NCBI GenBank assembly: GCA_937128795.1 | Contig: CAKZMQ010000001.1 | Coordinates: 186,001 to 250,000 of the forward strand | DNA: 64,000 bases | Source of the DNA: an uncultured Solirubrobacterales bacterium | GTDB lineage: Bacteria > Actinomycetota > Thermoleophilia > Solirubrobacterales > JACPNS01 | Direction: 5' to 3' | In this document: positions 1 to 64,000 of the stretch, one piece after another | Position numbering within the stretch: position 1 is the stretch's first letter | Layout: every line of letters starts with the position of its first letter | Notes under the pieces: generated by a model | The model's input: only the letters and a program-made list of their open reading frames with translations | What the model was told of the DNA's origin: nothing | Databases searched by the model: none | Made by a program: the position numbers and the translations under genes

Positions 1-220
1 CGTGCGAATGGGGCTCGAGCGCGCCCGCGGCCTCAAATTTGAATGCGTAGTGGCGATCGGGCCACCGGCGTTTCTTGCCTCCTGCGGATTCAGGCCGGCC
101 GCTGCACGAGGATTGACGACCGAAATGGAGCTCCCTGACGAGGTTTTTCAGGTCGCCGAGCTCGCGCCGGCCGGAATCAGTCCCGGTCCGGTGCTCTGGC
201 CGTCCGAGTGGGATTCCTGA
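1..220 (+). CDS. GNAT-family N-acetyltransferase, C-terminal part (5' end outside window)
   Basis: The frame is open from the window edge to TGA at 218-220, giving about 72 residues. The pattern GPPAFLASCGFRPA, then ARGLTTEMELPDEVFQVAEL, matches the C-terminal end of YhbS-type GNAT acetyltransferases (usual form G-hP-hY-x-RFGF-x-PA, then a GL segment and a P-E/D-x-hF-hhxEL strand). The acetyl-CoA loop would lie upstream and is not visible, so the substrate is unknown. The GTG and ATG near the edge are probably internal codons. Identification rests on motif recognition only. Confidence 0.6.
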   Translation, partial: VRMGLERARGLKFECVVAIGPPAFLASCGFRPAAARGLTTEMELPDEVFQVAELAPAGISPGPVLWPSEWDS

Positions 221-261
221 GCGCCGCGCGACCCACTGTCGGCACTCAACTAAACAAGCAA

Positions 262-293
262 TTGACATTCCGTCAGAGTGCCGTGCTTATGCT
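262..293 (+). promoter_or_regulatory. candidate promoter of the GDPD gene
   Basis: TTGACA at 262-267 is a perfect -35 hexamer. TATGCT at 288-293 is a plausible -10 (20-nt spacer), with GCTTAT at 285-290 as an alternative at 17 nt. Transcription would begin at or next to the ATG at 300, implying a leaderless message. Confidence 0.4.
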
Positions 294-299
294 GGAGCG

Positions 300-1037
300 A
301 TGAAACGAATCGGCCACAAGGGTGCTCACACCGTCGAACACGGCAACACCGTCGCGAGCTTCAACGTCGCGCGCGAACTCGGCGTGGACATGATCGAGTT
401 CGACATCATGCGACATCCGTATGAGGACCGCGATCGTGGCGAACTAGTGATCGCGCATGATCCCGACGATGCGGCTGCCCGCGCCGAAACCAGCCTGCTG
501 ACGATGGAGCAGGGGCTCGATCTGTTGGCGAGCGCGCAGTTCTCGAACATCGATCTCGACGTCGACATGAAGCACCGCGGATTCGAATTGCAGTTGATCG
601 ACGCCCTTCAATCGCGTGACCTGATGGATCGCACGATCATCACCACGATGCATCTCGAGAGCCTGCGGTTGATCCGCGAGCACACCAAGAACGTAAAGCT
701 CGGACTGACGATCCCGAAGGTGTCCCGCGACTGGCTCAACATGCCGCGAGCGGTCAAACCGATCCTCGCCGCCGGAATCATCGAGCACCGCCTACGCCAG
801 CCGCCTCGCGTGGCGAAGCTGCTTGAGGCGGGCGAGATCGACGCCGTAATGGCGTTTCATGCAGTGGTCACACCGCGGCTCGTCAAAGCCGTCCACGAGT
901 CCGGTGGCGAGCTCTACAGCTGGACCGTCGACGACAGCGAAACGATCGAGCGGCTGTTCTCGATGGGCGTCGATGGCGTCGTCAGCAACGATCCACGGCT
1001 GTTCGATGACGTGGCAGTGCAGACCGCCGTCGCCTGA
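300..1037 (+). CDS. glycerophosphodiester phosphodiesterase family protein
   Basis: A 245-residue GDPD/PI-PLC-like TIM barrel. The N-terminus IGHKGAHTVEHGNTVASF carries the RGHRG/PENT-type active-site region in variant form (GHKGA, then E-x-N-T). It continues with the D-M-I-E-F-D metal-binding strand and the IAHDP catalytic segment. The C-terminus LYSWTVDDSETIERLFSMGVDGVVSNDP is the usual family ending (W-T-V-D, G-V-D-G-hhT/S-D-x-P). It would hydrolyse glycerophosphodiesters to an alcohol and glycerol-3-phosphate. There is no signal peptide, so it is cytosolic. The usual RGHRG is GHKGA here, so substrate preference may differ. Confidence 0.8.
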   Translation: MKRIGHKGAHTVEHGNTVASFNVARELGVDMIEFDIMRHPYEDRDRGELVIAHDPDDAAARAETSLLTMEQGLDLLASAQFSNIDLDVDMKHRGFELQLIDALQSRDLMDRTIITTMHLESLRLIREHTKNVKLGLTIPKVSRDWLNMPRAVKPILAAGIIEHRLRQPPRVAKLLEAGEIDAVMAFHAVVTPRLVKAVHESGGELYSWTVDDSETIERLFSMGVDGVVSNDPRLFDDVAVQTAVA

Positions 1038-1100
1038 GTTTCGGTAGCTGAACTCGTCGATCTTCGGCGGACTACTGAGCAGCCGAGGCCGCTACGCGGA

Positions 1101-1106
1101 TATAAA
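1101..1106 (+). promoter_or_regulatory. -10 element, leaderless promoter of the baeRF-like gene
   Basis: TATAAA lies exactly 7 nt before the ATG at 1114, placing the transcription start on the A of the start codon. No Shine-Dalgarno is present. The same geometry recurs at several other genes in this window. Confidence 0.45.
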
Positions 1107-1113
1107 TCCTGCA

Positions 1114-2238
1114 ATGCCCACACATACGGATATTCCAACACAGGCCGACGTCGCCAGTTTGATGAGTTCGCCGGCCCGGACATGCGCCTCGCTCTATCTC
1201 CCCACCTCGAACCTGCCAACTGAGGCCGAAGCGAACCGGATCGAATACAAGAATCTCGCCCACACGGCCGTTGAGCGATTGACCGCGTCCGGCGCGGACA
1301 AGCACGAAGTGCACGCGATCGCCGAAGCCTTCGACGAACTCGAACACGACGAGGACTTCTGGCGCCTGCAGGCCAGAAGTCTTGCTGTCTTCGCGACCGC
1401 AGACGGATTGCGAGCGTTTCGTCTGCCAAACAACTTGAGTTCGGCCGTCGAGGTCGCCGACCGATTTTTCGTGAAGCCGCTGTTACGCACGGTCGCATTC
1501 CCGCAGGCTGCATTCGTACTCGCGCTGTCGGTCAACGGAGTTCGATTGCTACAGATCTCCCCCGAGCCACCGGCGAAGTTGGTCAGTGTTCCGAACATGC
1601 CAGCCGATGCGCTGTCCGCCGTCGGGCGAACGTCACTCAAGGACAACGCACCGACTTCGCGCACACAGGGTGACGCAGGGCGCAAGCTTCGCCTCAGGCA
1701 GTACGCCCGCCGTGTCGAATCCGCGCTGCGTCCGATCCTCAGCGGGCGAAATCTTCCGCTGATCCTGGCGGCAACTGAGCCACTCGAATCGATCTATCGC
1801 GCGACGACCACCTACCCGGGACTCGCGAATCTGGTGATCGAGGGAAATCCCGACGAGATCCCCGACGAGCAACTGGACCAACGCGCGCGCAAAGTACTTG
1901 ACGATGTCTACGCCCACCAGGTGGCCGAAATAGCAGAGCTTTATGAGGTCCGCGCAAACGACGATCGAGCAACGTCTGATCTTGCTCGGGTGGCCCGCGC
2001 CGCAACATTCGGCGCAGTCGACACGCTGCTCGTCGATATCGACGTGATGATCTCGGGCACGGTCGACACGGACACCGGCGAGTTGGAACTCGACGAGACA
2101 GACACCGTAAGCAACTACGGAGTCGTCGACGAGATCGCCAAGCGAGTGATGCTCTCCGGCGGAAAAGTGTTGGCGGTTCGGCAGCAGGAGATACCAGGCG
2201 GCTCGAGCGCCGCGGCGATCCTGCGGTATCCAGTCTGA
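1114..2238 (+). CDS. baeRF-type (bacterial archaeo-eukaryotic release factor-like) protein
   Basis: A 374-residue soluble protein. The opening SLYLPTSNLPTEAEANRIEYKN resembles the start of bacterial aeRF1-like proteins (S-h-Y-hP-T followed by a charged helix with R-x-x-hKN). The middle (AVFATADGLRAFRLP, then FVLALSVNGVRLLQI) fits the two-domain alternation of that family. The C-terminus has the release-factor/L7Ae-like VDTLLVDIDVMISG, then AKRVMLSGGKVLAVRQQEIP. Members are proposed ribosome-associated or stress-related factors, but no enzymatic activity can be read from the sequence. Flanked by GDPD and tRNA-Phe. Assignment is by pattern recognition; the exact baeRF subfamily is uncertain. 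Confidence 0.6.
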   Translation: MPTHTDIPTQADVASLMSSPARTCASLYLPTSNLPTEAEANRIEYKNLAHTAVERLTASGADKHEVHAIAEAFDELEHDEDFWRLQARSLAVFATADGLRAFRLPNNLSSAVEVADRFFVKPLLRTVAFPQAAFVLALSVNGVRLLQISPEPPAKLVSVPNMPADALSAVGRTSLKDNAPTSRTQGDAGRKLRLRQYARRVESALRPILSGRNLPLILAATEPLESIYRATTTYPGLANLVIEGNPDEIPDEQLDQRARKVLDDVYAHQVAEIAELYEVRANDDRATSDLARVARAATFGAVDTLLVDIDVMISGTVDTDTGELELDETDTVSNYGVVDEIAKRVMLSGGKVLAVRQQEIPGGSSAAAILRYPV

Positions 2239-2269
2239 GACTCCTCATGCCTGTACCATCACCGAGCGC

Positions 2270-2342
2270 GGCGAGATAGCTCAGTTGGTAGAGCACACGA
2301 CTGAAAATCGTGGTGTCCCCGGTTCGAATCCGGGTCTCGCCA
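2270..2342 (+). tRNA. tRNA-Phe (anticodon GAA)
   Basis: The 73-nt cloverleaf has acceptor GGCGAGA pairing with TCTCGCC, discriminator A at 2342, D-arm GCTC..GAGC, anticodon stem CACGA/TCGTG enclosing loop CTGAAAA (anticodon GAA), and T-arm CCGGTTCGAATCCGG. CCA is not encoded. Confidence 0.97.
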
Positions 2343-2449
2343 CTTGACCGCACTTATTGGTCTGGAACGAGCCTTTGCGCAGCAGGCCCCGGCGAACTTC
2401 CAGTTGTAAGCGCTCAAGGTCTCTACCTAGTTTTCCGATTGGGGTTTGG

Positions 2450-2474
2450 TCGCACGGTTTAGGACACCGTGCGA
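2450..2474 (+). promoter_or_regulatory. leader hairpin/palindrome before the TasA-like gene
   Basis: TCGCACGGT (2450-2458) and ACCGTGCGA (2466-2474) form a perfect 9-bp inverted repeat with a 7-nt loop, ending 18 nt before the Shine-Dalgarno GGAGG of the next gene. It could be an operator or a 5'-UTR stem. The rest of the 165-nt gap after tRNA-Phe shows no gene. Confidence 0.4.
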
Positions 2475-2507
2475 GGCAGACAATCAATCCCGTTGGAGGA
2501 CACTCAA

Positions 2508-2969
2508 ATGACCATGCTCAACAAGCGTCGGGGCATTGCCCTTGGCGTAATTCTCACCCTTGCACTCGCGACCGGCGCATACGCGTACTGGACCGCAAAC
2601 GGTTCCGGCTCCGGCAGCGGCACAACGGCCGCCAGCACTTCGGCCGTGACCGCGAACCAGACCACCGCACTGACGCCGATGTACCCCGGCGACTCAGCTC
2701 AGACGATCTCCGGGAACTTCGACAATCCCAACAGCGCGGCGGTGTTCATCGGCAGCGTGACCGTAAGCATCGCTTCGGTTTCGGCTCCCGGAACGTGCGA
2801 CGCGTCGGACTTCACGCTGAGCGGTGCAACGATGCCGGTCAACGCTCAGGTTGCATCGGGCACTGGCCAGGGCTCTTTCACCGGAGCGACGATCCAGTTC
2901 AACAACAAGGCCAGCAACCAGGACGGCTGCAAGGGCGCGACGGTCAACTTGGCTTACACCGTTTCATAG
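2508..2969 (+). CDS. SipW-dependent-type secreted protein (TasA/camelysin-like)
   Basis: 153 residues. ATG 2508 follows a good Shine-Dalgarno (TTGGAGGA). The N-terminus has two basic residues, a hydrophobic helix and GAYAYWTANGSGSGSG, the signature of SipW-type signal peptides on TasA/camelysin-like secreted fibre proteins. The mature part is low-complexity, Ser/Thr/Ala/Gly-rich and probably beta-rich, ending in SNQDGCKGATVNLAYTVS with a cysteine pair (GTCDAS and DGCKG). The first of three co-directional secreted-protein genes; the next one shares the NQD-x-CKGAT motif. Possibly a surface fibre or biofilm matrix protein. The dedicated signal peptidase is not in this window. Confidence 0.65.
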   Translation: MTMLNKRRGIALGVILTLALATGAYAYWTANGSGSGSGTTAASTSAVTANQTTALTPMYPGDSAQTISGNFDNPNSAAVFIGSVTVSIASVSAPGTCDASDFTLSGATMPVNAQVASGTGQGSFTGATIQFNNKASNQDGCKGATVNLAYTVS

Positions 2970-3006
2970 TCGAACACCGCAAACCAGCGAGGATTTGACG
3001 ATTGCC

Positions 3007-3039
3007 GTGCGATCGGGCGCGCCGAGCGCCCGATCGCAC
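3007..3039 (+). terminator. intra-operon 14-bp hairpin (no U tract)
   Basis: GTGCGATCGGGCGC (3007-3020), loop GCCGA, then GCGCCCGATCGCAC (3026-3039): a perfect 14-bp stem between the first and second secreted-protein genes. No T run follows. It could be a partial terminator or an mRNA-stabilising/processing element that lets the first product exceed the downstream ones. Confidence 0.5.
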
Positions 3040-3080
3040 GCAGACGTCTGATCTTCACAACGAGTCAGGGAGACGACTGG

Positions 3081-3668
3081 ATGCGACGCATCGGCGGCAA
3101 CGGCCGACCGATCAAATCGGTGGCAACGGCCACCGCGTGCCTGCTGCTGTTTGCAGGAGGCGCGTTCGCGTTCGCTTCCATCCAGGCCGAGCAATCGGCG
3201 AAACGCAAGGGTCGTGCGGTAAGCACATTCGTCGTTCGCGGCAGCCTCGAACGCAGACTTTCTCCCGGAGTCACGTCACAGTTCACGATCTCGATCGCGA
3301 ACAATCGCAAGGTTCCGATCTGGGTGAAGCGCTTGCGATTCAAGATGTCCGTGGATCGAGCGCACGCCAGGGCCGGCTGCTCGATCAAGCGCGACTTCAG
3401 AATCGCTCAGCTGGCTCGAAGAACTTTTCCGATTCGGATACCGGCCAAGAGGAAAATCAAAGTTCGTCGCGGCTGGGTCAACGCCAAATCGTTTCGCTGG
3501 CGAGCGCTTGCGAAACGGAAAACCAAAGGGCGTCCGTTCGTGACGATGCGAAATCTCGCGGGTGTCAACCAGGACGCCTGCAAGGGTGCCACTTTCAAGC
3601 TCAAATTCAAGGGCAAGGCGACCACCAAACGGCCGAAGAAACGTAAGAAGAAGCGGAGTCGCCGATGA
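3081..3668 (+). CDS. secreted/membrane-anchored basic protein of the TasA-like operon
   Basis: 195 residues. AGGGAGA precedes ATG 3081 by 7 nt. An N-terminal hydrophobic helix (TACLLLFAGGAFAFASI) resembles a signal peptide or anchor. The rest is strikingly Lys/Arg-rich, ending in a KKRKKKRSRR tail. The centre (FTISIANNRKVPIWVKRLRF) looks like a beta-sandwich strand pattern. VNQDACKGATFKLKFKG matches the C-terminal motif of the preceding protein, so the two are probably paralogous. The stop overlaps the start of the next gene (ATGA at 3665-3668), implying translational coupling. Function unknown; the basic tail could bind anionic wall polymers. Confidence 0.6.
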   Translation: MRRIGGNGRPIKSVATATACLLLFAGGAFAFASIQAEQSAKRKGRAVSTFVVRGSLERRLSPGVTSQFTISIANNRKVPIWVKRLRFKMSVDRAHARAGCSIKRDFRIAQLARRTFPIRIPAKRKIKVRRGWVNAKSFRWRALAKRKTKGRPFVTMRNLAGVNQDACKGATFKLKFKGKATTKRPKKRKKKRSRR

Positions 3669-5452
3669 ATCGGTGGCCATCGTCATTGAAGGCGATCCTC
3701 ATCGCGCTAGTCGCTTTCAGCGCGCAGGTATCCGTGGCATCCGCGTATTGGGGCGCAACAGGAACGGGATCGGGTATTGGCTATACCGACACGATGCCGA
3801 CGGCCGACCAGCCGACGGCGTCAGTGACCGTGCCTGCCGTGACTCTCGACTGGAGTCAGAACACGATCGGCGGGCAGTATCTCGGTGCCTTCGGCGGCGG
3901 ATACGAGATCCGTCGATACCCGGCCGCGGGCGGCGCTGCGACGACGCCGAACGGCGCGTGTGGATCGCTCGTCTCCGGTTCGAGCGCGGCGATCAGTTGC
4001 GTTGAAACGCCCGCTCCGCCGGGCGAGTGGGTGTATACGGCAACGCCGGTGCTTTTCGGCTGGACAGGGACCGAGGGGTCGCCGAGCGCGGTCACGACGG
4101 TCGCCCCGGAACCGCCGGCAAACTTTTCGGCAACGCCGCAGCCCCTTGGGGCGATTACGCTCGACTGGGACTCGAGTCCCGGAGCCAGCGGCTACAACAT
4201 CTATCGCAGCACGACGGCTGGCGTGTTCAACTTCGGCGCACCGCTCAACGGCAGTACGCCGGTCGTCGGCAACACGTATTCCGACGCGACGGCTGCGAGC
4301 GGTACGACTTACTACTACTTGGCGCGAGCCCTCGTGATTGGCGGGGCCAGCCAGCAAATTGAGAGCGCCGACAGCCTCGAGGACTCCGCGCTCTCGGACT
4401 CCACCAGTCCAACGGCGGTGACGCTCAATAGCCCAGCCGCCCTTTTGCGCGGCTCCATCAACCTCAGCGGAAGCGCCAGCGACGCCGTTTCCGGCGTCAT
4501 GCAGATCACGTTTCAATACAGGCAAACGGCCGGGTCGACGTGGCTAACCGGATGCGTTGCAGCCGTTGCCCCTTTCAACTGTGATTTCGACACGGCCAGC
4601 ACAGCAGACGGCCTCTACGACTTCCGTGCGTTGGCCAGCGACTTCTCGGGGAACACGGCCGCCTCGGCGGTGGTGACGTCACGCCTGATCGACAACACCA
4701 CACCGGCCGCGACGATGGCGGACCCGGGAAGCCACATTCGCGCGACCGTAACGCTCTCCGGGACCTCGAGCGACAGCGGATCGGGCGTCATTGCATCGAC
4801 GATCGAGTACCGCCCGGTTGGCGGTGCTACCTGGACGACCGTCTGCTCATCGGCGACGACAGTCGTCAATTGCAACTTCAACACGACATCCGTCGTCGAG
4901 GGCGACTACGAGCTGCGCGCGACGAGCACCGATGCAGCCGGAAACGTCGGATACTCGGCAGTGTGGACACCGGTCCGCATTGACAACACACGTCCGACCG
5001 CGGCCGACGTTCAGACGGTCAACAACGGCACTTTGGGCAGACCAGAGGCGGGCGACCAGGTGATTTATACGTTTTCCGAGGAAATACAGCCCTCAACGAT
5101 CCTCACCGGGTTCACCGGTGCTCCGATGACCGTCACCGTTCGACTCAACAACCAGGCCAACAACGATCGGCTGTTCATCTACGACGCGGCGAACGCGACG
5201 GCTGCGGACATCGGCCACGTACGCACCGGCAGGAACTACGTCACCGCAAACCGAACGTTCAGCAACTCGACAATGCTGATGGTGGGCAACACGCTGACCC
5301 TCACGCTCGGCTCCGCGAGCGGAGCCGTGAACACGGTCACAAACAACGCCAAGCTGCGCTGGCGCCCGGGCACAGTTGCACTGGACCTGGCCGGCAACCG
5401 TATGCGGAACACTGCCGGAGTCGAAAGCGGCGCGGCAGACCCGAACTTCTAG
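3665..5452 (+). CDS. secreted multidomain FN3/Ig-like surface protein with SipW-type signal
   Basis: 595 residues. The N-terminal signal ends VSVASAYWGATGTGSGIG, echoing the YW-x-A-x-GSGSG motif of the first operon protein. Domains in order: N-terminal region (about 30-145); a fibronectin type III domain (about 150-235; ITLDWDSSPGASGYNIYRS); two Ig-like repeats of about 95 residues (about 250-440; each with a GS/T-x-SD-x-xSGV core and a C-x9-11-C pair); and a C-terminal domain starting DQVIYTFSEEIQPSTI that resembles the SwmB/Big repeat of adhesins. Last gene of the three-gene operon, likely cell-surface or matrix adhesion. Its TAG overlaps the stop of the convergent P450 gene in a shared CTAG. 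Confidence 0.65.
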   Translation: MNRWPSSLKAILIALVAFSAQVSVASAYWGATGTGSGIGYTDTMPTADQPTASVTVPAVTLDWSQNTIGGQYLGAFGGGYEIRRYPAAGGAATTPNGACGSLVSGSSAAISCVETPAPPGEWVYTATPVLFGWTGTEGSPSAVTTVAPEPPANFSATPQPLGAITLDWDSSPGASGYNIYRSTTAGVFNFGAPLNGSTPVVGNTYSDATAASGTTYYYLARALVIGGASQQIESADSLEDSALSDSTSPTAVTLNSPAALLRGSINLSGSASDAVSGVMQITFQYRQTAGSTWLTGCVAAVAPFNCDFDTASTADGLYDFRALASDFSGNTAASAVVTSRLIDNTTPAATMADPGSHIRATVTLSGTSSDSGSGVIASTIEYRPVGGATWTTVCSSATTVVNCNFNTTSVVEGDYELRATSTDAAGNVGYSAVWTPVRIDNTRPTAADVQTVNNGTLGRPEAGDQVIYTFSEEIQPSTILTGFTGAPMTVTVRLNNQANNDRLFIYDAANATAADIGHVRTGRNYVTANRTFSNSTMLMVGNTLTLTLGSASGAVNTVTNNAKLRWRPGTVALDLAGNRMRNTAGVESGAADPNF

Positions 5453-6813
5453 CTCCGCTGGCGGAACGTGGCGACGCCACCGCCACCGGGGGCAAACGTC
5501 ACGCTGCGAAAGTCCCACGGCTCGAACTTCTCGGTCGTCGGATCGATGTCGAAGCGGTTCAGCATCCGTTCCATCACCACCGCGAACTCCATCTTCGCGA
5601 ACGCCGCGCCGATGCAACGACGCACGCCGCCACCAAACGGGATGTACGCGTAGTTCGACGGACGTTCCTCGAGGAAGCGCTCTGGTCGGTAGAGCTCGGG
5701 ATTCTTGAACAGGCGCGGGTCGTCGTGCGTCAGGGGTGCTGGAGATGCGATTCGGGTTCCGACTGGGAGCAGGTATTCGCCGAGCGCATAGGGCTCCTTC
5801 TGGACACTGCGAACGGCGAATATGACTGTTGGGCGAACGCGAAGGGTTTCGTCGAAAACGGCATTGAGGTATTCACGGTCGCCGCGACGCACTTCTTCGG
5901 TGAGTTTCGTCAGCACCTCCGGGTTTCGCGTCAACCGCTCAACCGCCCATGCCAGCGTCGAGGCCGTCGTCTCGTGACCGGCGACCATCATCGTCAGGAG
6001 TTGGTCGCGAATCTCTTCGTTGCTCATCGGCGTGCCGTCCTCATGCGTGGCCTGCACGAGCAACGCGAGGACGTCCGCTCGGTCCTCAAGCTCGGGATCG
6101 GCCTTCGCCTCGGCGATTAGAGCATCGAGTTGCGCGTCGATCTCGCGGCGCATACGCAGAAATTTGCCCCACGGGCTGCGCGGTCCGAGGTCGTAGTGCA
6201 GGAATCGCAGCAACAGGTATTTAGTTGCGTGATTCACCATCCGCGGGATCAGTTCTTCGAGTGTTTCGAGCGATTCGTCATGCGCACCGAAAATCGTGCG
6301 CAGGATCGCGCGCAGAGTGATCCGCTGCATCGGCTCGAGTGTTCGCATCGGCACGTCCGTCTGCCAGGCGTCCATTTCGGCGTCGGCGATCTCAGCAAAT
6401 ACATCGGCGTAGGACTGCATACGTTCGCCGTGAAACGGCGGCAACAGCAATCTGCGCTGGCGCAGGTGGATGTCCTCGTCGATGGCCAGCAGCGAGTTTG
6501 CCCCGAGCACGGCACCGAGCGGGCTGCCAGTGCCGGCATGAAGCACCGTTGGATCCGCTGTGAGCGTCTGCTTGATCAATTCCGGGTCGCTGATCATCAC
6601 GAAGTCGGGGAAGCCGATCACGTTGAACGAATACATCCGGCCGTACTTGTCGCGTGCGCGCCTGAGCATCGGCATGCTGCGCGCCATGAAACCCGCGGAT
6701 TGCAGACTCTTCGGCATGCGCGGCCCGGGCGGAAGGCCGTATTTGGGCTGCGGTGTCGTGGGCGCTGTGGCGTCCGGACGGCTGACTACCGGCGGGGTCT
6801 CTGTGACTGTCAT
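5449..6813 (-). CDS. cytochrome P450
   Basis: 454 residues with all P450 landmarks: I-helix AGHETT (about 279-284), ExxR as ETLR (about 322-325), PERF (about 377-380) and heme loop FGGGVRRCIG with Cys400 as thiolate ligand. The PPFHGERMQ C-helix region and overall form resemble actinobacterial CYP families acting on lipids, terpenes or steroids; the substrate cannot be deduced. No ferredoxin or ferredoxin reductase is adjacent. Divergent from a TetR gene whose two operators lie in the shared gap, so repression by that regulator is likely. Confidence 0.95.
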   Translation of the reverse strand: MTVTETPPVVSRPDATAPTTPQPKYGLPPGPRMPKSLQSAGFMARSMPMLRRARDKYGRMYSFNVIGFPDFVMISDPELIKQTLTADPTVLHAGTGSPLGAVLGANSLLAIDEDIHLRQRRLLLPPFHGERMQSYADVFAEIADAEMDAWQTDVPMRTLEPMQRITLRAILRTIFGAHDESLETLEELIPRMVNHATKYLLLRFLHYDLGPRSPWGKFLRMRREIDAQLDALIAEAKADPELEDRADVLALLVQATHEDGTPMSNEEIRDQLLTMMVAGHETTASTLAWAVERLTRNPEVLTKLTEEVRRGDREYLNAVFDETLRVRPTVIFAVRSVQKEPYALGEYLLPVGTRIASPAPLTHDDPRLFKNPELYRPERFLEERPSNYAYIPFGGGVRRCIGAAFAKMEFAVVMERMLNRFDIDPTTEKFEPWDFRSVTFAPGGGGVATFRQRS

Positions 6814-6922
6814 CTTCGGGGCCGACTTTCTTCGCTCTGGCGATGCAACGCTCTACCGAGGCCGCAGTTGGGACGATGGTGCGGCGGCCCGAGGACGGGG
6901 GGTTGTGTTCTCGAGCCGCCGC

Positions 6923-6940
6923 TGGTACGAAGACGTACCA
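6923..6940. promoter_or_regulatory. TetR operator O1
   Basis: TGGTACGAAGACGTACCA is an inverted repeat TGGTAC-N6-GTACCA in the P450/TetR intergenic region. It has the same half-sites and spacer as O2, with centres 31 bp (about three helical turns) apart. Confidence 0.65.
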
Positions 6941-6950
6941 AACTTGCGGA

Positions 6951-6974
6951 AGATGGTACACACATGTACCATCT
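6951..6974. promoter_or_regulatory. TetR operator O2
   Basis: AGATGGTACA-CACA-TGTACCATCT is a perfect 10-bp inverted repeat whose core TGGTAC-N6-GTACCA matches O1. It ends 11 bp before the chosen TetR start (6986), fitting autorepression. It contains the in-frame ATG 6953, which argues against that upstream start. Confidence 0.7.
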
Positions 6975-6985
6975 TTGTCAAGCAG

Positions 6986-7618
6986 ATGTCGTCCGCCCCC
7001 TCTCACACCGCGCAACAAATCCCCTCCGTCGGCTTACTCGATCAAGAAGTCGCGCGTGACCGCCTGCTGCTTGCGATGGCAGAATCGATCGTCGACCGGG
7101 GCCTCGACCAGACCACCGTCGCTGACATCGTCCGCATCGCTCGAGTGTCGCGGCGCACTTTTTATGAGGAGTTTTCCGACCGCAGCGATTGTTTTCTCGA
7201 GCTCTGCGATCGCTCGACCCTTACCGCGCGAGACTTGATCGAGCGAGCGGCCGATCCCGCATTGCCCTGGCGCGAGCAAGCAGTTCATGCGATCGACGCC
7301 TATTTCGCGTTCATGTCCGCCGAGCCGGCCCTCACACGCAGCTTTCTGTTCGAGATCTTCGGGATGGGTGAAGCCGGAGGCCGAAAGTTCCGCGAGATCC
7401 AGCACCGATTTTCCGAGCAGCTGCTCGCGATCGCCCGTCGAATTCGAGCTGACGAGCCCGAGATCAACGAACTTTCGTACGCGATGACCTCTGCGGTCGT
7501 CTCGGGGATCTGTGAATTGGTGATGCTTTCGCTCGAGGACGACCAGCGAGTATCCACCGAAGAGGCGCGCGACGCCGCTCTGCAGCTGGTGTTTGACGTA
7601 CTCACCGCACCGCGCTGA
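6986..7618 (+). CDS. TetR/AcrR-family transcriptional regulator
   Basis: About 210 residues from ATG 6986 (MSSAPSH). The ORF-track start at 6560 lies inside the P450, and ATG 6953 lies within an operator. The N-terminal HTH is typical: AMAESIVDRGLDQTTVADIVRIARVSRRTFYEEFSDRSD (T-hxxIh-x-x-A-x-VSRRTFYxxF). The rest is the all-helical ligand-binding/dimerisation domain (AVHAIDAYFAF, then FLFEIFGMGEAG). Divergent from the P450, with two TGGTAC-N6-GTACCA operators between them. Probably a ligand-responsive repressor of the P450 and of itself. Confidence 0.9.
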   Translation: MSSAPSHTAQQIPSVGLLDQEVARDRLLLAMAESIVDRGLDQTTVADIVRIARVSRRTFYEEFSDRSDCFLELCDRSTLTARDLIERAADPALPWREQAVHAIDAYFAFMSAEPALTRSFLFEIFGMGEAGGRKFREIQHRFSEQLLAIARRIRADEPEINELSYAMTSAVVSGICELVMLSLEDDQRVSTEEARDAALQLVFDVLTAPR

Positions 7619-7672
7619 GCCGGTCGACAGCACACGTGAATAGGCCAGATGTCCATATCCGGATGCGCCTGT

Positions 7673-7701
7673 TTGCCAGCATCCCGAATACTCGTTATAC
7701 T
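7673..7701 (+). promoter_or_regulatory. sigma70-type promoter of the small RNA/leader
   Basis: TTGCCA (7673-7678), 17-nt spacer, TATACT (7696-7701). Each hexamer is one mismatch from consensus. Predicted start near 7708. Confidence 0.65.
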
Positions 7702-7707
7702 GGCTGA

Positions 7708-7888
7708 ACAGCCAGCCAATGCCCGCTGGTCCCTTCAGGTCTCGTTTCCTCCTAGAACAGATCTGACGCAAAAACACCCCGACTCAAGGAGTCCAATTCC
7801 CGGCCCCCGGGAAGGGCTCCGTCTCCGCACAGTGAGTCGAGTACATGGCCAGGTGGCCGCCGCTCAGTCGGCCACCTGGCTTTTTTTT
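7708..7888 (+). ncRNA. candidate structured small RNA or attenuated leader, about 180 nt
   Basis: The unit is bounded by a near-consensus promoter and an intrinsic terminator. Internal hairpins are GACTC-AAG-GAGTC (7781-7793) and TTCCCGG-CCC-CCGGGAA (7797-7813), then the terminator. A later GAGTC (about 7834) could compete for the first GACTC. A 15-codon ORF (ATG 7719, TGA 7764-7766) starts 11 nt into the transcript but has no Shine-Dalgarno. The downstream PafBC-like gene starts 155 nt after the terminator. This could be a free sRNA or a transcription attenuator for that gene. I do not recognise a known RNA family (not tmRNA, SRP or RNase P). It occupies most of the 425-nt gap 7619-8043. Confidence 0.55.
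7848..7888 (+). terminator. strong intrinsic terminator
   Basis: GCCAGGTGGCCG (7848-7859) pairs with CGGCCACCTGGC (7869-7880), a 12-bp GC-rich stem with a 9-nt loop, followed directly by eight T (7881-7888). This is the most canonical Rho-independent terminator in the window. Confidence 0.9.
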
Positions 7889-8043
7889 GCCGTGAACCGT
7901 TTCCGCACCGGACACTTGATCGACTGGCCGGCAGCAGTTGCGCCCGGTCGCTCGTTCAAAACCCCGCAATTTGCGTGCAGGCGGAAACGCCTTTCGCGGG
8001 AAGGCGCAATTCGCAGCCGGTCCTTGCGTATGCTGCATCGCGA

Positions 8044-10167
8044 GTGGCAAAAGACACCGAAAAACTGATCCGACAGCTCTCGCTGATCTCCTTTCTGATG
8101 GCAAAGCGTCGCCCGGTGACCGCGCTCGAGATCAAGCGCGACGTCGAGGGCTACAGCGAGATGAACGACGACGCCTTCGCGCGTCGTTTTTACGCGGACC
8201 GCGCCGAGCTGGAGGCGCTCGGCATCGAATTGCGCGTCGATCGCGCCGTCGACGGCTTCTACGAGGCGGAGAACTACTCACTACCGCCCGAAAACTTCTA
8301 CCTGCCGAGCGTGCAGTTCACCGATCGTGAGCTCGCTTCGCTAACGACGGCACTGAAGATGCTGGATGGCCAGTTCGCCTACGCCGAGCCGCTGCGGCTG
8401 GCGCTGCAACAGCTCACCTGGGGTCGGCCTTCGCCGTTCTCGGCACCGGACGAGATGTCGATCCACGTCGCCGTGGGTCCTGACGTCGAAGGCCGCGAAC
8501 TTTCGCAGCGTCTGAGCAAGATCGAGAATGCGATTTTCCGTCGCAAGACGATCATCTTCGAATATTTCACGATCGGACGAGGCTCGACCGAGAAGCGCAA
8601 GGTCGACCCTTTCCACCTGCTCTATCGCGGCGGCGAGTTCTACATGATTGGCCACGCCCACGAGCGTGAAGAGCAACGCATGTTCAAGCTCTCGCGGATC
8701 CGCGGCAAGATCAGCTACGCGAGCAAGGCCGAGCATGATTTTCCTCCGCCTGAGGACTTCGATCCGCGCGAATACGCGACGATGGCCGAGTGGCAGTTCG
8801 GGCAGCAGTCGCAAACGGCTTCGATCTGGATCAGTGAGCGCATCGCATGGCTCGTCGAGCGCCACTTTTCCAAGGCCGGCAGGATCCGCACCCCCAAGCG
8901 CGGCGAGGCAGTGCCCGGCAAGGGCGTGATCTTCGAGACCGAATTCACCGACACCGCCCCGCTGATCTCATGGGTGCTGGGCCACGGTCCGCGTGCACGC
9001 GTGCTCGAACCCTCCTCCGTCGCGAACGACGTCGCCAAGCGGGTCGCTCGGATAGCTCGCCAGCACACCGGCGAATTCGAGATAGCACCGAAGATCGCGC
9101 GCAGGCGGGGGCCGAGCTCCAGTGTGTCCAACGATGCCAACGAGACTTCGATCAAACCCGAGCGCTTCGCACGTTTGATCACGCTCGCCGGGATCCTGAT
9201 CGGCGCGACGCACACTGGCGCGACCGTTTCGATGTCGAAGCTCGCCACCGACTTGAACGTCTCGCGAGAAGAGATCGAGGAAGACATCGAGGTGCTCAAC
9301 GTCGTCAATTTTGGCGGTGGCAGCTACGTGTTGTTCGCGCAGATCGAAGATGACGAGATCTCCGTCGACAGCGAGCCCTACAGCGACAACTTTGCTCGCC
9401 CCGCGCGCCTGCTCCCGCTGGAGGCCAAGGCCTTGATCGCCGCGATCGATCTGCTCGGTGAGTACTTCCCGAACGACTCGTTGCTGAGCGCCCGCAAGAA
9501 AGTTGTGACCGCGCTCGGCGAGGACCCGGCCACCAGCGGCCTGCAGATCGCCGCTACCCAGGTGAACGACTCGGAGATCGCGACCGCGATTTCTCAGGCG
9601 ATCCAGGGCAACCTGTTGGTGCAGATCGAGCACTACAAGGAAGACCAGGACACCTTCACCGAGCGCACGATCGAGCCGTATTCACTGATGAACGGTCGCG
9701 AGGGGTGGTACGTACACACCTGGGATCTTTCGCGCGAAGCGCCACGCGATTTTCGCCTCGACCGCATCAAGAGCATCGAGGTGCAGAACGAGACGTTCAA
9801 GCCGCGCGACGGCATGGTTCCTGACCTCGACGGCTGGCCGCGCACGGGCACCGTCGGCGCTTCGACGGTTGCGAAGATCTGGATCGATCCCGAACACGCG
9901 CCGCGCGCCCGCGAGGAGTACGAGCCGTCGCTGGAGCTGAAGGACGGAGCGATCCTGATCGACCTTCCGTATGGCGGAGTGAACTGGCTGGTGACCGAGG
10001 TCTTCAAGTTCGCCGGCGACGCCGTTGTGCTCGAGCCAGCCGACGCGCGCGAGGCGGTGCGCGATGCCGCAAAGGCGCTCAAGGCAGAGATTGCCGGTGG
10101 CGGTGTCAAGGCCGCCGCCGCGAAGCCGTCGTCTGGCTCCAAGCGCGAGCCCGTCACCACCGGCTAG
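8044..10167 (+). CDS. tandem WYL-domain transcriptional regulator (fused PafB-PafC type)
   Basis: Start taken at GTG 8044 (VAKDTEKLIRQLSLISFL), giving about 707 residues; the ORF-track start at 7975 adds a non-homologous leader. Two consecutive PafB/PafC-like halves are visible. The first has a winged helix (KDTEKLIRQLSLISFLM..RPVTALEIKRDV) and a WYL domain with GEFYMIGHA and FKLSRIRG, then a WCX region. The second has a winged helix (PERFARLITLAGILIGA..VSMSKLATDLNVSREEI) and a WYL domain with GWYVHTWD and FRLDRIKS. Such fusions bind ssDNA-type signals and activate RecA-independent DNA-damage genes in actinobacteria. Proteasome genes are not nearby, so orthology to PafBC is inferred from architecture. 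Confidence 0.75.
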   Translation: MAKDTEKLIRQLSLISFLMAKRRPVTALEIKRDVEGYSEMNDDAFARRFYADRAELEALGIELRVDRAVDGFYEAENYSLPPENFYLPSVQFTDRELASLTTALKMLDGQFAYAEPLRLALQQLTWGRPSPFSAPDEMSIHVAVGPDVEGRELSQRLSKIENAIFRRKTIIFEYFTIGRGSTEKRKVDPFHLLYRGGEFYMIGHAHEREEQRMFKLSRIRGKISYASKAEHDFPPPEDFDPREYATMAEWQFGQQSQTASIWISERIAWLVERHFSKAGRIRTPKRGEAVPGKGVIFETEFTDTAPLISWVLGHGPRARVLEPSSVANDVAKRVARIARQHTGEFEIAPKIARRRGPSSSVSNDANETSIKPERFARLITLAGILIGATHTGATVSMSKLATDLNVSREEIEEDIEVLNVVNFGGGSYVLFAQIEDDEISVDSEPYSDNFARPARLLPLEAKALIAAIDLLGEYFPNDSLLSARKKVVTALGEDPATSGLQIAATQVNDSEIATAISQAIQGNLLVQIEHYKEDQDTFTERTIEPYSLMNGREGWYVHTWDLSREAPRDFRLDRIKSIEVQNETFKPRDGMVPDLDGWPRTGTVGASTVAKIWIDPEHAPRAREEYEPSLELKDGAILIDLPYGGVNWLVTEVFKFAGDAVVLEPADAREAVRDAAKALKAEIAGGGVKAAAAKPSSGSKREPVTTG

Positions 10168-10205
10168 CGATCCCGGTTGGTCAACCGGCGTAGAGTTGCA
10201 GGACG

Positions 10206-10673
10206 ATGGCCGGACGACGAGACCAGATACAGCTGACCGATCACGAGATTGCGGCTTACCTCGCCGACGAAAAGACCGTGATCGTCGGAACCAACGGTCC
10301 GCGCGGCGTGCCGCACATGATGCCGCTCTGGTTTGTGATGCATGGCGAAGAAGTTTGGGGCTGGACCTTCGCGAAATCTCAGAAGGCAAAGAACCTCGAA
10401 CGAGAGCCGCGCGCCACGTTGCTGTTCGAAGACGGCGTCACCTACGACAAGCTGCGCGGAGTGATGTTCGAATGCGATGTTGAACTGATTACCGACGTTG
10501 CAGCAGTCGAGGAGCTCGGGATCGAGCTGTTCACGAAGTACGGCGACGGCAACTATCCGGCAGAGCCGGTGATCGAAATGATCAAGGCGCAGGCACCCAA
10601 GCGCGTGGTGATGCGGTTCACGAAGACGCGGACTGTGAGCTGGGACCACCGGAAGCTTGGTGGGGTCTACTGA
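10206..10673 (+). CDS. pyridoxamine 5'-phosphate oxidase-like (PPOX) flavin/F420-binding protein
   Basis: 155 residues forming the split beta-barrel of PPOX proteins: IAAYLADEKTVIVGTNGPRGVPHMMPLWFVMHGEEVWGWTFAKSQKAKNLEREPRATLLFE shows the V-A-T-x-G-x-P-x-x-hP hairpin, the trace of the flavin-binding W-T strand and the K-x-x-NL helix. The YDKLRGVMF strand follows. Likely an FMN- or F420-dependent reductase or binding protein; the substrate is unknown. The upstream TAGAGT lies 9 nt before ATG, and AGGA may act as a weak Shine-Dalgarno. Convergent with the next gene. Confidence 0.8.
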   Translation: MAGRRDQIQLTDHEIAAYLADEKTVIVGTNGPRGVPHMMPLWFVMHGEEVWGWTFAKSQKAKNLEREPRATLLFEDGVTYDKLRGVMFECDVELITDVAAVEELGIELFTKYGDGNYPAEPVIEMIKAQAPKRVVMRFTKTRTVSWDHRKLGGVY

Positions 10674-10681
10674 GCGGCGGC

Positions 10682-11257
10682 TCAGTCGCCGCCGCCCCCG
10701 CCGCCTCCGCCGCCTCCTCCTCCATCCGCAGAGCCGCCGTCGCCGCCGAACCACTCGCCCCCGCCGCCGGACTGGAGTTGTTGCCTTCGCCCAACGTCAT
10801 AGGTCAGGATCGACAAAAGGTCCTGCCAGCTGACGATCGTCGCTACGGCGATGAATAACTGTTCGGCTGTATCGGTGATCTCCGGGACGTCGACTTCGAG
10901 TCCGCGGGCGCGCCCGGTTTTCATCCGGACCGCGCCGAGCCTGCGACCCTCGTGTTTGAGCACTGCAAGCTGGTCATCGGGTTTCTTTCGACTGAGCTCG
11001 TATTCTTCGCCGCCCATCTCAATCTTTGATCTGATGCCGCGAGTTTCGGCAGTTCCGATCACCTTTTCGTCCTCGTCAACCAGCCAAATGTGATTGTGCC
11101 TTGAACGCACATCGAATTCGCGGTCGCCGACCCGCACGAACCCCTGCTTGTTGCCAAAGAGCCACGCGGTCGGTATTTGCATCGCGAGTTTTGGCTCGAT
11201 GCCGTCGACAGAAGCAAAAAACCACGGCTTCCATCGTCGCCCAGAGAGGTTGACCAT
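10682..11257 (-). CDS. hypothetical protein with poly-glycine C-terminus
   Basis: 191 residues from ATG 11257 (MVNLSGRRW); the track start at 11272 is an upstream TTG. The body alternates short polar/hydrophobic strands (WLFGNKQGFVRVGDREFDVRSRHNHIWLVDEDEKVIGTAE) and ends with a helix (AEQLFIAVATIVSWQDLLSIL). This is reminiscent of LURP-one/tubby-like or scramblase-like barrels, but I cannot assign it. The last ~30 residues are almost pure Gly with a few Ser/Asp, encoded by a GGC/GGA-rich low-complexity tract, as in other membrane-associated proteins with a GGGGGG tail. No signal peptide. Confidence 0.55.
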   Translation of the reverse strand: MVNLSGRRWKPWFFASVDGIEPKLAMQIPTAWLFGNKQGFVRVGDREFDVRSRHNHIWLVDEDEKVIGTAETRGIRSKIEMGGEEYELSRKKPDDQLAVLKHEGRRLGAVRMKTGRARGLEVDVPEITDTAEQLFIAVATIVSWQDLLSILTYDVGRRQQLQSGGGGEWFGGDGGSADGGGGGGGGGGGGD

Positions 11258-11284
11258 TCTGGGATTATTCAATGTCGAACGGCG

Positions 11285-11680
11285 TCAACCGTTATCGAGT
11301 TCCGCCACCAGTTCTGCCACACGCCTCTGGATGTCGTCGCGAATTTCGCGAACCTGCTCGATCGGCAGTCCCTTCGGATCGGTCAGATCCCAGTCGATGT
11401 ATCGCTTGCCGGGGATATAGGGGCAGCTGTCGCCGCAGCCCATCGTGACGACGACGTCGGCGCGTTCGGCCAGCTCACTGGTGAGCAACTGGGGTTGGAT
11501 TTCCGCGACGTCGACGCCCAGTTCTGCCATCGCGGTGACGACCTCCGGATGAACACAGTCCCCCGGAGTGGTGCCTGCGGACTCGGCGGTGTGACGACCA
11601 GCGGCCGCAAGCTCAAACAGCGCTCGACTCATTTGCGAGCGGCCGGCGTTGTGCAGACAGACAAATAGTGCGTGCGCCAT
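11285..11680 (-). CDS. arsC: arsenate reductase (LMW-phosphatase fold)
   Basis: 131 residues. The P-loop CLHNAGRSQ (Cys8, C-x5-R), the redox cysteines in MGCGDSCPYIPG (Cys82 and Cys86) and DWDLTDPKG with the catalytic Asp are diagnostic of the thioredoxin/mycoredoxin-linked ArsC family. It reduces As(V) to As(III) in the cytosol. Last gene of the ars operon, starting 9 nt after the aquaporin stop. With no arsB/acr3 pump in the operon, the As(III) product probably leaves via the aquaporin. Confidence 0.92.
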   Translation of the reverse strand: MAHALFVCLHNAGRSQMSRALFELAAAGRHTAESAGTTPGDCVHPEVVTAMAELGVDVAEIQPQLLTSELAERADVVVTMGCGDSCPYIPGKRYIDWDLTDPKGLPIEQVREIRDDIQRRVAELVAELDNG

Positions 11681-11689
11681 GGCGTGTTG

Positions 11690-12373
11690 TTATTGGCTTT
11701 CTGGGTGCTCACCGCGCACCAGTTGATAGGCCAGGGCGCCGAGCGCCGCTCCGGTGACGGGGCCGACGATATATATCCAGAAGTCCTTCCATTCACCCGC
11801 CGCCAGTGCCGGCCCAAAACTGCGAGCAGGGTTCATCGACGCGCCGGTGACCGGTCCGCCGATCGCGGCATCGAGGGCGACCGTTCCGCCGATCGCAATC
11901 GCAGCTGCTGCGCCGACTGCGCGCGTGTCGGTGGCCACAGCCATGATCACGAACATCAGAAACGCCGTCAGTACCGCCTCGTAGACGAGCGCGCCGCCGG
12001 TGCCGATCGTGGGGACAGTTGCCCCCAGCGCGCCGGGTTTGCCCGGCCAGATCGCCAACAACGCGAATGCGCCGACGATCGCGCCCAACGCTTGCGCTGC
12101 GACGTAGGCAGCGGCGTCCCGCGGGGGGAAGTGACGCGTCATCGTGAATGCGAGTGTGACCGCCGGATTGATGTGTGCGCCCGAGAGATGTCCTGTGGCG
12201 TAGACCATCGCCATGATGATCAGTCCGAACACGGCCGCGACGCCGACCACTCCCAAAGAAGACTCGTACTCCGCGGCTGTGACCACCGCTCCGCACCCCG
12301 CGAAGACAAGCGCGAATGCTGCAAGGCCTTCTGCCGCGGCGCGACGGCCGAGTGGAGGACTGGTGGACGTCAC
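11690..12373 (-). CDS. aquaporin/aquaglyceroporin of the ars operon (AqpS-like)
   Basis: 227 residues from GTG 12373, one nucleotide after the arsI stop; the track start (12655) overlaps arsI. It has six membrane helices and the two half-helix motifs SGAHINPAVT and TGASMNPARS (both NPA). MIP channels in ars operons, such as Sinorhizobium aqpS, pass As(OH)3 or methylarsenite down their gradient. Position between arsI and arsC argues for that role rather than water or glycerol transport. Selectivity-filter residues cannot be judged with certainty here. Confidence 0.9.
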   Translation of the reverse strand: MTSTSPPLGRRAAAEGLAAFALVFAGCGAVVTAAEYESSLGVVGVAAVFGLIIMAMVYATGHLSGAHINPAVTLAFTMTRHFPPRDAAAYVAAQALGAIVGAFALLAIWPGKPGALGATVPTIGTGGALVYEAVLTAFLMFVIMAVATDTRAVGAAAAIAIGGTVALDAAIGGPVTGASMNPARSFGPALAAGEWKDFWIYIVGPVTGAALGALAYQLVRGEHPESQ

Positions 12374-12374
12374 G

Positions 12375-12824
12375 TCAGGTTGCTGGTTGGCAGCAAGGCG
12401 CTTGCTCGCGTTCTTCCCCGGCTGTCGGCGGCTGTTCGGTGAAGTCGTCGATGTCGGCGTTGACGGTGAAGATCTCCCAGGGCGTGCCGTCTGGGTCATG
12501 TACCCAGATCTTGTCCTGCTTTGCGTAGCAACAACTCGTGTCCAACTCGTCGAACGTCGCCAGCCCGGCCTGGCTGAGGCGAAGCCGAGCCGCGAGCACG
12601 TCGTCGACTGTCTCAACTTCAATGCCGGCATGATTGAAGGCGCCGAGCTGCTCATCGCGTGGGCGCAGGTTCAGCGACAAATTGAGCGCAGGCTTGTCGA
12701 CTGAATATTTGACGTAGTCGGATTTGACCTTGACCGGGTCGACGCCAAGCAGCGCTGTATAGAAGGGCATCGATGTCCCGATGTCGGAGACGTTGATCGC
12801 GAGGTGAGGTCTTAGGACAGCCAT
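12375..12824 (-). CDS. arsI: ArsI-type C-As lyase (VOC/glyoxalase fold)
   Basis: 149 residues of vicinal-oxygen-chelate fold. His65 and Glu117 fit the VOC metal site. The vicinal cysteine pair Cys98-Cys99 in TSCCYAKQDK, followed by WVHDPDGTPWE, is the substrate-binding signature of ArsI/CadI proteins, which demethylate trivalent organoarsenicals. A further CC pair ends the protein (APCCQPAT). Its ATG lies inside the end of arsR (13-nt overlap), with AAGGAG about 9 nt upstream, so translation is coupled. It gives the operon capacity against methylarsenite or aromatic arsenicals. CadI-like cadmium-induced proteins are the alternative. Confidence 0.8.
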   Translation of the reverse strand: MAVLRPHLAINVSDIGTSMPFYTALLGVDPVKVKSDYVKYSVDKPALNLSLNLRPRDEQLGAFNHAGIEVETVDDVLAARLRLSQAGLATFDELDTSCCYAKQDKIWVHDPDGTPWEIFTVNADIDDFTEQPPTAGEEREQAPCCQPAT

Positions 12825-13165
12825 GAGTTCAACTCCTTGAGTGGTTCGGGCTTCACGAAGTAGTACGACCAGAGGCCGCGCTTGACCGAGTCGACGATGC
12901 CTGCCTCGCGCAGCTTGCGCAGGTGATGCGAAAGCGTCGGTTGCGAAACGTCAAACAGCGGGACGAGTTCGCACACGCAGACTTCGCCGGCGTGCGAGCG
13001 CAGCACGTCGACGATCTGCAGGCGGATCGGATCGCCCAGCGCCTTGGCGAGCTTCGACAGTTGCTCAGCCTGTGCCACGTCAACGTCGGGCAATGCAATC
13101 GGTTCGCAGCAGACGTCGCCGGCCGCGCGCTTTTCTTTGGGGGCGAGTGTTAGATCGACAGGCAT
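12812..13165 (-). CDS. arsR: ArsR-family metalloregulator
   Basis: 117-residue winged helix: LAKALGDPIRLQIVDVLRSHAGEVCVCELVPLFDVSQPTLSHHLRKLREAGIV. Cys63 and Cys65 (CVC) in the ELCVCDL-type motif form the As(III) site, and a second pair, Cys19-Cys20, is near the N-terminus and may supply extra ligands. First gene of the operon arsR-arsI-aquaporin-arsC. An 11-bp inverted repeat covers its own start codon, so it is very likely autoregulated and released by As(III)/Sb(III). Confidence 0.93.
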   Translation of the reverse strand: MPVDLTLAPKEKRAAGDVCCEPIALPDVDVAQAEQLSKLAKALGDPIRLQIVDVLRSHAGEVCVCELVPLFDVSQPTLSHHLRKLREAGIVDSVKRGLWSYYFVKPEPLKELNSWLS

Positions 13166-13195
13166 CTATGTAAAAGCGTAGCAATTACATAGATG
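13163..13195. promoter_or_regulatory. ArsR operator
   Basis: CATCTATGTAA (13163-13173) and TTACATAGATG (13185-13195) form a perfect 11-bp inverted repeat with an 11-nt spacer. The left arm includes the arsR start codon (complement of CAT 13163-13165), so bound ArsR would block initiation of its own operon. Confidence 0.75.
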
Positions 13196-13229
13196 TTCGG
13201 CTATCTAAACGACTGCGAACTTTGTGCGG

Positions 13230-14648
13230 TCAATCGCTGGTCGCCATCGGTGCCCGCGAGTGTCCGCGCTCTTCGAAGAACTTCCATTCCGCTTTGCCGA
13301 GTGGCGTTGCAGGTGCCTCTCCGAACCACCACTCACGGCTGATCTTGGTCCAGTTGGCCGAGGCTTCCAAGCGGCCGAGCACGGCGAGGATGCCGGTCTC
13401 CATCCGGCGACCCATCAACTCATCGGCCGGCAGCGAAGCTGTGCGCACGAGCTCGAAGTACTCGCCGCGCGGATCGGAGATCGCGGTCAAGGCCTTGGCC
13501 ACATACCGACGTGTGATCTTTTGCTTTCGGCCAGAGAGGTACCAACCGCCAACCAGCCTGACGTGGTCCATCAGCAGCTCAACGTTGAATTTCTCGCGGT
13601 CGCGAATGAAGCCCAGATCCTCCATCGCGATGCCGAAGGTCTCGGGATCTTCGTCGAGCACGGCCGTCACGGCTGCGACCTGAAGTTTGATCTGACGCTC
13701 GGCGAGACGCTTGGTCATGCCAAAATCGATGAACGCGACGCGGCCGTCTTCCATCCACAGGTAGTTGCCGGGGTGCGCGTCGGCGTTGAGCTGATTGAGG
13801 TGGTAGATCGAACCAAAGGCGAAGCGATAGATGATCTCGCCGAATCGGTCGCGCTTGGACTGCGGCAGATCGGTCACCTCGTCGAACGCCATTCCCTCGA
13901 CCCATTCGCTGACCATCACTCGTTCTCGTGAAAGTTCGCTGACCACTTCGGGCACGCAGATGAATGGGTGACCTCGATACGCGCGAGCGAAGCGACGCTG
14001 GTTCTGCGCCTCCAATTCGTAGTCGAGTTCTTCGAGCACGCGCGCCTTCAGCTCTTTGGCGACGGCACGAGCGTCAAGACCCGGCGCGATCATCCGGCCA
14101 AGCCGGAGGAACAGAGCGGCGTTCTCGACGTCGGCGCGCAGCGCGTCGGCGATGTCCGGGTACTGAATCTTCACCGCCACATCTCGGCCGTCTTTCAGCG
14201 TTGCACGATGCACCTGGCCGATCGAGGCTGCGGCCGTCGCCTTGTGATCTATCTCCGAAAAGATCTTCGCCAACGGACGGTCCCACTGGTCGTCGAGAAC
14301 CTTCTCGACCTTCTTCCAGGACATCGACGGCGCGTTCTGGCGCAGCGTGCCGAGTTCGCGCTGGTAGATCTCGCGGTACTCCTCGGGCAGGAGGTCGACG
14401 TCGATGATCGATGCCATCTGCGCGACTTTCACGGCCACGCCCTTCAGGCTGCCAAGCGTCTTGACCATCTGCTCGGCGGAATCGACGTGGCGCTTCTCGA
14501 GCGCGGCTTGGCTCCCCTCGCGACCGCGCAGCACATTCGTTGCTCCTGTGCCGGCAATCTTGATGCCCTGTCCGCCCAAAGCGCGGCCGACACGCGCCGC
14601 GCGGCCGATTCGGCTTTTCGAGATCGAGCGGTCGTCGTTATCGGGCAC
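13230..14648 (-). CDS. ABC1/UbiB (AarF)-family atypical kinase
   Basis: 472 residues from GTG 14648, supported by TAGGCT 6 nt upstream on the minus strand. ABC1 family motifs: LKGVAVKVAQMAS (variant of the KxGQ motif), the Ala-rich loop ATAAASIGQVHRA, VAVKIQYP with the nucleotide-site Lys, LEELDYELEAQNQRRF, NADAHPGNYL and FIDFGM (DFG-like). Such proteins support quinone/isoprenoid lipid metabolism, probably through ATPase activity. Divergent from rplY with a 53-bp gap carrying leaderless-type promoters for both. Confidence 0.88.
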   Translation of the reverse strand: MPDNDDRSISKSRIGRAARVGRALGGQGIKIAGTGATNVLRGREGSQAALEKRHVDSAEQMVKTLGSLKGVAVKVAQMASIIDVDLLPEEYREIYQRELGTLRQNAPSMSWKKVEKVLDDQWDRPLAKIFSEIDHKATAAASIGQVHRATLKDGRDVAVKIQYPDIADALRADVENAALFLRLGRMIAPGLDARAVAKELKARVLEELDYELEAQNQRRFARAYRGHPFICVPEVVSELSRERVMVSEWVEGMAFDEVTDLPQSKRDRFGEIIYRFAFGSIYHLNQLNADAHPGNYLWMEDGRVAFIDFGMTKRLAERQIKLQVAAVTAVLDEDPETFGIAMEDLGFIRDREKFNVELLMDHVRLVGGWYLSGRKQKITRRYVAKALTAISDPRGEYFELVRTASLPADELMGRRMETGILAVLGRLEASANWTKISREWWFGEAPATPLGKAEWKFFEERGHSRAPMATSD

Positions 14649-14701
14649 GAATCAAGCCTAGACCCGAAGCGACCCATCCCACCCGCTAAAATCCCGCCCT
14701 C

Positions 14702-15373
14702 ATGTCTGCAGATGACCGCGCAACAATCGAGCTCAGCACCCGCGAATCACGCGGTTCACGCGAGGGACGCCGCCTGCGCAAGAGCGGAAATCTCCCGGGC
14801 ATCCTCTATGGACGCGGCCGCGATCCGCAGGCTTTCAGCGTCAACGAACGTGAGTTGCGAGCCGCGCTGAAGGCCGGTCACGCCCTGCTCGACGCCAAGC
14901 TTGGCAGCGACACGGTTCCGGTGATCGTCAAGGATCAGCAGCATCACCCAGTGCGCGGTGGCTTCACGCACATCGACCTGCTCGAAGTCGACCTCAAGCA
15001 GTCGATCCAGTCGGTCGTACCACTTGAACTATCCGGTGTCGAAGAGGCTCCGGGCGTCGTCCAGGGCGGTGTGCTCGACCACGTCACTCGTGAGCTCAAC
15101 ATCGAGGCACTGCCAACTGACATTCCAGACTCGGTTGTGATCGATGTGTCCGCACTTGAGTTGAACGAGACTTTCCTTTTGTCCTCCGCCACGATCCCGT
15201 CAAACCTGACGGTGCTCGACGACCCGGACGAGACAGTGATCGCGACGATCACGCCGCCCTCGAAGGCCGAAGAACCCGTCGACGAGGTCGAGGAAGAAAC
15301 CGAGTTGGTCGGCGAGGGCGAAGAGGGTGCCGAGGGCGAAGGCGAAGAGTCCGAGGAAGGCGACGAGGAGTAA
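14702..15373 (+). CDS. rplY: 50S ribosomal protein bL25 (Ctc/TL5 type)
   Basis: 223 residues. N-terminal L25 domain (RLRKSGNLPGILYGRGRDPQAFSVNERELRAAL, then GFTHIDLLEVD) followed by the TL5/CTC beta domain (VPLELSGVEEAPGVVQGGVLDHVTRELNIEALPTDIPDSVVIDVSAL). It binds 5S rRNA. The last ~40 residues are almost all Glu/Gly/Asp, an acidic tail common in actinobacterial CTC proteins. TAAAAT lies 9 nt before ATG. Followed by pth, a conserved pairing. Confidence 0.96.
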   Translation: MSADDRATIELSTRESRGSREGRRLRKSGNLPGILYGRGRDPQAFSVNERELRAALKAGHALLDAKLGSDTVPVIVKDQQHHPVRGGFTHIDLLEVDLKQSIQSVVPLELSGVEEAPGVVQGGVLDHVTRELNIEALPTDIPDSVVIDVSALELNETFLLSSATIPSNLTVLDDPDETVIATITPPSKAEEPVDEVEEETELVGEGEEGAEGEGEESEEGDEE

Positions 15374-15464
15374 CTCCCCGTCTTCCAGTAGGTCGCTTCA
15401 CAGCCTGCTGAGCCCCGGTCGTTACATTTCCGGACAACGGCAAGCCCAGCCGCCTTCAAACGTT

Positions 15465-16070
15465 ATGGCGAAGCTATTCAAACGCGGTGGACCTCCAGTT
15501 CCGGTCGACTGGCTGATCGTTGGCCTGGGCAATCCGGGTAAGCGCTACGCGCATACGCGCCACAACATCGGCGAGATGGCCGCCTTGCGGTTGATCGACC
15601 AGTTCGATCTGGGCAAGCCGAAGACACGCTACCGAGGGCGATTCGCGGAGGGCAGAATCGGGCCGGGCGGACCGCGCGTGGCCGTTCTGATTCCCGAGAC
15701 CTACATGAATGAGAGCGGCAAAGCCGTCGGCCCCGCGCGCGGCGAGCTGCGCGTCGCTCCCGACCATGTTCTGGTAATCCACGACGAGATCGATTTCGCG
15801 TTCGACCGAATCGAGGACAAACTCGGCGGTGGCCACGGCGGCCACAACGGCCTGCGATCGATTCAGAAGGAGCTCGGAACCAACGATTTTCGTCGTGTGC
15901 GCGTCGGCGTTGGTCGACCTGACTCCACCGACCCCGAGGTCGTTTCGAACTGGGTCCTGGGACCGTTTGACGAGCCGCAGTCCGAAGTAGAACGCCTGAT
16001 CGACGATGCGGTTGGCACGGCACTCGCGGTGGTCGAGGCGGGTGCCGACGCATCGGCTGAGAACGGCTAG
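15465..16070 (+). CDS. pth: peptidyl-tRNA hydrolase
   Basis: 201 residues from ATG 15465. Diagnostic motifs: IVGLGNPGKRYAHTRHNIGEM (catalytic His of the TRHN motif), ETYMNESGKAV, VIHDEIDFAF (catalytic Asp region) and GGGHGGHNGLRSI. It recycles peptidyl-tRNA released from stalled ribosomes. The start follows rplY by 91 nt. Its TAG shares a CTAG with the convergent downstream gene. Confidence 0.97.
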   Translation: MAKLFKRGGPPVPVDWLIVGLGNPGKRYAHTRHNIGEMAALRLIDQFDLGKPKTRYRGRFAEGRIGPGGPRVAVLIPETYMNESGKAVGPARGELRVAPDHVLVIHDEIDFAFDRIEDKLGGGHGGHNGLRSIQKELGTNDFRRVRVGVGRPDSTDPEVVSNWVLGPFDEPQSEVERLIDDAVGTALAVVEAGADASAENG

Positions 16071-16402
16071 AACAAAGTCTCGTTCTGAAACGGCGTTTGG
16101 CGACGCGAAGCGGTTGACCGATCGGTGTCTGGCCGCGTAGCCCGAATCTTGATTCCGCCGTACGGCTGCTTCTCGGTCGGATGCAGCTTGCGGTGCACGT
16201 TCGCAGTTGACGCCTTGTCCGGTGGCGCGAGCATCACGCGCTGTTTGGTGGCCTCTGCACGGACCGCGGCTTCGGTGCGGCCGAGTTTGCGCGCTATGCG
16301 CGCTGCCGGTATCTGATGCTCCGCGAGAACCTTCAGCCGAAGGAGATCCGCGCCGGTCCAAGGCTTGCCTGAGCGTCGATTTTTTGTCGTCGTTTTGCTC
16401 AT
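16067..16402 (-). CDS. small HTH (SANT/Myb-like) DNA-binding protein, probably SOS-controlled
   Basis: 111 residues. The N-terminal half GKPWTGADLLRLKVLAEHQIPAARIARKLGRTEAAVRAEATKQRVML is a Myb/SANT-like helix-turn-helix (W near start, I-A-x-x-L-G-R-T-x-x-A-V-R-A), known from small phage-related and alphaproteobacterial proteins. The C-terminal half is basic and probably disordered. A LexA-like box (16404-16417) lies immediately upstream of the ATG. Convergent with pth, overlapping by 4 nt. Specific role unknown. Confidence 0.65.
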   Translation of the reverse strand: MSKTTTKNRRSGKPWTGADLLRLKVLAEHQIPAARIARKLGRTEAAVRAEATKQRVMLAPPDKASTANVHRKLHPTEKQPYGGIKIRATRPDTDRSTASRRQTPFQNETLF

Positions 16403-16403
16403 A

Positions 16404-16417
16404 CGAACAAATGTACG
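16404..16417. promoter_or_regulatory. LexA/SOS-like box A
   Basis: CGAACAAATGTACG matches the actinobacterial/Bacillus SOS consensus CGAAC-N4-GTTCG with one mismatch in the right half. It abuts the start codon of the small HTH gene. Confidence 0.5.
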
Positions 16418-16431
16418 CCTGGCCCCAGACA

Positions 16432-16443
16432 GAACATATGTTC
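16432..16443. promoter_or_regulatory. LexA/SOS-like box B
   Basis: GAACATATGTTC is a perfect 12-bp palindrome fitting GAAC-N4-GTTC, followed by G so that the right half is complete (GTTCG). Its centre is 27 bp from box A. It could serve the small HTH gene, mfd, or both. Confidence 0.6.
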
Positions 16444-16564
16444 GTGTCTGGTCTTTCGACGGCCGTCTGCGAATTCCTGCCCGGTCGTCTGGTTATGTAA
16501 ACACCATCGGTCGCAGATCGTTTCGCCTGTAGAGAAGATCTCACCGCATAAAGTTTCGCGCGCA

Positions 16565-19500
16565 TTGAGCGCCTTGAACCACCCAGTACGCCAGACGCAG
16601 GACGATGATCTGTTCGCCCCGCTGGCCGAACGGCACGCGCGCGCATTCATTTCGCAGGCCTTCACCCCTTTTGCGCTCGCGGTTGCGATCGAGCGCGGCG
16701 CCGTCGGGCGCAGCGCGATCGTCGTGGCGGCCGACGACACGACCGCTCGCGACCTTGCCGCCGACCTCGCGCTGTACCTGCCCGAACGGTCCGTCAAGTA
16801 CTACCCGGCGCGCGGAGTCCTCTACGAGTCTCATCTGGCCCCGCCACCGCATCTTGTCGGTCTGCGTATCGCGGCACTGGATTCGCTGACAGGCGAAGAT
16901 TCGACTGCCGTGGTCGTCGCCAGCGCCGGCGCGTTGGCCGAGCGAATTCCCGACCCCGTGCTGCGGCCGCACGGCTTTTCGGTCGCGCGCGGTGACCTCG
17001 TTGAACTCGATGAGTTGGCTCGAGACCTGGTGGCTGCGGGATATGAACGCGTTGATCGCGTAGAGGACCGCGGCCAGTTCGCCAGCCGTGGAGACATTCT
17101 CGACGTTTTTCCGGCAACCGGCGACCACGCCGTGCGAATCGAACTTTTCGACATCGAGATCGAATCGATCCGTCGCTTCAGCACCTTCACGCAGCGATCA
17201 CTGGAGGAGGTAGAAAGCGTCGAAATCGAACCTGCCACCGAGCTCGCAGCAGAGCACAGCGCGCTCGCCGCCGAGGCCCTCGCCGAAGTCGACGACGAGG
17301 CCGCGCCGAAGGACATCACCGATCTCCTGCCGATCGATCGATTTCACGCGTTCCTCGAGCTCGCGCCGACCAACCGCTGGTTGGCCGTCGCTGCACTGGA
17401 GGAAGTAGAAACGAATCTCGGAGAGCTCGGCGAAGAAATCGAGGCCACCTATCGCGATCCGGCCGGTCACGGTCTCTACGTACCTCCCGGGGAGCTGCTT
17501 GACCGTTTGAACGTGGACGCGGATCTGGTGGTGAGCAATCTCTCCGTGCCACCCGGGGCTGCCGAACTGCGAGCCGAGCGGCCGGCGAGCATGGCCCGCA
17601 GTTTCGAGGGTGCCGAAGTCGAGATCGAGAAGCTCCTTCGCAGCGGTTACCGCACCGTCATCGTCTGGAACCGACAGTCCGAACTGGAACGCGCCCAGTA
17701 CAACCTCGCCCGCGTCAGGCCGCAAACAGTCGAGGAAAGCGACGCGATCGGCGAATGGTCCGGCGTCTACTTCGTGCAGGAGAATCTTCGCGAGGGATTC
17801 GTCTCACCGGCACTGAAGCTCGCGGTGATCCCAGATCGACTGCTACTCCGCACCGCCGGCCGAAAAGACGCTGCCGCTGCGGGTGGCAAGCGTGGTCGAA
17901 TTGCCAGCTTCGCCGACCTTGCCGTCGGCGATCACGTCGTCCACGAGGACCATGGCGTCGCACAGTTCAGCGGCTTCGACACGAAGACCGTCGGCGGCGT
18001 TACGCGGGACTACTTGACACTCGAGTACCGCGGCGGCGACAAGGTCTTCCTGCCGGCCGAGCAGTTGCACAAGATCAGCCGATACTTCGGCGCAGCGGGT
18101 GTCGACGGCGTAACGCTGAGCAAGCTCGGCGGAAAAGCTTGGGAGACGCTGAAGGCCCGCGCCAAGAAGGCCGCGCACGCGATGGCCGGCGAGCTGATCA
18201 ACCTTTACGCCGAACGCAAACGCGCAATCGGCTTCGCATTCTCGCCCGACAGCGAGATGCAGTTGCAGTTCGAGGCTGCCTTCCCGTACACCGAGACGCG
18301 CGATCAACTCGACGCGATCGAGCGCGTGAAAGCGGGCATGGAGGCAACACAGCCGATGGACATGTTGGTCTGTGGCGACGTCGGCTTTGGTAAGACCGAA
18401 GTCGCTTTGCGCGCCGCGTTCAAAGCAGTTCAGGACAGCAAGCAAGTGATGGTCCTGGCGCCGACGACGATCCTCACCCAGCAGCACTTCGGCACTTTCT
18501 CCGAAAGGATGCGTGATTTTCCGGTCACCGTCGACTTCGCGAGTCGCTTCCGCAGCAAGGCGATGCAGAAGGAGACGCTCGCCAGATTCGAGCAGGGCGA
18601 GGTGGACATCCTGATCGGAACACACCGGCTGCTGAGCGCCGACGTACGGCCGAAGGATCTTGGGCTGATCATCGTCGACGAAGAACAGCGCTTCGGCGTG
18701 AAGCAGAAGGAACTGCTGCGACAGCTGCGCGTGAAGACGGATGTAGTGAGCCTTTCCGCCACACCGATCCCGCGCACCTTGCAGATGTCAATGGCCGGCC
18801 TGCGCGAGATCTCTGTGATTACGACGCCTCCGGAGGGGCGTCGCCCGGTACGCACGCACGTCGGCGAATGGGATGAGGAAGTCATCAAGCAGGCGCTCGT
18901 ACGCGAAAAGGAACGCGACGGCCAATCGCTCTACATGCACGACCTCGTCGGAACGATCGACGAGACGGCGAATCGCGTTCGGGCGTTGGTCCCGGGGCTT
19001 CGCGTCTCGGTGGTGCACGGCCAGCTCGACGAGCACACCCTCGAAGAGCGGATGCTTGAGTTCATCCGCGGTGAGCAGGACTGCCTTGTCTGCACGACGA
19101 TCGTTGAGTCCGGCCTCGACATCCCTGCGGCGAACACCTTGATCGTCGAGCGATCGGACAAGCTCGGGCTCTCGCAGGCGTACCAGATTCGCGGTCGCGT
19201 GGGTCGTGGCCGCGAGCGCGCATTTGCGTATTTTCTCTATCCCGGTGCCGCTGGGCTGACGCAGGTGGCGGCCAGTCGGCTGGCGACGCTGGCCGACTAC
19301 ACCGAACTCGGCAGCGGCTTCAAGGTTGCGATGCGCGACCTCGAGATCCGCGGCGCGGGCAACCTGCTCGGCGAGGAACAATCCGGACACATCGCGGCAG
19401 TCGGATTCGACCTGTACGTCTCGATGATCGACGCCGCTGTGGCCGAGCACGAAGGTCGCGGCAGCGCGGAGCCGCACGAACCTGTACGCCTGGACGTTTC

Positions 19501-19930
19501 GGTCGACGCGTATGTGCCGAGCGACTACGTGACCTACGAACAGGCGAAGATCGAACTGCACCGTCGCATCGCCGGCGCGCAGGAGCTCGCCGACATCGGC
19601 AGCCTGCGTGGTGAATTGAAGGATCGATTCGGTCCGGTGCCCGACCCGCTCGAACGGTTGCTCCAACTACAGGAGGCGCGACTCAAATTCGGAAGAGCCG
19701 GTGCTCGCACCGTTGGGCTTACTGGCGGCCGTCTGGTCGTTGCCCCGCTCGACCTTTCCGCCACCCAATTCGGCGCTTTGCGCGAAGATCTGCCCTCAGC
19801 CATCTACGATCGTGGGCAGCGCACGCTGGCTTTGCGTGCCGATGGGGAGCCGGAGGAGCAGTTCGCTGCGCTGGCGGGTATGGCGGACGCGCTCGTCGGA
19901 GCGGTCGCAATCGCGCCCGATCCGGACTAG
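16565..19930 (+). CDS. mfd: transcription-repair coupling factor Mfd
   Basis: 1,121 residues. UvrB-homology region at the N-terminus; CarD-like RNA polymerase interaction domain (LAVGDHVVHEDHGVAQFSGF.., GGDKVFLPAEQL); SF2 translocase with Walker A GDVGFGKTEVALRA, Walker B DEEQRFG, LSATPIPRTLQMSM, IVESGLDIPAANT and QIRGRVGRG; then the C-terminal D7/UvrA-inhibition domain (PVRLDVSVDAYVPSDYV). It removes stalled RNA polymerase and recruits UvrA. TTG 16565 is taken as start: TAAAGT lies 10 nt upstream and the frame closes at 16499. Two LexA-like boxes lie upstream. Confidence 0.97.
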   Translation: MSALNHPVRQTQDDDLFAPLAERHARAFISQAFTPFALAVAIERGAVGRSAIVVAADDTTARDLAADLALYLPERSVKYYPARGVLYESHLAPPPHLVGLRIAALDSLTGEDSTAVVVASAGALAERIPDPVLRPHGFSVARGDLVELDELARDLVAAGYERVDRVEDRGQFASRGDILDVFPATGDHAVRIELFDIEIESIRRFSTFTQRSLEEVESVEIEPATELAAEHSALAAEALAEVDDEAAPKDITDLLPIDRFHAFLELAPTNRWLAVAALEEVETNLGELGEEIEATYRDPAGHGLYVPPGELLDRLNVDADLVVSNLSVPPGAAELRAERPASMARSFEGAEVEIEKLLRSGYRTVIVWNRQSELERAQYNLARVRPQTVEESDAIGEWSGVYFVQENLREGFVSPALKLAVIPDRLLLRTAGRKDAAAAGGKRGRIASFADLAVGDHVVHEDHGVAQFSGFDTKTVGGVTRDYLTLEYRGGDKVFLPAEQLHKISRYFGAAGVDGVTLSKLGGKAWETLKARAKKAAHAMAGELINLYAERKRAIGFAFSPDSEMQLQFEAAFPYTETRDQLDAIERVKAGMEATQPMDMLVCGDVGFGKTEVALRAAFKAVQDSKQVMVLAPTTILTQQHFGTFSERMRDFPVTVDFASRFRSKAMQKETLARFEQGEVDILIGTHRLLSADVRPKDLGLIIVDEEQRFGVKQKELLRQLRVKTDVVSLSATPIPRTLQMSMAGLREISVITTPPEGRRPVRTHVGEWDEEVIKQALVREKERDGQSLYMHDLVGTIDETANRVRALVPGLRVSVVHGQLDEHTLEERMLEFIRGEQDCLVCTTIVESGLDIPAANTLIVERSDKLGLSQAYQIRGRVGRGRERAFAYFLYPGAAGLTQVAASRLATLADYTELGSGFKVAMRDLEIRGAGNLLGEEQSGHIAAVGFDLYVSMIDAAVAEHEGRGSAEPHEPVRLDVSVDAYVPSDYVTYEQAKIELHRRIAGAQELADIGSLRGELKDRFGPVPDPLERLLQLQEARLKFGRAGARTVGLTGGRLVVAPLDLSATQFGALREDLPSAIYDRGQRTLALRADGEPEEQFAALAGMADALVGAVAIAPDPD

Positions 19931-20045
19931 ATACAGGTTTTGAGCGGCGGTTAAGCGTCGCTGAAGGAACGTCCAATCCGACATTTCAGGTGTTTTCACT
20001 TGATATGTTCCGACCCGCTTCTGACCACGAAAAAGAGCACAGGCT

Positions 20046-21182
20046 GTGAAAAACATAACTTCGAACAAATACTTCATCCCGGGCTTCGCGCTCGTCGTTT
20101 TTGGAATCGTTGCGCTGATCCTCATCGTCTTCCGCGGAGGTGTCCCGGACAACGCTGTCGCGTCCGTGGACGGCGAAGCGATCCCGATCGAGAAGTTCAA
20201 CAAGACATTGGTGGCGTACTCAACGCAAACCGCAGGTGAGGACGGCGACGTTGTAGTTCCTGACCCGCCGACCTTCACCAAGTGCATCGCCAACAAGAAG
20301 AAATCTTCCAAGAAGCTCAGCAACAGCGCTCTGAAGAAGCAGTGTGAGCAGGATTGGGACACGGCCAAGACGCAGATAATGACCTCGCTCGTGCAGCAGG
20401 AGTGGTACGAACTTGAAGCGCAGGATCGCGGGATCAACATCAGCGACAATGACGTCCAAGCGCGCTTCGAACCGCTCAAGCAGCAGTCCTTCCCGAAGGA
20501 TGAGGACTACAAGAAGTTCCTCAAGGACACCGGTCAGACTCAAGCAGACATCCTTCAGCTTGTTCGGGCCAGCATGATCCAGGAGAAGGTGCAGGAGCAG
20601 GTCAACAGCGCTCCGACCCCGTCGACCGGCGAGGTGGAGGACGCGTACAACAAGGACAAGAAGAAGTACGCAACGCCCGCATCGCGCGACATCAATTTGG
20701 TCTTCAACTCGAGCAAGGCCAAGGCGGACGCAGCCAAGCAGGCTCTGGCCAACGGCGACAGTTGGAAGAGCGTGGCTGACGAGTACTCGCAGGACACCGC
20801 GTCAAAGGAGAATGGCGGCGCGTTCCCCGGCGTGACCGAGGGTCAGTTCCCGGACCCGCTTGACGGCGAAGTGTTCAAGGCCAAGAAGGGCCAAGTTGTC
20901 GGTCCGATCAAGACTCAGTACGGCTACTACGTGTTCGAGGTCACGAAGGTGACCGAGGGCAAACAGCAGACGCTGAAGGAGGCGGAGGCCCAGATCAAGC
21001 AGACATTGCAATCTGAGCGTCAGCAGAAATCGGCCGCCGAGTTCCAGGAGAACTTCCGCTCCAAGTGGCGTAAGAAGACCAAGTGCGCCGAGCTCTACAA
21101 GGTGCCTGCGGTCTGTGGCAACACGCCTGAACCGGAAGCAGGCGAGACCGCAGAGACCGGCGCCGAATCCGGCGGGCAATAA
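20046..21182 (+). CDS. SurA/PrsA-type parvulin peptidyl-prolyl isomerase, membrane-anchored
   Basis: 378 residues from GTG 20046. One N-terminal transmembrane helix (FALVVFGIVALILIVF) with no lipobox. A SurA_N-like chaperone segment follows (VASVDGEAIPIEKFNKTL .. QARFEPLKQQSFPKDEDYKKFLKDTGQTQADIL), then a PpiC rotamase domain (ASRDINLVFNSSKAKADAAKQAL.., FPGVTEGQFPDPLDGEVFKAKKGQVVGPIKTQYGYYVFEV). An acidic C-terminal tail ends the protein. Likely an extracytoplasmic foldase for secreted proteins. Followed by an intrinsic terminator. Confidence 0.9.
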   Translation: MKNITSNKYFIPGFALVVFGIVALILIVFRGGVPDNAVASVDGEAIPIEKFNKTLVAYSTQTAGEDGDVVVPDPPTFTKCIANKKKSSKKLSNSALKKQCEQDWDTAKTQIMTSLVQQEWYELEAQDRGINISDNDVQARFEPLKQQSFPKDEDYKKFLKDTGQTQADILQLVRASMIQEKVQEQVNSAPTPSTGEVEDAYNKDKKKYATPASRDINLVFNSSKAKADAAKQALANGDSWKSVADEYSQDTASKENGGAFPGVTEGQFPDPLDGEVFKAKKGQVVGPIKTQYGYYVFEVTKVTEGKQQTLKEAEAQIKQTLQSERQQKSAAEFQENFRSKWRKKTKCAELYKVPAVCGNTPEPEAGETAETGAESGGQ

Positions 21183-21208
21183 TTCTCGCCTAACGCAACA
21201 TCCGAATT

Positions 21209-21243
21209 GCGAAACGCCCGGTGCGATGCGCCGGGCGTTTCGC
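21209..21243 (+). terminator. intrinsic terminator after the foldase gene
   Basis: GCGAAACGCCCGG (21209-21221) pairs perfectly with CCGGGCGTTTCGC (21231-21243), a 13-bp stem with a 9-nt loop, followed by TTTAA. The T tract is short. Confidence 0.75.
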
Positions 21244-21287
21244 TTTAACCAGTTTCGCGTACGGGTCGAACCCGGGCGACGCTCTAA

Positions 21288-22622
<1,335 letters not shown>

Positions 22623-22634
22623 CTGGAGTGACTT

Positions 22635-22695
22635 GGACCCGTCAAAATCGTCTCCTCGGCGGGGGGCCGCCTGCGGGGACGAGTTCGACGGGTCC
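22635..22695 (+). terminator. 61-nt nested hairpin between eno and ftsB/divIC
   Basis: GGACCCGTC (22635-22643) pairs with GACGGGTCC (22687-22695). Inside, TCGTCTCC pairs with GGGGACGA (one G-U) and GGCGG with CCGCC around GGGG. No U tract follows. Probably an eno transcript terminator or an RNA element separating eno from the next gene. Confidence 0.5.
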
Positions 22696-22755
22696 GTACT
22701 TGCAGATGTAGAGGATCGGGCAGGGGTCCATCGCGGCTGATCGAAATCAATCGCT

Positions 22756-23118
22756 ATGGCTTCGAGCCGCTCAGGGAAGAGGAAGAAGAATGCTGCGCGT
22801 ATTGCGAAGGCTCGTGTCGCGCATAAGTCGTCGGGGCGTCCGATTGCGCGAGGTATTCGCTGGGACCGGTTGCCGGGTAGCTGGCTGGTCGTGATTCTTT
22901 TGGTGATGGGGGTGCTGTATGTGCCGCCGTTGCATGGGTATTACAAACAGCGCACGGAAACGACCGCTGCGAAGGCGAATCTCCAGGCACTCGGCAAAGA
23001 GAACCGTGCTCTGAAGGCGCGGGCCAAGGCGTTGAAGCGTGACTCGACGATTGAGCTCGAGGCCCGAAAGTTGGGCATGGTCAAGCCGGACGAGCGTCCG
23101 TTCGTTGTGACTCGATAG
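22756..23118 (+). CDS. FtsB/DivIC-family septum formation initiator
   Basis: 120 residues: basic cytoplasmic N-terminus, one transmembrane helix (WLVVILLVMGVLYVPPL), then an extracytoplasmic coiled coil (KQRTETTAAKANLQALGKENRALKARAKALKRD) and the conserved ending STIELEARKLGMVKPDERPFVV (E-x-x-AR-x-x-hG-hhx-x-E). It bridges early and late divisome proteins with FtsL/FtsQ. Position after eno is typical for Gram-positive high-GC genomes. Confidence 0.9.
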   Translation: MASSRSGKRKKNAARIAKARVAHKSSGRPIARGIRWDRLPGSWLVVILLVMGVLYVPPLHGYYKQRTETTAAKANLQALGKENRALKARAKALKRDSTIELEARKLGMVKPDERPFVVTR

Positions 23119-23129
23119 TTCCGGAGCGC

Positions 23130-23158
23130 CCGGCCCGCGACTTTGCGTCGCGAGCCGG
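23130..23158. terminator. bidirectional hairpin between convergent genes
   Basis: CCGGC-cc-GCGAC-tttgc-GTCGC-ga-GCCGG, a 10-bp stem with a symmetric 2-nt internal loop, in the 61-nt gap between the convergent ftsB/divIC and Arg/Gly-rich protein genes. No U tract on either side. Confidence 0.45.
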
Positions 23159-23179
23159 AATCACGTCCGGTGAACCTGG

Positions 23180-23791
23180 TTACGCGGCCTGCTGAGTTGC
23201 GTCTGCTGCTTCGTCGGCAGATGACGAGGATTCGTCGGTTGCCGATTCGTCTGCAGCTGCAGCGTCTTCTTCGCTGGCGCGGTTGATGACGATCTGGTCG
23301 GCCGAAATGGTCACTGAGATCGGACGGTGTCCGGCCCAGTGTTCGGCGTAAACGGAGTCGTCGACGATCGCGGGGTCAAGCCATAGCCCGTATCCCTCTT
23401 CGCCGTGGTCGAAGGTTGCCTCGAATGCGGGACGACGACGGCCTCGGCCGCCACGTCGACCGCGGCGGCGGCGGCGGCCAGGGGCATCGCCCGTGGAATC
23501 GTCACCGGCCAGCGCGGCCTCTGCTTCACGTTTGGCGAGCGCGGCCTCTAATTCGGCCGCGATCAACGCGTCGTCTTCTGCTCGCAAGTCAAGTTCTTCT
23601 TCGGCCCCCGGCGTGTCGGTCGGGGCGATGGCCGCCGTCTGGTCGTCTGCATCGAGCGACTGCTCGCGCTTGAACGCGGCGATTTCATCCGCCGTGGTGT
23701 CAAGCTGATGCGCGATCCATGCGTCTGTGCGGCCCTGCCGCACCCAGACGCGGATCTGGTTCAGATGTGGTCTGAGCGGTCTTGTTGACAT
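23180..23791 (-). CDS. hypothetical protein with HTH-like N-terminus and Arg/Gly-rich linker
   Basis: 203 residues from ATG 23791 (MSTRPLRPHLNQIRVW); the track start adds 13 residues. Three parts. Residues ~5-40 look like a small HTH (IRVWVRQGRTDAWIAHQLDTTADEIAAFKRE). An acidic Glu/Asp/Ala helix region is followed by the Arg/Gly tract GRRRRRGRRGGRGRRR, which resembles nucleic-acid-binding RGG regions. A compact C-terminal domain (GYGLWLDPAIVDDSVYAEHWAGHRPISVTISADQIVI) precedes an acidic Ser/Ala tail. Possibly an RNA-binding or nucleoid protein; no named family recognised. Confidence 0.55.
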   Translation of the reverse strand: MSTRPLRPHLNQIRVWVRQGRTDAWIAHQLDTTADEIAAFKREQSLDADDQTAAIAPTDTPGAEEELDLRAEDDALIAAELEAALAKREAEAALAGDDSTGDAPGRRRRRGRRGGRGRRRPAFEATFDHGEEGYGLWLDPAIVDDSVYAEHWAGHRPISVTISADQIVINRASEEDAAAADESATDESSSSADEAADATQQAA

Positions 23792-24054
23792 GGTCGCTGA
23801 CACTATCACCGCGAATGTCCGCTCCAGCATTGGTTTTTGGGGTAATCACTGTGGGGTATAGACAAACTGGCCACTCATCCAGTATGGTTATGGCAATTGT
23901 GGAATTCGGATATTCCACGCGGTAGCGATTTTTAGGTAGAATCGCCGTTCAGCCCCGAGCGGTTGCCGTCTCATCCAGTTGGTCGGACGGCGAAGTGCAA
24001 TGCGAACTCGGCAGGCACGATTCAGGGAATACCTAATGTGGCCATCGCCCATTT

Positions 24055-24072
24055 AAGTGCTTGGAGGCGCTT
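24055..24072 (+). promoter_or_regulatory. predicted CsrA autoregulatory hairpin over the csrA Shine-Dalgarno
   Basis: AAGTGC (24055-24060), loop TTGGAG, GCGCTT (24067-24072): a 6-bp stem presenting GGA in a hexaloop, the canonical CsrA target. The GGAGG Shine-Dalgarno (24063-24067) lies in the loop and first stem base, directly before ATG 24075. Confidence 0.65.
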
Positions 24073-24074
24073 TT

Positions 24075-24320
24075 ATGCTCGTGCTAACCAGGAAATCGAA
24101 TCAGAGCATCATGATCGCGGACGACGTCGAGATCTCGGTGCTCTCCATAGTTGGGGACAAGGTGCGCATCGGAATCGAGGCGCCCAAGAACATCCCGATC
24201 TTCCGCAAAGAGGTCTACCTGCAGATCCAGCGCGAGCGTGCTGAAGAACAGGCAGGTTCCGCAGACGCAACGCCAGAAGCGGTGGATGCCGCCTTGGGCA
24301 AGATCGCCGAGAACGGCTAG
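24075..24320 (+). CDS. csrA: carbon storage regulator CsrA
   Basis: 81 residues from ATG 24075, 7 nt after GGAGG; the track start at 24057 adds a spurious leader. [46 protein letters not shown] is a full CsrA core with the RNA-contacting Leu4 and Arg44 retained. The C-terminal extension is acidic. CsrA binds GGA hairpins and blocks translation. Among actinobacteria CsrA is largely limited to flagellated lineages, usually beside fliW; no flagellar gene is visible here. The 283-nt gap upstream (23792-24074) has no other gene. Confidence 0.95.
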
Positions 24321-24345
24321 CCGGTAGAAAACTTCCCTGTGGTCG

Positions 24346-24597
24346 TCAGGCCATGATCCAGGCGAGGATCTGGAACATCGCGTAGGCAACGACCACGACC
24401 GTTGCGACCAGCGTGACCATCAAGGTCACGAAACGACGAAACTGACTCTGTACGTGGCGTTCGCGGTGGCGTACTTTCGTGCGCTGGATCGCTTCTTTGC
24501 GAACCTCGTGCCTGCGCTTGCGGTCCGTGTGCGTGTGCTCGTGAAATGCACGCTCGAACTCGGCAACTGATTGCCTCATCTTCATAGCGTTCCCCAT
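24346..24597 (-). CDS. small C-terminally anchored membrane protein
   Basis: 83 residues: a very basic, His/Arg-rich cytoplasmic N-terminus (HTHTDRKRRHEVRKEAIQRTKVRHRERHVQ) and one C-terminal transmembrane helix (FVTLMVTLVATVVVVAYAMFQILAWIM). Its ATG starts one nucleotide after the stop of the nuclease gene (TAGGATG), so it is probably translationally coupled. An internal ATG (24585) is an alternative start. Function unknown. Confidence 0.6.
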   Translation of the reverse strand: MGNAMKMRQSVAEFERAFHEHTHTDRKRRHEVRKEAIQRTKVRHRERHVQSQFRRFVTLMVTLVATVVVVAYAMFQILAWIMA

Positions 24598-24598
24598 C

Positions 24599-25171
24599 CT
24601 AGCGGTCGCAGGCCTGCCAAAGTCCCTTGTTTGTGCGCTTTGCTACACGCTCCAGCTCCGCGAACTCTTCCGCCTTGGCGGTGTTCGGCGGGATTTCTAG
24701 CGTTTCTGCGTAGCCATTCTTGATCAACTCGGCATTGACGAGTTTCTTTCCGACGTAAACATATGCCAGCGCTCGACCGAAGCGATCGAAGCGCTCCTTG
24801 TCGGAGATCAGCTCGATGTACTCGCCATCGACAAGCTCGCGGTTGGCCGCTGCGGCTTCCTTTCCGTAGCACTCAACCGGCGTGTTCGGCTTGACCGACT
24901 CGGGCGTGTCGACCCCGATGTACCGGACGCGCCGGGGCTTGCCGACCGCCTCGCCGCCGGCTTCCGAGACCGAACGCACGATGATCGTGTCGCCGTCCAC
25001 AACGCGGAGCACTCGCGCGTTGCGCGAGACGCCCTCTGCCGGACGCACGGTTTGGGACGACGACGGCGCACTCGGCGGCTCGGTTTCGTTGTCTGGATCG
25101 ACGAATGAGTAGGCGACGAACACGAGCACAGCGAACGCAACCACCCATCCGGTTGCGTCGACTGTGCCCAT
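24599..25171 (-). CDS. staphylococcal-nuclease-like (thermonuclease) protein, membrane-anchored or secreted
   Basis: 190 residues. N-terminal hydrophobic helix (GWVVAFAVLVFVAYSFV), then an SNase OB-fold: RVVDGDTIIVRS, RRVRYIGVDTPESV (catalytic Arg and Glu), the CYGKEAAAANRELV helix, and RFGRALAYVYVGKKLVNAELIKNGYAET with the second catalytic Arg. The conserved DTPE and R-x-RAL motifs suggest an active Ca-dependent extracellular nuclease. It starts 6 nt after the aldolase stop, in one transcription unit with the small membrane protein downstream. Confidence 0.88.
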   Translation of the reverse strand: MGTVDATGWVVAFAVLVFVAYSFVDPDNETEPPSAPSSSQTVRPAEGVSRNARVLRVVDGDTIIVRSVSEAGGEAVGKPRRVRYIGVDTPESVKPNTPVECYGKEAAAANRELVDGEYIELISDKERFDRFGRALAYVYVGKKLVNAELIKNGYAETLEIPPNTAKAEEFAELERVAKRTNKGLWQACDR

Positions 25172-25177
25172 TTTCGA

Positions 25178-26089
25178 CTACGGCTTGCGAACGACGCTGC
25201 TGACCAGCGTCTCCTTGATCTTGCCGACGATCTCGTGCGCAGCCGCCGTCTCGCGCTGCCAGATGTTACGGCCGAAGATCACTCCCGAACCGCCGGCCTC
25301 CATGATCATCTTGGTCATCCCGAGCACCTGCTCGTCATCGGCCTTGGACCCACCGGAGAGCACCACCAACGAACGGCCGGCGCTCTCAACACACTGACGG
25401 ATCGCTTCTGCCTGGTCGACCTGCATCTCGTTGTATGGAGCGGGCGAATCCTTGTCGGAGTCGAGCCCGACCTTCGGCATGTTGATCTTGACGATGTCGG
25501 CGCCCATCTCCATTGCCATGCGAGCGGCATAGTCGATCGCATAGAAGCTGTCCTGTCCGCCCTTTTTGGACACGTCGCGGCCGCGCGGGTAGGACCAAAC
25601 GACCAGCGGCATCCCATACTTGTCGCAGTCGGCGCGGACTTCGCCGAGTTGCTTGAGGTCTTCATCCTGACGTGGTGAACCGACGTAGAGCGTGTAGCCG
25701 ACGGCGTCGGCGCCGAGGCGCACGGCGTCTTCGACGCTCGCGTTGACGGCGCTGAAGGATTCGTCGCTCGGCGGAATGTCGGTCTTGCCGTTGAGCTTGA
25801 GCAGCAGCGGCACCTGGCCGGCCCAGTCGGGGTAGTACTTGGTCGCGAAACCGATCTGGCAGGCGATCGCGCTGTAGCCGGCTTCCGCAGCGAGGCGGAA
25901 CTCGTAGTCCGGATCCTTGGAGGCCGGGTTGGGGAAGAAGTCACGCGGACCATGCTCGATTCCCTGGTCGATCGGCAGGAACATCAATGTTCCGTCGCCG
26001 GGACCGAACTTGTAGAGCATGCGGTGAAGGCGCGCCTTCTTGCCGGGTGCGAGTACATCGAGCAGAGACTTCTGAGCGGTGGTGGCCAT
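25178..26089 (-). CDS. fbaB: class I fructose-bisphosphate aldolase (DhnA/FbaB type)
   Basis: 303 residues from ATG 26089 (MATTAQKSLL); the track start is 54 codons upstream and lies partly in the divergent promoter region. Landmarks: FLPIDQGIEHGPRDFF, the Schiff-base lysine in VKINMPK, VVLSGGSK and SGVIFGRNIWQRE. It cleaves fructose-1,6-bisphosphate to triose phosphates without a metal. First gene of a unit with the nuclease and small membrane protein; divergent from the rhomboid-like gene. Confidence 0.9.
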   Translation of the reverse strand: MATTAQKSLLDVLAPGKKARLHRMLYKFGPGDGTLMFLPIDQGIEHGPRDFFPNPASKDPDYEFRLAAEAGYSAIACQIGFATKYYPDWAGQVPLLLKLNGKTDIPPSDESFSAVNASVEDAVRLGADAVGYTLYVGSPRQDEDLKQLGEVRADCDKYGMPLVVWSYPRGRDVSKKGGQDSFYAIDYAARMAMEMGADIVKINMPKVGLDSDKDSPAPYNEMQVDQAEAIRQCVESAGRSLVVLSGGSKADDEQVLGMTKMIMEAGGSGVIFGRNIWQRETAAAHEIVGKIKETLVSSVVRKP

Positions 26090-26216
26090 TGCCGGGGAGG
26101 ACTCCTTGCGGTCGTGAAATTGGGGTCGCGAAACGCGTCGAAAGAGCATATCCAGCCGCATTGCAAAGCCGAATACGCGTTCGGACGTGGGAGGCGACAT
26201 ATACGCTGCGCTGCTG

Positions 26217-27011
26217 ATGGCCGAACGCGAACTATTTGTGATCTGCAACAACTGCAGCAGTGAGGTCAGCCCGTATGTGACCGAATGCCCGTACTGCGGT
26301 CACCGCCTGCGCAAGCGTGCGCCGGACATCAAGAAGCAGCGCAAGCAGGACGAGAAGCAGGCCAAGCGCGACGAGAAGCGCGCGGCCAAACAACGCACCA
26401 GGCTGCGCGCCGAGTACGAGGGCGGAAGCTCGGCCTCCTACCTGTATTCGCCCGCTCGCCCGCGCATGACGATCGCGCTCGTGGTGGTTGCGGTGGTTGC
26501 GTCACTGATCGCGCGTAGCGGGATCGGCGGCGTCAGTGACTTCATGGTCGAAAACCTCTCGTACTACCGCGGCGGCGGCACCGACGTCTGGACGATTTTC
26601 ACCGCGCCGTTTCTGCAGTACTGGTTCGGCTACGGCTTCATCAGCCTCGGCGTATTCGCGATGTTCGGCAGCGGGGTCGAACGGCGATTCGGCTGGTGGG
26701 CGGTGTTGTTGGTCTGGCTGATCGGCGGCGCGTTCGGAATTCTTGCGGAGAGCCTGATCGTCAGTTTCCCGAGCACATTCGGTGCCTACGGGGCTGCGAC
26801 GTGCGCATTCGTCGCCTGGATGCTCGTGGTGCTCAAGCAGGAGGACCTGCGCGACCATGACACGCTCGGCCTGTGCGCCGTAGCTGGAGTGCTTTGCGCG
26901 CTACCGATCGCAACTGCCTCGGCCAGTGCCTGGACGCTGTTCGGTGGCATCGTCGCCGGCGCAATCTGTGGTGCGGTGCTCGCGCGCGTAGAAGCGAAGC
27001 CGGTCTACTGA
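26217..27011 (+). CDS. rhomboid-fold membrane protein with zinc ribbon; catalytic residues apparently missing
   Basis: 264 residues from ATG 26217. The N-terminal zinc ribbon is CNNCSSEV..CPYCGHRL, followed by a long Lys/Arg/Glu helix and then about six transmembrane segments (ALVVVAVVASLIA; WFGYGFISLGVFAMFG; WWAVLLVWLIGGAFGIL; TFGAYGAATCAFVAWMLVV; TLGLCAVAGVLCALPIA; WTLFGGIVAGAICGAVL). The topology and the G-rich fourth helix match rhomboids, but the GxSG nucleophile is GAYG and the sixth-helix His is absent (ASAWTLFGG). Probably a pseudoprotease acting as a membrane adaptor. Confidence 0.65.
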   Translation: MAERELFVICNNCSSEVSPYVTECPYCGHRLRKRAPDIKKQRKQDEKQAKRDEKRAAKQRTRLRAEYEGGSSASYLYSPARPRMTIALVVVAVVASLIARSGIGGVSDFMVENLSYYRGGGTDVWTIFTAPFLQYWFGYGFISLGVFAMFGSGVERRFGWWAVLLVWLIGGAFGILAESLIVSFPSTFGAYGAATCAFVAWMLVVLKQEDLRDHDTLGLCAVAGVLCALPIATASASAWTLFGGIVAGAICGAVLARVEAKPVY

Positions 27012-27092
27012 GGCTGTCCCCGGCTCAGCGAAGCAAACTCGGAACTTCGTGGCTTTGCCGCGCAGTTCCGAGGCGAAAGCTGCGTGCAACGC

Positions 27093-27112
27093 GTCGGCGC
27101 GAAGGCGCCGAC
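27093..27112. terminator. bidirectional hairpin between convergent genes
   Basis: GTCGGCGC (27093-27100), loop GAAG, GCGCCGAC (27105-27112): a perfect 8-bp GC stem just beyond the stop of the minus-strand gene and after the rhomboid-like gene. No U tract. Confidence 0.5.
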
Positions 27113-27119
27113 AGTCAGA

Positions 27120-27746
27120 TCAGAAGTCGAACTTGCGCGGGGGCGCTTCGTCGAACCAGAGCTTGTCGTGCTCGGGCGTTTCTTCGAAGAAGTCGGGCGT
27201 GTCTTCGAGGAGATCGTGCTCGGCGGCTTCGGTGGTTGATTGCTCGGCGGCGGCCTCTTCGGCCTCCTTGTCCCACTCGAACTCGATCGTGCCGGTGATT
27301 TCACCCGGGGCGTGTTCTGTTGCCGGCGCGGCTGAGTTGGCTTCTGGTTCGACGGCAGGTGCCGGTTCGGCTTCGGAGGCCGCTTCCGGATGCGAATCAA
27401 GATCGGGCTCGGGCGTCGGATCTGGATCTGGCTCGGGCTCAGCTTCGGGTTCGGGTGTGATCACCGCGGTGGTTGACGGAGCTGGATCGGGCTCGACCGC
27501 CGCAGGTTGCTCAGCCGGCGCAGTCTCTGGCAGAGGCTCTGGAGGTAGGTCCTCGGAAGCCGGGTGGAGGTCGACCGAGTCGTCCTCATCACGATTGGCC
27601 GGAGAGAGCGCGGTCTCGAACTCACGGTCGAGTTCCTCGGGATCCGCCCCGTGCTCCTTCTTCAGTTCGAGATGCGCAGCGATCGCATCGGCAAGCGAGC
27701 CGCCAAGGTCGTCGCTCGTTTCGTCGTTCTCACTCATCAACGACAT
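27120..27746 (-). CDS. acidic, Pro/Glu-rich disordered protein with conserved ends
   Basis: 208 residues; ATG 27737 is an alternative start. The N-terminus (DDLGGSLADAIAAHLELKKEHGADPEELDREFETALSP) and the C-terminus (LLEDTPDFFEETPEHDKLWFDEAPPRKFDF) look ordered and evolutionarily constrained. The ~120 residues between are low-complexity Pro/Glu/Ala/Asp with EPEPEPDPDP-like runs. No membrane segment. I recall similar end motifs in Thermoleophilia proteins without known function. Lies directly upstream (divergent) of tRNA-Ala. Confidence 0.55.
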   Translation of the reverse strand: MSLMSENDETSDDLGGSLADAIAAHLELKKEHGADPEELDREFETALSPANRDEDDSVDLHPASEDLPPEPLPETAPAEQPAAVEPDPAPSTTAVITPEPEAEPEPDPDPTPEPDLDSHPEAASEAEPAPAVEPEANSAAPATEHAPGEITGTIEFEWDKEAEEAAAEQSTTEAAEHDLLEDTPDFFEETPEHDKLWFDEAPPRKFDF

Positions 27747-27838
27747 CTTACGATCGCCAGCGGAAGCAGCGATCAGATCGAAGATAGGATTAACCCCGCT
27801 GATACGTATTTCGGCAGCTGTTTGAATATCAGTGCTCG

Positions 27839-27911
27839 GGGCTATAGCTCAGTTGGTAGAGCGTTCGGTTCGCAATCGAAAGGTCGCCGGTTCGAATCCG
27901 GCTAGCTCCAC
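27839..27911 (+). tRNA. tRNA-Ala (anticodon CGC)
   Basis: 73 nt. Acceptor GGGGCTA pairs with TAGCTCC and contains the alanine identity pair G3-U70. Anticodon stem TTCGG/TCGAA encloses TTCGCAA (anticodon CGC, reading GCG). T-arm CCGGTTCGAATCCGG, discriminator A at 27911, no encoded CCA. Confidence 0.96.
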
Positions 27912-27963
27912 TGCGTTTGACTTTCGCCGCTCTTGCGGCGACTTGCGTTGTTACCGTTCCTCG

Positions 27964-28596
27964 ATGGCGGTAAGGGACCGAATCCGAAAAGTCAAGCACC
28001 TGCAGAACAAGAACTTTGTCTGCGTGCTTGAGAACCCTCGGGACATCGTGAACATCGCTTCTGCGATGCGGAACATCTCGGCGTTTGGCGTAGAGAAGTT
28101 GTACGTGATCGGCGACAACCCGGTCGTCAGCGACTTCGAAACCTCGAGAAATCACAAACACCTGCGAAGGATCAGCGTCGGTGCGAATCGTTGGGTGTTC
28201 GTGCGGCGGTTCGACACAGCGGCCGATTGTGTTGAACATCTCCGTAAAAACTTGTTCACGATCGCGGTCACCTCGTCTCACGTCAAAGACAAAACAAACG
28301 TCTCGCTTTACGAAGGCACATTTACCCAGAAACGGCTCGCGGTGTGGTTCGGCAATGAATCGTCGGGAGTTTCAGACGAGGCCGTTGCCAGCGCAGATCT
28401 CTGCATCGAAATTCCGATGGGCGGCATCGTCGAGAGTCTCAACCTTGGTACCAGTACGGGAATCATTTTGAGTTTCATCAGTTACCAGCGATTGCGTTTT
28501 GTCTTTGAGCGGAGCAAGGTCAGATTCAAGCCGAGCGGCGCGCGGAATCAGAAGATGCGCTCTTGGTCGGACTTCATCAATCCAAACCGGGACTAG
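27964..28596 (+). CDS. SpoU/TrmH-family RNA 2'-O-methyltransferase (intact copy)
   Basis: 210 residues from ATG 27964; the track start lies in tRNA-Ala. SPOUT motifs: NFVCVLENPRDIVNIASAMRNISAFGVEKLYVIG (motif 1, N-x-G/S-A-x-x-R), WFGNESSGVSDEAV (motif 2, FGxExxG) and IEIPMGGIVESLNLGTSTGIIL (motif 3, I-P-M-x-G-x-x-ES-LNhSxA). It would methylate a 2'-OH in tRNA or rRNA with SAM; the target is unknown. It sits 52 nt after tRNA-Ala. A damaged second copy lies at 55860-56489. Confidence 0.88.
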   Translation: MAVRDRIRKVKHLQNKNFVCVLENPRDIVNIASAMRNISAFGVEKLYVIGDNPVVSDFETSRNHKHLRRISVGANRWVFVRRFDTAADCVEHLRKNLFTIAVTSSHVKDKTNVSLYEGTFTQKRLAVWFGNESSGVSDEAVASADLCIEIPMGGIVESLNLGTSTGIILSFISYQRLRFVFERSKVRFKPSGARNQKMRSWSDFINPNRD

Positions 28597-28621
28597 CCAG
28601 CATCAGAGCTTTCAGCTCGCG

Positions 28622-29401
28622 CTACTTCGTGCAGAAATAGATTTCGGATTGGACGGCATCGCCTGAGTCTCCCTTTTCTTTGAGAGACATCTTTTTTGCT
28701 TCGCCTCTTGAGGCCAGGCCCTTCACCGTGTAGACGTTCACGTCGTAGCCGGCGCCGCGCAGCCGCTCCACGTAATCCGCGCCGTACCGCCTGACGTGAT
28801 CGACCTGGCCGAACGCCTCCAGACGACCTTGTTCTGAGGTGATCGAGGGGTCTTCGTAAGTGCTCTCCATATTGGCGACTGGCGCAAGGAGGATCGACCA
28901 TCCGCCTCGTTTCTGCACTCTGCACAGCTCTTTCATGGCCGTGCGATCGTCGTTGATGTGCTCGAGAACATGGTTTGCGACGATGAAGTCAACGGACTCG
29001 TCAGGTCGTTCAATGGCGGTGATGTCCATCTTCTCGTCCACCGACTCGTCGTAAAGATCTGCGGTCAAATAGTTCTCACCGAGCAATTCCGCGAATTTTT
29101 GCCTCAACGACGGTTCGGGGGCAACGTGGATCATCGATCCGCCGTTCGCGGTGTTCTCAACGTCCACTTCCCTGGTCAAGAACAGCCAAAGCAGCCTATG
29201 CCGCTCAAGCGAACCGCAGTTCGCGCATATCGCATTTGGTCTGGACGACCCGTCACCGGCAACCATTGGTTGAAACAGACTCTGCTTCTCACACAGCGGG
29301 CAATAGTTGAGAGCGCGCTTGTCACGGAGCCGTCGGTAGAGCATCACCACGCCGTAGGGCAAAAGACCCCTCACCACTTTCTTTGGCCAGCCACGCAGCA
29401 A
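28622..29401 (-). CDS. class I SAM-dependent methyltransferase with zinc ribbon
   Basis: Up to 259 residues; the start at TTG 29401 is uncertain. An N-terminal CPLC..CANCGSLERHRLLW zinc-ribbon-like module precedes a Rossmann methyltransferase: MIHVAPEPSLRQKF, LTADLYDESVDEKMDITAI, VDFIVANHVLEHINDDRTAMKELCRVQKRGG, and VDHVRRYGADYVERLRGAGY near the end. This resembles methyltransferases in polysaccharide or lipid modification clusters. Convergent with the TrmH gene. Confidence 0.75.
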   Translation of the reverse strand: MLRGWPKKVVRGLLPYGVVMLYRRLRDKRALNYCPLCEKQSLFQPMVAGDGSSRPNAICANCGSLERHRLLWLFLTREVDVENTANGGSMIHVAPEPSLRQKFAELLGENYLTADLYDESVDEKMDITAIERPDESVDFIVANHVLEHINDDRTAMKELCRVQKRGGWSILLAPVANMESTYEDPSITSEQGRLEAFGQVDHVRRYGADYVERLRGAGYDVNVYTVKGLASRGEAKKMSLKEKGDSGDAVQSEIYFCTK

Positions 29402-29603
29402 TTGGTGCCCCTTTTCTGCAATTCAGACGTCTTGCTCGCCCACCAATGCCGACGCTCGCGGTGTTTGGCCCGATGTGCTTGGTCGCAGCGAGATCCTATT
29501 CAAAGTGTTTGGTCGGCGCTCATCGAAATTGCCTTGGACGACCGTTCGACGGCGGGAAGCGGGTAACTGTTTGGAGTAGGGTGGCGAGCCGATAATCAAG
29601 ACA

Positions 29604-31067
29604 GTGAATCAACGCCGAACCGTTCGGACGACGGCATTCGGCAAAAGTGTTTGGCGTCTCGGCAGAGGGCGCGCGACTCAGGTGAGGAGCCTGAAAATCG
29701 TTACCTCAGCAATGACCGTCAATCCCACAGCCATCGCAACCGGAACCGACTCACTCACCGGGCTTGCTGGTTACAGCTCATCGCAGGTCGAATTGGCGGC
29801 CGCCGTTGAGCACGCCAACGCGTGCGGTGAGGCACTGTCGCTCGCGATGATTGACGTCGACCGACTGAAGATCTTCAACGACTGTTTCGGCAAACCGCAC
29901 GGCGACCTGGTGCTGCGTCAGCTTGCGGACGCGCTCGCCAATGCCGCCGATGGTTGGATGGCATTTCGAACTGGCGGAGACAGTTTCGCGGTGTTGGTTC
30001 CGGGCCGCGGCGAAGACGATGCCAAACAGGCTCTAGCCGAGCGCCTGGACCGCGCTTGCCAAGCCGAGCCATCGGTTTCGTTCACCTCCGGAATCGCTAC
30101 GCATGTGCCTGGCGACGGCGATGACCCATCGGTGCTCTGGGAGCGCGCCTCGGCATCGCTGAGTGAATCCAAGCGGTCAGGGCGCGGTCAGATCGTGATC
30201 TACAGCGACGTCGCGAAGTTCGTCACGGTCGTGACGCCATCGAAGGTGAAGGCTTTGCGCAGCCTGCTCGCGGAACCGCGATTGGAGATCGCATTTCAGC
30301 CGATCTGGGACCTCGGCAACGAGTGTCTATTGGGAATGGAGGCACTCGCTCGCCCATGGTCGGGATATGGCTTCGAAGGCCCGGCAGAGATGTTCGTGAT
30401 CGCGGAGAAGATCGGTCGCGCCCACGAGCTCGATGCGATGTGCGTTTCGGCGACGCTTTCGCGCGCGCGGGAACTGCCGCCCGGCGCGCAGTTGTTCTTG
30501 AACGTGAACCCGCAATCCCTGGTGCACGACACGGTGACGCCGGAGTTTCTGCTCGCCGGAATCGAACCAACCGGGTTGGAGCCGAGTCAGATCGTGCTCG
30601 AGGTGACGGAGCAGTCGGACGCACGGCTCGACGTCGTTGTCGACCGCGCAAATCGATTCGTCGACCACGGTTTTCGACTCGCGCTTGACGACGTCGGTGC
30701 CGGCAACGCCGGATTGGCGATGCTGTGCGAAATGCCGGTCAGCTACATCAAGCTCGACCAGTCGGTGATCTCGCAGTTGCTCACCAGCATTCAGGCACGC
30801 GCCGTGTTGATCTCGATTGCGCTGTTCGCGTTTCGCGTCGATGCGCATCTGATCGCCGAGGGCATTGAGACGCCGGAGATCCTCGAGTTCGTGCGCAACG
30901 CCCACCATCTCGACATCATGCGCGACCCGCCGATCACGGGGGCGCAGGGATACCTGCTCGGCAAACCATCGGTCGACATATCGCGCACGCCGCTGACGGT
31001 CAACGACGCGCTTCCGGCCCCGCCGCCACCGGTAGCCGGGCCGGATTCGATCGCCACGGCCGCGTGA
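29604..31067 (+). CDS. degenerate GGDEF + EAL c-di-GMP signalling protein
   Basis: 487 residues from GTG 29604, supported by GATAAT 7 nt upstream; ATG 29712 (451 residues) is the alternative. The GGDEF domain begins DSLTGLAGYSS and has RTGGDSFAVLVPG, so the active-site GG(D/E)EF is GGDSF and cyclase activity is doubtful. The EAL domain keeps GMEALARPW, LNVNPQSL, LEVTEQ, LALDDVGAGNAG, YIKLDQSVI, LIAEGIET and AQGYLLGKP, so metal and catalytic residues look intact. Probably a phosphodiesterase with a GTP-sensing GGDEF. No sensor or membrane domain. The 202-nt gap upstream holds no other gene. Confidence 0.85.
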   Translation: MNQRRTVRTTAFGKSVWRLGRGRATQVRSLKIVTSAMTVNPTAIATGTDSLTGLAGYSSSQVELAAAVEHANACGEALSLAMIDVDRLKIFNDCFGKPHGDLVLRQLADALANAADGWMAFRTGGDSFAVLVPGRGEDDAKQALAERLDRACQAEPSVSFTSGIATHVPGDGDDPSVLWERASASLSESKRSGRGQIVIYSDVAKFVTVVTPSKVKALRSLLAEPRLEIAFQPIWDLGNECLLGMEALARPWSGYGFEGPAEMFVIAEKIGRAHELDAMCVSATLSRARELPPGAQLFLNVNPQSLVHDTVTPEFLLAGIEPTGLEPSQIVLEVTEQSDARLDVVVDRANRFVDHGFRLALDDVGAGNAGLAMLCEMPVSYIKLDQSVISQLLTSIQARAVLISIALFAFRVDAHLIAEGIETPEILEFVRNAHHLDIMRDPPITGAQGYLLGKPSVDISRTPLTVNDALPAPPPPVAGPDSIATAA

Positions 31068-31167
31068 AGTCTCGACTCATCAACCACCTCGCCGCGCGGG
31101 GTCATTACGATGACCGCATGGTCACCCGCGACAACGTCGCGACCGGAGATTGTTTCGAGGTCGCCGC

Positions 31168-32667
31168 GTGAGCAAGAACGGCAGACGTGAACCGCGCATT
31201 TTGATCGTCGGTGCCGGCATGTCCGGAATCGCGATGGGCGTCGCGCTGCGTGAAGCTGGCTACGAGAACTTCGAGATCCTCGAGAAGGGTGACGACGTAG
31301 GCGGGGTGTGGCACTGGAACCATTACCCCGGCCTCAGTTGCGACGTTCCTTCGCAGATCTACCAGTACGGCTTTCGACCCAACCCGAACTGGAAACACGT
31401 TTTCGCCAGCGGCGATGAGATTCAGCAGTACCACGCCGAGGTGGTCGACCACTATGGGCTGCGCGAGAAAATCCGTTTCGGAACCGAGGTGGCCGCCGCA
31501 CGCTGGGACGAGCCCGGATGGACCGTCGAGACGGCGAGCGGGGACGAGTTGTCCGCAGATTTCGTGGTGATGGCCACCGGCCTGCTGCACCACCCGAAGA
31601 TTCCGGAGATCCCCGGGCGCGAAACGTTTGCTGGCCGATCCGTGCACAGCGCCCGCTGGGACGACGAGATCGACGTCACCGGCAAGCGCGTCGCGGTGAT
31701 CGGGATGGGTTCGACCGGTGTGCAGTTGGTTTCTGCCTTTCAGCCGATCGCCAGCACGGTCAGGCTGTTCTCGCGCAGCCCGCAGTGGGTCGTCTGGGCG
31801 CCAACCGGAATCAGGCAGCCGTCAGCGGTCGCAAAATGGCTACGGCGCAACCCCGAAACACACGATCGGATCTATCGCCGACTTCTGAAGTCGTCGGGAA
31901 TTCTCGCCGAGATCACGACCAAACCGGGTTGGAAGCGCAAGCTCGTCCAGAACATGGCGCGTGCCCACCTGTTGACGATTCGGGACCGCGAACTTCGTCG
32001 CAAGCTGACACCCGACTACCAGCCGCTGTGCAAGCGACAGGTCGTCTCCGGGACGTTCTATCGCGCTGTGCAGAAGCCGAACGTGGACGTGGTCACCGAT
32101 CAAATAAGGGAGATCCGACCCGAGGGCATCGTGACCGCAGACGGTACGACGCACGAACTCGATGTGATCGTGTACGCCACCGGATTTGAGGCGCACAACT
32201 ACATGCGCCCGATGAACCTGACTGGTCGTGACGGAGCGACGATCGACCAAGTCTGGAGCGGCGGACCACGCGCGTACCGGATGTCCGCGATCCCGGGCTT
32301 TCCGAACCTCTTCACGATGCTTGGACCGAACTCGCCGACCGGCTCGATCTCTTTGCAGTACTCCGCGGAGCTGACGTCGAAGTGGATCGTGCAGTGGCTC
32401 GACGCGTTCGGCCGCGGCGAATTCGAGTCGATTGAGCCGACCGAGCAGGCGACGGCGCAGTTCAACGAAGCCGTAAAGGTTGCGCTCGGTCCGACCGTGT
32501 GGAACACCGGATGCAACTCCTGGTACCTGAAGGATGACGGCACCGTCGACCTCTGGCCGTTCGACCGCGCGACGATGCGACGAATGCTTTCGCGTCCGGA
32601 TTTCGCCCACTTCAAAGTTGAATCCAACCAACAAACTCTGCCGGAAGACAAAGCTGTAACGCGCTGA
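31168..32667 (+). CDS. Baeyer-Villiger-type flavin monooxygenase
   Basis: 499 residues from GTG 31168 (VSKNGRREPR); the track start is upstream. FAD site ILIVGAGMSGIAMG, NADPH site VAVIGMGSTGVQLV, and the type I BVMO fingerprint F-x-G-x3-H-x3-W-D as FAGRSVHSARWD. It would insert oxygen into a ketone to give an ester or lactone; substrate unknown. The ATG of the ChrA gene overlaps its stop (TGATG), so both are cotranslated, though no functional link is obvious. Confidence 0.88.
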   Translation: MSKNGRREPRILIVGAGMSGIAMGVALREAGYENFEILEKGDDVGGVWHWNHYPGLSCDVPSQIYQYGFRPNPNWKHVFASGDEIQQYHAEVVDHYGLREKIRFGTEVAAARWDEPGWTVETASGDELSADFVVMATGLLHHPKIPEIPGRETFAGRSVHSARWDDEIDVTGKRVAVIGMGSTGVQLVSAFQPIASTVRLFSRSPQWVVWAPTGIRQPSAVAKWLRRNPETHDRIYRRLLKSSGILAEITTKPGWKRKLVQNMARAHLLTIRDRELRRKLTPDYQPLCKRQVVSGTFYRAVQKPNVDVVTDQIREIRPEGIVTADGTTHELDVIVYATGFEAHNYMRPMNLTGRDGATIDQVWSGGPRAYRMSAIPGFPNLFTMLGPNSPTGSISLQYSAELTSKWIVQWLDAFGRGEFESIEPTEQATAQFNEAVKVALGPTVWNTGCNSWYLKDDGTVDLWPFDRATMRRMLSRPDFAHFKVESNQQTLPEDKAVTR

Positions 32668-33815
32668 TGGCGGAGCCAGTCTCGCTGCCGACGATCCTGC
32701 GCGAATGGGGGCGGATCGGCTGCGTCGGTTTCGGCGGGCCACCCGCGCACATCGCGCTGCTGCGGGAGCTATGCGTGGAGCGCCAGCGTTGGCTGAGCGA
32801 AGAGGACTTCGAACACGGCATCGCCGCAACCAACCTGCTTCCCGGTCCAGCCTCAACGCAGTTGGCGATCTACTGCGCGTGGCGTATGCATGGGATTGCC
32901 GGTGCATTGGTCGGCGGTCTCGCCTTCATCCTCCCCGGGCTGATTCTGATCATCGCGCTGGGAGCGCTGTTCCTCGGCTCACCGCCAGACTGGGTACGCG
33001 GCGTCGGGGCCGGTGCGGGTTCCGTCGTCGCGGCCGTGGCGGTTCAGGCGGGGATCGGGTTGGTGCCGGCGAGTTGGGCGCGCGCAAAGCTGGCGAACAC
33101 CCGGCGTTGGCTGGGCTACGTCGCGGCGGGTGCGCTGGCCACCGCCTTCCTTGGCCCGTGGCTGGTCGTCGTGCTGCTGGCCTGCGGATTGGTCGAACTC
33201 GGGCTTCGTCGCGTCCGCAGCAGCGAAGGACCAGCCAGCGTCGCGATCTTTCCGTTGGTTGCAGTGGCCGCCGGCGCGGGCGGTTTGGCCGCGCTTTGCT
33301 GGACGGCCTTCAAGGTCGGTGCGTTGTCGTACGGCGGCGGCTTCGTGATCATCCCGATGATGCAGGCCGATGCCGTCGATCGCTACGAATGGATGACCAA
33401 CGGCGAGTTTCTCAACGCCGTCGCACTGGGGCAGGCAACGCCCGGGCCGGTCGTCCAGACAGTGGCAGTGGTCGGTTTCGCGGCGCATGGACTGGGCGGG
33501 GCGCTGTTGGCAGCGTTTGTCGCGTTCGCGCCATCTTTCTGGTTCATCGGACTCGGTGCCGAACGCTTCGACCGACTTCGCACGGATCCAAACCCCCGTG
33601 CGTTCCTTGACGGTGCCGGTCCAGCAGCGATCGGAGCGATCCTCGGCTCGGCGATCCCACTGACGCTCGCCCTCGGCGAAACCTGGCAACTAGGCGCGCT
33701 CGTGGTGGGCGCGTTCCTGCTATTTGTGGCCAAGCGCAGCGTCGTCGAAACGTTGCTGCTCGCCGCGGGCGGAGGCGCGTTGGTCGCGTTGGCTGGAGCG
33801 CCGCTGCCGGTCTGA
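32667..33815 (+). CDS. chrA: chromate transporter ChrA family (two-domain)
   Basis: 382 residues with two CHR halves and about ten membrane segments. Half 1: LREWGRIGCVGFGGPPAHIALLRELCV..WLSEEDFEHGIAATNLLPGPASTQLAIY. Half 2: FKVGALSYGGGFVIIPMMQADAV..WMTNGEFLNAVALGQATPGPVVQTVAVVGF. Each half has the FGGP/YGGG motif and the PGP motif. Probably a chromate (or other oxyanion) exporter. Translationally coupled to the preceding monooxygenase. Confidence 0.9.
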   Translation: MAEPVSLPTILREWGRIGCVGFGGPPAHIALLRELCVERQRWLSEEDFEHGIAATNLLPGPASTQLAIYCAWRMHGIAGALVGGLAFILPGLILIIALGALFLGSPPDWVRGVGAGAGSVVAAVAVQAGIGLVPASWARAKLANTRRWLGYVAAGALATAFLGPWLVVVLLACGLVELGLRRVRSSEGPASVAIFPLVAVAAGAGGLAALCWTAFKVGALSYGGGFVIIPMMQADAVDRYEWMTNGEFLNAVALGQATPGPVVQTVAVVGFAAHGLGGALLAAFVAFAPSFWFIGLGAERFDRLRTDPNPRAFLDGAGPAAIGAILGSAIPLTLALGETWQLGALVVGAFLLFVAKRSVVETLLLAAGGGALVALAGAPLPV

Positions 33816-33963
33816 CCGGCGGGCAGCCGCAAGAGAATTTTTCGTGACGATTGTCGAAAACTCGTCGATTTGTTCGTCTTTCAGATAGAACATTGGTCAG
33901 GGTGGCCCTCCGCAACCGCGCGCAAGGGCAGTTAGCCCGGCCCACCGATTCAAGGAGTTCACA

Positions 33964-34380
33964 ATGCGATTCATGGTTATGGTCCCGGCCGATGCCGACA
34001 CAGAAGCTGGCGTGATGCCGACCGAGGAACAGCTAGCCGAGATGGGTGCCTACAACGAGAAACTCGCTGAAGCCGGCGTGATGGTGTCGGGCGACGGACT
34101 GCACCCGACCTCGAAGGGTCGGCGCATTCAGTTCACCGACGGCGAGGCAAACGTGATTGACGGTCCGTTCAGCGAGTCGAAGGAGTTGATCGCCGGCTAC
34201 TGGATCCTCCAATGCGACTCACTTGACGATGTGACCGAGTGGATCCGCAAGGCTCCGTTCGGTGCCGGTACGCAGCTCGAGATTCGTCAGGTTTTCGAGG
34301 CCGACGACTTCGGCGAAGCATTCACGCCGGAGCTTCGCGAGCAAGAGGACCGCATTCGCGCCACTATCGGTGAGGATTAG
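33964..34380 (+). CDS. YciI-like DGPF-domain protein
   Basis: 138 residues after a good Shine-Dalgarno (CAAGGAG). MRFMVMVPADADTEAG, RIQFTDGEANVIDGPFSESKELIAGYWILQCDSLDDVTEWIRKAP is the dimeric ferredoxin-like YCII fold with the DGPF motif. Members are often coupled to ECF sigma factors in actinobacteria, but none is adjacent here. Function unknown. The 148-nt gap upstream holds only its leader region. Confidence 0.8.
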   Translation: MRFMVMVPADADTEAGVMPTEEQLAEMGAYNEKLAEAGVMVSGDGLHPTSKGRRIQFTDGEANVIDGPFSESKELIAGYWILQCDSLDDVTEWIRKAPFGAGTQLEIRQVFEADDFGEAFTPELREQEDRIRATIGED

Positions 34381-34401
34381 TCGGTCGCCTGCTGGCCGCC
34401 G

Positions 34402-35571
34402 CTAATCGATGACGCGCAGTTCGATGCCCGCCGCCTGCAGGCGTTCGAGCAGCGCGTCGCCGATCGCGGAAACCGGCGTCATCTGACCCGAATCGCCGTT
34501 GCCGTTTGATTCGACGAGCGCGAGGCCGCTCTCGGCGAGCATCTTTGCGGTCTCGGTGTAGCCGGGGTCTCCACCGGAGATCTCCGTGACAACGCGCTTA
34601 CCCCCGCCCTCGCCGATGAAGCGAACGCGAAACCAGCTCTTGGCGCGCAGTTCCTCGGACGGGCCTTCGCCCGGCGAAAGAAAGCGCAGCAACAGCTTGC
34701 GCAGCGGCGGGATCTGAGCTAGCACGAACAGAATGGCCACCAGCGCGCCCAGGCCAGCGATCGTGAACAACCTGCGAGCGGTCATGTAGTGGCCGTATTT
34801 GAAGTCCGGTCCGTAGCGATCGAGCGACGCGGCCGAGCGCAGCACGATCATCGGATCTATCGTCGGCAGCGGGGCGACCCAACCACCGGCAACTGGCTGG
34901 CGACGAACTCGGCGCATCCACGAGCCGACCTTGCGGCCGTCAGGGCGGGGCTCCTGCTTGCGCCGCTCGCTCGCCGCCTTCAGCGTTTTGCGAGCGCGGG
35001 AGAATCCCGTAAGTGCCGAGTAGAACGTCCCGCCCGAGAATCGCGCACCTGACTTGACGAAGCCCTCGACGCGAAGCGGAGAGTTCTCCGGCAACTGCAG
35101 CACCGTGTAGTAGGCCCCGAGGTCGTGTGGGATCGAATCGAAACCACAGCAATGCACCAGACGTGCTCCGCTTTCGCGCGCAGGTTTGTCGTACTTCAGC
35201 CAGACGTTGTCGACGAACTCCGGCTCGCCGCAAAGATCCGCGTAGTCGGTGCCGGCCTTCGCGCACGCTGCAACCAGCGGTTCACCGTAAAGCGCGTAAG
35301 GCCCGACCGTCGTGATGATCGTCTTCGTTGCACTCGCCAAGTCTTCGATCGAGCCCTGGTCGGTCACGTCCGCCTCGACCAGCGGAAGGTCGGCCAGGCG
35401 AGGATCGATATTGGCCAGTCGATGGCGAACGGCTTCGAGCTTCTTCGCGCTGCGGCCGGCAAGCGCCCACTTGAGACCATCGGGCGCATTGGCGGCTAGA
35501 TACTCGGCTGTCAAGCCACCGGTGAAGCCGGTGGCACCGAACAGGACGAGGTCGTACTGGCGATCGCTCAT
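34402..35571 (-). CDS. saccharopine dehydrogenase-like NAD(P)-binding protein (trans-acting enoyl reductase type)
   Basis: 389 residues. An N-terminal Rossmann fold (YDLVLFGATGFTGGLTAEYLA, LKWALAGRSAKKLEAV, TVGPYALYGEPLVAACAKAGTDYADLCGE, HCCGFDSIPHDLGAY) is characteristic of the actinobacterial saccharopine-dehydrogenase-like/Rv2449c family, including trans enoyl reductases of PKS lipids. The C-terminal part has a hydrophobic stretch (IAGLGALVAILFVLAQIP). Substrate unknown; no PKS genes nearby. Confidence 0.82.
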   Translation of the reverse strand: MSDRQYDLVLFGATGFTGGLTAEYLAANAPDGLKWALAGRSAKKLEAVRHRLANIDPRLADLPLVEADVTDQGSIEDLASATKTIITTVGPYALYGEPLVAACAKAGTDYADLCGEPEFVDNVWLKYDKPARESGARLVHCCGFDSIPHDLGAYYTVLQLPENSPLRVEGFVKSGARFSGGTFYSALTGFSRARKTLKAASERRKQEPRPDGRKVGSWMRRVRRQPVAGGWVAPLPTIDPMIVLRSAASLDRYGPDFKYGHYMTARRLFTIAGLGALVAILFVLAQIPPLRKLLLRFLSPGEGPSEELRAKSWFRVRFIGEGGGKRVVTEISGGDPGYTETAKMLAESGLALVESNGNGDSGQMTPVSAIGDALLERLQAAGIELRVID

Positions 35572-35664
35572 CTGATTGCTCCCGTGACTGCCGCGCCGCG
35601 AAGGGGCGGCTTATTGACCGCGGTGAACAATAGCTGCATGAACGTTCCGTAGTGTTTCCTCGCA

Positions 35665-36114
35665 GTGGCGGACCATCGCGAAAACCTCGACAATCGATTG
35701 CGGCCGGCGGCCGAATCCGTCCTCACACCCGGCGAACAATTGAACGGATTTCTCGTCGCGACGCAGAGCGGATTGTTCAAGGGCGGGCTGCGCGTGTTGG
35801 TGATCACCGACGACCGGCTTGTTGTTCAGCCGATCACCCGCGACTTCTCGCCAACGGGCGAAGCGATCTCGATCAAGCGAGGCGATATCACCGAGCTGCG
35901 CACGACCGGTCTCGGAGGAGGTTGGTACGACTCGACGGTGACTATCGCCGCCTGGGCCGGGATCGAGTTGAAAGTTCGCACCCACGACGGGCGCAAGACG
36001 AAGGTCTCGATGATGAAGGGTGACGGTGGATTGATCGGCAAGCTCGGCGGCGGCGAGACTCAACGGATCGGCGTCGAGGCTCTGAAGGAGTGGCTCGAAG
36101 CGATTGAGCGTTGA
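35665..36114 (+). CDS. bacterial PH-like domain protein
   Basis: 149 residues from GTG 35665. LTPGEQLNGFLVATQSGLFKGGLRVLVITDDRLVVQPITRD..ISIKRGDITELRTTGLGGGWYDSTVTIAAWAGIELKVRTHDGRKTKVSMM fits the seven-strand bPH fold, with a C-terminal amphipathic helix (VEALKEWLEAIER). No membrane helix. Function unknown; possibly lipid or membrane association. Convergent with the antiporter, leaving one nucleotide between the stops. Confidence 0.6.
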   Translation: MADHRENLDNRLRPAAESVLTPGEQLNGFLVATQSGLFKGGLRVLVITDDRLVVQPITRDFSPTGEAISIKRGDITELRTTGLGGGWYDSTVTIAAWAGIELKVRTHDGRKTKVSMMKGDGGLIGKLGGGETQRIGVEALKEWLEAIER

Positions 36115-36115
36115 A

Positions 36116-37312
36116 TTAGCCGACGGTGGCCCGAGGGCGCATTCGCGAAGCGAGTGCGGCGATCTCGTTCGACCATCGTGTGAGCACCGAGGCCGCGAGG
36201 GCTGTGATCAAAACATAGGGGGCACTCACCGGCCCGAGTTCGGGTTCGACTCCGGAGGCCACACCGATGCCCGCGATCACGATCGAGAACTCGCCGCGGG
36301 CCATCATCGCGGTGCCCGCTCGAGACCGGCCACGCTCGGCGGCACCAACCGTGCCGGCCGCGTACCAGCCGGTGATGAACTTGGTGAACATCGTGACAGC
36401 CGCGAGAAGTATCGCGATGTGGAGCACGGCCGGCACCGCGCCGAGGTCGATCTGTGCGCCGAAGAACGTGAAGAAGACGGCCGCGAAGAGATCGCGAAGT
36501 GGCGCAAGCAGCTCGCTGGCTCGTTCGGCGATCGCGCCCGAGAACACAATGCCCGCAAGAAAGGCGCCAACCGCAGCCGAGACCTGCGCCGCCTCGGCGG
36601 CGCCAGCGACAACGACAGCCACGCCGAGCGCCGTGAGCAACAGCACCTCATCGGATCGATGGTGCAGTGCCCGACTGAACAGCGGACCGAATCGAATCGC
36701 GACCACAAGCGCGAATACCGCAGTGGCCATCGACAGCAGCAGAACGTCCAAGCCGCCGAGCAACCCGTCACCGGCGACCATCACGGTCACGAGCGGCAGG
36801 TAGAGCGCCATCACCAGATCCTCCATCACGAGCATCGAAAGGATCGCCGGTGTCTCGCGGTTGCCGATGCGGCCGAAGTCGGCGAGCAGTTTTGCGATCA
36901 CGCCCGACGAAGAGATGTAAGTGACGCCGCCGAGCAACACGGCTGCGGTCGCGCTCCAACCGAGCAATAGTCCGCACACAAAACCCGGGGTGAAGTTGAG
37001 CAGTCCATCAACGAATGCCGGGCGCGTTCCACTGCGCATTGTCGTCTTCAGATCATCGCCGGAGTACTCGAGGCCAAGCATGAAAAGCAACAGCACGATG
37101 CCGATCTGCGCGCCGGTTTCGACGACATCGGGCGAGAACGCCCGTGGTTCTTCGATCAGATTTCCCAGCGCCAACCCGACGATCAGGTAAAGCGGAATCG
37201 GCGAAAGCTCGAGTCGATCCGCAAGGCGGGCGGCGACGGCAAGAAACAGCAGGACCGCGCCGAGCTCCACGAGCAGGGTCGCGTTGGTTGAAGCGGCCGC
37301 TACCGGACCCAT
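36116..37312 (-). CDS. khtU: CPA2-type K+(Na+)/H+ antiporter, KhtU/KefB-like
   Basis: 398 residues with about 12 membrane segments. Typical CPA2 motifs: GLALGNLIEEPRAF, IGIVLLLFMLGLEYSGDDL, VTYISSSGVIAKLLADFGR, QVSAAVGAFLAGIVFSGA, LRDLFAAVFFTFFGAQID and AGTAMMARGEFSIVIAGIG. The RCK-like regulator is a separate gene immediately upstream (khtT-like), the arrangement of KhtTU two-subunit exchangers. Likely K+ efflux coupled to H+ entry. Confidence 0.85.
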   Translation of the reverse strand: MGPVAAASTNATLLVELGAVLLFLAVAARLADRLELSPIPLYLIVGLALGNLIEEPRAFSPDVVETGAQIGIVLLLFMLGLEYSGDDLKTTMRSGTRPAFVDGLLNFTPGFVCGLLLGWSATAAVLLGGVTYISSSGVIAKLLADFGRIGNRETPAILSMLVMEDLVMALYLPLVTVMVAGDGLLGGLDVLLLSMATAVFALVVAIRFGPLFSRALHHRSDEVLLLTALGVAVVVAGAAEAAQVSAAVGAFLAGIVFSGAIAERASELLAPLRDLFAAVFFTFFGAQIDLGAVPAVLHIAILLAAVTMFTKFITGWYAAGTVGAAERGRSRAGTAMMARGEFSIVIAGIGVASGVEPELGPVSAPYVLITALAASVLTRWSNEIAALASRMRPRATVG

Positions 37313-37325
37313 CAGCGGACGCCGG

Positions 37326-37850
37326 TCAGGAGGGGCCGATCAACTCGGATGCCTTCAGCGTTCCTTCTGGCGTGCCGACGGCCACGAGAGTGTCACCGGA
37401 TTCGATCCGGCTATCCGGTGCCGGCGACGGCTCGGTCGTTCCGTCGGCGCGGACGATCGCGACGATCGAGACGCCTGTTCGCGTGCGCATCTGGGTGTCA
37501 CCGATTGTTTTCCCGGCGTAGGCCGAATCGTCGTTCAACCGGAGCCAGTCGATTGTCAGCCCGGCGATCGCCTGCTGCACCTCTTGAAGATTCTGCACGA
37601 CTTGCGGGGTACCGAGAATCTCGGTCAGCGTGCGTGCGTCGTCCTCGCTGAGGTCAACGGTCTCGCGGCATGAGTCGGGATCGCGCTCGTCATATACGAG
37701 CAGTTTCCGGCGCCCGTTGTATTGCGTGATCATGCCGATGCGTCGTTCGCCGATGGTCTCGAAGTCGTGCCTTACGCCGACGGCCGGGAGACGCGTTTCC
37801 TCGATCGCCTTACCGCGCAGTCCGAACTGGTCGTCTTGCTTCACGCTCAT
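37326..37850 (-). CDS. khtT: TrkA-C/RCK_C regulatory subunit, KhtT-like
   Basis: 174 residues. N-terminal LPAVGVRHDFETIGERRIGMITQYNGRRKLLVYDE..SCRETVDLSEDDARTLTEILG is the KhtT N-terminal domain. The C-terminal TIDWLRLNDDSAYAGKTIGDTQMRTRTGVSIVAIVRADGTTEPSPAPDSRIESGDTLVAVGT is an RCK_C domain, the c-di-AMP/ligand-binding fold. It gates the antiporter encoded 13 nt downstream. Confidence 0.85.
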   Translation of the reverse strand: MSVKQDDQFGLRGKAIEETRLPAVGVRHDFETIGERRIGMITQYNGRRKLLVYDERDPDSCRETVDLSEDDARTLTEILGTPQVVQNLQEVQQAIAGLTIDWLRLNDDSAYAGKTIGDTQMRTRTGVSIVAIVRADGTTEPSPAPDSRIESGDTLVAVGTPEGTLKASELIGPS

Positions 37851-37879
37851 CCCACCAGCATAATTGCCTTTCGGCGGTG

Positions 37880-38407
37880 TCAGCGAAGCTCACGCGGCCG
37901 ACTGAAGCCCGTGAGCGCTCCCGAGCCTTCAGTGACGTCGATCCAACCGTCATCCAATTCAAACGTTGCGAGCGCCGCAGTCGGATACTTGGCGGCCACG
38001 TTGTCACGGCATTCGCCCACCGATCTTGCACGGTCAAGCAGGTCGTTCGCGAAGTTCTGAAAGCCGGGGTTGTGGCCGACCAGTAGAACGTGGTCGGCAG
38101 ATTCAGGTAGACCGTTGACGACCTCATAGAGGATCCTCCTGGACGCTCCGTAGAGTCGGTGGTCGAACTCGACTTTCGCGCCCTTTGGCAGCGCCTCCGC
38201 GAATCCCGCAAGCGTTTCGCGCGTGCGAACGGTCGGCGAGCAGACCACCAGGTCGACCGCGTTGCAGGATCCGAGTTCGGCCGCGTTGACTGCCATCAAG
38301 GCGATGTCCCTGCGCCCACGCTTGGACAATGGCCGCTGGTCATCCTGCCGCGCCGCATCGTCCCAATCCGACTTCGCATGCCTGAGCAACTGAAGCGTCT
38401 TACCCAT
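37880..38407 (-). CDS. sixA: SixA-type phosphohistidine phosphatase
   Basis: 175 residues, histidine-phosphatase fold: LQLLRHAKSDWDD (catalytic RHxK), VVCSPTVRTRETLAGF, and VLLVGHNPGFQNFANDLL (second catalytic His). The RHAK form is characteristic of SixA-like short histidine phosphatases that act on phosphohistidine proteins. Same strand as khtT, 29 nt upstream of it. Confidence 0.88.
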   Translation of the reverse strand: MGKTLQLLRHAKSDWDDAARQDDQRPLSKRGRRDIALMAVNAAELGSCNAVDLVVCSPTVRTRETLAGFAEALPKGAKVEFDHRLYGASRRILYEVVNGLPESADHVLLVGHNPGFQNFANDLLDRARSVGECRDNVAAKYPTAALATFELDDGWIDVTEGSGALTGFSRPRELR

Positions 38408-38441
38408 CGCGCCGGAAAGTTACATGGAATTCACGCAAATA

Positions 38442-38480
38442 CCGACCAACCTGTGGCACCGAGTGCCACAGGTTGGTCGG
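38442..38480. terminator. 18-bp perfect hairpin after the second P450 gene
   Basis: CCGACCAACCTGTGGCAC (38442-38459), triloop CGA, GTGCCACAGGTTGGTCGG (38463-38480): a perfect 18-bp stem flanked by A/T. It lies 21 nt past the P450 stop and before sixA. No long U tract, but this is the strongest stem in the window and a likely P450 transcript end. Confidence 0.65.
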
Positions 38481-38501
38481 AAATAGCGGGGTTTTTGGGG
38501 G

Positions 38502-39935
38502 TCAGTCTTTGCGGGTGATCACAACGCGGCCGCCGCGGGCGGGGATCATCGTGACGTTTCGATGCATCACGTGTTCGGCCTCTGGGCGATCGGGTTCGAT
38601 GTCGAGACGGCTTGCCATGTGTTCGAGCACGACACGCATCTCGGCCATCGCCAGCGACGCGCCGAGACATCGACGGGTGCCGCCGCCGAATGGAATCCAG
38701 GTGTAGGTGCCCGGCTTGTGACCAACCCAGCGCTCCGGGCGGAACTGCCAGGGGTCGGGATAGACGTCCTCACGATGGTGAACGAGGAAGATGCTCATCG
38801 CGATCGGTGTGCCGGCCGGTACGGCGTACTCGCCCAGCTGCCACGGCACGGTGACGCGTCTGCCAACCATTGGAATGACGGGGCGCGACCGCATCGTCTC
38901 GTTGAGGACGTATTCGACTTGGTCCTCCTTGTCGGCGTGGTCGCCGCGCACGGCGGCGCGGAGAACGCCGTACGCGTCGGGGTTACGCGTCAAGCGTTCC
39001 CACGCCCACGAAAGCGTGTTCGCGGTCGTCTCGTGCCCGGCCAGTACAAGCGTCAGCAGCTCATCGCGAATTTCGCGATCAGAGAGCGACTCGCCCTCCT
39101 CGGTCGTCGCCTGCAGCAGCATCGAGAGGATGTCTGCACGCTCCTCGAGGTCTGCCGTCGCGCGACGCTGGGAAATCACTTCGTACGTCGGGCGATCGAG
39201 CAATTTGAGCGCCGCCTTGGTTATGCCCACCGGCTCGCTACGCCCGATGTTGGCCAACTCGGCTACCTGCGCGATCGGCCAGGTCGACGCCTCGGTCAGT
39301 GCCTTTGTTGCCTGGCGCAACTGGTATTCGGGCGTTCCGCGCGACGGCTCGCCGTCGATGCCGAAGATGCCCGCCATGATCACGTCGAGCGTGATCGCCT
39401 GCATTCGCGGTGTCAGTTCGATCTTCTTGCCGACGGGCCACTTCGAGATCTCGCGATCCGCCGCCTCCTCGATCATCTGCACGTAGCGCGCGATCGACTC
39501 GCCATGAAAGGCCGGCAAGAGCAGTTTGCGTTGGCGCATGTGCCGCGCACCCTGCGCGGTCAGTACCGAGTCCTTGCCGACGATCGGCCGTAGCGGCGAC
39601 TCGGAAGTGAGCGACGGCGCGAGTTCCGGTTTCGCGGTGAAGAGCGACTTGACGTGATCGGGATGACTGGTGATCGCCGGTCGGCCGGGGATCAGTCCAT
39701 GGAAACGGAAAACATCGCCGTAGCGACGCTTGGCGGCGAGCACGAACTCGGCCTGGCGCTGGGAGAAGCGCAGTACTTGAAGCGATCGATGCAAATCAAT
39801 TTCGGGTGGACCCGGCATCGACTGCTGCGTCGCCTCGTCGATCGGACCGGCCGGAGACTCGGCGTGTTCGCAAATCAGATCCGATGGTGCTGCGGCGGAC
39901 TCTTCGGTGGTGGCTGTAGGCGGGGGAGTGGCCAT
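38502..39935 (-). CDS. cytochrome P450 (second)
   Basis: 477 residues: I-helix AGHETT (about 299-304), ExxR as ETMR (about 346-349), PERW (about 400-403), heme loop FGGGTRRCLG with Cys423. The ~40-residue N-terminal extension is Ala/Thr/Glu-rich. It shares general form with the P450 at 5449 but is clearly a different subfamily. A 7-bp inverted repeat sits about 37 bp upstream. No redox partner is adjacent. Confidence 0.95.
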   Translation of the reverse strand: MATPPPTATTEESAAAPSDLICEHAESPAGPIDEATQQSMPGPPEIDLHRSLQVLRFSQRQAEFVLAAKRRYGDVFRFHGLIPGRPAITSHPDHVKSLFTAKPELAPSLTSESPLRPIVGKDSVLTAQGARHMRQRKLLLPAFHGESIARYVQMIEEAADREISKWPVGKKIELTPRMQAITLDVIMAGIFGIDGEPSRGTPEYQLRQATKALTEASTWPIAQVAELANIGRSEPVGITKAALKLLDRPTYEVISQRRATADLEERADILSMLLQATTEEGESLSDREIRDELLTLVLAGHETTANTLSWAWERLTRNPDAYGVLRAAVRGDHADKEDQVEYVLNETMRSRPVIPMVGRRVTVPWQLGEYAVPAGTPIAMSIFLVHHREDVYPDPWQFRPERWVGHKPGTYTWIPFGGGTRRCLGASLAMAEMRVVLEHMASRLDIEPDRPEAEHVMHRNVTMIPARGGRVVITRKD

Positions 39936-39971
39936 CTTGGGAACCTCGGTGAATACGGGGAAGGGTTCGAT

Positions 39972-39993
39972 CTTTACATCAAACAGTGTAAAG
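39972..39993. promoter_or_regulatory. candidate operator upstream of the second P450
   Basis: CTTTACA (39972-39978), 8-nt spacer, TGTAAAG (39987-39993): a perfect 7-bp inverted repeat 37 bp upstream of the P450 start. It overlaps likely promoter sequence. The regulator is unknown and not adjacent. Confidence 0.5.
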
Positions 39994-40064
39994 GTTTATC
40001 GATCCGTTCGACGCGTTTCTTGAGTCGCGTGCGGACGCGCCCAACGTCGAGCGGTATCGCGAAG

Positions 40065-40157
40065 CTAGATAGCAGCGTTGGCGATCGCCAGGCCGACAGC
40101 GACGCCGAGCGCGCTTCCGAGCAGCGTCGCGACCAACCACGTACCGCCGCTACGCAT
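40065..40157 (-). CDS. 30-residue single-helix membrane microprotein
   Basis: Too short for the ORF track. ATG 40157 overlaps the last codons of the upstream membrane protein gene (8 nt), TAG at 40067-40065. The sequence begins MRSGGTW and continues LVATLLGSALGVAVGLAIAN, a small-residue-rich (glycine-zipper-like) transmembrane helix. The overlap and codon usage suggest a translated, coupled ORF rather than chance. Function unknown; it may associate with the four-helix protein. Confidence 0.45.
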   Translation of the reverse strand: MRSGGTWLVATLLGSALGVAVGLAIANAAI

Positions 40158-40866
40158 CGCTGCCACCGCCCGGCTTGATGCGCTCGCCGGTCACGGGATC
40201 GACAAATTCCTCACTGGCGTCGACGTGTCGTGGCGGTGCGGTTTCGCTCGGTGACGACGACGCAGCCTGTGCGCGGGCAATTTCGGACGGATCGGTCATT
40301 CCGAATGCCGGGTCGCCGGGCATGCTGCGCTCGAAATTCACGTTCGCGCGCACTATCGGGCGGCTGAAACTTACGTCGCGCTCGTCGCCGAACTCGTCCT
40401 TGCCGCGTACAGCGTGAAAAGCAGCGACCAAGCCGGGAACCAAACCGCCGAGCGCCATCATCCAGAACACGACACCTGAGATCACCCAGCCAGAGGTGTT
40501 GTCGATGATCTCCGGCGGATTGACGCTGAGGCTGATGAAATTGAATCCGAGCGCGCCGAACAGCGCTCCCCACATCAGCAGACCGACGCCAAGCGTCGTG
40601 CCTCCGCCATGCCAAGACGTTGCGCCGAGCAGCAGAGCGCCGAAGCACAGCATCGCCAGGATTCCACCGACCAAAAGCGTCGTGCTCGCCGAATCACACG
40701 GCTGCGTGATCGCATACGGCCCTCCACTCGCACAGGCACCACCCGTCGTGTACATCAGGTGGCGCATACCGCTGTATACGACAGTCAGCGACGCGGCAAA
40801 ACCCGCCGCGCCGATGAAAACGCCGACAATTGCGAGCGGGCCACCGCTGCGCTCGGATTCGCTCAT
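40150..40866 (-). CDS. four-helix membrane protein with cytoplasmic tail
   Basis: 238 residues. Four membrane helices (LAIVGVFIGAAGFAASLTVVY; LLVGGILAMLCFGALLLGA; LGVGLLMWGALFGALGFNFI; WVISGVVFWMMALGGLVPGLVAAF), with a cysteine pair in the first extracytoplasmic loop (GGACASGG, TQPCDSA). A ~90-residue polar tail ends EFVDPVTGERIKPGGGSDA. Same strand as two small soluble proteins just upstream, so probably one operon. No family recognised. Confidence 0.65.
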   Translation of the reverse strand: MSESERSGGPLAIVGVFIGAAGFAASLTVVYSGMRHLMYTTGGACASGGPYAITQPCDSASTTLLVGGILAMLCFGALLLGATSWHGGGTTLGVGLLMWGALFGALGFNFISLSVNPPEIIDNTSGWVISGVVFWMMALGGLVPGLVAAFHAVRGKDEFGDERDVSFSRPIVRANVNFERSMPGDPAFGMTDPSEIARAQAASSSPSETAPPRHVDASEEFVDPVTGERIKPGGGSDA

Positions 40867-40885
40867 CCGACCATGACCGCGCTCG

Positions 40886-41293
40886 TCAGAGCGCCATCGA
40901 CCCGGCCCAGTCGATCCACGCGATACTCGGATCGCTCGAATCGACCTTTATCTTGACCTGCTGGCCGGGAACGGCTTTGGCCAAGTACATCTGCTCGACG
41001 ACCTGGGTGACGCTGACGGGATACGGCGCTCCGCCGTCCGGGAAGACGGTCATTTCGATCGTCATCGTCGGCTGAAAGTTGACCATCGCGCCGGTCTGTT
41101 GCACGCCGACGATCGAGGCCGTGGCGTCCTGACCGGAGACCGCGAGGTTGGCGGCCTGCGTCTGCTGGGCCATCATCTCGTTGGCGGCCTGCATCTGAGC
41201 CATGCCGTCCTTCATCTGCTGGCCCGGGTCGTAATCCTTGTTGATCTCCTTGGCCTGCTTGTTGAGATCGTTGATGCTTTTGAAGAATCCCAT
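40886..41293 (-). CDS. hypothetical protein, coiled-coil N-terminus plus beta domain
   Basis: 135 residues. The N-terminus MGFFKSINDLNKQAKEINKDYDPGQQMKDGMAQMQAANEMM is helical and Met/Gln-rich. The C-terminal domain (ATASIVGVQQTGAMVNFQPTMTIEMTVFPDGGAPYPVSVTQVV..VPGQQVKIKVDSSDPSIAWIDWA) is a small beta-barrel type seen in actinobacterial proteins of unknown function. It begins 3 nt after the stop of the upstream paralogue-like gene; both start MG(F/L)FK. Confidence 0.6.
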   Translation of the reverse strand: MGFFKSINDLNKQAKEINKDYDPGQQMKDGMAQMQAANEMMAQQTQAANLAVSGQDATASIVGVQQTGAMVNFQPTMTIEMTVFPDGGAPYPVSVTQVVEQMYLAKAVPGQQVKIKVDSSDPSIAWIDWAGSMAL

Positions 41294-41296
41294 CGC

Positions 41297-41701
41297 TCAC
41301 GCCCCCTGGTAGAGCTGATTGAAGCGCTGGCCGACGGCGGTGCCGCCCTGCATGCGCTGGCCCCAGCCCGCTGAAGCGGCGTCCCAGTCAGCGGCGTCGA
41401 TGCCGGCCGCTGATGCAGCGGCGTGCGCCGCGGTCGGGTCGGCAGCGCTCGGTCCGAGCTGCTTGCAGATCGCTGCGTACTGCTCGAGCGTGACTCCGTT
41501 GATCGGCGAGAAGTCACCCTCGCCGGTCGCCTGGGCAGCTGCTGCCCCGGCCATCGCCTGCTGTTGCGCCTGCATCGCTGCCGCCTGCTGCGCGGCGGCC
41601 ATCTCTTGTGCCTGCGCGCCCATCTGCTGCGCCTGGTCGATCATGTCCGGCGCCTGCTCGACGACGTTCTTCATGTCCTTCATCTGCTTGAACAAGCCCA
41701 T
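41297..41701 (-). CDS. hypothetical Ala/Gln-rich coiled-coil protein
   Basis: 134 residues from ATG 41701 (MGLFKQMKDMKNVVEQAPDMI); the track start is 11 codons upstream and lacks support. The first ~60 residues form a Met/Gln/Ala helix (QMGAQAQEMAAAQQAAAMQAQQQAMAG). The second half (PINGVTLEQYAAICKQLGPSAADPTAAHAAASAAGIDAADWDAASAGWGQRM) looks like a small helical domain. First gene of a four-gene unit with the next three. Confidence 0.6.
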   Translation of the reverse strand: MGLFKQMKDMKNVVEQAPDMIDQAQQMGAQAQEMAAAQQAAAMQAQQQAMAGAAAAQATGEGDFSPINGVTLEQYAAICKQLGPSAADPTAAHAAASAAGIDAADWDAASAGWGQRMQGGTAVGQRFNQLYQGA

Positions 41702-41813
41702 TGTTGTCTCCTTTGCCGATGCGTGTGCGACCAACGCGAGAGCCGTCGACCGAAACGATTACCCGCAATCTACAGAAATCCATGCCTGAATTCGTTGCCA
41801 ATCGTGAACGAAA

Positions 41814-41827
41814 TTCGATCGATCGAA
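41814..41827. promoter_or_regulatory. palindrome in the divergent gap before the HD-GYP gene
   Basis: TTCGATCGATCGAA is a perfect 14-bp palindrome between the small-protein operon (minus) and the HD-GYP gene (plus). It may be an operator. Repetitive GATC content makes chance more likely than for other sites. Confidence 0.25.
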
Positions 41828-41884
41828 CGATCGTCCAGCCGGCGATGCATCCAGCTCGCCGATCGACCCGAAACCACTAGGACA

Positions 41885-41898
41885 GCCAACGCGTTGGC
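41885..41898. promoter_or_regulatory. candidate operator of the HD-GYP gene
   Basis: GCCAACGCGTTGGC is a perfect 14-bp palindrome 64 bp upstream of GTG 41962. The LacI-like AACG-CGTT core makes an operator plausible; no regulator gene is adjacent. Confidence 0.35.
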
Positions 41899-41961
41899 AG
41901 TCGAACCGGGCATGGACGCCCGCCGCCTACTCGACCCTCCTCAACAAGGACGTTTCTCACC

Positions 41962-43386
41962 GTGGAAAATCAGCCGCTCGCCCCGACGCAAGAGTTGCAT
42001 GTTCGATTGTCCGAAGTGCTCGCCGCGCTCAGCCAGGCACTCGACCTGACCGAAGGCCAGCCGATGGGCCATACCGCACGCGCCTGTGCAATCGGGATGC
42101 GGATCGCCGACGAGATCGGTGTCCACGACCCGGACGATCGGTCGGCACTGTTCTATGCGCTGCTGATGAAGGACGCCGGATGTTCGAGCAACTCGGCCCG
42201 CGTCTGCGCGATGTTCGGCCACGACGACATTGCGATCAAAACCGATCTGAAGACCGTCAACTACCACCATCTCAAAGAGGCACTTGGCTACATCACGCGC
42301 AACATCCAGCCCGATGGATCTGCGTTCAGGCGAGCCATGTACCTGAAGGACATCGTGCGCCACGGAACCGACGGCTCCCGTGCGCTGACTCGCACGCGTT
42401 GCGAGCGCGGTGCTGCGATCGCGCGGATGCTGGGATTCACCGACGCAACTGCCGAAGCGATTCACTCGCTCGATGAGCATTGGAACGGCAAGGGGTATCC
42501 GGACGGTCTGGTCGGCGACCAGATACCGCTGTTTGCGCGCATCCTCAATCTCGCCCAGTCGACCGAAATCTTCTACCGCCTCAGTGGCGTGGACGCGGCG
42601 CTCGACGTGGTCGAAGAGCGCAGCGGAAGCTGGTTTGACCCGGAACTCGTCACTGCGCTGCTGAACACGCGAATCGATGCTGCTTTCTGGCGCAATCTCG
42701 AGATCTCCAGCGTCGGTTCGCTCGTCCGCCCGCTCGAACCTGCGGACCGAGTTGTGATTGCTGATGACGAGCAGCTCGACAAGGTCGCCGAAGCGTTCGC
42801 GCAGGTGATCGACGCCAAGAGCCCCTATACAGCCAGCCACTCGCTCGGCTTTGCAACGATCGCCGTCGGAATCTCCCGCGTGATGGATGAGCCGAACGAA
42901 AACGTGCGCGACATGTGGCGCGCGGGCTTGCTGCACGACATCGGCAAACTGGGCGTGCCCAACACGATCCTCGACAAGCCCGGCAAATTGACCGCCGAAG
43001 AGTGGAAGGTGATGCGCGAGCACCCGCGTTACAGCGCCGAGATCCTCAGTCGCATCAGCGCGTTCAGCGAGCTCAGTCCGATGGCCGCCGCGCACCACGA
43101 ACGGCTCGACGGCAGCGGCTATCACCTTGGTCTGGACGCATCCCAGCTCTCGCGCCAGGCACGAATCCTCGCGGTGGCAGACGTCTGCGAGGCATTGATG
43201 GCCGATCGTCCCTATCGCGATTCGCTGCCGACCGAAACCGTTGTCGAGATCATCGAAGGCGATGCTCCGGACCGCCTCGACGTCGAATGCGTCGAGGCGA
43301 TGAAGGTCTTTCTCGTGGACTACGTCGACGGACCGTCGACGCACCAGTCGCCCAACGGGCGCCCGGTCACCGCGGTTGCGGCGTAG
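41962..43386 (+). CDS. tandem HD / HD-GYP phosphohydrolase
   Basis: 474 residues from GTG 41962 after AAGGA. The first HD domain (~35-200; HTARACAIGMRIADEIGV, LFYALLMKDAGCSS, HWNGKGYPDGL) has the HD pair altered to KD. The second (~285-450) is a good HD-GYP: HSLGFATIAVGIS, GLLHDIGKLGVPNTILDKPGKLTAEEW, AAHHERLDGSGYHLGL (GYP is GYH), ADVCEALMADRPYRDSLP. Likely hydrolyses c-di-GMP or a related nucleotide; the first domain may be regulatory. No membrane segment. Confidence 0.82.
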   Translation: MENQPLAPTQELHVRLSEVLAALSQALDLTEGQPMGHTARACAIGMRIADEIGVHDPDDRSALFYALLMKDAGCSSNSARVCAMFGHDDIAIKTDLKTVNYHHLKEALGYITRNIQPDGSAFRRAMYLKDIVRHGTDGSRALTRTRCERGAAIARMLGFTDATAEAIHSLDEHWNGKGYPDGLVGDQIPLFARILNLAQSTEIFYRLSGVDAALDVVEERSGSWFDPELVTALLNTRIDAAFWRNLEISSVGSLVRPLEPADRVVIADDEQLDKVAEAFAQVIDAKSPYTASHSLGFATIAVGISRVMDEPNENVRDMWRAGLLHDIGKLGVPNTILDKPGKLTAEEWKVMREHPRYSAEILSRISAFSELSPMAAAHHERLDGSGYHLGLDASQLSRQARILAVADVCEALMADRPYRDSLPTETVVEIIEGDAPDRLDVECVEAMKVFLVDYVDGPSTHQSPNGRPVTAVAA

Positions 43387-43401
43387 GCAACGATCCTCCG
43401 A

Positions 43402-44346
43402 TCAGACCTGCGGGTGTCGCGTGACGCGTGGATTCGGCAGCGGCGTCAGAACACCGGTGAGCCGGTCGCGGAGATGTTCGTAGTCCGGCGGTAGCGAGAG
43501 GTTTTGGCCGAGTTCTTCGAGCGGTTCGTCGGCGGTGAACCCCGGCCCCATCGTCGCGAGTTCGAAGAGCACACCGGATGGCTCGCGGAAGTAGATCGAG
43601 CGAAAATAAAAGCGATCGATCACCGGAGTGGCATGTGAGCCGGCCTCGGTCATGCGCTTCTGCCAGTTCTCCTGGTCCTCGGGGTAAGTGGCGAAGGCAA
43701 CGTGATGGACGCTTCCCGCACCGTGCATGCCCGGCTCGGTCGGTGGCTGCTCGTAGACGTAGAACGACGAGCGTTGGTCGCCGCCGACCTGCCAACTCGT
43801 CGGCGAGCCGTCAGCCTCGGCCGGTTCGGTAAACCCGAGCGTCTCGCCGAGCATCTGAGCACTGCGCGCCGGGTCATCCGAATACGCATAAACGCCGTCA
43901 AAACCCTGCAGAGCGTGCTCGTCGGGAATGTCGGGCGCGCTTGCGATCAGCGGAGGCTGATCACCCGAGTAGACCTTCAGGTGGTGGCGCAGCCCCTCCG
44001 GATCCGCAAAGGCGAGCCCGTCATCCACACGTTCGCTCGCGCAGTCCTCGTCCGCAAGACGTCGCTCCCAGAAGTCGATCGCCTCGGCCGACCCAACGCG
44101 CCAGCCGATCGTGTGAACCATGCCGGCTCCGGGGCGGCCGGGCTTCACCCCTGGGTATTCGAAGAAGGTCAGATCCGCGCCGGGGTCGCCGCGTTCGTCG
44201 CCGTAGAAGAGGTGGTAGACCGTCGGGTCGTCTTGGTTGACGGTCTTCTTCACGAGTCTTAGTCCGAGCACGCCAACGTAGAACTCGACGTTCTGTGGTG
44301 CGTCGCCGGTGATCGCGGTTATGTGGTGGATTCCCTCAAGTTTCAT
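43402..44346 (-). CDS. VOC-family ring-cleaving dioxygenase (MhqO/LinE-like)
   Basis: 314 residues with two VOC modules: MKLEGIHHITAITGDAPQNVEFYVGVLGLRLVKKTVNQDDPTVYHLFYGDE..DLTFFEYPG, and GAGSVHHVAFATYPEDQENWQKRM..FYFRSIYFREPSGVLFELATMGPGF. The metal ligands (His-His-Glu) lie in HHITA, VHHVAF and FELAT. The family includes hydroquinone-specific extradiol dioxygenases such as MhqO. Probably detoxifies quinols. Confidence 0.82.
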   Translation of the reverse strand: MKLEGIHHITAITGDAPQNVEFYVGVLGLRLVKKTVNQDDPTVYHLFYGDERGDPGADLTFFEYPGVKPGRPGAGMVHTIGWRVGSAEAIDFWERRLADEDCASERVDDGLAFADPEGLRHHLKVYSGDQPPLIASAPDIPDEHALQGFDGVYAYSDDPARSAQMLGETLGFTEPAEADGSPTSWQVGGDQRSSFYVYEQPPTEPGMHGAGSVHHVAFATYPEDQENWQKRMTEAGSHATPVIDRFYFRSIYFREPSGVLFELATMGPGFTADEPLEELGQNLSLPPDYEHLRDRLTGVLTPLPNPRVTRHPQV

Positions 44347-44406
44347 CAGGCGCCACTTTATTGAACCGGACCGGAAAACTCCTCAACGAATAGGATCGTC
44401 GCTGCG

Positions 44407-45462
44407 ATGAGTCATTACGACGCGTTCAAAGATCTGCCGATCAAGGTCGAAGGCCACGAGTTCCTGCGTCACGAATTGGCGGTCTCCAGCGGATTCGACC
44501 GCGTCACGACCGAGATCGTGCTCCATGGCGCCGGGCAGAGCGGGGTTGGCGAGGACGTCACCTACGACACGCTCGACCACGATGTGCTGCAGAAGGACAC
44601 GCCGCTCGACCTCACGTTCGAGGGCACGTTCGATGAGTTCTCCAGACACCTGGAGACGTTGCCGATCTGGATTGCCCCGCCGGTGCGCGAGCCGAGCATC
44701 AACTACCGCACGTGGGGATTCGAGAGTGCCGCGCTGGATCTCGCGCTCCGCCAGAACGGCACGGATTTCGCAAGCGCGCTCGGAATCGAGCCCCAGCCAG
44801 TTCGCTTCATTCTGTCGATTCGCCTCGGCGACCCACCCGATATCGCGCGCGTGCAGAACTGGCTTGACGTTGCCCCCTGGCTGGAGTTCAAGCTCGACGC
44901 GGAGAACTCTTGGCCGCGTGAGTTGATCGAGGAGTTGGCCGCCACAGGACTCGTCCGGCAGGTGGACTTGAAGGGCTTCTACGTCGGGACCGAGGTCGAC
45001 AATCCGCCGACCGAGCGGCTCTACCGTGACGTCGTCGAGTGTTTTTCGGACGCTTGGATCGAGGATCCTGCATTCACCGAAGAAACGCGTCCGATCCTCG
45101 AAAGCGTGCTCGAGCGGCTCACCTGGGACGCGCCGATCCATTCAGTCGCCGACATCGAGGGGCTCGAGTTCCCACCACGGGGCATGAACATCAAACCATC
45201 GCGCTTCGGCTCGCTGCGCGAACTGCTCGCGGCGATCGAGTACTGCGCCGAGCGGGACATCGAGATGTACTCCGGCGGTCAGTTTGAGTTGTCGGTGGGC
45301 CGGGCTCACCTGCACGCAATCGCCAGCGTTTTCTTTCCGAACACGCCAAATGACGCGGCCCCGGTTCACTACCACGGCAACGATCCGGTGGCGAATGCTC
45401 CTGCCTCGCCGTTGCCAGTTCCGCCGCCGGGCGAACGCGCCGGCTTCAGCTGGCCGCTCTGA
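44407..45462 (+). CDS. enolase-superfamily protein (muconate-lactonising/OSBS-like)
   Basis: 351 residues. An N-terminal capping domain is followed by a barrel with ordered acidic/basic motifs: WLEFKLDAENSW (metal Asp), VDLKGFY, DAWIEDPAF (metal Glu) and MNIKPSRFGSLRELLAAIEYC (C-terminal lysine region), then EMYSGGQFELSVGRAHLHAIAS. This pattern is that of enolase-superfamily dehydratases/lyases, but the usual K-x-K motif on strand 2 is not obvious. Substrate unknown. TAGGAT lies 10 nt before ATG, suggesting a near-leaderless mRNA. Confidence 0.65.
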   Translation: MSHYDAFKDLPIKVEGHEFLRHELAVSSGFDRVTTEIVLHGAGQSGVGEDVTYDTLDHDVLQKDTPLDLTFEGTFDEFSRHLETLPIWIAPPVREPSINYRTWGFESAALDLALRQNGTDFASALGIEPQPVRFILSIRLGDPPDIARVQNWLDVAPWLEFKLDAENSWPRELIEELAATGLVRQVDLKGFYVGTEVDNPPTERLYRDVVECFSDAWIEDPAFTEETRPILESVLERLTWDAPIHSVADIEGLEFPPRGMNIKPSRFGSLRELLAAIEYCAERDIEMYSGGQFELSVGRAHLHAIASVFFPNTPNDAAPVHYHGNDPVANAPASPLPVPPPGERAGFSWPL

Positions 45463-45506
45463 TCGCCGCGCGTCGCGTGGCAGTTCGCGATAGAAATGTG
45501 ATCAAC

Positions 45507-45522
45507 ACCACCGATCGGTGGT
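45507..45522. promoter_or_regulatory. 16-bp palindromic operator candidate before the hydrolase pair
   Basis: ACCACCGATCGGTGGT is a perfect palindrome immediately upstream of TAGGCT (45534-45539), the -10 that sits 6 nt before ATG 45546. A protein bound here would cover the -35 region, so repression is plausible. Confidence 0.5.
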
Positions 45523-45545
45523 TTGTCAACGCTTAGGCTCACGGC

Positions 45546-46412
45546 ATGACTGCTCAATTCACAACCTTCGAAGGACACAAGCTCGCGTACGAGACGTACG
45601 GTCGAGGCCCGCGCAACGTGTTGCTGATCCACGGGCTGCTGATGAGCCGCCGCATGCAGGAGCCGCTCGCCAAAGCGATCGCCGAGCAGGGAAATCACAC
45701 GATCACAGTTGACCTCGCCGGCCACGGCAAGTCGGATGCGCCGCTCGAACGCTGGGGCATCCCACGTTACGCACGCGCTCTTGACGCAATGCTCGAGGAG
45801 TTGGAGATTGAAGAGGCAGTTGTGATCGGCACTTCGCTCGGAGCGAACATTGCTCTTCAGCTCGCAGTCGAGCATTCCGATCGCGTGCGCGGAGTCGTCG
45901 CCGAAATGCCGGCGCTCGAACACGCGATGATCGGCGGTCCGATCTTCTTCAGCCCATTCGCGGCTGCGGCCGCATGGGCCGAACCGGTGGCGCAGGTGAT
46001 TTCGCACACCGCGCGGTTGATCCCGGACATCCCGTTGCCGTTCAGCGCGAACATCGTCGTCGATCTGATCAAGCGCGACCCGAACACGACGCTGGAGATC
46101 CTCAAAGGCCTCTACTACGGTCCGATCGCACCTTCGATCGAAGTGCGTCAGCAGATAGAACAGCCTGCATTGGTCATCGGTCACCGCTACGACCCGATCC
46201 ACCCGATCCAGGACGCCGAAGAACTCGCCGCCGATCTTCCCAACAGCCGCTTCATCGAGGCCAGTTCGATAGCCGAATTGCGCGTGACCCCGGAGCGCCT
46301 GACCAACGAAGTGATCGATTTCGTCGACGAATGCTTCAAGCCGCGCGTGGTCGACATCGACAAGCCGACCAGAAACTCGCGCAAGACGAACTCACGCAAG
46401 ACGTCTACCTGA
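45546..46412 (+). CDS. alpha/beta hydrolase, tandem copy 1
   Basis: 288 residues. VLLIHGLLMSRRMQEPLAKAI (oxyanion HG), TVDLAGHGKSD, VVIGTSLGANIALQLA (nucleophile elbow G-T-S-L-G), and the acid in VIGHRYDPIHP. The position normally holding the catalytic His (G-H before the C-terminal helix) reads ASSIAELRVTPERL, with no His seen, so activity or triad geometry may be atypical. The basic tail (KPTRNSRKTNSRKTST) may be disordered. Paralogous along its length to the next gene. Confidence 0.78.
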   Translation: MTAQFTTFEGHKLAYETYGRGPRNVLLIHGLLMSRRMQEPLAKAIAEQGNHTITVDLAGHGKSDAPLERWGIPRYARALDAMLEELEIEEAVVIGTSLGANIALQLAVEHSDRVRGVVAEMPALEHAMIGGPIFFSPFAAAAAWAEPVAQVISHTARLIPDIPLPFSANIVVDLIKRDPNTTLEILKGLYYGPIAPSIEVRQQIEQPALVIGHRYDPIHPIQDAEELAADLPNSRFIEASSIAELRVTPERLTNEVIDFVDECFKPRVVDIDKPTRNSRKTNSRKTST

Positions 46413-46505
46413 TTTTCACCGTCGTAACCTGGCGTTCCCTCGACCCCCGGATCTAGACTGAGGTTGTAGTAGTTACTCGCCAGTCGGATCAGAAGGGACG
46501 TACAC

Positions 46506-47372
46506 ATGGACGTCGAGCATTTTCGCTTTGAGGGCCACAAGATCGCCTACAGGACGTACGGCAGTGGCAAGCGCGCGGTAATCCTCGTTCACAGCCTGCT
46601 GTTCAATCAGGACCTGCATGGGCCGCTCGCAAAGAAACTCGCTGAGCACGGAAACTTTGTGGTGACTGTTGACATGGTCGGCCACGGCGACTCCGACGGC
46701 CCGATCGATCGCTTCGACATGCCGCGCTATGCGCACGCCGTCGAGACTTTGATGAACAAGCTCGAGATCGAGGAGGCCGTGATCGGCGGCACGTCGCTCG
46801 GTGCCAACATCGGCCTCGAATGCGCAGTGCACTTTCCCGAACGCGTGCGCGGCCTGATCACCGACATGCCGGCTCTTGAGCGCGCAATCATCGGCGGCAG
46901 CGCGATCTTCACGCCGATCATGCTGACCGCCAAGTACCTGACGCCGGTGGCCGACGTGACTTCGCGGGCGGCGCGTCTGATCCCGCGTTGGTCGATGCCG
47001 TACTCGGCCAACCTCGTGCTCGACGTACTCAAGCGCGATCCGCGCACGACCAGTCACGTGCTGCAGGGCATTTACTTCGGGCGACTGGCTCCCCCGCGCG
47101 AGGAACGGATGGACATCGAAGCCCCCGCGCTGATCATCGGGCATAAATTCGACCCCGTCCACCCCTACGACGACGCCGTCGAGCTGGCGGGCGACATGCC
47201 GAACGCGACGTTCATCGAGGCGCGGTCGATCGCCGAACTGCGACTGATGCCCAAGCGGCTGACCAACTCGATCATCGAGCACGTTGATCAATGCTGGCGA
47301 CCGCGCGCAGTCGGCAGCTCAAGCCGTGCGGCAACCAAGCAGGCCGGCCGCCGCACGGGTAAGCAGTCGTAG
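46506..47372 (+). CDS. alpha/beta hydrolase, tandem copy 2
   Basis: 288 residues, same length and architecture as the preceding gene: VILVHSLLFNQDLHGPLAKKL (HG is HS), TVDMVGHGDSD, VIGGTSLGANIGLECA (G-T-S-L-G), and IIGHKFDPVHP. The catalytic-His position again lacks His (ARSIAELRLMPKRL). The insert DMPALERAIIGGSAIF corresponds to EMPALEHAMIGGPIFF in copy 1. Clearly a tandem duplication that diverged substantially. The basic tail ends GRRTGKQS. Confidence 0.78.
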   Translation: MDVEHFRFEGHKIAYRTYGSGKRAVILVHSLLFNQDLHGPLAKKLAEHGNFVVTVDMVGHGDSDGPIDRFDMPRYAHAVETLMNKLEIEEAVIGGTSLGANIGLECAVHFPERVRGLITDMPALERAIIGGSAIFTPIMLTAKYLTPVADVTSRAARLIPRWSMPYSANLVLDVLKRDPRTTSHVLQGIYFGRLAPPREERMDIEAPALIIGHKFDPVHPYDDAVELAGDMPNATFIEARSIAELRLMPKRLTNSIIEHVDQCWRPRAVGSSSRAATKQAGRRTGKQS

Positions 47373-47386
47373 CCGCCGGTAGGAGC

Positions 47387-47450
47387 GCCTGCACGCACAT
47401 TTGTATGCGATATGCAGGCGCAACGCTTGCCTGCATGAAGTGTTCATGCA
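47387..47450 (+). promoter_or_regulatory. four overlapping alternating inverted repeats before the amidase gene
   Basis: Segment 1 GCCTGCA (47387-47393), segment 2 TGCAGGC (47413-47419), segment 3 GCCTGCA (47429-47435), then TGCATGAA-GTG-TTCATGCA (47432-47450). Pairings 1-2, 2-3 and the last hairpin are mutually exclusive because segments 2 and 3 are shared. The last stem ends 3 nt before the chosen GTG start. This looks like a switchable leader or a cluster of binding sites. Confidence 0.45.
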
Positions 47451-47453
47451 ACA

Positions 47454-48965
47454 GTGCGCTTTCACCCAACAGCATCACCGCCGTTCAAACCGGCGGTGCG
47501 AATCTGCCTTGCCGTGCTCACAGCGAGCGTTCTGCTGCTCGCGCTGGCAGCGACCGCCGGGGCCGGCGCGCACACCGGCTCTGGTGCGCCAGACGCACGC
47601 GACTTCTCGGTCGCGGTGCCAGGCGAACAGCGAGGTGCGCGGCTGGGAGAGCGCGCCGCGTCGGCGAGTAGCCGTACGATCACAATCGCGCCCCGTCGCT
47701 CATTCGATCTGGTTGGTTTTCGCTGGCGCGGATCGGGCACGCCGAAGATCATGATCCAGTCGGAAGGCCCGCGTGGCTGGAGTGTCTGGGAGGAGCCAGA
47801 GGTATCCGGCATCGACGGTCCTGATCCAGATTCGCGCGTGGACAGAGGTGCGGTCAAGAGCTCCGAGCCGGTTTGGACTGGATACTCGCGCCGTATACGC
47901 GTGAAGGTGAGCGGTCGCGGATTCAGCGCACTGCGCGCTCACTTCGTTCGAGTCACGGGCTCGGCAGTTCCCCGGTCGGTTCGCACCAGTGCGGGCGCCG
48001 CCACTCCGGGATCCGGTGGCGAGGGCAATCGCGCAAACGTCGAGGCCCCGGCGATCGTCAGGCGCAAGCAGTGGGACCCAAGGAATCGCTGCAGGCCGAA
48101 GGGGCGACCAGCGCTCGGCGAGGTATTGAGCACAGTGGTTCATCACACGGTTAGCACCAACAGCTACTCACGAGCGCGTTCGGCCTCGGTTGTGCTCGGA
48201 ATCTGTCGCTACCACCGCTACAGCCGAAAATGGAATGACGTCGGCTACAACCTGCTGATCGACCGCTACGGAACGGTCTTCGAGGGCCGTGCGGGTGGAG
48301 TCGACAAGGCCGTGATCGGAGCTCACGCACAGGGCTACAACGGGCAGACCACGGGTATCTCGCTGATCGGCAGCTTCATGAGCACGAGCCCGCCGGTGGC
48401 AACGCTGGAGTCGCTGCGGCAGGTGCTCCAGTGGAAGCTGGCACTTGCCCAAGTCTCGCGCAACGAGCGCGTCGCGCTGATCTCCACCGGCGGATCGAGC
48501 AATCGCCACAAGAACGGGAGTCTCGTTTTCGTCCGCCCGGTAGCCGGCCACCGCGACCTCGACTTCACCGACTGCCCGGGCAACAACCTCTATGCGCGAC
48601 TCAACGAGATTCAGAGCTTTCTCACCGGCGAGGCTCGGACTGTCGCGCGATTGACCGCCCGGCTGCGTCGCGTGCGGCAGGGCAACGGGCAGGCCGTTCA
48701 GGTGACTGGACGAATGACCGCCGCTGGAGAGCCAGCCGCGAACAAACCGGTCGCGATGGAAGTGTTCACCCGTCGTGGCTGGAAGTCGATCGCAGAAACC
48801 ACGACCGACGCGGCCGGCATCTGGCGGGTCGTCGTCGCACCGAGGAATCGCTACTACATGCGAGGCCACTTCGCCGGTGACGATGCGCTGCGCTCTGTCA
48901 GGTCGCGCTGGAAGTACTCGCCGAAGATCCGGCGCGCGAAGTCGCCCGCCGCATCTCGTCGCTGA
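47454..48965 (+). CDS. secreted PGRP/N-acetylmuramoyl-L-alanine amidase
   Basis: 503 residues from GTG 47454; GTG 47493 is an alternative start. Signal peptide VRICLAVLTASVLLLALAATAGAGAHTG. A ~170-residue N-terminal beta-rich region follows, then the PGRP/amidase_2 domain (~200-390): VRRKQWDPRNRC, TVVHHTVSTNSYSRA (zinc His), WNDVGYNLLIDRYGTVFEGRAGG, VIGAHAQGYNGQTTGISLIGSF, GHRDLDFTDCPGNNLYARL (zinc His and Cys). The C-terminal domain (VQVTGRMTAAGEPAANKPVAMEVFTRRGWKSIAETTTDAAGIWRVVV) resembles a Big/CnaB-type repeat. It cleaves the lactyl-alanine amide in peptidoglycan. Confidence 0.9.
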   Translation: MRFHPTASPPFKPAVRICLAVLTASVLLLALAATAGAGAHTGSGAPDARDFSVAVPGEQRGARLGERAASASSRTITIAPRRSFDLVGFRWRGSGTPKIMIQSEGPRGWSVWEEPEVSGIDGPDPDSRVDRGAVKSSEPVWTGYSRRIRVKVSGRGFSALRAHFVRVTGSAVPRSVRTSAGAATPGSGGEGNRANVEAPAIVRRKQWDPRNRCRPKGRPALGEVLSTVVHHTVSTNSYSRARSASVVLGICRYHRYSRKWNDVGYNLLIDRYGTVFEGRAGGVDKAVIGAHAQGYNGQTTGISLIGSFMSTSPPVATLESLRQVLQWKLALAQVSRNERVALISTGGSSNRHKNGSLVFVRPVAGHRDLDFTDCPGNNLYARLNEIQSFLTGEARTVARLTARLRRVRQGNGQAVQVTGRMTAAGEPAANKPVAMEVFTRRGWKSIAETTTDAAGIWRVVVAPRNRYYMRGHFAGDDALRSVRSRWKYSPKIRRAKSPAASRR

Positions 48966-49547
48966 TCAGCGCCAGCCGCCGGTGTCACCGCGGTAGAGAT
49001 TGTCACCGCTGACGAGCAACTTGATGGTCCGCAGAATGATTTTCAGATCGATCAGCGCAGAGCGATTGTCGACGTACCAGAGATCGAGATCGATGCGCTC
49101 GGACCAAGGCAAAGAGGCCCGGCCGTTCACCTGCGCCCAGCCGGTGATCCCCGGTTTGACAGTCAATCGTCCGCGCTGACGATCGTCGTACTTCTCAACC
49201 TGCGCCATAACCGTGGGGCGCGGGCCGATGATCGCCATGTCGCCTCTGAGCACGTTGATCAGGTTCGGCAGTTCGTCGATCGAGAATCGACGCAGGAAGT
49301 TGCCCGAGCGCAGAATCCGTGGGTCGTCTTCGTCGACCGCCAACCCGGCACCGATGCTCTCGGCGTTCTTGACCATCGTGCGCAGCTTGACCAGCATGAA
49401 CTGCTCGCCGTCCTTGCCGACTCGACGCTGGCGATAGATCGGCGAGCCGGGCGACTCGACCACGATCGCGACACTCGCGAGCGCGAGGATCGGGCTTGTC
49501 AACAGCAGTGCGGTCGCTGAAATGAGGATGTCGAGGAGCCTGCGCAT
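48966..49547 (-). CDS. undecaprenyl-phosphate sugar-1-phosphate transferase (PglC/WcaJ core type)
   Basis: 193 residues from ATG 49547 (MRRLLDILISATALLLTSP); the track start overlaps the TA pair. A small monotopic phosphoglycosyltransferase: re-entrant helix RLLDILISATALLLTSPILALASVAIVVESPGSPIYRQRRVGKDG, KLRTMV, FLRRFSIDELPNLINVLRGDMAIIGPRP (active-site D-E-L-P) and VKPGITGWAQVNGR. It starts exopolysaccharide or glycan assembly on the lipid carrier. The glycosyltransferases at 50.5-53.8 kb are probable pathway partners. Confidence 0.93.
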   Translation of the reverse strand: MRRLLDILISATALLLTSPILALASVAIVVESPGSPIYRQRRVGKDGEQFMLVKLRTMVKNAESIGAGLAVDEDDPRILRSGNFLRRFSIDELPNLINVLRGDMAIIGPRPTVMAQVEKYDDRQRGRLTVKPGITGWAQVNGRASLPWSERIDLDLWYVDNRSALIDLKIILRTIKLLVSGDNLYRGDTGGWR

Positions 49548-49577
49548 CGGTGCCGGGATTATCGCGCACGCAAGTTG

Positions 49578-49594
49578 ATAGCATTTGCTATATT
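49578..49594 (+). promoter_or_regulatory. operator and -10 element of the mntA-hepT operon
   Basis: ATAGCATTTGCTAT (49578-49591) is a perfect 14-bp palindrome overlapping TATATT (49589-49594), which lies 7 nt before ATG 49602. Binding of the HTH-containing MntA here would block its own leaderless promoter. Confidence 0.6.
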
Positions 49595-49601
49595 CTTCTT
49601 C

Positions 49602-50147
49602 ATGATTGCGGTGGAACACATCAAGGGGTCGGACCAGGCGCTTGAGGCGAAGCTCGCGATAGCGCGGATGGCGCTGGCTCAATCGTCTGCGAAGGCCGAT
49701 GAACTCCGCCAAAAGGCTCGCTCGCTCCTGGTCGAGGCTGTAGCCGACGCTCACCAGCTCAGAATGACCCAACGCGAGATTTCACAATCGTTGGGCCGCA
49801 GTCAACCGGAGGTTTCCCGACTGCTTGGTCTCTCAGTCCCTCGCTTTCGCGCGTCCAGTCCACTCGGTGTTCACCTGGTACTGAAGCGAGCAGAAATCAT
49901 CCGCACTGCCGAGGAAAAGGGCGCAACCAACGTGCGCGTGTTCGGCTCGCTGGCGCGCGGTGAGGACGGCCCCGACAGTGACATCGATTTGTTCGTTGAC
50001 ATGCCATCGAAGTACACGCTGATGGATTTGGCCGCCATACAAGTCGAGTTTCGGAAGATCCTCAATCATTCCGTTGACGTGGTGCCAGCCAATGACATGC
50101 GCCGGGGCGCCTTGAAAACAGCACTCACCGAGGCGGTCGCGCTATGA
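49602..50147 (+). CDS. mntA: MntA-type antitoxin: HTH fused to a minimal nucleotidyltransferase
   Basis: 181 residues from ATG 49602; the track TTG start at 49575 lies in the palindrome. N-terminal helical region, a helix-turn-helix (~54-80; RMTQREISQSLGRSQPEVSRLLGLS), then a MNT domain with GSLARGEDGPDSDID (Gly115-Ser116-x10-Asp127-x-Asp129) and VDVVPAND. MntA AMPylates the partner HEPN toxin on tyrosine to silence it. The fused HTH suggests direct autoregulation at the promoter palindrome. ATGA overlap with hepT. Confidence 0.88.
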   Translation: MIAVEHIKGSDQALEAKLAIARMALAQSSAKADELRQKARSLLVEAVADAHQLRMTQREISQSLGRSQPEVSRLLGLSVPRFRASSPLGVHLVLKRAEIIRTAEEKGATNVRVFGSLARGEDGPDSDIDLFVDMPSKYTLMDLAAIQVEFRKILNHSVDVVPANDMRRGALKTALTEAVAL

Positions 50148-50470
50148 ATCGAAGCAACGCCGACCGAGTCGAAATCTCAATCAAACACATCGACATTGCT
50201 CGCTCGCACCTCGATCGTGGTTCGCTCGACGATCTATTGGTGTTCGACGCAGTCTGCCAGCGGCTCTCATCGGCCATCGAAGAAATCACACCCGTCGACG
50301 ACGACGTTCTCGACGCAGTTTTCGGAGAAACATGGCATCTGATTCGCGCGATGCGAAACGCCATCGTGCACAACTATGAGTTCGTCTCACCCGACGTCAT
50401 CGAGCGCACGATGCAGCAAGAGATTCCGAATTTCATCGCTTCACTCGAAGAGATGCGCGGTGAGGTCTAG
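50144..50470 (+). CDS. hepT: HepT-like HEPN toxin (RNase)
   Basis: 108 residues. The all-helical HEPN fold carries RNAIVHNY: Arg71-x4-His76-x-Tyr78, the catalytic RNase motif plus the tyrosine that MntA AMPylates in characterised pairs. Starts in ATGA overlap with mntA, the standard order for this toxin-antitoxin type. Its TAG shares a CTAG with the convergent glycosyltransferase stop. The TA pair interrupts the polysaccharide cluster, consistent with mobile acquisition. Confidence 0.88.
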   Translation: MNRSNADRVEISIKHIDIARSHLDRGSLDDLLVFDAVCQRLSSAIEEITPVDDDVLDAVFGETWHLIRAMRNAIVHNYEFVSPDVIERTMQQEIPNFIASLEEMRGEV

Positions 50471-51609
50471 CGAGTTCCTTCTGGCGGTGCCCACCCAGCC
50501 TCGAGAGTTGCTTCGGTTCCTTGGCGCAGGTAGTCGAAAAGGCCCAGCGCGACGGCAGTCGTTGTGAGCACGTAGTAACGCGCGATCAAAAGCGGTGGGA
50601 GTGGGACGAAACGGGCGACGAGCGCGGCTGCGATCAGCGCGAGCTGCATGCCGAGCAGCACGGCGTATGTCGTCGACTCAAATGCAAGTGCGGCTGACGT
50701 GACCAACGCGACGAGGTGCAGCAGTGGTGCGAGGTACCGAAGAGCACGGTGCGAGAACATCATCCACGCGAACGTCAATCCGTAGCGGCGCGGATTCAGC
50801 ATGCCGCCGTGGAGGATGATCGGCCAGGCGAAGGTCATCATCCGTCGCTTGCGCTTGAACTCACCTTCGACGCTCGGCACCATCGTCTCACTGGCGCGAG
50901 CAAACGGCTCATAGCTGGCCCGGCCGCCGCGCTTGACGACGCTGAAGGGCAGCGTCAGGTCGTGGCCGGTGGTCGGGGCGATTGCGGCGTAGGCATCCGG
51001 GCGAACGGCGTAGATCGCCCCGTTCCCCGCGGTCACCGAGCGCAGGCGCGACTCGCGCTCGCGCAGCCACATCTCGTAGCGCCAGTAGAGGCCTTCCTGG
51101 TTGGTGCCGGTGTCGTTGACAAAGCTGACGTTGCCGCAGACGTAGTCGGTGCCGGTCGCAGCGATCGCCGCGACCAATCGCCTAAGCGCTTCGGGCTGCC
51201 ACATCGTGTTCGCGTCGCTGAACGCAAGCACGTCTCCGGTCGCCGCGTCGACTGCTGCGTTTTGTGCGGCCATCTTCCCGCCGTGCGGCAGTTCGAGCAC
51301 TAGATCCGCGCCGGCATCGCGGGCGAGCTGCGCCGTGGCGTCGGGCGAGCCGTCGCAGGCGACGATCAGCTGGAGCTTCTCGCGCGGGTAGTCGAGCGCG
51401 AAAGAGTTGGCGACCTTTGCGGCGATCACCGACTCTTCTTTGTAGGCGGCCACGATCAGTGAGACCGTCGGCAGTTCGACGTCAGCCAGCGTTACCGCAT
51501 CGTCTCGGGAGCGCGGAGCGAGCAGCGCGACGAGCAGCGGGTAAATGAACTGGCTGTAGACCAGCAGGCCCGCGCTGAGCCAGAAGAGGATTTCGAGTGC
51601 GGTCCGCAT
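50467..51609 (-). CDS. membrane-bound family 2 glycosyltransferase
   Basis: 380 residues from ATG 51609 (MRTALEILFW). An N-terminal membrane helix is followed by a GT-A domain: TVSLIVAAYKEESVIAAKV, LQLIVACDGSPDATAQLA, GDVLAFSDANTMWQPEAL (D-x-D-like SDAN), RERESRLRSVTAGNGAIYAVR and TGHDLTLPFSVVKRGGRASYEP. C-terminal membrane helices follow (RYLAPLLHLVALVTSAALAF, LLGMQLALIAAALVARF). Processive/EPS-type GT2. The final product is unknown. Confidence 0.88.
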   Translation of the reverse strand: MRTALEILFWLSAGLLVYSQFIYPLLVALLAPRSRDDAVTLADVELPTVSLIVAAYKEESVIAAKVANSFALDYPREKLQLIVACDGSPDATAQLARDAGADLVLELPHGGKMAAQNAAVDAATGDVLAFSDANTMWQPEALRRLVAAIAATGTDYVCGNVSFVNDTGTNQEGLYWRYEMWLRERESRLRSVTAGNGAIYAVRPDAYAAIAPTTGHDLTLPFSVVKRGGRASYEPFARASETMVPSVEGEFKRKRRMMTFAWPIILHGGMLNPRRYGLTFAWMMFSHRALRYLAPLLHLVALVTSAALAFESTTYAVLLGMQLALIAAALVARFVPLPPLLIARYYVLTTTAVALGLFDYLRQGTEATLEAGWAPPEGTR

Positions 51610-51653
51610 CGGAGGCAGGATTATCGCGGGTCGCGACCGGTTCGCCCAGCTGC

Positions 51654-52742
51654 TCAGAGCAGCGAGCTGTACAGCTCCAGCGTGCGGTCGGCGATCGAAC
51701 TCCACGAATACTCGCCGTTGGCCAGTGCTGCTGCCGCAGCGGCGACCTCGCTGCTGCGCGCAGGGTCTGTGAGCAACTCCGTCAACCCGCGGGCGAGCGC
51801 AGTGAGATCGCCGGGCTCGACTGAAACCGCCGCGCCGTGACGATCGGCGATTTCGCTGAATCCACCAACACGGGTGAGCAGCAACGGTTTGCCGAACGCA
51901 AGCGCTGTGAACAGCACGCCGGACTGGTCGATCTTGCGGTATGGCAGAGCGACTACGTCGGCCCGCTCGAAGAACGCGGCGATCTCGTCATCGTTGACGA
52001 AGCGCGGCAACCAGCGCACTCGATCCGCAACTCCAAGGTCTGCGGCAAGTTGCTGCAGCGGCTCGGTCGGCATCCGCGGCATGCCGACGATCCAAAGCTC
52101 TGCGTCTGGGTCGGCGGCCGTGAAGGCTTCGAGCATCAGGTCGATGCCCTTGTAGGGGCGCATCAACCCGAACTGCAGCACCACTGGCCGCTCGACGGCA
52201 GCGAATTCGGGTGGAAGCGGCTTCGCGTGCGGCACCCGCTTGAGATAGTCGAAGACGCCGTGCGGGATCACATGAACTCGCTCGGCAGCGACATCGAGAG
52301 TGTCGGTCAAGACACCGCGACCGTGTTCGCTGTGCACGACGACCGCGTCAACCGCGCGATACGTCTTGGCCAGTGCCCCGAGCTGGCCCGGCCGCGGCTC
52401 GCGCGGGATCACGTCGTGCGCGGTCAACACCGTTGGCCCCGGCGGCAGGAGGTGACGATCGAGGGCTTGGATCGGCAGCCATTGAAAGTGCGTGACGTCG
52501 ACCGGCGGCAGTCGGCGCAGCCGCAGCATGTCGAGTGGGTGCTGCGCGACCTTGAATGGCAGCGGACTGGCGACGCGATAGAAATGGTCGTTCAGCGCAT
52601 AGCCCTCGGGAGACGGCCTGCTGCCGTGGCGAAACGGCGAGGTCACCAATTCCACGCCTGCCCCACCGGCCGCCAGCGCCGTGCAGAGCGCGTGGTCGTA
52701 GGGCGGCGTGTATGCCGGCGGATCGACGATTCGGACGCGCAT
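51654..52742 (-). CDS. family 4-type (GT-B) glycosyltransferase
   Basis: 362 residues from ATG 52742; a TTG directly precedes it. GT-B features: HFQWLPIQALDRHLLPPGPTVLTAHDVIP, AVVVHSEHGR, VHVIPHGVFDYL, VVLQFGLMRPYKGIDLMLEAF, and the sugar-nucleotide site IAAFFERADVVALPYRKIDQSGVLFTALAFGKPLLLTRVGGFSEI. Same strand as the GT2 gene 45 nt downstream. Surface polysaccharide assembly is inferred from neighbours. Confidence 0.9.
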   Translation of the reverse strand: MRVRIVDPPAYTPPYDHALCTALAAGGAGVELVTSPFRHGSRPSPEGYALNDHFYRVASPLPFKVAQHPLDMLRLRRLPPVDVTHFQWLPIQALDRHLLPPGPTVLTAHDVIPREPRPGQLGALAKTYRAVDAVVVHSEHGRGVLTDTLDVAAERVHVIPHGVFDYLKRVPHAKPLPPEFAAVERPVVLQFGLMRPYKGIDLMLEAFTAADPDAELWIVGMPRMPTEPLQQLAADLGVADRVRWLPRFVNDDEIAAFFERADVVALPYRKIDQSGVLFTALAFGKPLLLTRVGGFSEIADRHGAAVSVEPGDLTALARGLTELLTDPARSSEVAAAAAALANGEYSWSSIADRTLELYSSLL

Positions 52743-52822
52743 CAAAGGCCAATGCTGACAGGACCGCTGGCGGCGGCGACCGTGTCGCGTTCGAATAGGC
52801 GGCCTGTAGGCTGGCGCGAATC

Positions 52823-53767
52823 ATGTCGACCGATCCGCCACTGGTCAGCTTCTGCATCGTCAACACGAACGGCGGCGATCTGCTCGCCAAATGCCTCGAT
52901 TCGATCGAGGCCTTCACGCCGACTGACGTGACATACGAAACGCTGTTGCTCGACAACGCCTCCGATGACGGCTCACCCGCCCACGCCGATGGGCGACGCA
53001 GCCTGCGATTGATTCAGCTGGACCGCAGAACCGGCAAGGCGGCCAACGATTCGCGCCTGCTGCGTGAAGCCCGTGGCGAGTTCTGCCTGCTGCTCAACGA
53101 AGACTCCGAGTTGACCGATGGTGCCGTCGCCGCCCTGCTCGACGCTCTTCGCGGCGATCCGCACGCGGCGGCGGCGGGCGCGCAGTTGTTCGACGACGCC
53201 GGCGCAGCGCAACCGTGCGCCTGGCGATTCACGAGCGTCGCGACGGCGCTGGCGGGAGTGTTCTGGTTGCATCGCCGGTTCACCGTGCAGAGCGGTGGCA
53301 CCGAAACCCGTCGCGTCGACTGGGCGCAGTCGGCCGCGCTGATGGTTCGCCGCGAGGCGGCGAACGAGATCGGCAATCTCGACGAGGACTTCTTCGTCTA
53401 CGGCGACGAGGTGGACTTCTGCAAGCGGCTGGCAATTCGGTGTGGGCACACGCTCTACGTGCCCTCGGCGAAGGTTTTCCACCGCGAGGGGCTCAGCCAC
53501 GGCGCATCGGCAAAGCGCCGAATCGTCGAGTTCCACCGCGGCCGTGACCTCTACATGCGCAAGCACCACGGCGCGGTGCAGGCAGCGGCCGTTCGCGTTC
53601 TCGTTTCGATCACCTACCTCGAACGCGCAGGCGCGGCGCTGCTGACTCGTAAACACGAGCCGAGGCGCTTCCTCTGGCACGCCCGCGCGGCTCTGTTTCC
53701 GGCGCGCGGCGACGGTCTTCGCGAAGCGGCTGCCTCCTTCAATGATCGGCTGGACGAATTCGAGTAG
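52823..53767 (+). CDS. family 2 glycosyltransferase (rhamnosyltransferase-like)
   Basis: 314 residues. VSFCIVNTNGGDLLAKCLDSIEAF, ETLLLDNASDDGS, LLLNEDSELTDGAVAALLDAL (D-x-D motif as NEDSE), DWAQSAALMVRREAANEIGNLDEDFFVYGDEVDFCKRL (acceptor/base E-D region) and AKVFHREGLSHG. This pattern matches wall-polymer rhamnosyltransferases (WbbL/RfbF-like). Divergent from the GT4 gene; TAGGCT lies 10 nt before ATG. Confidence 0.88.
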   Translation: MSTDPPLVSFCIVNTNGGDLLAKCLDSIEAFTPTDVTYETLLLDNASDDGSPAHADGRRSLRLIQLDRRTGKAANDSRLLREARGEFCLLLNEDSELTDGAVAALLDALRGDPHAAAAGAQLFDDAGAAQPCAWRFTSVATALAGVFWLHRRFTVQSGGTETRRVDWAQSAALMVRREAANEIGNLDEDFFVYGDEVDFCKRLAIRCGHTLYVPSAKVFHREGLSHGASAKRRIVEFHRGRDLYMRKHHGAVQAAAVRVLVSITYLERAGAALLTRKHEPRRFLWHARAALFPARGDGLREAAASFNDRLDEFE

Positions 53768-53792
53768 CGCCAGAAACTCGAACACTTGCCGT

Positions 53793-55049
53793 TTACACAG
53801 AAGACAGCGACGTCGTGTGCGCCTTTAGCGCCGCAGCCGATGGTGCCTCGTTCAGTTCTCCCAACTGATCGAGGATTTCGCGCAGCACAGGCAGTTCCAC
53901 AAAAATTCTTGTCCCGCCGCCCTGAGGGCTTTCGATCGCAAATTTGCCGCCAACTGCGTCGACTCGGTCCGCCAATCCGTGTAATCCGGTCCCCTTTGAG
54001 GGATCTGCGCCGCCACAGCCATCATCGCTAACAATCAACGCAAGTTTTGAATCTGCGATGGTGACTGAGATTTCGACGTTCGCGGCGTGCGAACCTCGCG
54101 CAATGTTCGTAAGCGCCTCAGCGACGACAAAGTAAGCAGCCGACTCAACTGCTCTTGGAAGGTTTTCATCGCAGGAGCCTCGAATCTTGGTTGGTATCGG
54201 GCAGCGGTCCGCGAGCGACTTGATCGCACCGTCTAGACCGCCGTCAGAGAGAATCGCGGGATGAACACCGCGTGCAAGCTCTCTGAGTTCTTCCGTGATG
54301 GTTGTCAGCGCAGCCGCTGATCGAACCAACGCAGCGCGTGACCTTTCGTCTATCGCGGGATCGTTAGCCGTGAGTGCAAGATCCAGGGCGATCGAGACGA
54401 GACCTTGCTGAGCTCCGTCGTGAAGGTCGCGTTCGATTCGCCGCTGTTTTTCGTCGGCCGATGCCAACAATCGCAGCCGCGAACTGCTGATCTCGGCGAT
54501 TTCCGCACGAAGTTCTGCCTCAAGTCTCGAATCACGCATCGCTGGTCCGATGTCGCACTCAGCGGCACCGAGAAGGTCCGACCGGTCGTTCGCGTTGGAC
54601 GAGTACACGACCGCACCAACGCACTCATTCAAGTCGTCGATTGGATGAACGACGCGGTTGCGTGCCTCCGCTGCCGCATCAAACTCTTGACCACATTCGG
54701 TCACAAACCTGTTTTTCTCCTGTAGCCAGTAGACAATCTCAACCGACGGATCGCCAAGCAGTTTGGCGAGCAGTTCTCGCAGTTCAGCTTGGCTCGCCGT
54801 TTCGCAAGACGCTCGCGACGAAAGTTTTTTTAGGGCCAGCCCTCGCGCAAATCCGCGCTGTCTGAGGCCAATGTGGATGGCGATCGGAATCACCGCCACG
54901 ATCACCGTCGTCACCAAAGTTGCGGACGCTGCGAGACCGATCAAAACCCCCGAACAGATCAAGAGGAGTCCGACGACGGGTCCTCTCCCGGCTAGCCACG
55001 CCCAGAATGAGAGTGCAAACTTCGAAAGCTGCGGCGGTTGGGTTCCCAT
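53793..55049 (-). CDS. NarL-family sensor histidine kinase (HisKA_3)
   Basis: 418 residues from ATG 55049 (MGTQPPQLSK); the track start lies 13 codons upstream. Two N-terminal membrane helices, a sensor region beginning LLAKLLGDPSVEIVYWLQEKNRFV, then RRIERDLHDGAQQGLVSIALDL with the phosphoacceptor His, and an HATPase with NIARGSHAANV, VSDDGCGGAD and GTGLHGLADRV. Relatives usually have more membrane helices, so the 5' end may have been trimmed by the island beginning near 55100. The likely partner is the response regulator starting at 63909. Confidence 0.88.
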   Translation of the reverse strand: MGTQPPQLSKFALSFWAWLAGRGPVVGLLLICSGVLIGLAASATLVTTVIVAVIPIAIHIGLRQRGFARGLALKKLSSRASCETASQAELRELLAKLLGDPSVEIVYWLQEKNRFVTECGQEFDAAAEARNRVVHPIDDLNECVGAVVYSSNANDRSDLLGAAECDIGPAMRDSRLEAELRAEIAEISSSRLRLLASADEKQRRIERDLHDGAQQGLVSIALDLALTANDPAIDERSRAALVRSAAALTTITEELRELARGVHPAILSDGGLDGAIKSLADRCPIPTKIRGSCDENLPRAVESAAYFVVAEALTNIARGSHAANVEISVTIADSKLALIVSDDGCGGADPSKGTGLHGLADRVDAVGGKFAIESPQGGGTRIFVELPVLREILDQLGELNEAPSAAALKAHTTSLSSV

Positions 55050-55143
55050 GATCGCGCGCCAATAGGGTACGCGTCTGGGTGACGGCATTCCCGATCAATT
55101 CGAGTAGACCCCAAAAGGCGAGTGTCCACAAGGGCGGGGGGAT

Positions 55144-55392
55144 TCCAGTCGTAGTGATGCGGCCGAAGGCGTCGTAGACGTATCCTGTGTCAGTGATGCG
55201 ATCGGCATTGCCGTAGGTGCTGGTCTCGGTAATCCCGCTGCCGCCGAAATCGCAGTAGTAGTCGTTCTCTGCAATTGACTTTTTTGCGGTGCGGTTTGAG
55301 TCGGCATCCAGGGTGTATTCGCGGACTTTGCATTTCCAGGTGCCTGAATCGTTGCGCCAGTCGCCAGCCGCAGACAGGCGGCCTGCCTTGTC
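55144..55392 (-). pseudogene. orphan Rhs/YD-repeat fragment
   Basis: 83 codons in frame with the long minus-strand ORF 54784-55422. GDWRNDSGTWKCKVREYTLD and DYYCDFGGSG, then GYVYDAFGRITTT, align with GDWRNDSSIWKCNVREYTLD.., NYYCDFGGSG.., GYQYDAFGRITTT of the intact Rhs protein (about 57.9-58.15 kb). No start, no neighbouring rhs sequence and no toxin tip. A relic of another rhs copy or a displaced segment. Confidence 0.75.
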
Positions 55393-55397
55393 ATGCG

Positions 55398-55832
55398 ATG
55401 CGCCCGCTGATCGCCAGATCAATCCCGGCTGAAGCAGTGATCGACCACCTGGCCGAGCTGTTCCTGCTGCATGGGGCGCCGAGGATCATGCGCTCTGACA
55501 ACGGCTCGGAGTTCACGGCGCAAGAGGTGACAGGCTGGCTGAAGAAGCTGGAAGTGGGCTGCGCCTTCGTCGCGCCAGCATCGCCTTGGGAGAACGGATA
55601 CGTCGAGACCTTCCATGACAAGCTCAGAGACGAACTACTCAGCCTGGAGCTGCTTTTCACGCTCCAGGAGGCGCGGGTCGCAGTCTTTGACTGGATCGAC
55701 CACTACAACCACGACCGACCGCACGCAGGGCTCGGGAATCTCACGCCGGCTCAGGTCCTTTACGGTTTGGAGGCGATGAGTTCGATCACCGTCACACCAG
55801 AACACTCAATTCAACAGAAAAGGGCTTTCTGA
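55398..55832 (+). pseudogene. truncated IS3-family transposase (OrfB C-terminal part)
   Basis: 144 codons: VIDHLAELFLLHGAPRIMRSDNGSEFTAQEV (second catalytic Asp), SPWENGYVETFHDKLRDELL (catalytic Glu), and the family ending FDWIDHYNHDRPHAGLGNLTPAQVL. The HTH_21 region and the first Asp are missing. The upstream ORF codons (from 55275) are antisense to the rhs fragment. Non-functional on its own. Confidence 0.85.
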
Positions 55833-55859
55833 GGTGGACCAAAAGATGGGGTCAAGCCA

Positions 55860-56489
55860 GCGGTAAGGGACCGAATCCGAAAAGTCAAGCACCTGCAGAA
55901 CAAGAACTTTGTCTGCGTGCTTGAGAACCCTCGGGACATCGTGAACATCGCTTCTGCGATGCGGAACATCTCGGCGTTTGGCGTAGAGAAGTTGTACGTG
56001 ATCGGCGACAACCCGGTCGTCAGCGACTTCGAAACCTCGAGAAATCACAAACACCTGCGAAGGATCAGCGTCGGTGCGAATCGTTGGGTGTTCGTGCGGC
56101 GGTTCGACACAGCGGCCGATTGTGTTGAACATCTCCGTAAAAACTTGTTCACGATCGCGGTCACCTCGTCTCACGTAAAGGACAAGGAAAATGTTTCGCT
56201 TTACGAAGGCACTTTCACCCAGAAACGACTCGCCGTGTGGTTCGGCAATGAATCGTCGGGAGTTTCAGACGAAGCCGTTGGCAGCGCCGATCTCTGCATC
56301 GAAATTCCGATGGGCGGCATCGTCGAGAGTCTCAACCTTGGTACCAGTACGGGAATCATTCTGAGTTACATCAGCTACCAGCGCCTGCGTTTTGTCTTTG
56401 AGCACAGCAAGGCCAGGTTCAAGCCGAGCGGCCTCCGGAGCCAAAAGATGCGCTCTTGGTCGGATTTCATAAACCCGAACCGAGACTAG
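55860..56489 (+). pseudogene. second SpoU/TrmH-type methyltransferase copy lacking its start codon
   Basis: It begins at the second codon (GCG) of the gene at 27964 and keeps the frame to the same stop, but ATG is replaced by IS-end sequence and the upstream frame closes at 55830 without a start. The only candidate start is an internal GTG at 55917, which removes the first part of the fold (motif NFVCVLENPRD). The first 317 nt are identical to copy 1 by my reading; the remaining 313 nt have about 34 differences, many synonymous. All three SPOUT motifs are still encoded. Confidence 0.8.
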
Positions 56490-56734
56490 GCCTGCGCAGC
56501 GTCTTAATATGTCGACGCTGATTGAATCGGAAGCTCAACCTCGATCAATCCAGCTTGCTGCCTGATTCTTGATTAGCGAGTCCTCGGGAGCGGGGGAATT
56601 CCAGTTTCTGAGTTGTCAGGGTAATAGGCACCCGACAAGTGGGTAAGACCACAAACATTAGGTCGATCGTTGATTCTGATCCCGGTTGTCACAGCGTTTA
56701 CTCGCGAGCCATTGCCTGCAACTGAGCCAGTGAG
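56490..56734. other. 245-nt gap without recognisable gene
   Basis: Region between the damaged trmH copy and the candidate immunity gene. It is lower in GC than the surroundings and no ORF shows coding character. It may be remnant cassette DNA of the Rhs island. Confidence 0.4.
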
Positions 56735-56938
56735 CTAGAGCTTGATTGCCGCGTACACGGATACAGCCGTAGCAATCGTAGCCGCCGCAGCAGCTATTAG
56801 CAACGGTGCCGACTGCTCCGCGATTCCGGCCAAAATGAAGCCGACGGCAAGAATTCCCAGGATTGGGATCAGCCACCAGATCAAGCTAAACGCGAGAGAT
56901 CCACGTGCGATGCGAACTGCAAGCCTCCGTCTATTCAA
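56735..56938 (-). CDS. two-helix membrane protein, candidate immunity protein of the Rhs toxin
   Basis: 67 residues from TTG 56938, whose TTGA overlaps the Rhs stop codon by 4 nt. CGGAGG just inside the gene cannot be its own Shine-Dalgarno, so re-initiation after Rhs translation is likely. Basic N-terminus (NRRRLAVRIARG), then two membrane helices (LAFSLIWWLIPILGILAVGFILAG and LLIAAAAATIATAVSVYAAI). Position directly after a polymorphic toxin tip is the standard immunity-gene position. No immunity family recognised; function inferred from context. Confidence 0.5.
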   Translation of the reverse strand: MNRRRLAVRIARGSLAFSLIWWLIPILGILAVGFILAGIAEQSAPLLIAAAAATIATAVSVYAAIKL

Positions 56939-59900
56939 TGGGCCTCCTCAACTCCGCCGGGAATCGAGCTATCGAGGATACACCCACCAACGTTCTCCCA
57001 CCGTTTACTGACTTTGCGGTGTTTGTAGACGACTGAAACATCGCCTCTCCGATTTTTGTATGTGTATTTTCTGACCTGCCATGTCGCTCGTTCCTTTTTA
57101 GTGCACTTGTATGTGTTGTAAATCAGTCTCACAACACGAACAACGGCAATGAACTTTTTCCAGCCGAAGTTCGCGATTTTCTTCCACACAGCCTTTCTTT
57201 TTGTACCACGCTTGCGTACAGTCTTTTGTTTGTAGACCGTCCAAGATTGAGTCTGGTTGTAGTAGCGAACATGTTCGACTTTTCGCAACGTGAAAGTATG
57301 ACTTGAGGCCATCCCAGTCACGTCGCTCAAGTTAATCGGATCACTCGGATACTCATACGGATTAGCCGTCCCTCCGAGCACCGGATCCTCCTGCAAGAAA
57401 CGACCAGTCTGAGGCGCGTACAGCCGCACTCCCATTGCGATCATTCCCTGGCTCGTAAGCGCCTCGCGCTGCTTGGACCCATGGAAGCCGTAGCGTCGGT
57501 CTGCCGGCAAGTCGGTCTTTGGCACGCCGAACTCATCGATCTCTGCTGACTCCACTGGATCAGGGAAGCCACTCGCCACCACGTCGCCCCTGAGGTTGAC
57601 AAAGTGGTACTTGGCACTGCCCGTATTGTCTTGCACGCCTGCGGCTCCGTCGATCCCGCCGATGTAGCGCTGCCAGGTCGAGGTTCCGGTCTGGATCCAA
57701 GCCGGAGAGTCCGTGTCGTCGACGTAGGCGTACTTCTCGGTGGTCGTGTTGCCTCCGGTCACCTTGGTCTTGACCGACATGCGCTGGTTGGGATCGAGAT
57801 CGAGCGTTTGGCTTGTGCCGTTTTGGCTCACCGAGCGTGCGAGGTCGTTGACGTAGTAGCTAGCGTTGAAGTCGCCGGTGCCGCCTGCTGCTGCCTGAGG
57901 CGTGGTGGTGATTCGGCCGAAGGCGTCGTATTGGTATCCGGAGTCTGTTGTGCGGTCGGCGTTGTCGTAAGCGCTCGTGGTGGTGGTGCCGCTCCCGCCG
58001 AAATCGCAGTAGTAGTTTTGGTCGGCGATCGTCTTCTTTTCTAGGCGATTGGAGTCCTCGTCGAGCGTGTACTCGCGCACGTTGCACTTCCAAATGCTCG
58101 AGTCGTTGCGCCAGTCACCGACTTCGGTGAGGCGGCCGGCCTTGTCGTAGCGGTATTCGTAGGCGGTTTCCTTGATCGACTGGCCCTGCGGCTTGATCTT
58201 CTGCCAGAGCTCGCGGATCTGGCCGTGGGCCGACTCCGTTGCCCAATTCTCGAAGACGAGGCCGTTTGAGTTGGAGTAGGAGACGTAGTCCTGAAAGCCC
58301 GAGGCGGTGTAATTGAAAGTCTTGATCATGCCGCCGGGCATCGACGTGGAAACCACGCGGCCGTCCTGGTCGTAGGTTGCGGAAAAGACGCCGGTGCCCG
58401 AATCGTTGATGCTGGTCAGGTCGCCGGTGATCGGGTCGTATGAGTGGATTCTTGTGGCCTTGGAGTCTCCTGTTTGTTGGACTCGGGAGAGTTGGTCGTA
58501 GACCGTGTATGAGCTGTGGCCCTCGGAGTCGGTGTAGTTGGTTTGGCGGCCGATCGCGTCGAAGGTGCGCGAGATCGTCTTGTGGACCGATCCGTTTGCG
58601 TTCAGGGATTGTGTTTCTACTTCCTGCCCGGTCGTCGGGCTGTAGATGTGCTTCGTGGTTTTCACCGGTTCGCCAACCGAGCCACTGACCGACTCGGTGA
58701 CTACGCGGCCGGCTTCGTCGTAGGTCACGGTCGATGTGCGAGTTTGCAGGTCGTTGCTGCTGTCGTACACCTGCTCCACTGAAGTGAGCGGTTGGCGCAG
58801 ATGGTTGTAGGTGAACTGTTGAGTCGGAAGCTTCGGCAGGCCGCTCGTGGACGGGTCCGCGCCTTGAAACACTTTGCAGGCGAGTCCTCGCCACTCGGGT
58901 GTACCGCCACATTCACTGTGCTCGGTGTTCGCCTCGGCCGTGTAGTAGACCGTTCTGGTGGTACTCGGTTCGGCGAGATTCTGCGATCGAGGCTGGTAAC
59001 GAGCCGTTTCCATACCGTCAGCATTGACGTCGACCTTTCGTTTTATTTGGAGATTGCCGGAGCCGGGATCGGTGACAGTCTCAAGCGGCACTCGGAGTTT
59101 CCATTGTGCTTCTGTGCTGCCGTAGTTGGACAGGGTTGTTCTGACGTCGTGGTCGGTCGTTTCGACCAGCGCGGAGACTTTTACCATCGTCACGAGATCA
59201 AATGGTTCTCCAGTAACAGTGTCCGGATCAATCGGATCCACCGGATCTATCCCGTCGCCTGGGTCGTCCTCACCGTCATACCAGTAGCGCGTTCGGGTTC
59301 GCGCCTCCGCGGCTGTGCCGTTGTCAAGCCTCACCGAGCGCTCAGGACCGAGGGTCTCGGTCAGGTGTCGAGCGCCGGAGGGCGAGCCGGGAACGTCGTC
59401 GTAATGGTTCTCGGTGGACCATTTCTTGTCGGCGGCCTCGGCAAACTCGATTTCCTCAGTAGTTGTTCGCGGCAGCGCTTTCAGGCGATCGCGATTCGTT
59501 GGAGTGAGAGTGCGCACGACGCTGCCCCACTTGTCGTACTCGGTGACACTGACGCGGTCGCCGGGTTCGCGAGCAAGCACTTCGCGACCCATCGGGTCCA
59601 AATAACTCATTGACGCTCGGTCGTAGTTGGTTGCCGGCGTGCCATTTGGCGGCTGATCCGGCGGGAAAACGGCAGCAGACATGAACGGCGGGCGATTCTG
59701 ACCCCACTTCTTCGTCTCGTCGACGCTGAAGTCGAATGGAGCTGAGGAGCCGGACGTAGGAACGAAGAAGCGCACGGACCACGTGGCCATGCCGGCGGAG
59801 AGTGAGGTGCGGGTGACGGTGCTCAGACGACCGTAGGTGCTGTCCTCTGGCAGTTTCGAGTAGGTGATGGTGAACGGCTGCTGTCCAGGTGGCGTCACGG

Positions 59901-62900
59901 TTCCAATTCTGTGATCGGCGGCGGTGAGGTGGGTGTACGTGGTTTTTAGGTGCGTTGGTGTCGGCAGCAATGTCGACTGCCGCGGATCCCATGCTTCTGT
60001 GAGGCGCCCGTTGGCGTCATACGCGTACTGAGCCACGACATCCTCTCGCATCGCTCCGTCCTGGCCGATTTCCGGATCAAACGTCTTCAACTTGATCGTC
60101 GTGAGACGTAGTTGTCCTGCTACTTGCGCGTAGCCGAAATTCAATGCTTGGCAACCCTGCGGGAGCGCGGCGTAGGACTGCGTTGCGGTGTGATTCTCCT
60201 CCCTGCACGTAACGCCGGCCGCAGGGGAGAAGGCGTGTGTGGGATAGGAACCGATCACCTCGTCGTGACCGAACGCATAGGTGGTTGCCTCCGACGGTCC
60301 CGACTCATAAACCTCGGTCAGGTCGTACTCGCCGGGCCAGCTGTCGGGATGCCGAGTCATGAAGCTCGCGACCGCGCCGGTCGAAGTGTCGATCAGCTTG
60401 AACCCAGCCGATCTGGTTGCGTCGTAGGCGTCTGGGATACGCTCGAGCTGGAGGGTTTCGAATCCCGCTTCGGGAACGTACTTTCCATCAATCTCGCTCA
60501 GTTCGAACGTGATGAACTCGCCGTCTGCGGTATCGACTTCCACCGTGGCGTACCGCTCGTCCTCCGGAATTCCCACGTCGGCGTAGTCGGAAACGCCAAT
60601 GTACTGGGCGCCCGTTGATGCCGACGGCAAGCCGATTCTCCAGCCCGGACCGAACACTCCGTTGCTGCCTTGCCAGTACCGCGAGTTGTATGTCCTGGTC
60701 ACGGTTAGGTCGGATTTGTACGCGGAAACTGACACGTCGGTCGTAGACATGCTGTAGTTGCCGGACACGAGATCGACTGTGCCGGGGCCGATCTCGGCCG
60801 AGTCATTCTGCGTGCCGAGGCCGCCGCGCTCAAATCGCACCGCGACGTCCTCGGAGGCCCTAACGGGTTCTGGATCGCTTCCAGCCATCAGGCCTCGCAT
60901 ATAGACCAGCCCGTCCGCAAGCCGCGGTTTGGAATCCTGATGACTACACGCACTGCCTCCGGTCTGATCCAGCTGGCGAAGTGCATCCATGTCGACCACG
61001 ACGACCTGTGTTTCAGCGTTGGAATCCAGTGCGAGACTTGCAGGTGCCTCGGTAAAAGGACTCGATTCAATACGCGTGGCAACCGGCGGCACCGCGCACC
61101 ACAAACCGTTGACGGCCCATCGATACTGAAGCGATGCCGAAGTCGCCGATCCGCGTTCACGCTTGACCTGAATCGGAACGTAACGCGAACTCGCCTGCCC
61201 TTCAACAACGGTTTCGAGCGATGCCGAGCCCACACCAACTTTGAAGTCTTTCACGGTTGTATTGCCGACATAATCCTGCGCGACGACGCGGAAGAAGTAG
61301 ATTCCCGGATCGAGCGTTTCGGCATCAAAGGTGCCCGAGTAGGAGAGCTTGCAACTGTCTAGTGCGGTGCTCGGAAACTGGTTCTGATCGCAGGCTTGGT
61401 GATCGTTCTGCTTGGGGACGTTGTTCGGATCGAAGTTGTGTTTGAGGTCTGCAGTATTGATCGTGCCGTTGGCGTGCGCACCGTAAATTTTCGCCGAGAT
61501 CTCTTTGACGCCCGACCTACGATCCAAATTGGGTGCATCCTGGCCGTCAGGACGCTTGCGACGGCCATCCAGCGCCTGGATCACGAACGGCGTGTTCGTG
61601 ACCATTGTCCTTGGCTGGGCGGTGCCGAGTGTGGCATTGTCGAGCGCGAATGCACCAAGGCGCCCGGAGATGCTGATGTCCGGTCCCGCTGAGTCGACTT
61701 TGTAAGTGCGATTCGCGGTGGTTGTACGACCGATGATGTCGGTTGCCTTGAAGCTGTAGTCGCGCTGGCCTTCAATTGGCGTGACCGCGCCGGCAATGAA
61801 CGCGGTGTAACACGGGTTCCCAACTCCGCCCCCACAAGCCGGCCCGCCGCGGTACACCTCAGACCCGTCTCGCGTGACGACCATCGCGTGATCGGCATGC
61901 CCGGATCCACCGAGCCCTACCCCAGCATCATCGGCGCGTGGGTGGATCGGGCCCACCGAATTGATCCAGTTCGGATACGTCGGGACCTGAGAAATCGTCG
62001 GAGCGTCGTAATCTGAGAAGTAGATGTACCCACCGCGCGTCGTTGCATTTCCTGTTCCGTTCGTGCTCTGGCCCGCAGCCAAATTGAAGCCTTCTTGAAA
62101 CCGAACGCGATTGCCGGGCGAACCCGCCATACCGCAGCCTGTAGTTGCGCATACGACAGTGTGAAGCGGTCCATAGCCAGACGTCGTACCCCAAGTGCCA
62201 TACGCCTGACAACCAGGGACATTGCCAGGCGCAATTTCGACGCACGCTCCCCCGACAGTCGCGCCCCAACCGGTCTCAAAACTACCCGCACCGTTCACGA
62301 GCCCGATATTCAGAACAGCGTGCGCCGCTGGAGCCTGAGTCACTGAGATCATTTCGGCGCGGAAGACCGTGGATGCGTTAGGAGGTGCATACTGAAGGTA
62401 TGCGTGATAAAAACCCGGTCCGGTGGCGGCAGGGGTGTTGTAGAGCTTGAGGCGATACCCGCTGCTCTCCGGCGTTGCGGAATATTCCATAGCCGCAGTC
62501 GGCCGATGGAACGCCCATGGCGCAACGGTTGGAGTGTTTGTAACCGGCGTCGACCCGCCGAACTCATCTCTGTACGCCGGAACCCCCCAGAAGTTCGTCA
62601 CTGGATCAACGACTATCGGATACGCGAGATCTTGTTTCCGGTGAAGAACTGCGACGCTGAGTCGATTGTCAACGATTCGGTATTCAGCCGCCACCGTGGT
62701 TCCCTGAGCATCGAAAGCCTTCACCGGTTCAATCAGTGCGATGACGGTGTCGCCAAACAGCACTTCGACCGATTGATCTTCGGTTTTACGGAGCGTGACG
62801 CCCACGCCGAACGACATGTCCAGTGCGAGGAGCGAAGGTGATTTCGGCGACCTGAGCGACCACGATACTGCCGCACCGTTAGCGACCGCCTCAGCGATCA

Positions 62901-63645
62901 AATCTGTGTCTTGTGCAGTGTTCGCGTAGAACAGCTTCTTCCCGCCGTCGAGAAGAGTCGGAAGAGAACCGCCGGCACCAGGGCGGATCCACATTCCGCC
63001 GGGTCCATCGAGCTCTCCCAGCTTGATCCCGTCTGCCAGATCAGCCGGAAATCTGGTCGGCACAGCGGTTTCAGACGCACTGAAATCTCCTGAGTCCAAC
63101 TCTTTGAGTGTCGTGTCGATCCCCTTGGGCTTTCCGGTTTCATCCTTGACTGCAATTGGCCCACCGATTGATTCCACGATCGCGTTGTGCTTCGAACGCG
63201 GAACATCGACGACGGCTGTGGTTTCGCTCAGATAGCTGAGAACTTTCGAGGTGCCCTGCATCGTCGGCGGCTGCCAGAGTGGCTGCTCGGCAAAGCCTGC
63301 CTGCTTGGAGACAAGGACTTTTCGAGATTCCCGATCACCGAGGTTTCTGTATCGCTTGCGCGAGGCCTTTCGCTCTGCCTTGGCCGCAGGAGTGTTGATT
63401 CGGCGCTGCCTCGCTTGTTTCAGTCGGTCGTGCCGCTTCGTGGACGCCGCGAGCTCTGGCGGATACGGCTTTGACGAATTTCCGGCCTTCGTCGGTGATT
63501 TGACGATCAGATCAGTTGCTGGAGACGCAGGACCGTTAGGAGCCCAAAACTGGGCGATTGCGAGAATCGCCGCCGCAAAGACGAGTGATAGGGCGGTCGT
63601 TACAACTGCCAATGTACGGCGGTGATCGTTGAATAGCGAGCGCAA
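56935..63645 (-). CDS. secreted Rhs/YD-repeat polymorphic toxin (WapA-like)
   Basis: 2,236 residues. TTG 63645 is preceded by GGAGG (complement of 63652-63656). One N-terminal signal/anchor helix ([24 protein letters not shown]) suggests Sec export. A ~350-residue N-terminal domain ends [13 protein letters not shown]; lectin/Ig-like regions follow (~370-800), then the Rhs entry motif [19 protein letters not shown] (~950) and a long run of YD repeats. The core ends with the Rhs closing motif [30 protein letters not shown]. The last ~125 residues (56938-57312) are a distinct Lys/Arg/Tyr-rich, AT-richer tip with no toxin family I recognise. Likely contact-dependent antibacterial effector. Confidence 0.9.
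   Translation of the reverse strand: [2236 protein letters not shown]
56938..57312 (-). other. variable C-terminal (toxin tip) module of the Rhs protein
   Basis: About 125 codons following [10 protein letters not shown]. The content is unusual: Lys/Arg/Tyr/Trp-rich strands ([26 protein letters not shown]), a short hydrophobic segment ([12 protein letters not shown]), two cysteines (KCTKK and GGCILD). Base composition is visibly lower in GC than the YD-repeat core, the usual sign of tip exchange by recombination. Confidence 0.6.
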
Positions 63646-63740
63646 GCCTGGCCTCCATTTGGGTGCGAAATGCCGGTGGAGCTGAGTGTGCCTAGTTGAA
63701 CTGCCTGAAATGGTGCGGCATGCCAGTCATCTATGGTCAG

Positions 63741-63773
63741 GTTTCCCGCATGGATCTGATTCGGTTTCCCGCA
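63741..63773. repeat. 10-bp direct repeat in the Rhs/response-regulator gap
   Basis: GTTTCCCGCA occurs at 63741-63750 and again at 63764-63773, 23 bp apart, in the 263-nt divergent gap (63646-63908). The spacing (about two helical turns) would fit tandem activator sites, for example for the adjacent NarL-type regulator. No other gene is seen in this gap. Confidence 0.3.
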
Positions 63774-63908
63774 GCGGCTTCGCTCGACGCACCGCCGTTC
63801 AGGATGTGAACCGGGTGCGAGCTACAGTGTGCCGATCGGTACGTACGAGTAACGGTTTTGAGCGACTCGCATGTGGACACCAAATCTAAGCTTGCACGGT
63901 AACGAAGC

Positions 63909-64000
63909 GTGACTGCTCCGGCGTCAAACTCTCCGCCGCTTCGCGTCGTAGTCGCGGATGACTCTGTGCTTCTCCGCGAAGGAATCGTTCGACTCCTACA
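63909..64000 (+). CDS. NarL/LuxR-type response regulator, N-terminal part (3' end outside window)
   Basis: GTG 63909 opens a frame to the window end: VTAPASNSPPLRVVVADDSVLLREGIVRLL. This is the first strand and helix of a receiver domain (VVVADDSVLLREG with the acidic pair), in the form found in NarL-family regulators paired with HisKA_3 kinases. The kinase at 53793-55049 is divergent to it on the far side of the Rhs island. The output domain is not in the window. Confidence 0.8.
   Translation, partial: MTAPASNSPPLRVVVADDSVLLREGIVRLL

Follow-up and report, generated by a model that had tools for sequence, protein, structure and literature searches.

A conserved small RNA of narrow range between tetR and pafBC in a Solirubrobacterales lineage, probably an antisense regulator with C-rich loops

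The gap between two regulator genes in the genome of an uncultured Solirubrobacterales bacterium raises the question of whether it carries a gene of its own, or merely the tail of the gene upstream or the leader of the gene downstream. The original prediction was an unassigned structured RNA, either a new sRNA or an attenuator of a PafBC-like DNA-damage regulator. The window is the whole stretch of DNA that was analysed, 64 kb in length, and the locus within it comprises:

6987 to 7618, forward strand: gene of a TetR-family regulator (PF00440), upstream of the RNA
7707 to 7888, forward strand: small RNA gene (RNA body) of about 182 nt, from conservation and fold; its orthologues measure 150-151 nt
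7847 to 7888, forward strand: intrinsic terminator H4 with eight T (hairpin 7847-7881, T-tract 7881-7888)
8044 to 10167, forward strand: gene of a fused PafB-PafC-like WYL regulator (WYL, WCX and PafC HTH domains), downstream of the RNA

The species of the window (G000) was compared with four congeners (G001-G004), making five genomes in all, and a DNA search for the element took in 61 genomes. The element was found in two of the four congeners, G001 and G004, where the gene order is that of the window: a P450 gene on the minus strand, tetR, the RNA and pafBC. In G002 and G003, pafBC is present on intact contigs with another gene upstream, without tetR and without the RNA. Identity over aligned columns is 89-92% for the RNA, compared with 58-64% for the spacer between tetR and the RNA, 63-83% for tetR DNA, 69-85% for the gap that follows the terminator and 81-89% for pafBC DNA; the TetR orthologues share 46-49% of their amino acids. 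No other part of the locus is as well conserved as the predicted RNA. From the start region through three hairpins to the terminator, it is kept as a unit in the three species. The proposal of an unassigned structured RNA is borne out, as sequence, structure, place and terminator are all conserved and there is no Rfam match.

The terminator, which had been described as a textbook example with eight T, has a stem of 12-13 perfect pairs. It is the sole hairpin on either strand of the 64 kb to combine at least 7 stem pairs free of mismatches with at least 6 T in the following 8 bases, all other hairpins of the window with such a T-tract containing a mismatch. The statement that this terminator stands out is therefore right, in the sense that no other perfect-stem match occurs in 64 kb; in a looser scan with 5 pairs, terminator-like sites occur at the chance rate (17 versus 15.7).

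At the other end of the unit, three elements surround the presumed transcription start:

7673 to 7678, forward strand: -35-like TTGCCA, 17 bp from the -10 box (pattern; doubtful)
7696 to 7701, forward strand: -10 box TATACT (pattern; conserved in three genomes, being TATATT in G001 and G004)
7701 to 7716, forward strand: palindrome CTGGCTGAACAGCCAG over the presumed start, invariant from 7702 in all three genomes

The predicted promoter TTGCCA-17-TATACT is indeed present at 7673-7701, and its -10 half is conserved. Its -35 hexamer, however, is not conserved across the three genomes, and the combined pattern is no more frequent than chance (2 seen in 20 kb, 2.8 expected). The -10 box (TATAYT) and the next 33 bases contain a single variable base across the three genomes; likewise, only one base differs from the -10 box through H1 (TATAYTGGCTGAACAGCCAGCCAATGCCCGCTGGTCCCT), while the spacer just upstream barely aligns. 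By sequence this would be a free-standing unit, with a conserved -10 box and terminator, but not a conserved -35. RNA polymerase would start near 7707-7708 and stop at the T-tract. The palindrome CTGGCTGAACAGCCAG is a possible operator.

Two candidate controls of this start region were considered and rejected. RecA-NDp promoters carry a TTGTCR-type -26 element at a fixed distance from TANNNT. No element of this type was found at 7600-7720 in G000, and there are only partial look-alikes (TGACA, TTGACG) in G001 and G004; a PafBC-dependent (DNA-damage) promoter of the RNA gene was rejected because the element is absent in G000. Regulation of the RNA by the neighbouring TetR was rejected because GGTAC palindromes are confined to the gap between P450 and tetR. 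In that gap, between the two divergent genes, the GGTAC-based palindromes TGGTACGAAGACGTACCA and AAGATGGTACACACATGTACCATCTT (window 6924-6941 and 6951-6976) have equivalents in G001 and G004, and are probably operators of this TetR.

As the RNA begins about 90 nt past the stop of tetR and does not occur in the genomes that lack tetR (G002 and G003), it might be regarded as the 3' untranslated region of tetR, so that any small RNA would be a processing product, perhaps a trans-acting one. We consider this unlikely. The -10 box and the invariant start region are conserved beside an otherwise unalignable spacer, the RNA is far better conserved than tetR, and three further conserved C-rich hairpins would be superfluous for a mere terminator.

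A leader of pafBC is the other obvious reading. One further element is needed to judge it:

8029 to 8034, forward strand: TATGCT, the probable -10 box of pafBC, 9 nt before the GTG

The RNA lies on the pafBC strand at the same place in three species, and the T-tract is separated from the conserved GTG (8044) by 155 nt, precisely the predicted distance. It resembles transcription attenuators with an intrinsic terminator, in that a promoter, a structured leader and a U-tract terminator stand upstream of a gene, and conditional readthrough in an attenuator or riboswitch leader would induce the DNA-damage regulator. It differs from them in that a conserved promoter element belonging to pafBC itself follows the terminator. 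A TANNNT box is found 8-9 nt before the pafBC GTG in all five congeners (TATGCT in G000, TAAGGT in G001 and G004, TATCCT in G002 and G003), two of which lack the RNA entirely. This is the spacing of leaderless transcripts, and the pafBC mRNA is thus probably leaderless, starting beyond the terminator. We also see no conserved antiterminator pairing. Moreover, PafBC protein levels remain constant under DNA stress in mycobacteria (PMC6789036), and the protein is activated by a single-stranded DNA ligand (PMC11804915), so that, at least in mycobacteria, there is no need for transcriptional attenuation. The attenuator half of the original prediction does not survive this comparison and is very unlikely; pafBC is probably independent of the RNA and transcribed from its own promoter past the terminator. 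Reading the locus as a likely sRNA gene does away with an attractive, though probably mistaken, connection to DNA-damage control.

Proximity to pafBC might alternatively mean that a protein is the target of the RNA. One such partner could be PafBC, encoded next door, through its Sm-like WYL domains: these are similar to Hfq/Sm folds, and their ligand had at one time been proposed to be RNA (PMC6789036). The activating ligand was later shown to be single-stranded DNA (PMC11804915), two congeners keep pafBC without the RNA, and the RNA loops are antisense-like in appearance, all of which make a protein partner highly improbable.

Two other observations concern pafBC itself. PafB and PafC form a single fused protein here (window 8044-10167), and the usual pupylation/proteasome neighbourhood is absent in the stretch seen. 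Upstream of the gene, at window 7965-7975, lies a near-palindrome of the CGCAATTTGCG type, a possible pafBC operator; GCAATTTGCG is exact in four of the five congeners, with one mismatch in G002, and so persists in congeners without the RNA.

With pafBC and tetR set aside, the RNA itself comes into focus. Upstream of the terminator, its predicted fold contains:

7711 to 7730, forward strand: hairpin H1, GCCAGC/GCUGGU, with loop CAAUGCCC, followed by unpaired CCCU
7735 to 7766, forward strand: hairpin H2, whose apical segment GUUUCCUCCUAGAAC is a loop of anti-Shine-Dalgarno type
7780 to 7839, forward strand: hairpin H3, outer stem CGACUCA/UGAGUCG, preceded by the unpaired C-rich linker ACACCCC
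7787 to 7818 (boundaries approximate), forward strand: insertion of about 32 nt in H3, in this species only, a perfect stem extension (comparison and fold)

Where two compact hairpins had been expected there are three, plus the terminator, and this fold is common to all three RNAs. The minimum free energy of -80.1 kcal/mol (z = -6.65) is 25 kcal/mol more stable than that of shuffles, and folding z ranges from -5.6 to -6.7 in all three species. Without the terminator, the remaining RNA has z = -3.9 to -5.5 against shuffles in the three species. Pairs are kept at 97-100% in stems H1, H2 and H4, and the H2 stem survives a two-sided change of one pair, from U-A to G-U, as well as two one-sided changes. 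H3, one arm of which is misplaced for G000 in the MAFFT alignment, has been lengthened and not broken, because the approximately 32 extra nucleotides form a perfect stem of their own. In a formal covariation test 182 of 500 shuffles do as well, which is not significant with three sequences. Support for the structure comes from stability and conservation, while real covariation evidence is thin (the one two-sided change among three sequences).

A further element, which had been noted as a possible 15-codon ORF, overlaps H1 and H2:

7719 to 7766, forward strand: 15-codon ORF MPAGPFRSRFLLEQI, from ATG 7719 to a TGA ending at 7766, judged not to be a gene

The ORF exists, and its first 12 codons are nearly identical in the three species, with one residue differing from the orthologues, as might be expected if ATG 7719 opened a short translated leader or a small protein. 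Beyond these codons, however, small insertions throw the frame off, so that the ORF ends after 15 codons here and runs into unrelated longer tails in G001 and G004. The frames are thus out of step between species, no Shine-Dalgarno sequence precedes ATG 7719, and this ATG sits in the H1 loop. It is extremely unlikely that the conserved unit serves to be translated.

How widely the RNA occurs was assessed with a covariance model, as the original prediction had suggested for Thermoleophilia. The search confirmed conserved orthologues, but in congeners alone, and covariation does not rise above that of shuffles. The model has no match in G002 or G003, and in the family, 201 genomes of the order and 399 of the class it found, beyond the three congeners, only matches to the terminator stem (G185 and G345); weak distant relatives could be missed in the order and class searches because these used strict filters. 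Searching the GTDB genomes for the core CCAATGCCCGCTGGTCCC returned 14 contigs, of which only the known orthologue contig (L020) scored highly with the model. A mobile or plasmid origin was rejected, as there is no plasmid match and an 18-base core pattern was found in no viral contig. We conclude that the predicted RNA represents a real, conserved and previously unlisted small-RNA family of narrow range.

What might such an RNA do? C makes up 45-53% of its unpaired bases and G 5-11%, compared with 35-36% and 21-25% in the RNA as a whole. The conserved C-rich unpaired segments contain C runs of at most 3-4, and the exposed C-rich, G-poor loops and linkers are CAAUGCCC, CCCU, UUUCCUCCUA, ACACCCC and CUCCGCAC. 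By base-pairing in trans, such loops and linkers would cover the G-rich ribosome-binding sites of one or several mRNAs and keep them from being translated. The reading we favour, and hold to be reasonably probable, is an independent gene for a trans-acting antisense sRNA of about 150-180 nt with exposed C-rich loops. Actinobacteria are without a recognised Hfq (PMC6789036), and an unspecific literature search brought up no sRNA work in Thermoleophilia; a conserved sRNA with a readable candidate target is useful for these reasons.

Among single targets, the strongest candidate is the Shine-Dalgarno sequence of an internal start in lysC, from which the regulatory beta subunit of aspartate kinase would be made. 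The corresponding segment of the RNA is:

7742 to 7753, forward strand: UCGUUUCCUCCU, the perfect complement of an internal lysC ribosome-binding site (G000:C1:93105-93116, outside the window)

This gene was singled out because the H2 loop GUUUCCUCCUAGAAC is an anti-Shine-Dalgarno sequence. The 10-base complement of that loop, AGGAGGAAAC, has one site besides the RNA gene in the 2.4 Mb of G000, and that site is the Shine-Dalgarno sequence in front of an in-frame ATG within lysC. In G000, RNA and lysC would pair perfectly over 12 nt at -23.1 kcal/mol, whereas the best of 374 sampled genes reaches -18.3, the sample being the gene starts in 450 kb of the 2.4 Mb genome. All three species with the RNA (G000, G001 and G004) have the site, whereas it is lacking from the two congeners without the RNA (G002 and G003) and from nine other genomes of the order. 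No other 30-nt stretch of lysC is as well conserved in the three species as the 30 nt before the internal start, with 29 of 30 positions identical, falling to 19 of 30 once G003 is added.

Three points weigh against reading too much into this match. C-rich loops fit any Shine-Dalgarno sequence, a chance match is likeliest at a canonical Shine-Dalgarno sequence, and parts of the RNA have exact 12-nt complements elsewhere by chance. The three RNA-bearing species are probably one clade, and the RNA and the lysC site may therefore share ancestry and not function. As the site lies in the coding frame, its conservation may also have other reasons. Exact complements of the linker (CGGGGTGTTT) and of the H3 loop (CTGTGCGGAG) gave no conserved start-site matches, and the start regions of pafBC, tetR and P450 pair poorly with the RNA.

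The internal start deserves mention in its own right. The region G000:C1:93105-93628 (L043) has an internal in-frame lysC start with a canonical Shine-Dalgarno, suggesting alpha and beta aspartate kinases, and in-frame overlapping kinases of this kind are known, for instance, from Corynebacterium glutamicum (PMC8690038). The part of lysC downstream of the internal ATG is the regulatory region. G002 has a TTG and a weaker site at this position.

We tentatively suggest, as a possibility on the doubtful side, that the RNA might pair with the internal Shine-Dalgarno and so set the ratio of regulatory beta to catalytic alpha subunits of aspartate kinase, leaving the main start untouched. If true, an sRNA acting on an internal translation start would alter the subunit balance of a feedback-regulated enzyme encoded as a gene within a gene.

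Exposed C-rich loops are also the hallmark by which the antisense RNA proposed here can be compared with known systems. Rfam models, run over the whole window and with permissive settings over the region, returned nothing except tRNAs and matches below threshold. The C-rich loops and a weak alignment to sX13 (RF02232), the best Rfam alignment of the RNA (19.9 bits, E 0.15, below the gathering score of 50), could be taken to mean that the RNA is a divergent member of 6C, sX13 or another known family. We give this very little credence, as no family reaches its gathering score here and the 6C model (gathering score 47 bits) has no match at E 0.1 in G000 or the two orthologue genomes, nor at E 10 at 7600-8100. 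The RNA belongs to neither family.

G003, one of the congeners without the RNA of the present locus, has a 6C-like RNA below threshold (G003:C4:7289-7358, L032; 36.3 bits against a cut-off of 47), whose loop is CCCCCC and whose tail is rich in T.

The differences from these families are nonetheless accompanied by a likeness in design. 6C/B11 (RF01066) shares the phylum Actinobacteria, and its stable hairpins expose C runs that pair with ribosome-binding sites (PMC10470900; PMC9569102). It has about 75 positions, two hairpins and loops of about six C, whereas the RNA described here has 150-182 nt, four hairpins and the loops CAAUGCCC and CCUCCU. sX13, from Xanthomonas, belongs to another phylum and another locus (it adjoins polA), but likewise consists of stable hairpins with C-rich loops, which repress mRNAs carrying G-rich motifs near the start independently of Hfq (PMC3771888). 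Staphylococcal RNAs with UCCC loops, RNAIII among them, have no relation in sequence or locus and no Rfam match to the present RNA, but aim similar C-rich loops at ribosome-binding sites (PMC3771888). From its C-rich, G-poor unpaired bases, the RNA most likely works in the manner of 6C/B11 or sX13.

What the first reader, a model, noticed from the sequence alone, without database searches (positions are those of the whole stretch)
56735..57312. Unrecognised Rhs toxin tip with overlapping two-helix candidate immunity protein
The sequence shows a full-length secreted Rhs protein ending in the standard core-closing motif, then a 125-residue basic tip that matches no toxin family I know. A 67-residue two-helix membrane protein starts in a TTGA overlap with its stop codon. 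In known Rhs/WapA systems the tip is the toxin and the next gene is immunity. A membrane immunity protein hints that the tip acts at the membrane or on an envelope process. The AT-richer tip points to recent exchange.
Basis: partly seen in the sequence, partly recalled or inferred. Interest (0 to 1): 0.72.

Follow-up and report, generated by a model that had tools for sequence, protein, structure and literature searches.

The report
Rhs toxin tip with membrane immunity
A bacterium of the order Solirubrobacterales carries a large Rhs-type antibacterial weapon whose unique, strongly basic tip is followed by a tiny two-helix membrane protein that very probably protects the producer, an arrangement that recurs with different tips in nearly all its close relatives and suggests that the tips attack the cell membrane.

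Summary
On the minus strand a 2,236-residue Rhs protein (56935-63645) ends in the core-closing motif, then a 124-residue basic tip (31 K+R, 7 D+E; GC 0.46 against 0.60). A 67-codon two-helix gene starts in a TTGA overlap behind GAGGAGG. Tip and partner match no family and were found in no other genome searched, so this exact pair cannot be tested by co-occurrence.

The setting can. I read 97 Rhs core ends from the same order. In the window's own core type the tips differ almost throughout, and 13 of 14 (strict rule) are followed at once by a membrane protein, against 14 of 68 for other Rhs types (Fisher 5e-7). The exception carries DUF4258.

Best reading: a secreted Rhs/WapA-like polymorphic toxin whose tip acts at the target membrane; the 67-residue protein is its immunity protein, working like Tse5/Tsi5 or CdiA-CT(EC93)/CdiI. 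Toxicity, membrane action and neutralisation are inferred. Low GC is common to these tips and does not by itself show recent exchange. Outside the order the same core type has mixed partners. New member of a known kind; the new part is the lineage-wide pattern.

The parts
56935..63645 (-). rhs gene, 2,236 aa, secreted WapA-like Rhs protein (start TTG)
   Evidence: ORF; TIGR03696, DUF6531, RHS_repeat above cut-off; GGAGG before the TTG; signal-like hydrophobic N-terminus seen in the sequence, no signal-peptide predictor run
57310..57531 (-). Rhs-associated core end (residues 2039-2112), closing with GRFLQEDPVLGGTANPYEYPSDPINLSDVTGM; carries the Asp residues that in other Rhs proteins cut the tip free
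   Evidence: TIGR03696 match; both Asp, the Arg and the Gly invariant in 14 aligned cores; role from PMC8636562
56938..57309 (-). variable C-terminal tip, 124 residues, net charge +24, two Cys; predicted toxin
   Evidence: no relatives; unrelated sequence at the same place in homologues
56735..56938 (-). 67-codon gene for a two-helix membrane protein; predicted immunity protein
   Evidence: ORF with two hydropathy peaks above 2; TTGA overlap with the rhs stop; random-position control 0.05%
56943..56949 (-). ribosome-binding site GAGGAGG of the 67-codon gene, inside the last codons of rhs
   Evidence: read
55148..55392 (-). orphan piece of an rhs core, 74.7% identical to 57902-58146; remnant of an older or displaced rhs

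Best explanation
The locus encodes a secreted Rhs/WapA-like polymorphic toxin and its immunity gene. The YD-repeat shell encloses the tip; the Asp motifs at the end of the core cut near ...DVTGM and free a basic 124-residue peptide; at the target cell this peptide inserts into or disturbs the cytoplasmic membrane (depolarisation or permeability), and the 67-residue two-helix protein, translated from an overlapping start, sits in the producer's membrane and blocks it. Shown by sequence: the architecture, a variable tip after a conserved core, the overlapping membrane gene, and the same arrangement with unrelated tips in nearly all relatives of this core type in the order. Inferred: secretion, self-cleavage, toxicity, the membrane as target, neutralisation.
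For: Architecture and domains. Conserved core with changing tips in relatives. Membrane partner right after the tip in 13/14 loci of the window's core type (strict rule) against 14/68 in other Rhs types of the same order, Fisher 5e-7; loose rule 14/14, background 12/49 window genes and 16.6% of random positions. The one exception carries a DUF4258 tip. Homologous tips on different cores have membrane partners with shared motifs. Type A tips are basic (p 1e-8) and types A+B Cys-rich (p 1e-4) compared with other types. Precedent: Tse5, an Rhs protein with a pore-forming tip, whose immunity protein Tsi5 has two predicted TM regions (PMC9637101); CdiA-CT(EC93) with two-helix Imm-CdiI (PMC3482391, PMC11630599). 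An orphan rhs piece downstream fits tip replacement (PMC12704120).
Against: Tip and small protein are singletons, so the pair itself has no co-occurrence evidence. The tip has no clear TM segment (hydropathy peak 1.14) and no glycine zipper. The structure model is uninformative. Outside the order the same core type has membrane partners in only 27 of 72 loci. A basic charge also fits nucleic-acid targets. Partner resemblance between homologous tips is motif-level only.
Confidence: 0.6

Rival explanations
1. The tip is a cytosolic enzyme or nucleic-acid binder (for example an RNase), and the two-helix protein protects by blocking its entry at the membrane rather than its activity.
For: The tip is very basic (+24) with Lys/Arg/Tyr-rich stretches; most characterised CDI toxins are nucleases (PMC11630599).
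Against: Immunity to cytosolic toxins is normally a soluble protein that binds the toxin; other Rhs types of the order mostly have non-membrane partners (14/68 membrane). No nuclease family matches.
Confidence: 0.17
2. The 67-residue protein is not immunity but an export or anchoring helper of the Rhs protein, and immunity is elsewhere or absent.
For: A SecF-like membrane protein encoded next to wapA aids WapA export in Streptococcus suis (PMC12704120).
Against: A helper should be conserved with the core; here the membrane partners differ from locus to locus together with the tips. In S. suis the helper lies upstream. No other candidate immunity gene lies between the small gene and the orphan rhs piece.
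Confidence: 0.08
3. The tip is a decayed or non-toxic end produced by a recombination, and the 67-codon frame is an accidental or remnant ORF.
For: Both are orphans in all searches; the neighbourhood is rearranged, with an rhs fragment, a transposase frame and a start-less gene copy.
Against: Strong ribosome-binding site, exact overlap with the rhs stop, and a random-position rate of 0.05% for such a small hydrophobic ORF; 13/14 relatives have the same arrangement.
Confidence: 0.1

Closest known systems
Tse5/Tsi5 of Pseudomonas aeruginosa (Rhs effector and immunity; PMC9637101, PMC10684867)
   Same: Rhs shell with a C-terminal tip without enzyme family; immunity protein with two predicted TM regions encoded next to it; this is how the window's pair is proposed to work.
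   Different: Tse5 has a PAAR-like N-terminus and is delivered by a T6SS; the window's protein has a signal-like N-terminus and no T6SS part was seen. No sequence comparison with Tse5 was made. Pore formation is shown for Tse5 only.
CdiA-CT(EC93)-type ionophores with two-helix CdiI (Imm-CdiI; PMC11630599, PMC3482391)
   Same: Tip that dissipates the membrane potential, small two-helix membrane immunity protein.
   Different: CdiA carrier of proteobacteria, two-domain tip with an entry domain; no family match here.
WapA-type Rhs proteins of Gram-positive bacteria (Streptococcus suis; PMC12704120)
   Same: Sec-type N-terminus, Rhs core, exchangeable tip plus adjacent immunity gene, orphan rhs pieces downstream.
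   Different: In the passages read here the S. suis study does not describe membrane-protein immunity; different core lineage.
TspA/TsaI and EsxX/ExiCD of Staphylococcus aureus (PMC12744356)
   Same: Membrane-depolarising C-terminal tips with membrane-bound immunity in Gram-positive bacteria.
   Different: T7SS/LXG-type carriers, glycine zippers; the window's tip has no zipper, although some core type B tips of the order do.

Membership tests
Rhs/WapA polymorphic toxins | YD/RHS repeats and a conserved Rhs-associated core | tested here: met
   TIGR03696 47.5 bits (cut-off 32.5), RHS_repeat and DUF6531 above cut-off
Rhs/WapA polymorphic toxins | variable C-terminal tip directly after the closing motif | tested here: met
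   15 cores of the same type, almost all with unrelated tips
Rhs/WapA polymorphic toxins | cognate immunity gene next to the tip | tested here: inconclusive
   A gene overlaps the rhs stop; cognate function not testable here
Rhs/WapA polymorphic toxins | aspartyl self-cleavage before the tip | not testable with these tools
   Asp residues of the closing motif present and invariant; cleavage not shown
Rhs/WapA polymorphic toxins | toxicity of the tip | not testable with these tools
   No assay possible
Imm-CdiI / Tsi5-type membrane immunity | two transmembrane helices, small protein | tested here: met
   67 aa, two hydropathy peaks of 2.5 and 2.0; hydropathy only, no dedicated TM predictor
Imm-CdiI / Tsi5-type membrane immunity | sequence membership in a described immunity family | tested here: not met
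   No Pfam, NCBIfam, PADLOC or PHROGs match near cut-off; so it is not filed as a member, only as working alike
Glycine-zipper membrane toxins (TspA, EsxX, TelE) | (G/A/S)xxxGxxxG or GxxxGxxx(G/S/T) in the tip | tested here: not met
   None in the window's tip

The most novel reading that the evidence does not exclude
In Solirubrobacterales one secreted Rhs core lineage is specialised for membrane-attacking tips: many unrelated short, basic, Cys-containing tips, each paired with its own membrane immunity protein and exchanged as cassettes between cores; the window's tip is one of several undescribed membrane-toxin families.
Probability: 0.4. Interest if true: 0.6.

Novelty: new member of a known kind. 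Interest (0 to 1): 0.42.

Why it matters
The membrane-acting Rhs and CDI tips found in the papers read here come from proteobacteria. If the reading is right, a poorly studied actinobacterial lineage holds a set of short basic membrane-active tips with matching one-gene immunity, and the type of partner (membrane or soluble) would predict where an unknown tip acts.

Tried and rejected
Relatives of the tip: order (232 genomes), class (399 genomes), genome contigs, viral contigs, plasmids: none credible; the order hit G014 has four internal stops. Small-protein hits in other genomes look like generic TM matches, mostly inside long frames. Internal repeat of the tip (VYKxxxVxKR twice): score reached in 16% of shuffles, rejected. 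NCBIfam LIC_13246 match rejected. AlphaFold on the single sequence gave one long helix at low confidence, mean pLDDT 51, so no fold search was run. A general link of this core type to membrane partners across actinobacteria was considered and not borne out: 27 of 72 outside the order. Glycine zippers as a common mark of these tips: frequent in other Rhs types too, not diagnostic. A search for more members of the AAC[FY]GW tip family in the order found no clear new ones.

Full report
What is there. On the minus strand, 56935-63645 encodes a 2,236-residue Rhs protein: TTG start behind GGAGG, signal-like N-terminus, DUF6531 at residues 957-1004, RHS repeats, and TIGR03696 at 2039-2112. After the closing motif GRFLQEDPVLGGTANPYEYPSDPINLSDVTGM follow 124 residues with 31 Lys+Arg and 7 Asp+Glu, two Cys, and a central amphipathic stretch WKKIANFGWKKFIAVVRVVRLIY. 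The stop overlaps the TTG start (TTGA) of a 67-codon gene with two strong hydrophobic segments and GAGGAGG four bases upstream. A small, strongly hydrophobic ORF that starts within 8 bases of a given point occurs at 0.05% of random positions of the window.

No known family. Neither the tip nor the small protein matches Pfam, PADLOC, NCBIfam or PHROGs near cut-off, and the tip has no PDB sequence match. The weak NCBIfam match (17 of 70 bits) is discounted; shuffled tips reach 13-15 bits with other families. No credible relative of the tip was found in 232 genomes of the order, 399 of the class, the 85,000-species genome collection (pattern search, which finds close relatives only), viral contigs or plasmids, nor among the other Rhs tips collected here.

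Context test. Record titles of matching contigs place the order as Solirubrobacterales. From 97 Rhs core ends in the order I defined core type A by the window's own closing motif (GG[ST]x[NL]xYxY), without reference to tip or partner. Type A tips are almost all unrelated to one another. A membrane-protein ORF starts between -60 and +120 of the rhs stop in 14 of 14 type A loci, and in 13 of 14 with a stricter rule (hydropathy above 1.8 and at least 55 aa). Comparison values are 17/69 (loose) and 14/68 (strict) for Rhs types other than A and B, 12/49 for other genes of the window (hand-picked list), and 16.6% for random positions (Fisher p 5e-7 for the strict comparison). The loci share ancestry, so p-values are indicative. 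A second core type, B (closing motifs such as DPLDQTGDL..NRYVYAGGDP), has tips of about 56-100 residues, several glycine-rich with Cys, and partners that are often 52-68-residue two-TM proteins. Its boundary was drawn by hand, so the claim rests on type A. The single strict type A exception, L163, has a tip with DUF4258 above the Pfam cut-off.

Cassettes. Tips of L048, L112 and L114 share AAC[FY]GW...C.P.GF although their cores are of types A and B (phmmer 1e-5 to 1e-7). Their membrane partners share YxxCDR near the C-terminus. Tips of L030 and L031 (2.5e-17) have partners that share LLxPSxR. The partner similarities are motif-level and were not significant in phmmer, so they support joint exchange but do not prove it. 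An order-wide search with the first tip family found no clear further members.

Limits. Outside the order the same core type has membrane partners in 27 of 72 loci, so the strict pattern belongs to this lineage and not to the core type everywhere. Type A tips are basic (p 1e-8 against types C and D) and, with type B, Cys-rich (p 1e-4), which fits extracytoplasmic or membrane action but is not specific to it. Membrane proteins were called by hydropathy alone. The single-sequence AlphaFold model is uninformative. Low GC is common to these tips, so it is not by itself evidence of recent exchange.

How it most likely works. In Rhs1, Asp residues of the closing motifs cut the tip free inside the shell (PMC8636562). 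In Tse5 the tip depolarises membranes, and its immunity protein Tsi5 has two predicted TM regions (PMC9637101). By analogy the window's protein is secreted, the tip is released at the target and acts at its membrane, and the 67-residue protein protects the producer. The EsxX study notes that a membrane immunity protein suffices for Tse5 because the Rhs shell shields the toxin inside the producer (PMC12744356); this would explain why a single membrane partner is enough here. All functional steps are inferred.

Neighbourhood. An orphan rhs core piece lies at 55148-55392 (74.7% to 57902-58146), as expected where new tip/immunity pairs push old ones downstream (PMC12704120). A transposase-like frame overlaps it, and a start-less copy of an RNA methyltransferase-like gene (94.6% to 27967-28596) separates it from the small gene.

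Noticed in passing
55860-56489 and 27967-28596: A 630-base copy (94.6% identical) of an RNA methyltransferase-like (TrmH/SpoU-type, named from the sequence by eye) gene that sits behind tRNA-Ala at 27838-27911. The copy runs exactly to the stop codon and has lost the start codon.
   Followed up: partly
55275-55832 (+): Integrase/transposase-like frame that overlaps the orphan rhs piece and ends next to the start-less gene copy; looks like an insertion that broke an older rhs.
   Followed up: no
53793-55088 (-) and L051 510-1199; L052 10347-13734; L053 59-853: Histidine-kinase-like and NarL-type response-regulator-like genes lie beside rhs in the window's genome and in G051 of the same genus; in G052 a regulator gene lies beside rhs. 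A possible regulatory link.
   Followed up: no
L135, L159, L160, L115, L105: Core type B tips of 61-98 residues, glycine-rich with Cys (for example GGAVSGAVGFLAGGAGAAVAGGAGAGAAG), most followed by 52-68-residue two-TM proteins; they look like bacteriocin-like membrane peptides on an Rhs carrier.
   Followed up: partly
L199, L206, L212, L214, L215, L217, L223, L225, L227, L229, L238: One tip family of about 124-128 residues conserved across Nonomuraea, Planotetraspora, Herbidospora and related genera on the same core type, mostly without a membrane partner; may be neutralised differently or not be a toxin.
   Followed up: no
L051 1292-12529 (-): Just outside the window, a 3,745-residue repetitive surface-type protein next to the response regulator.
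   Followed up: no
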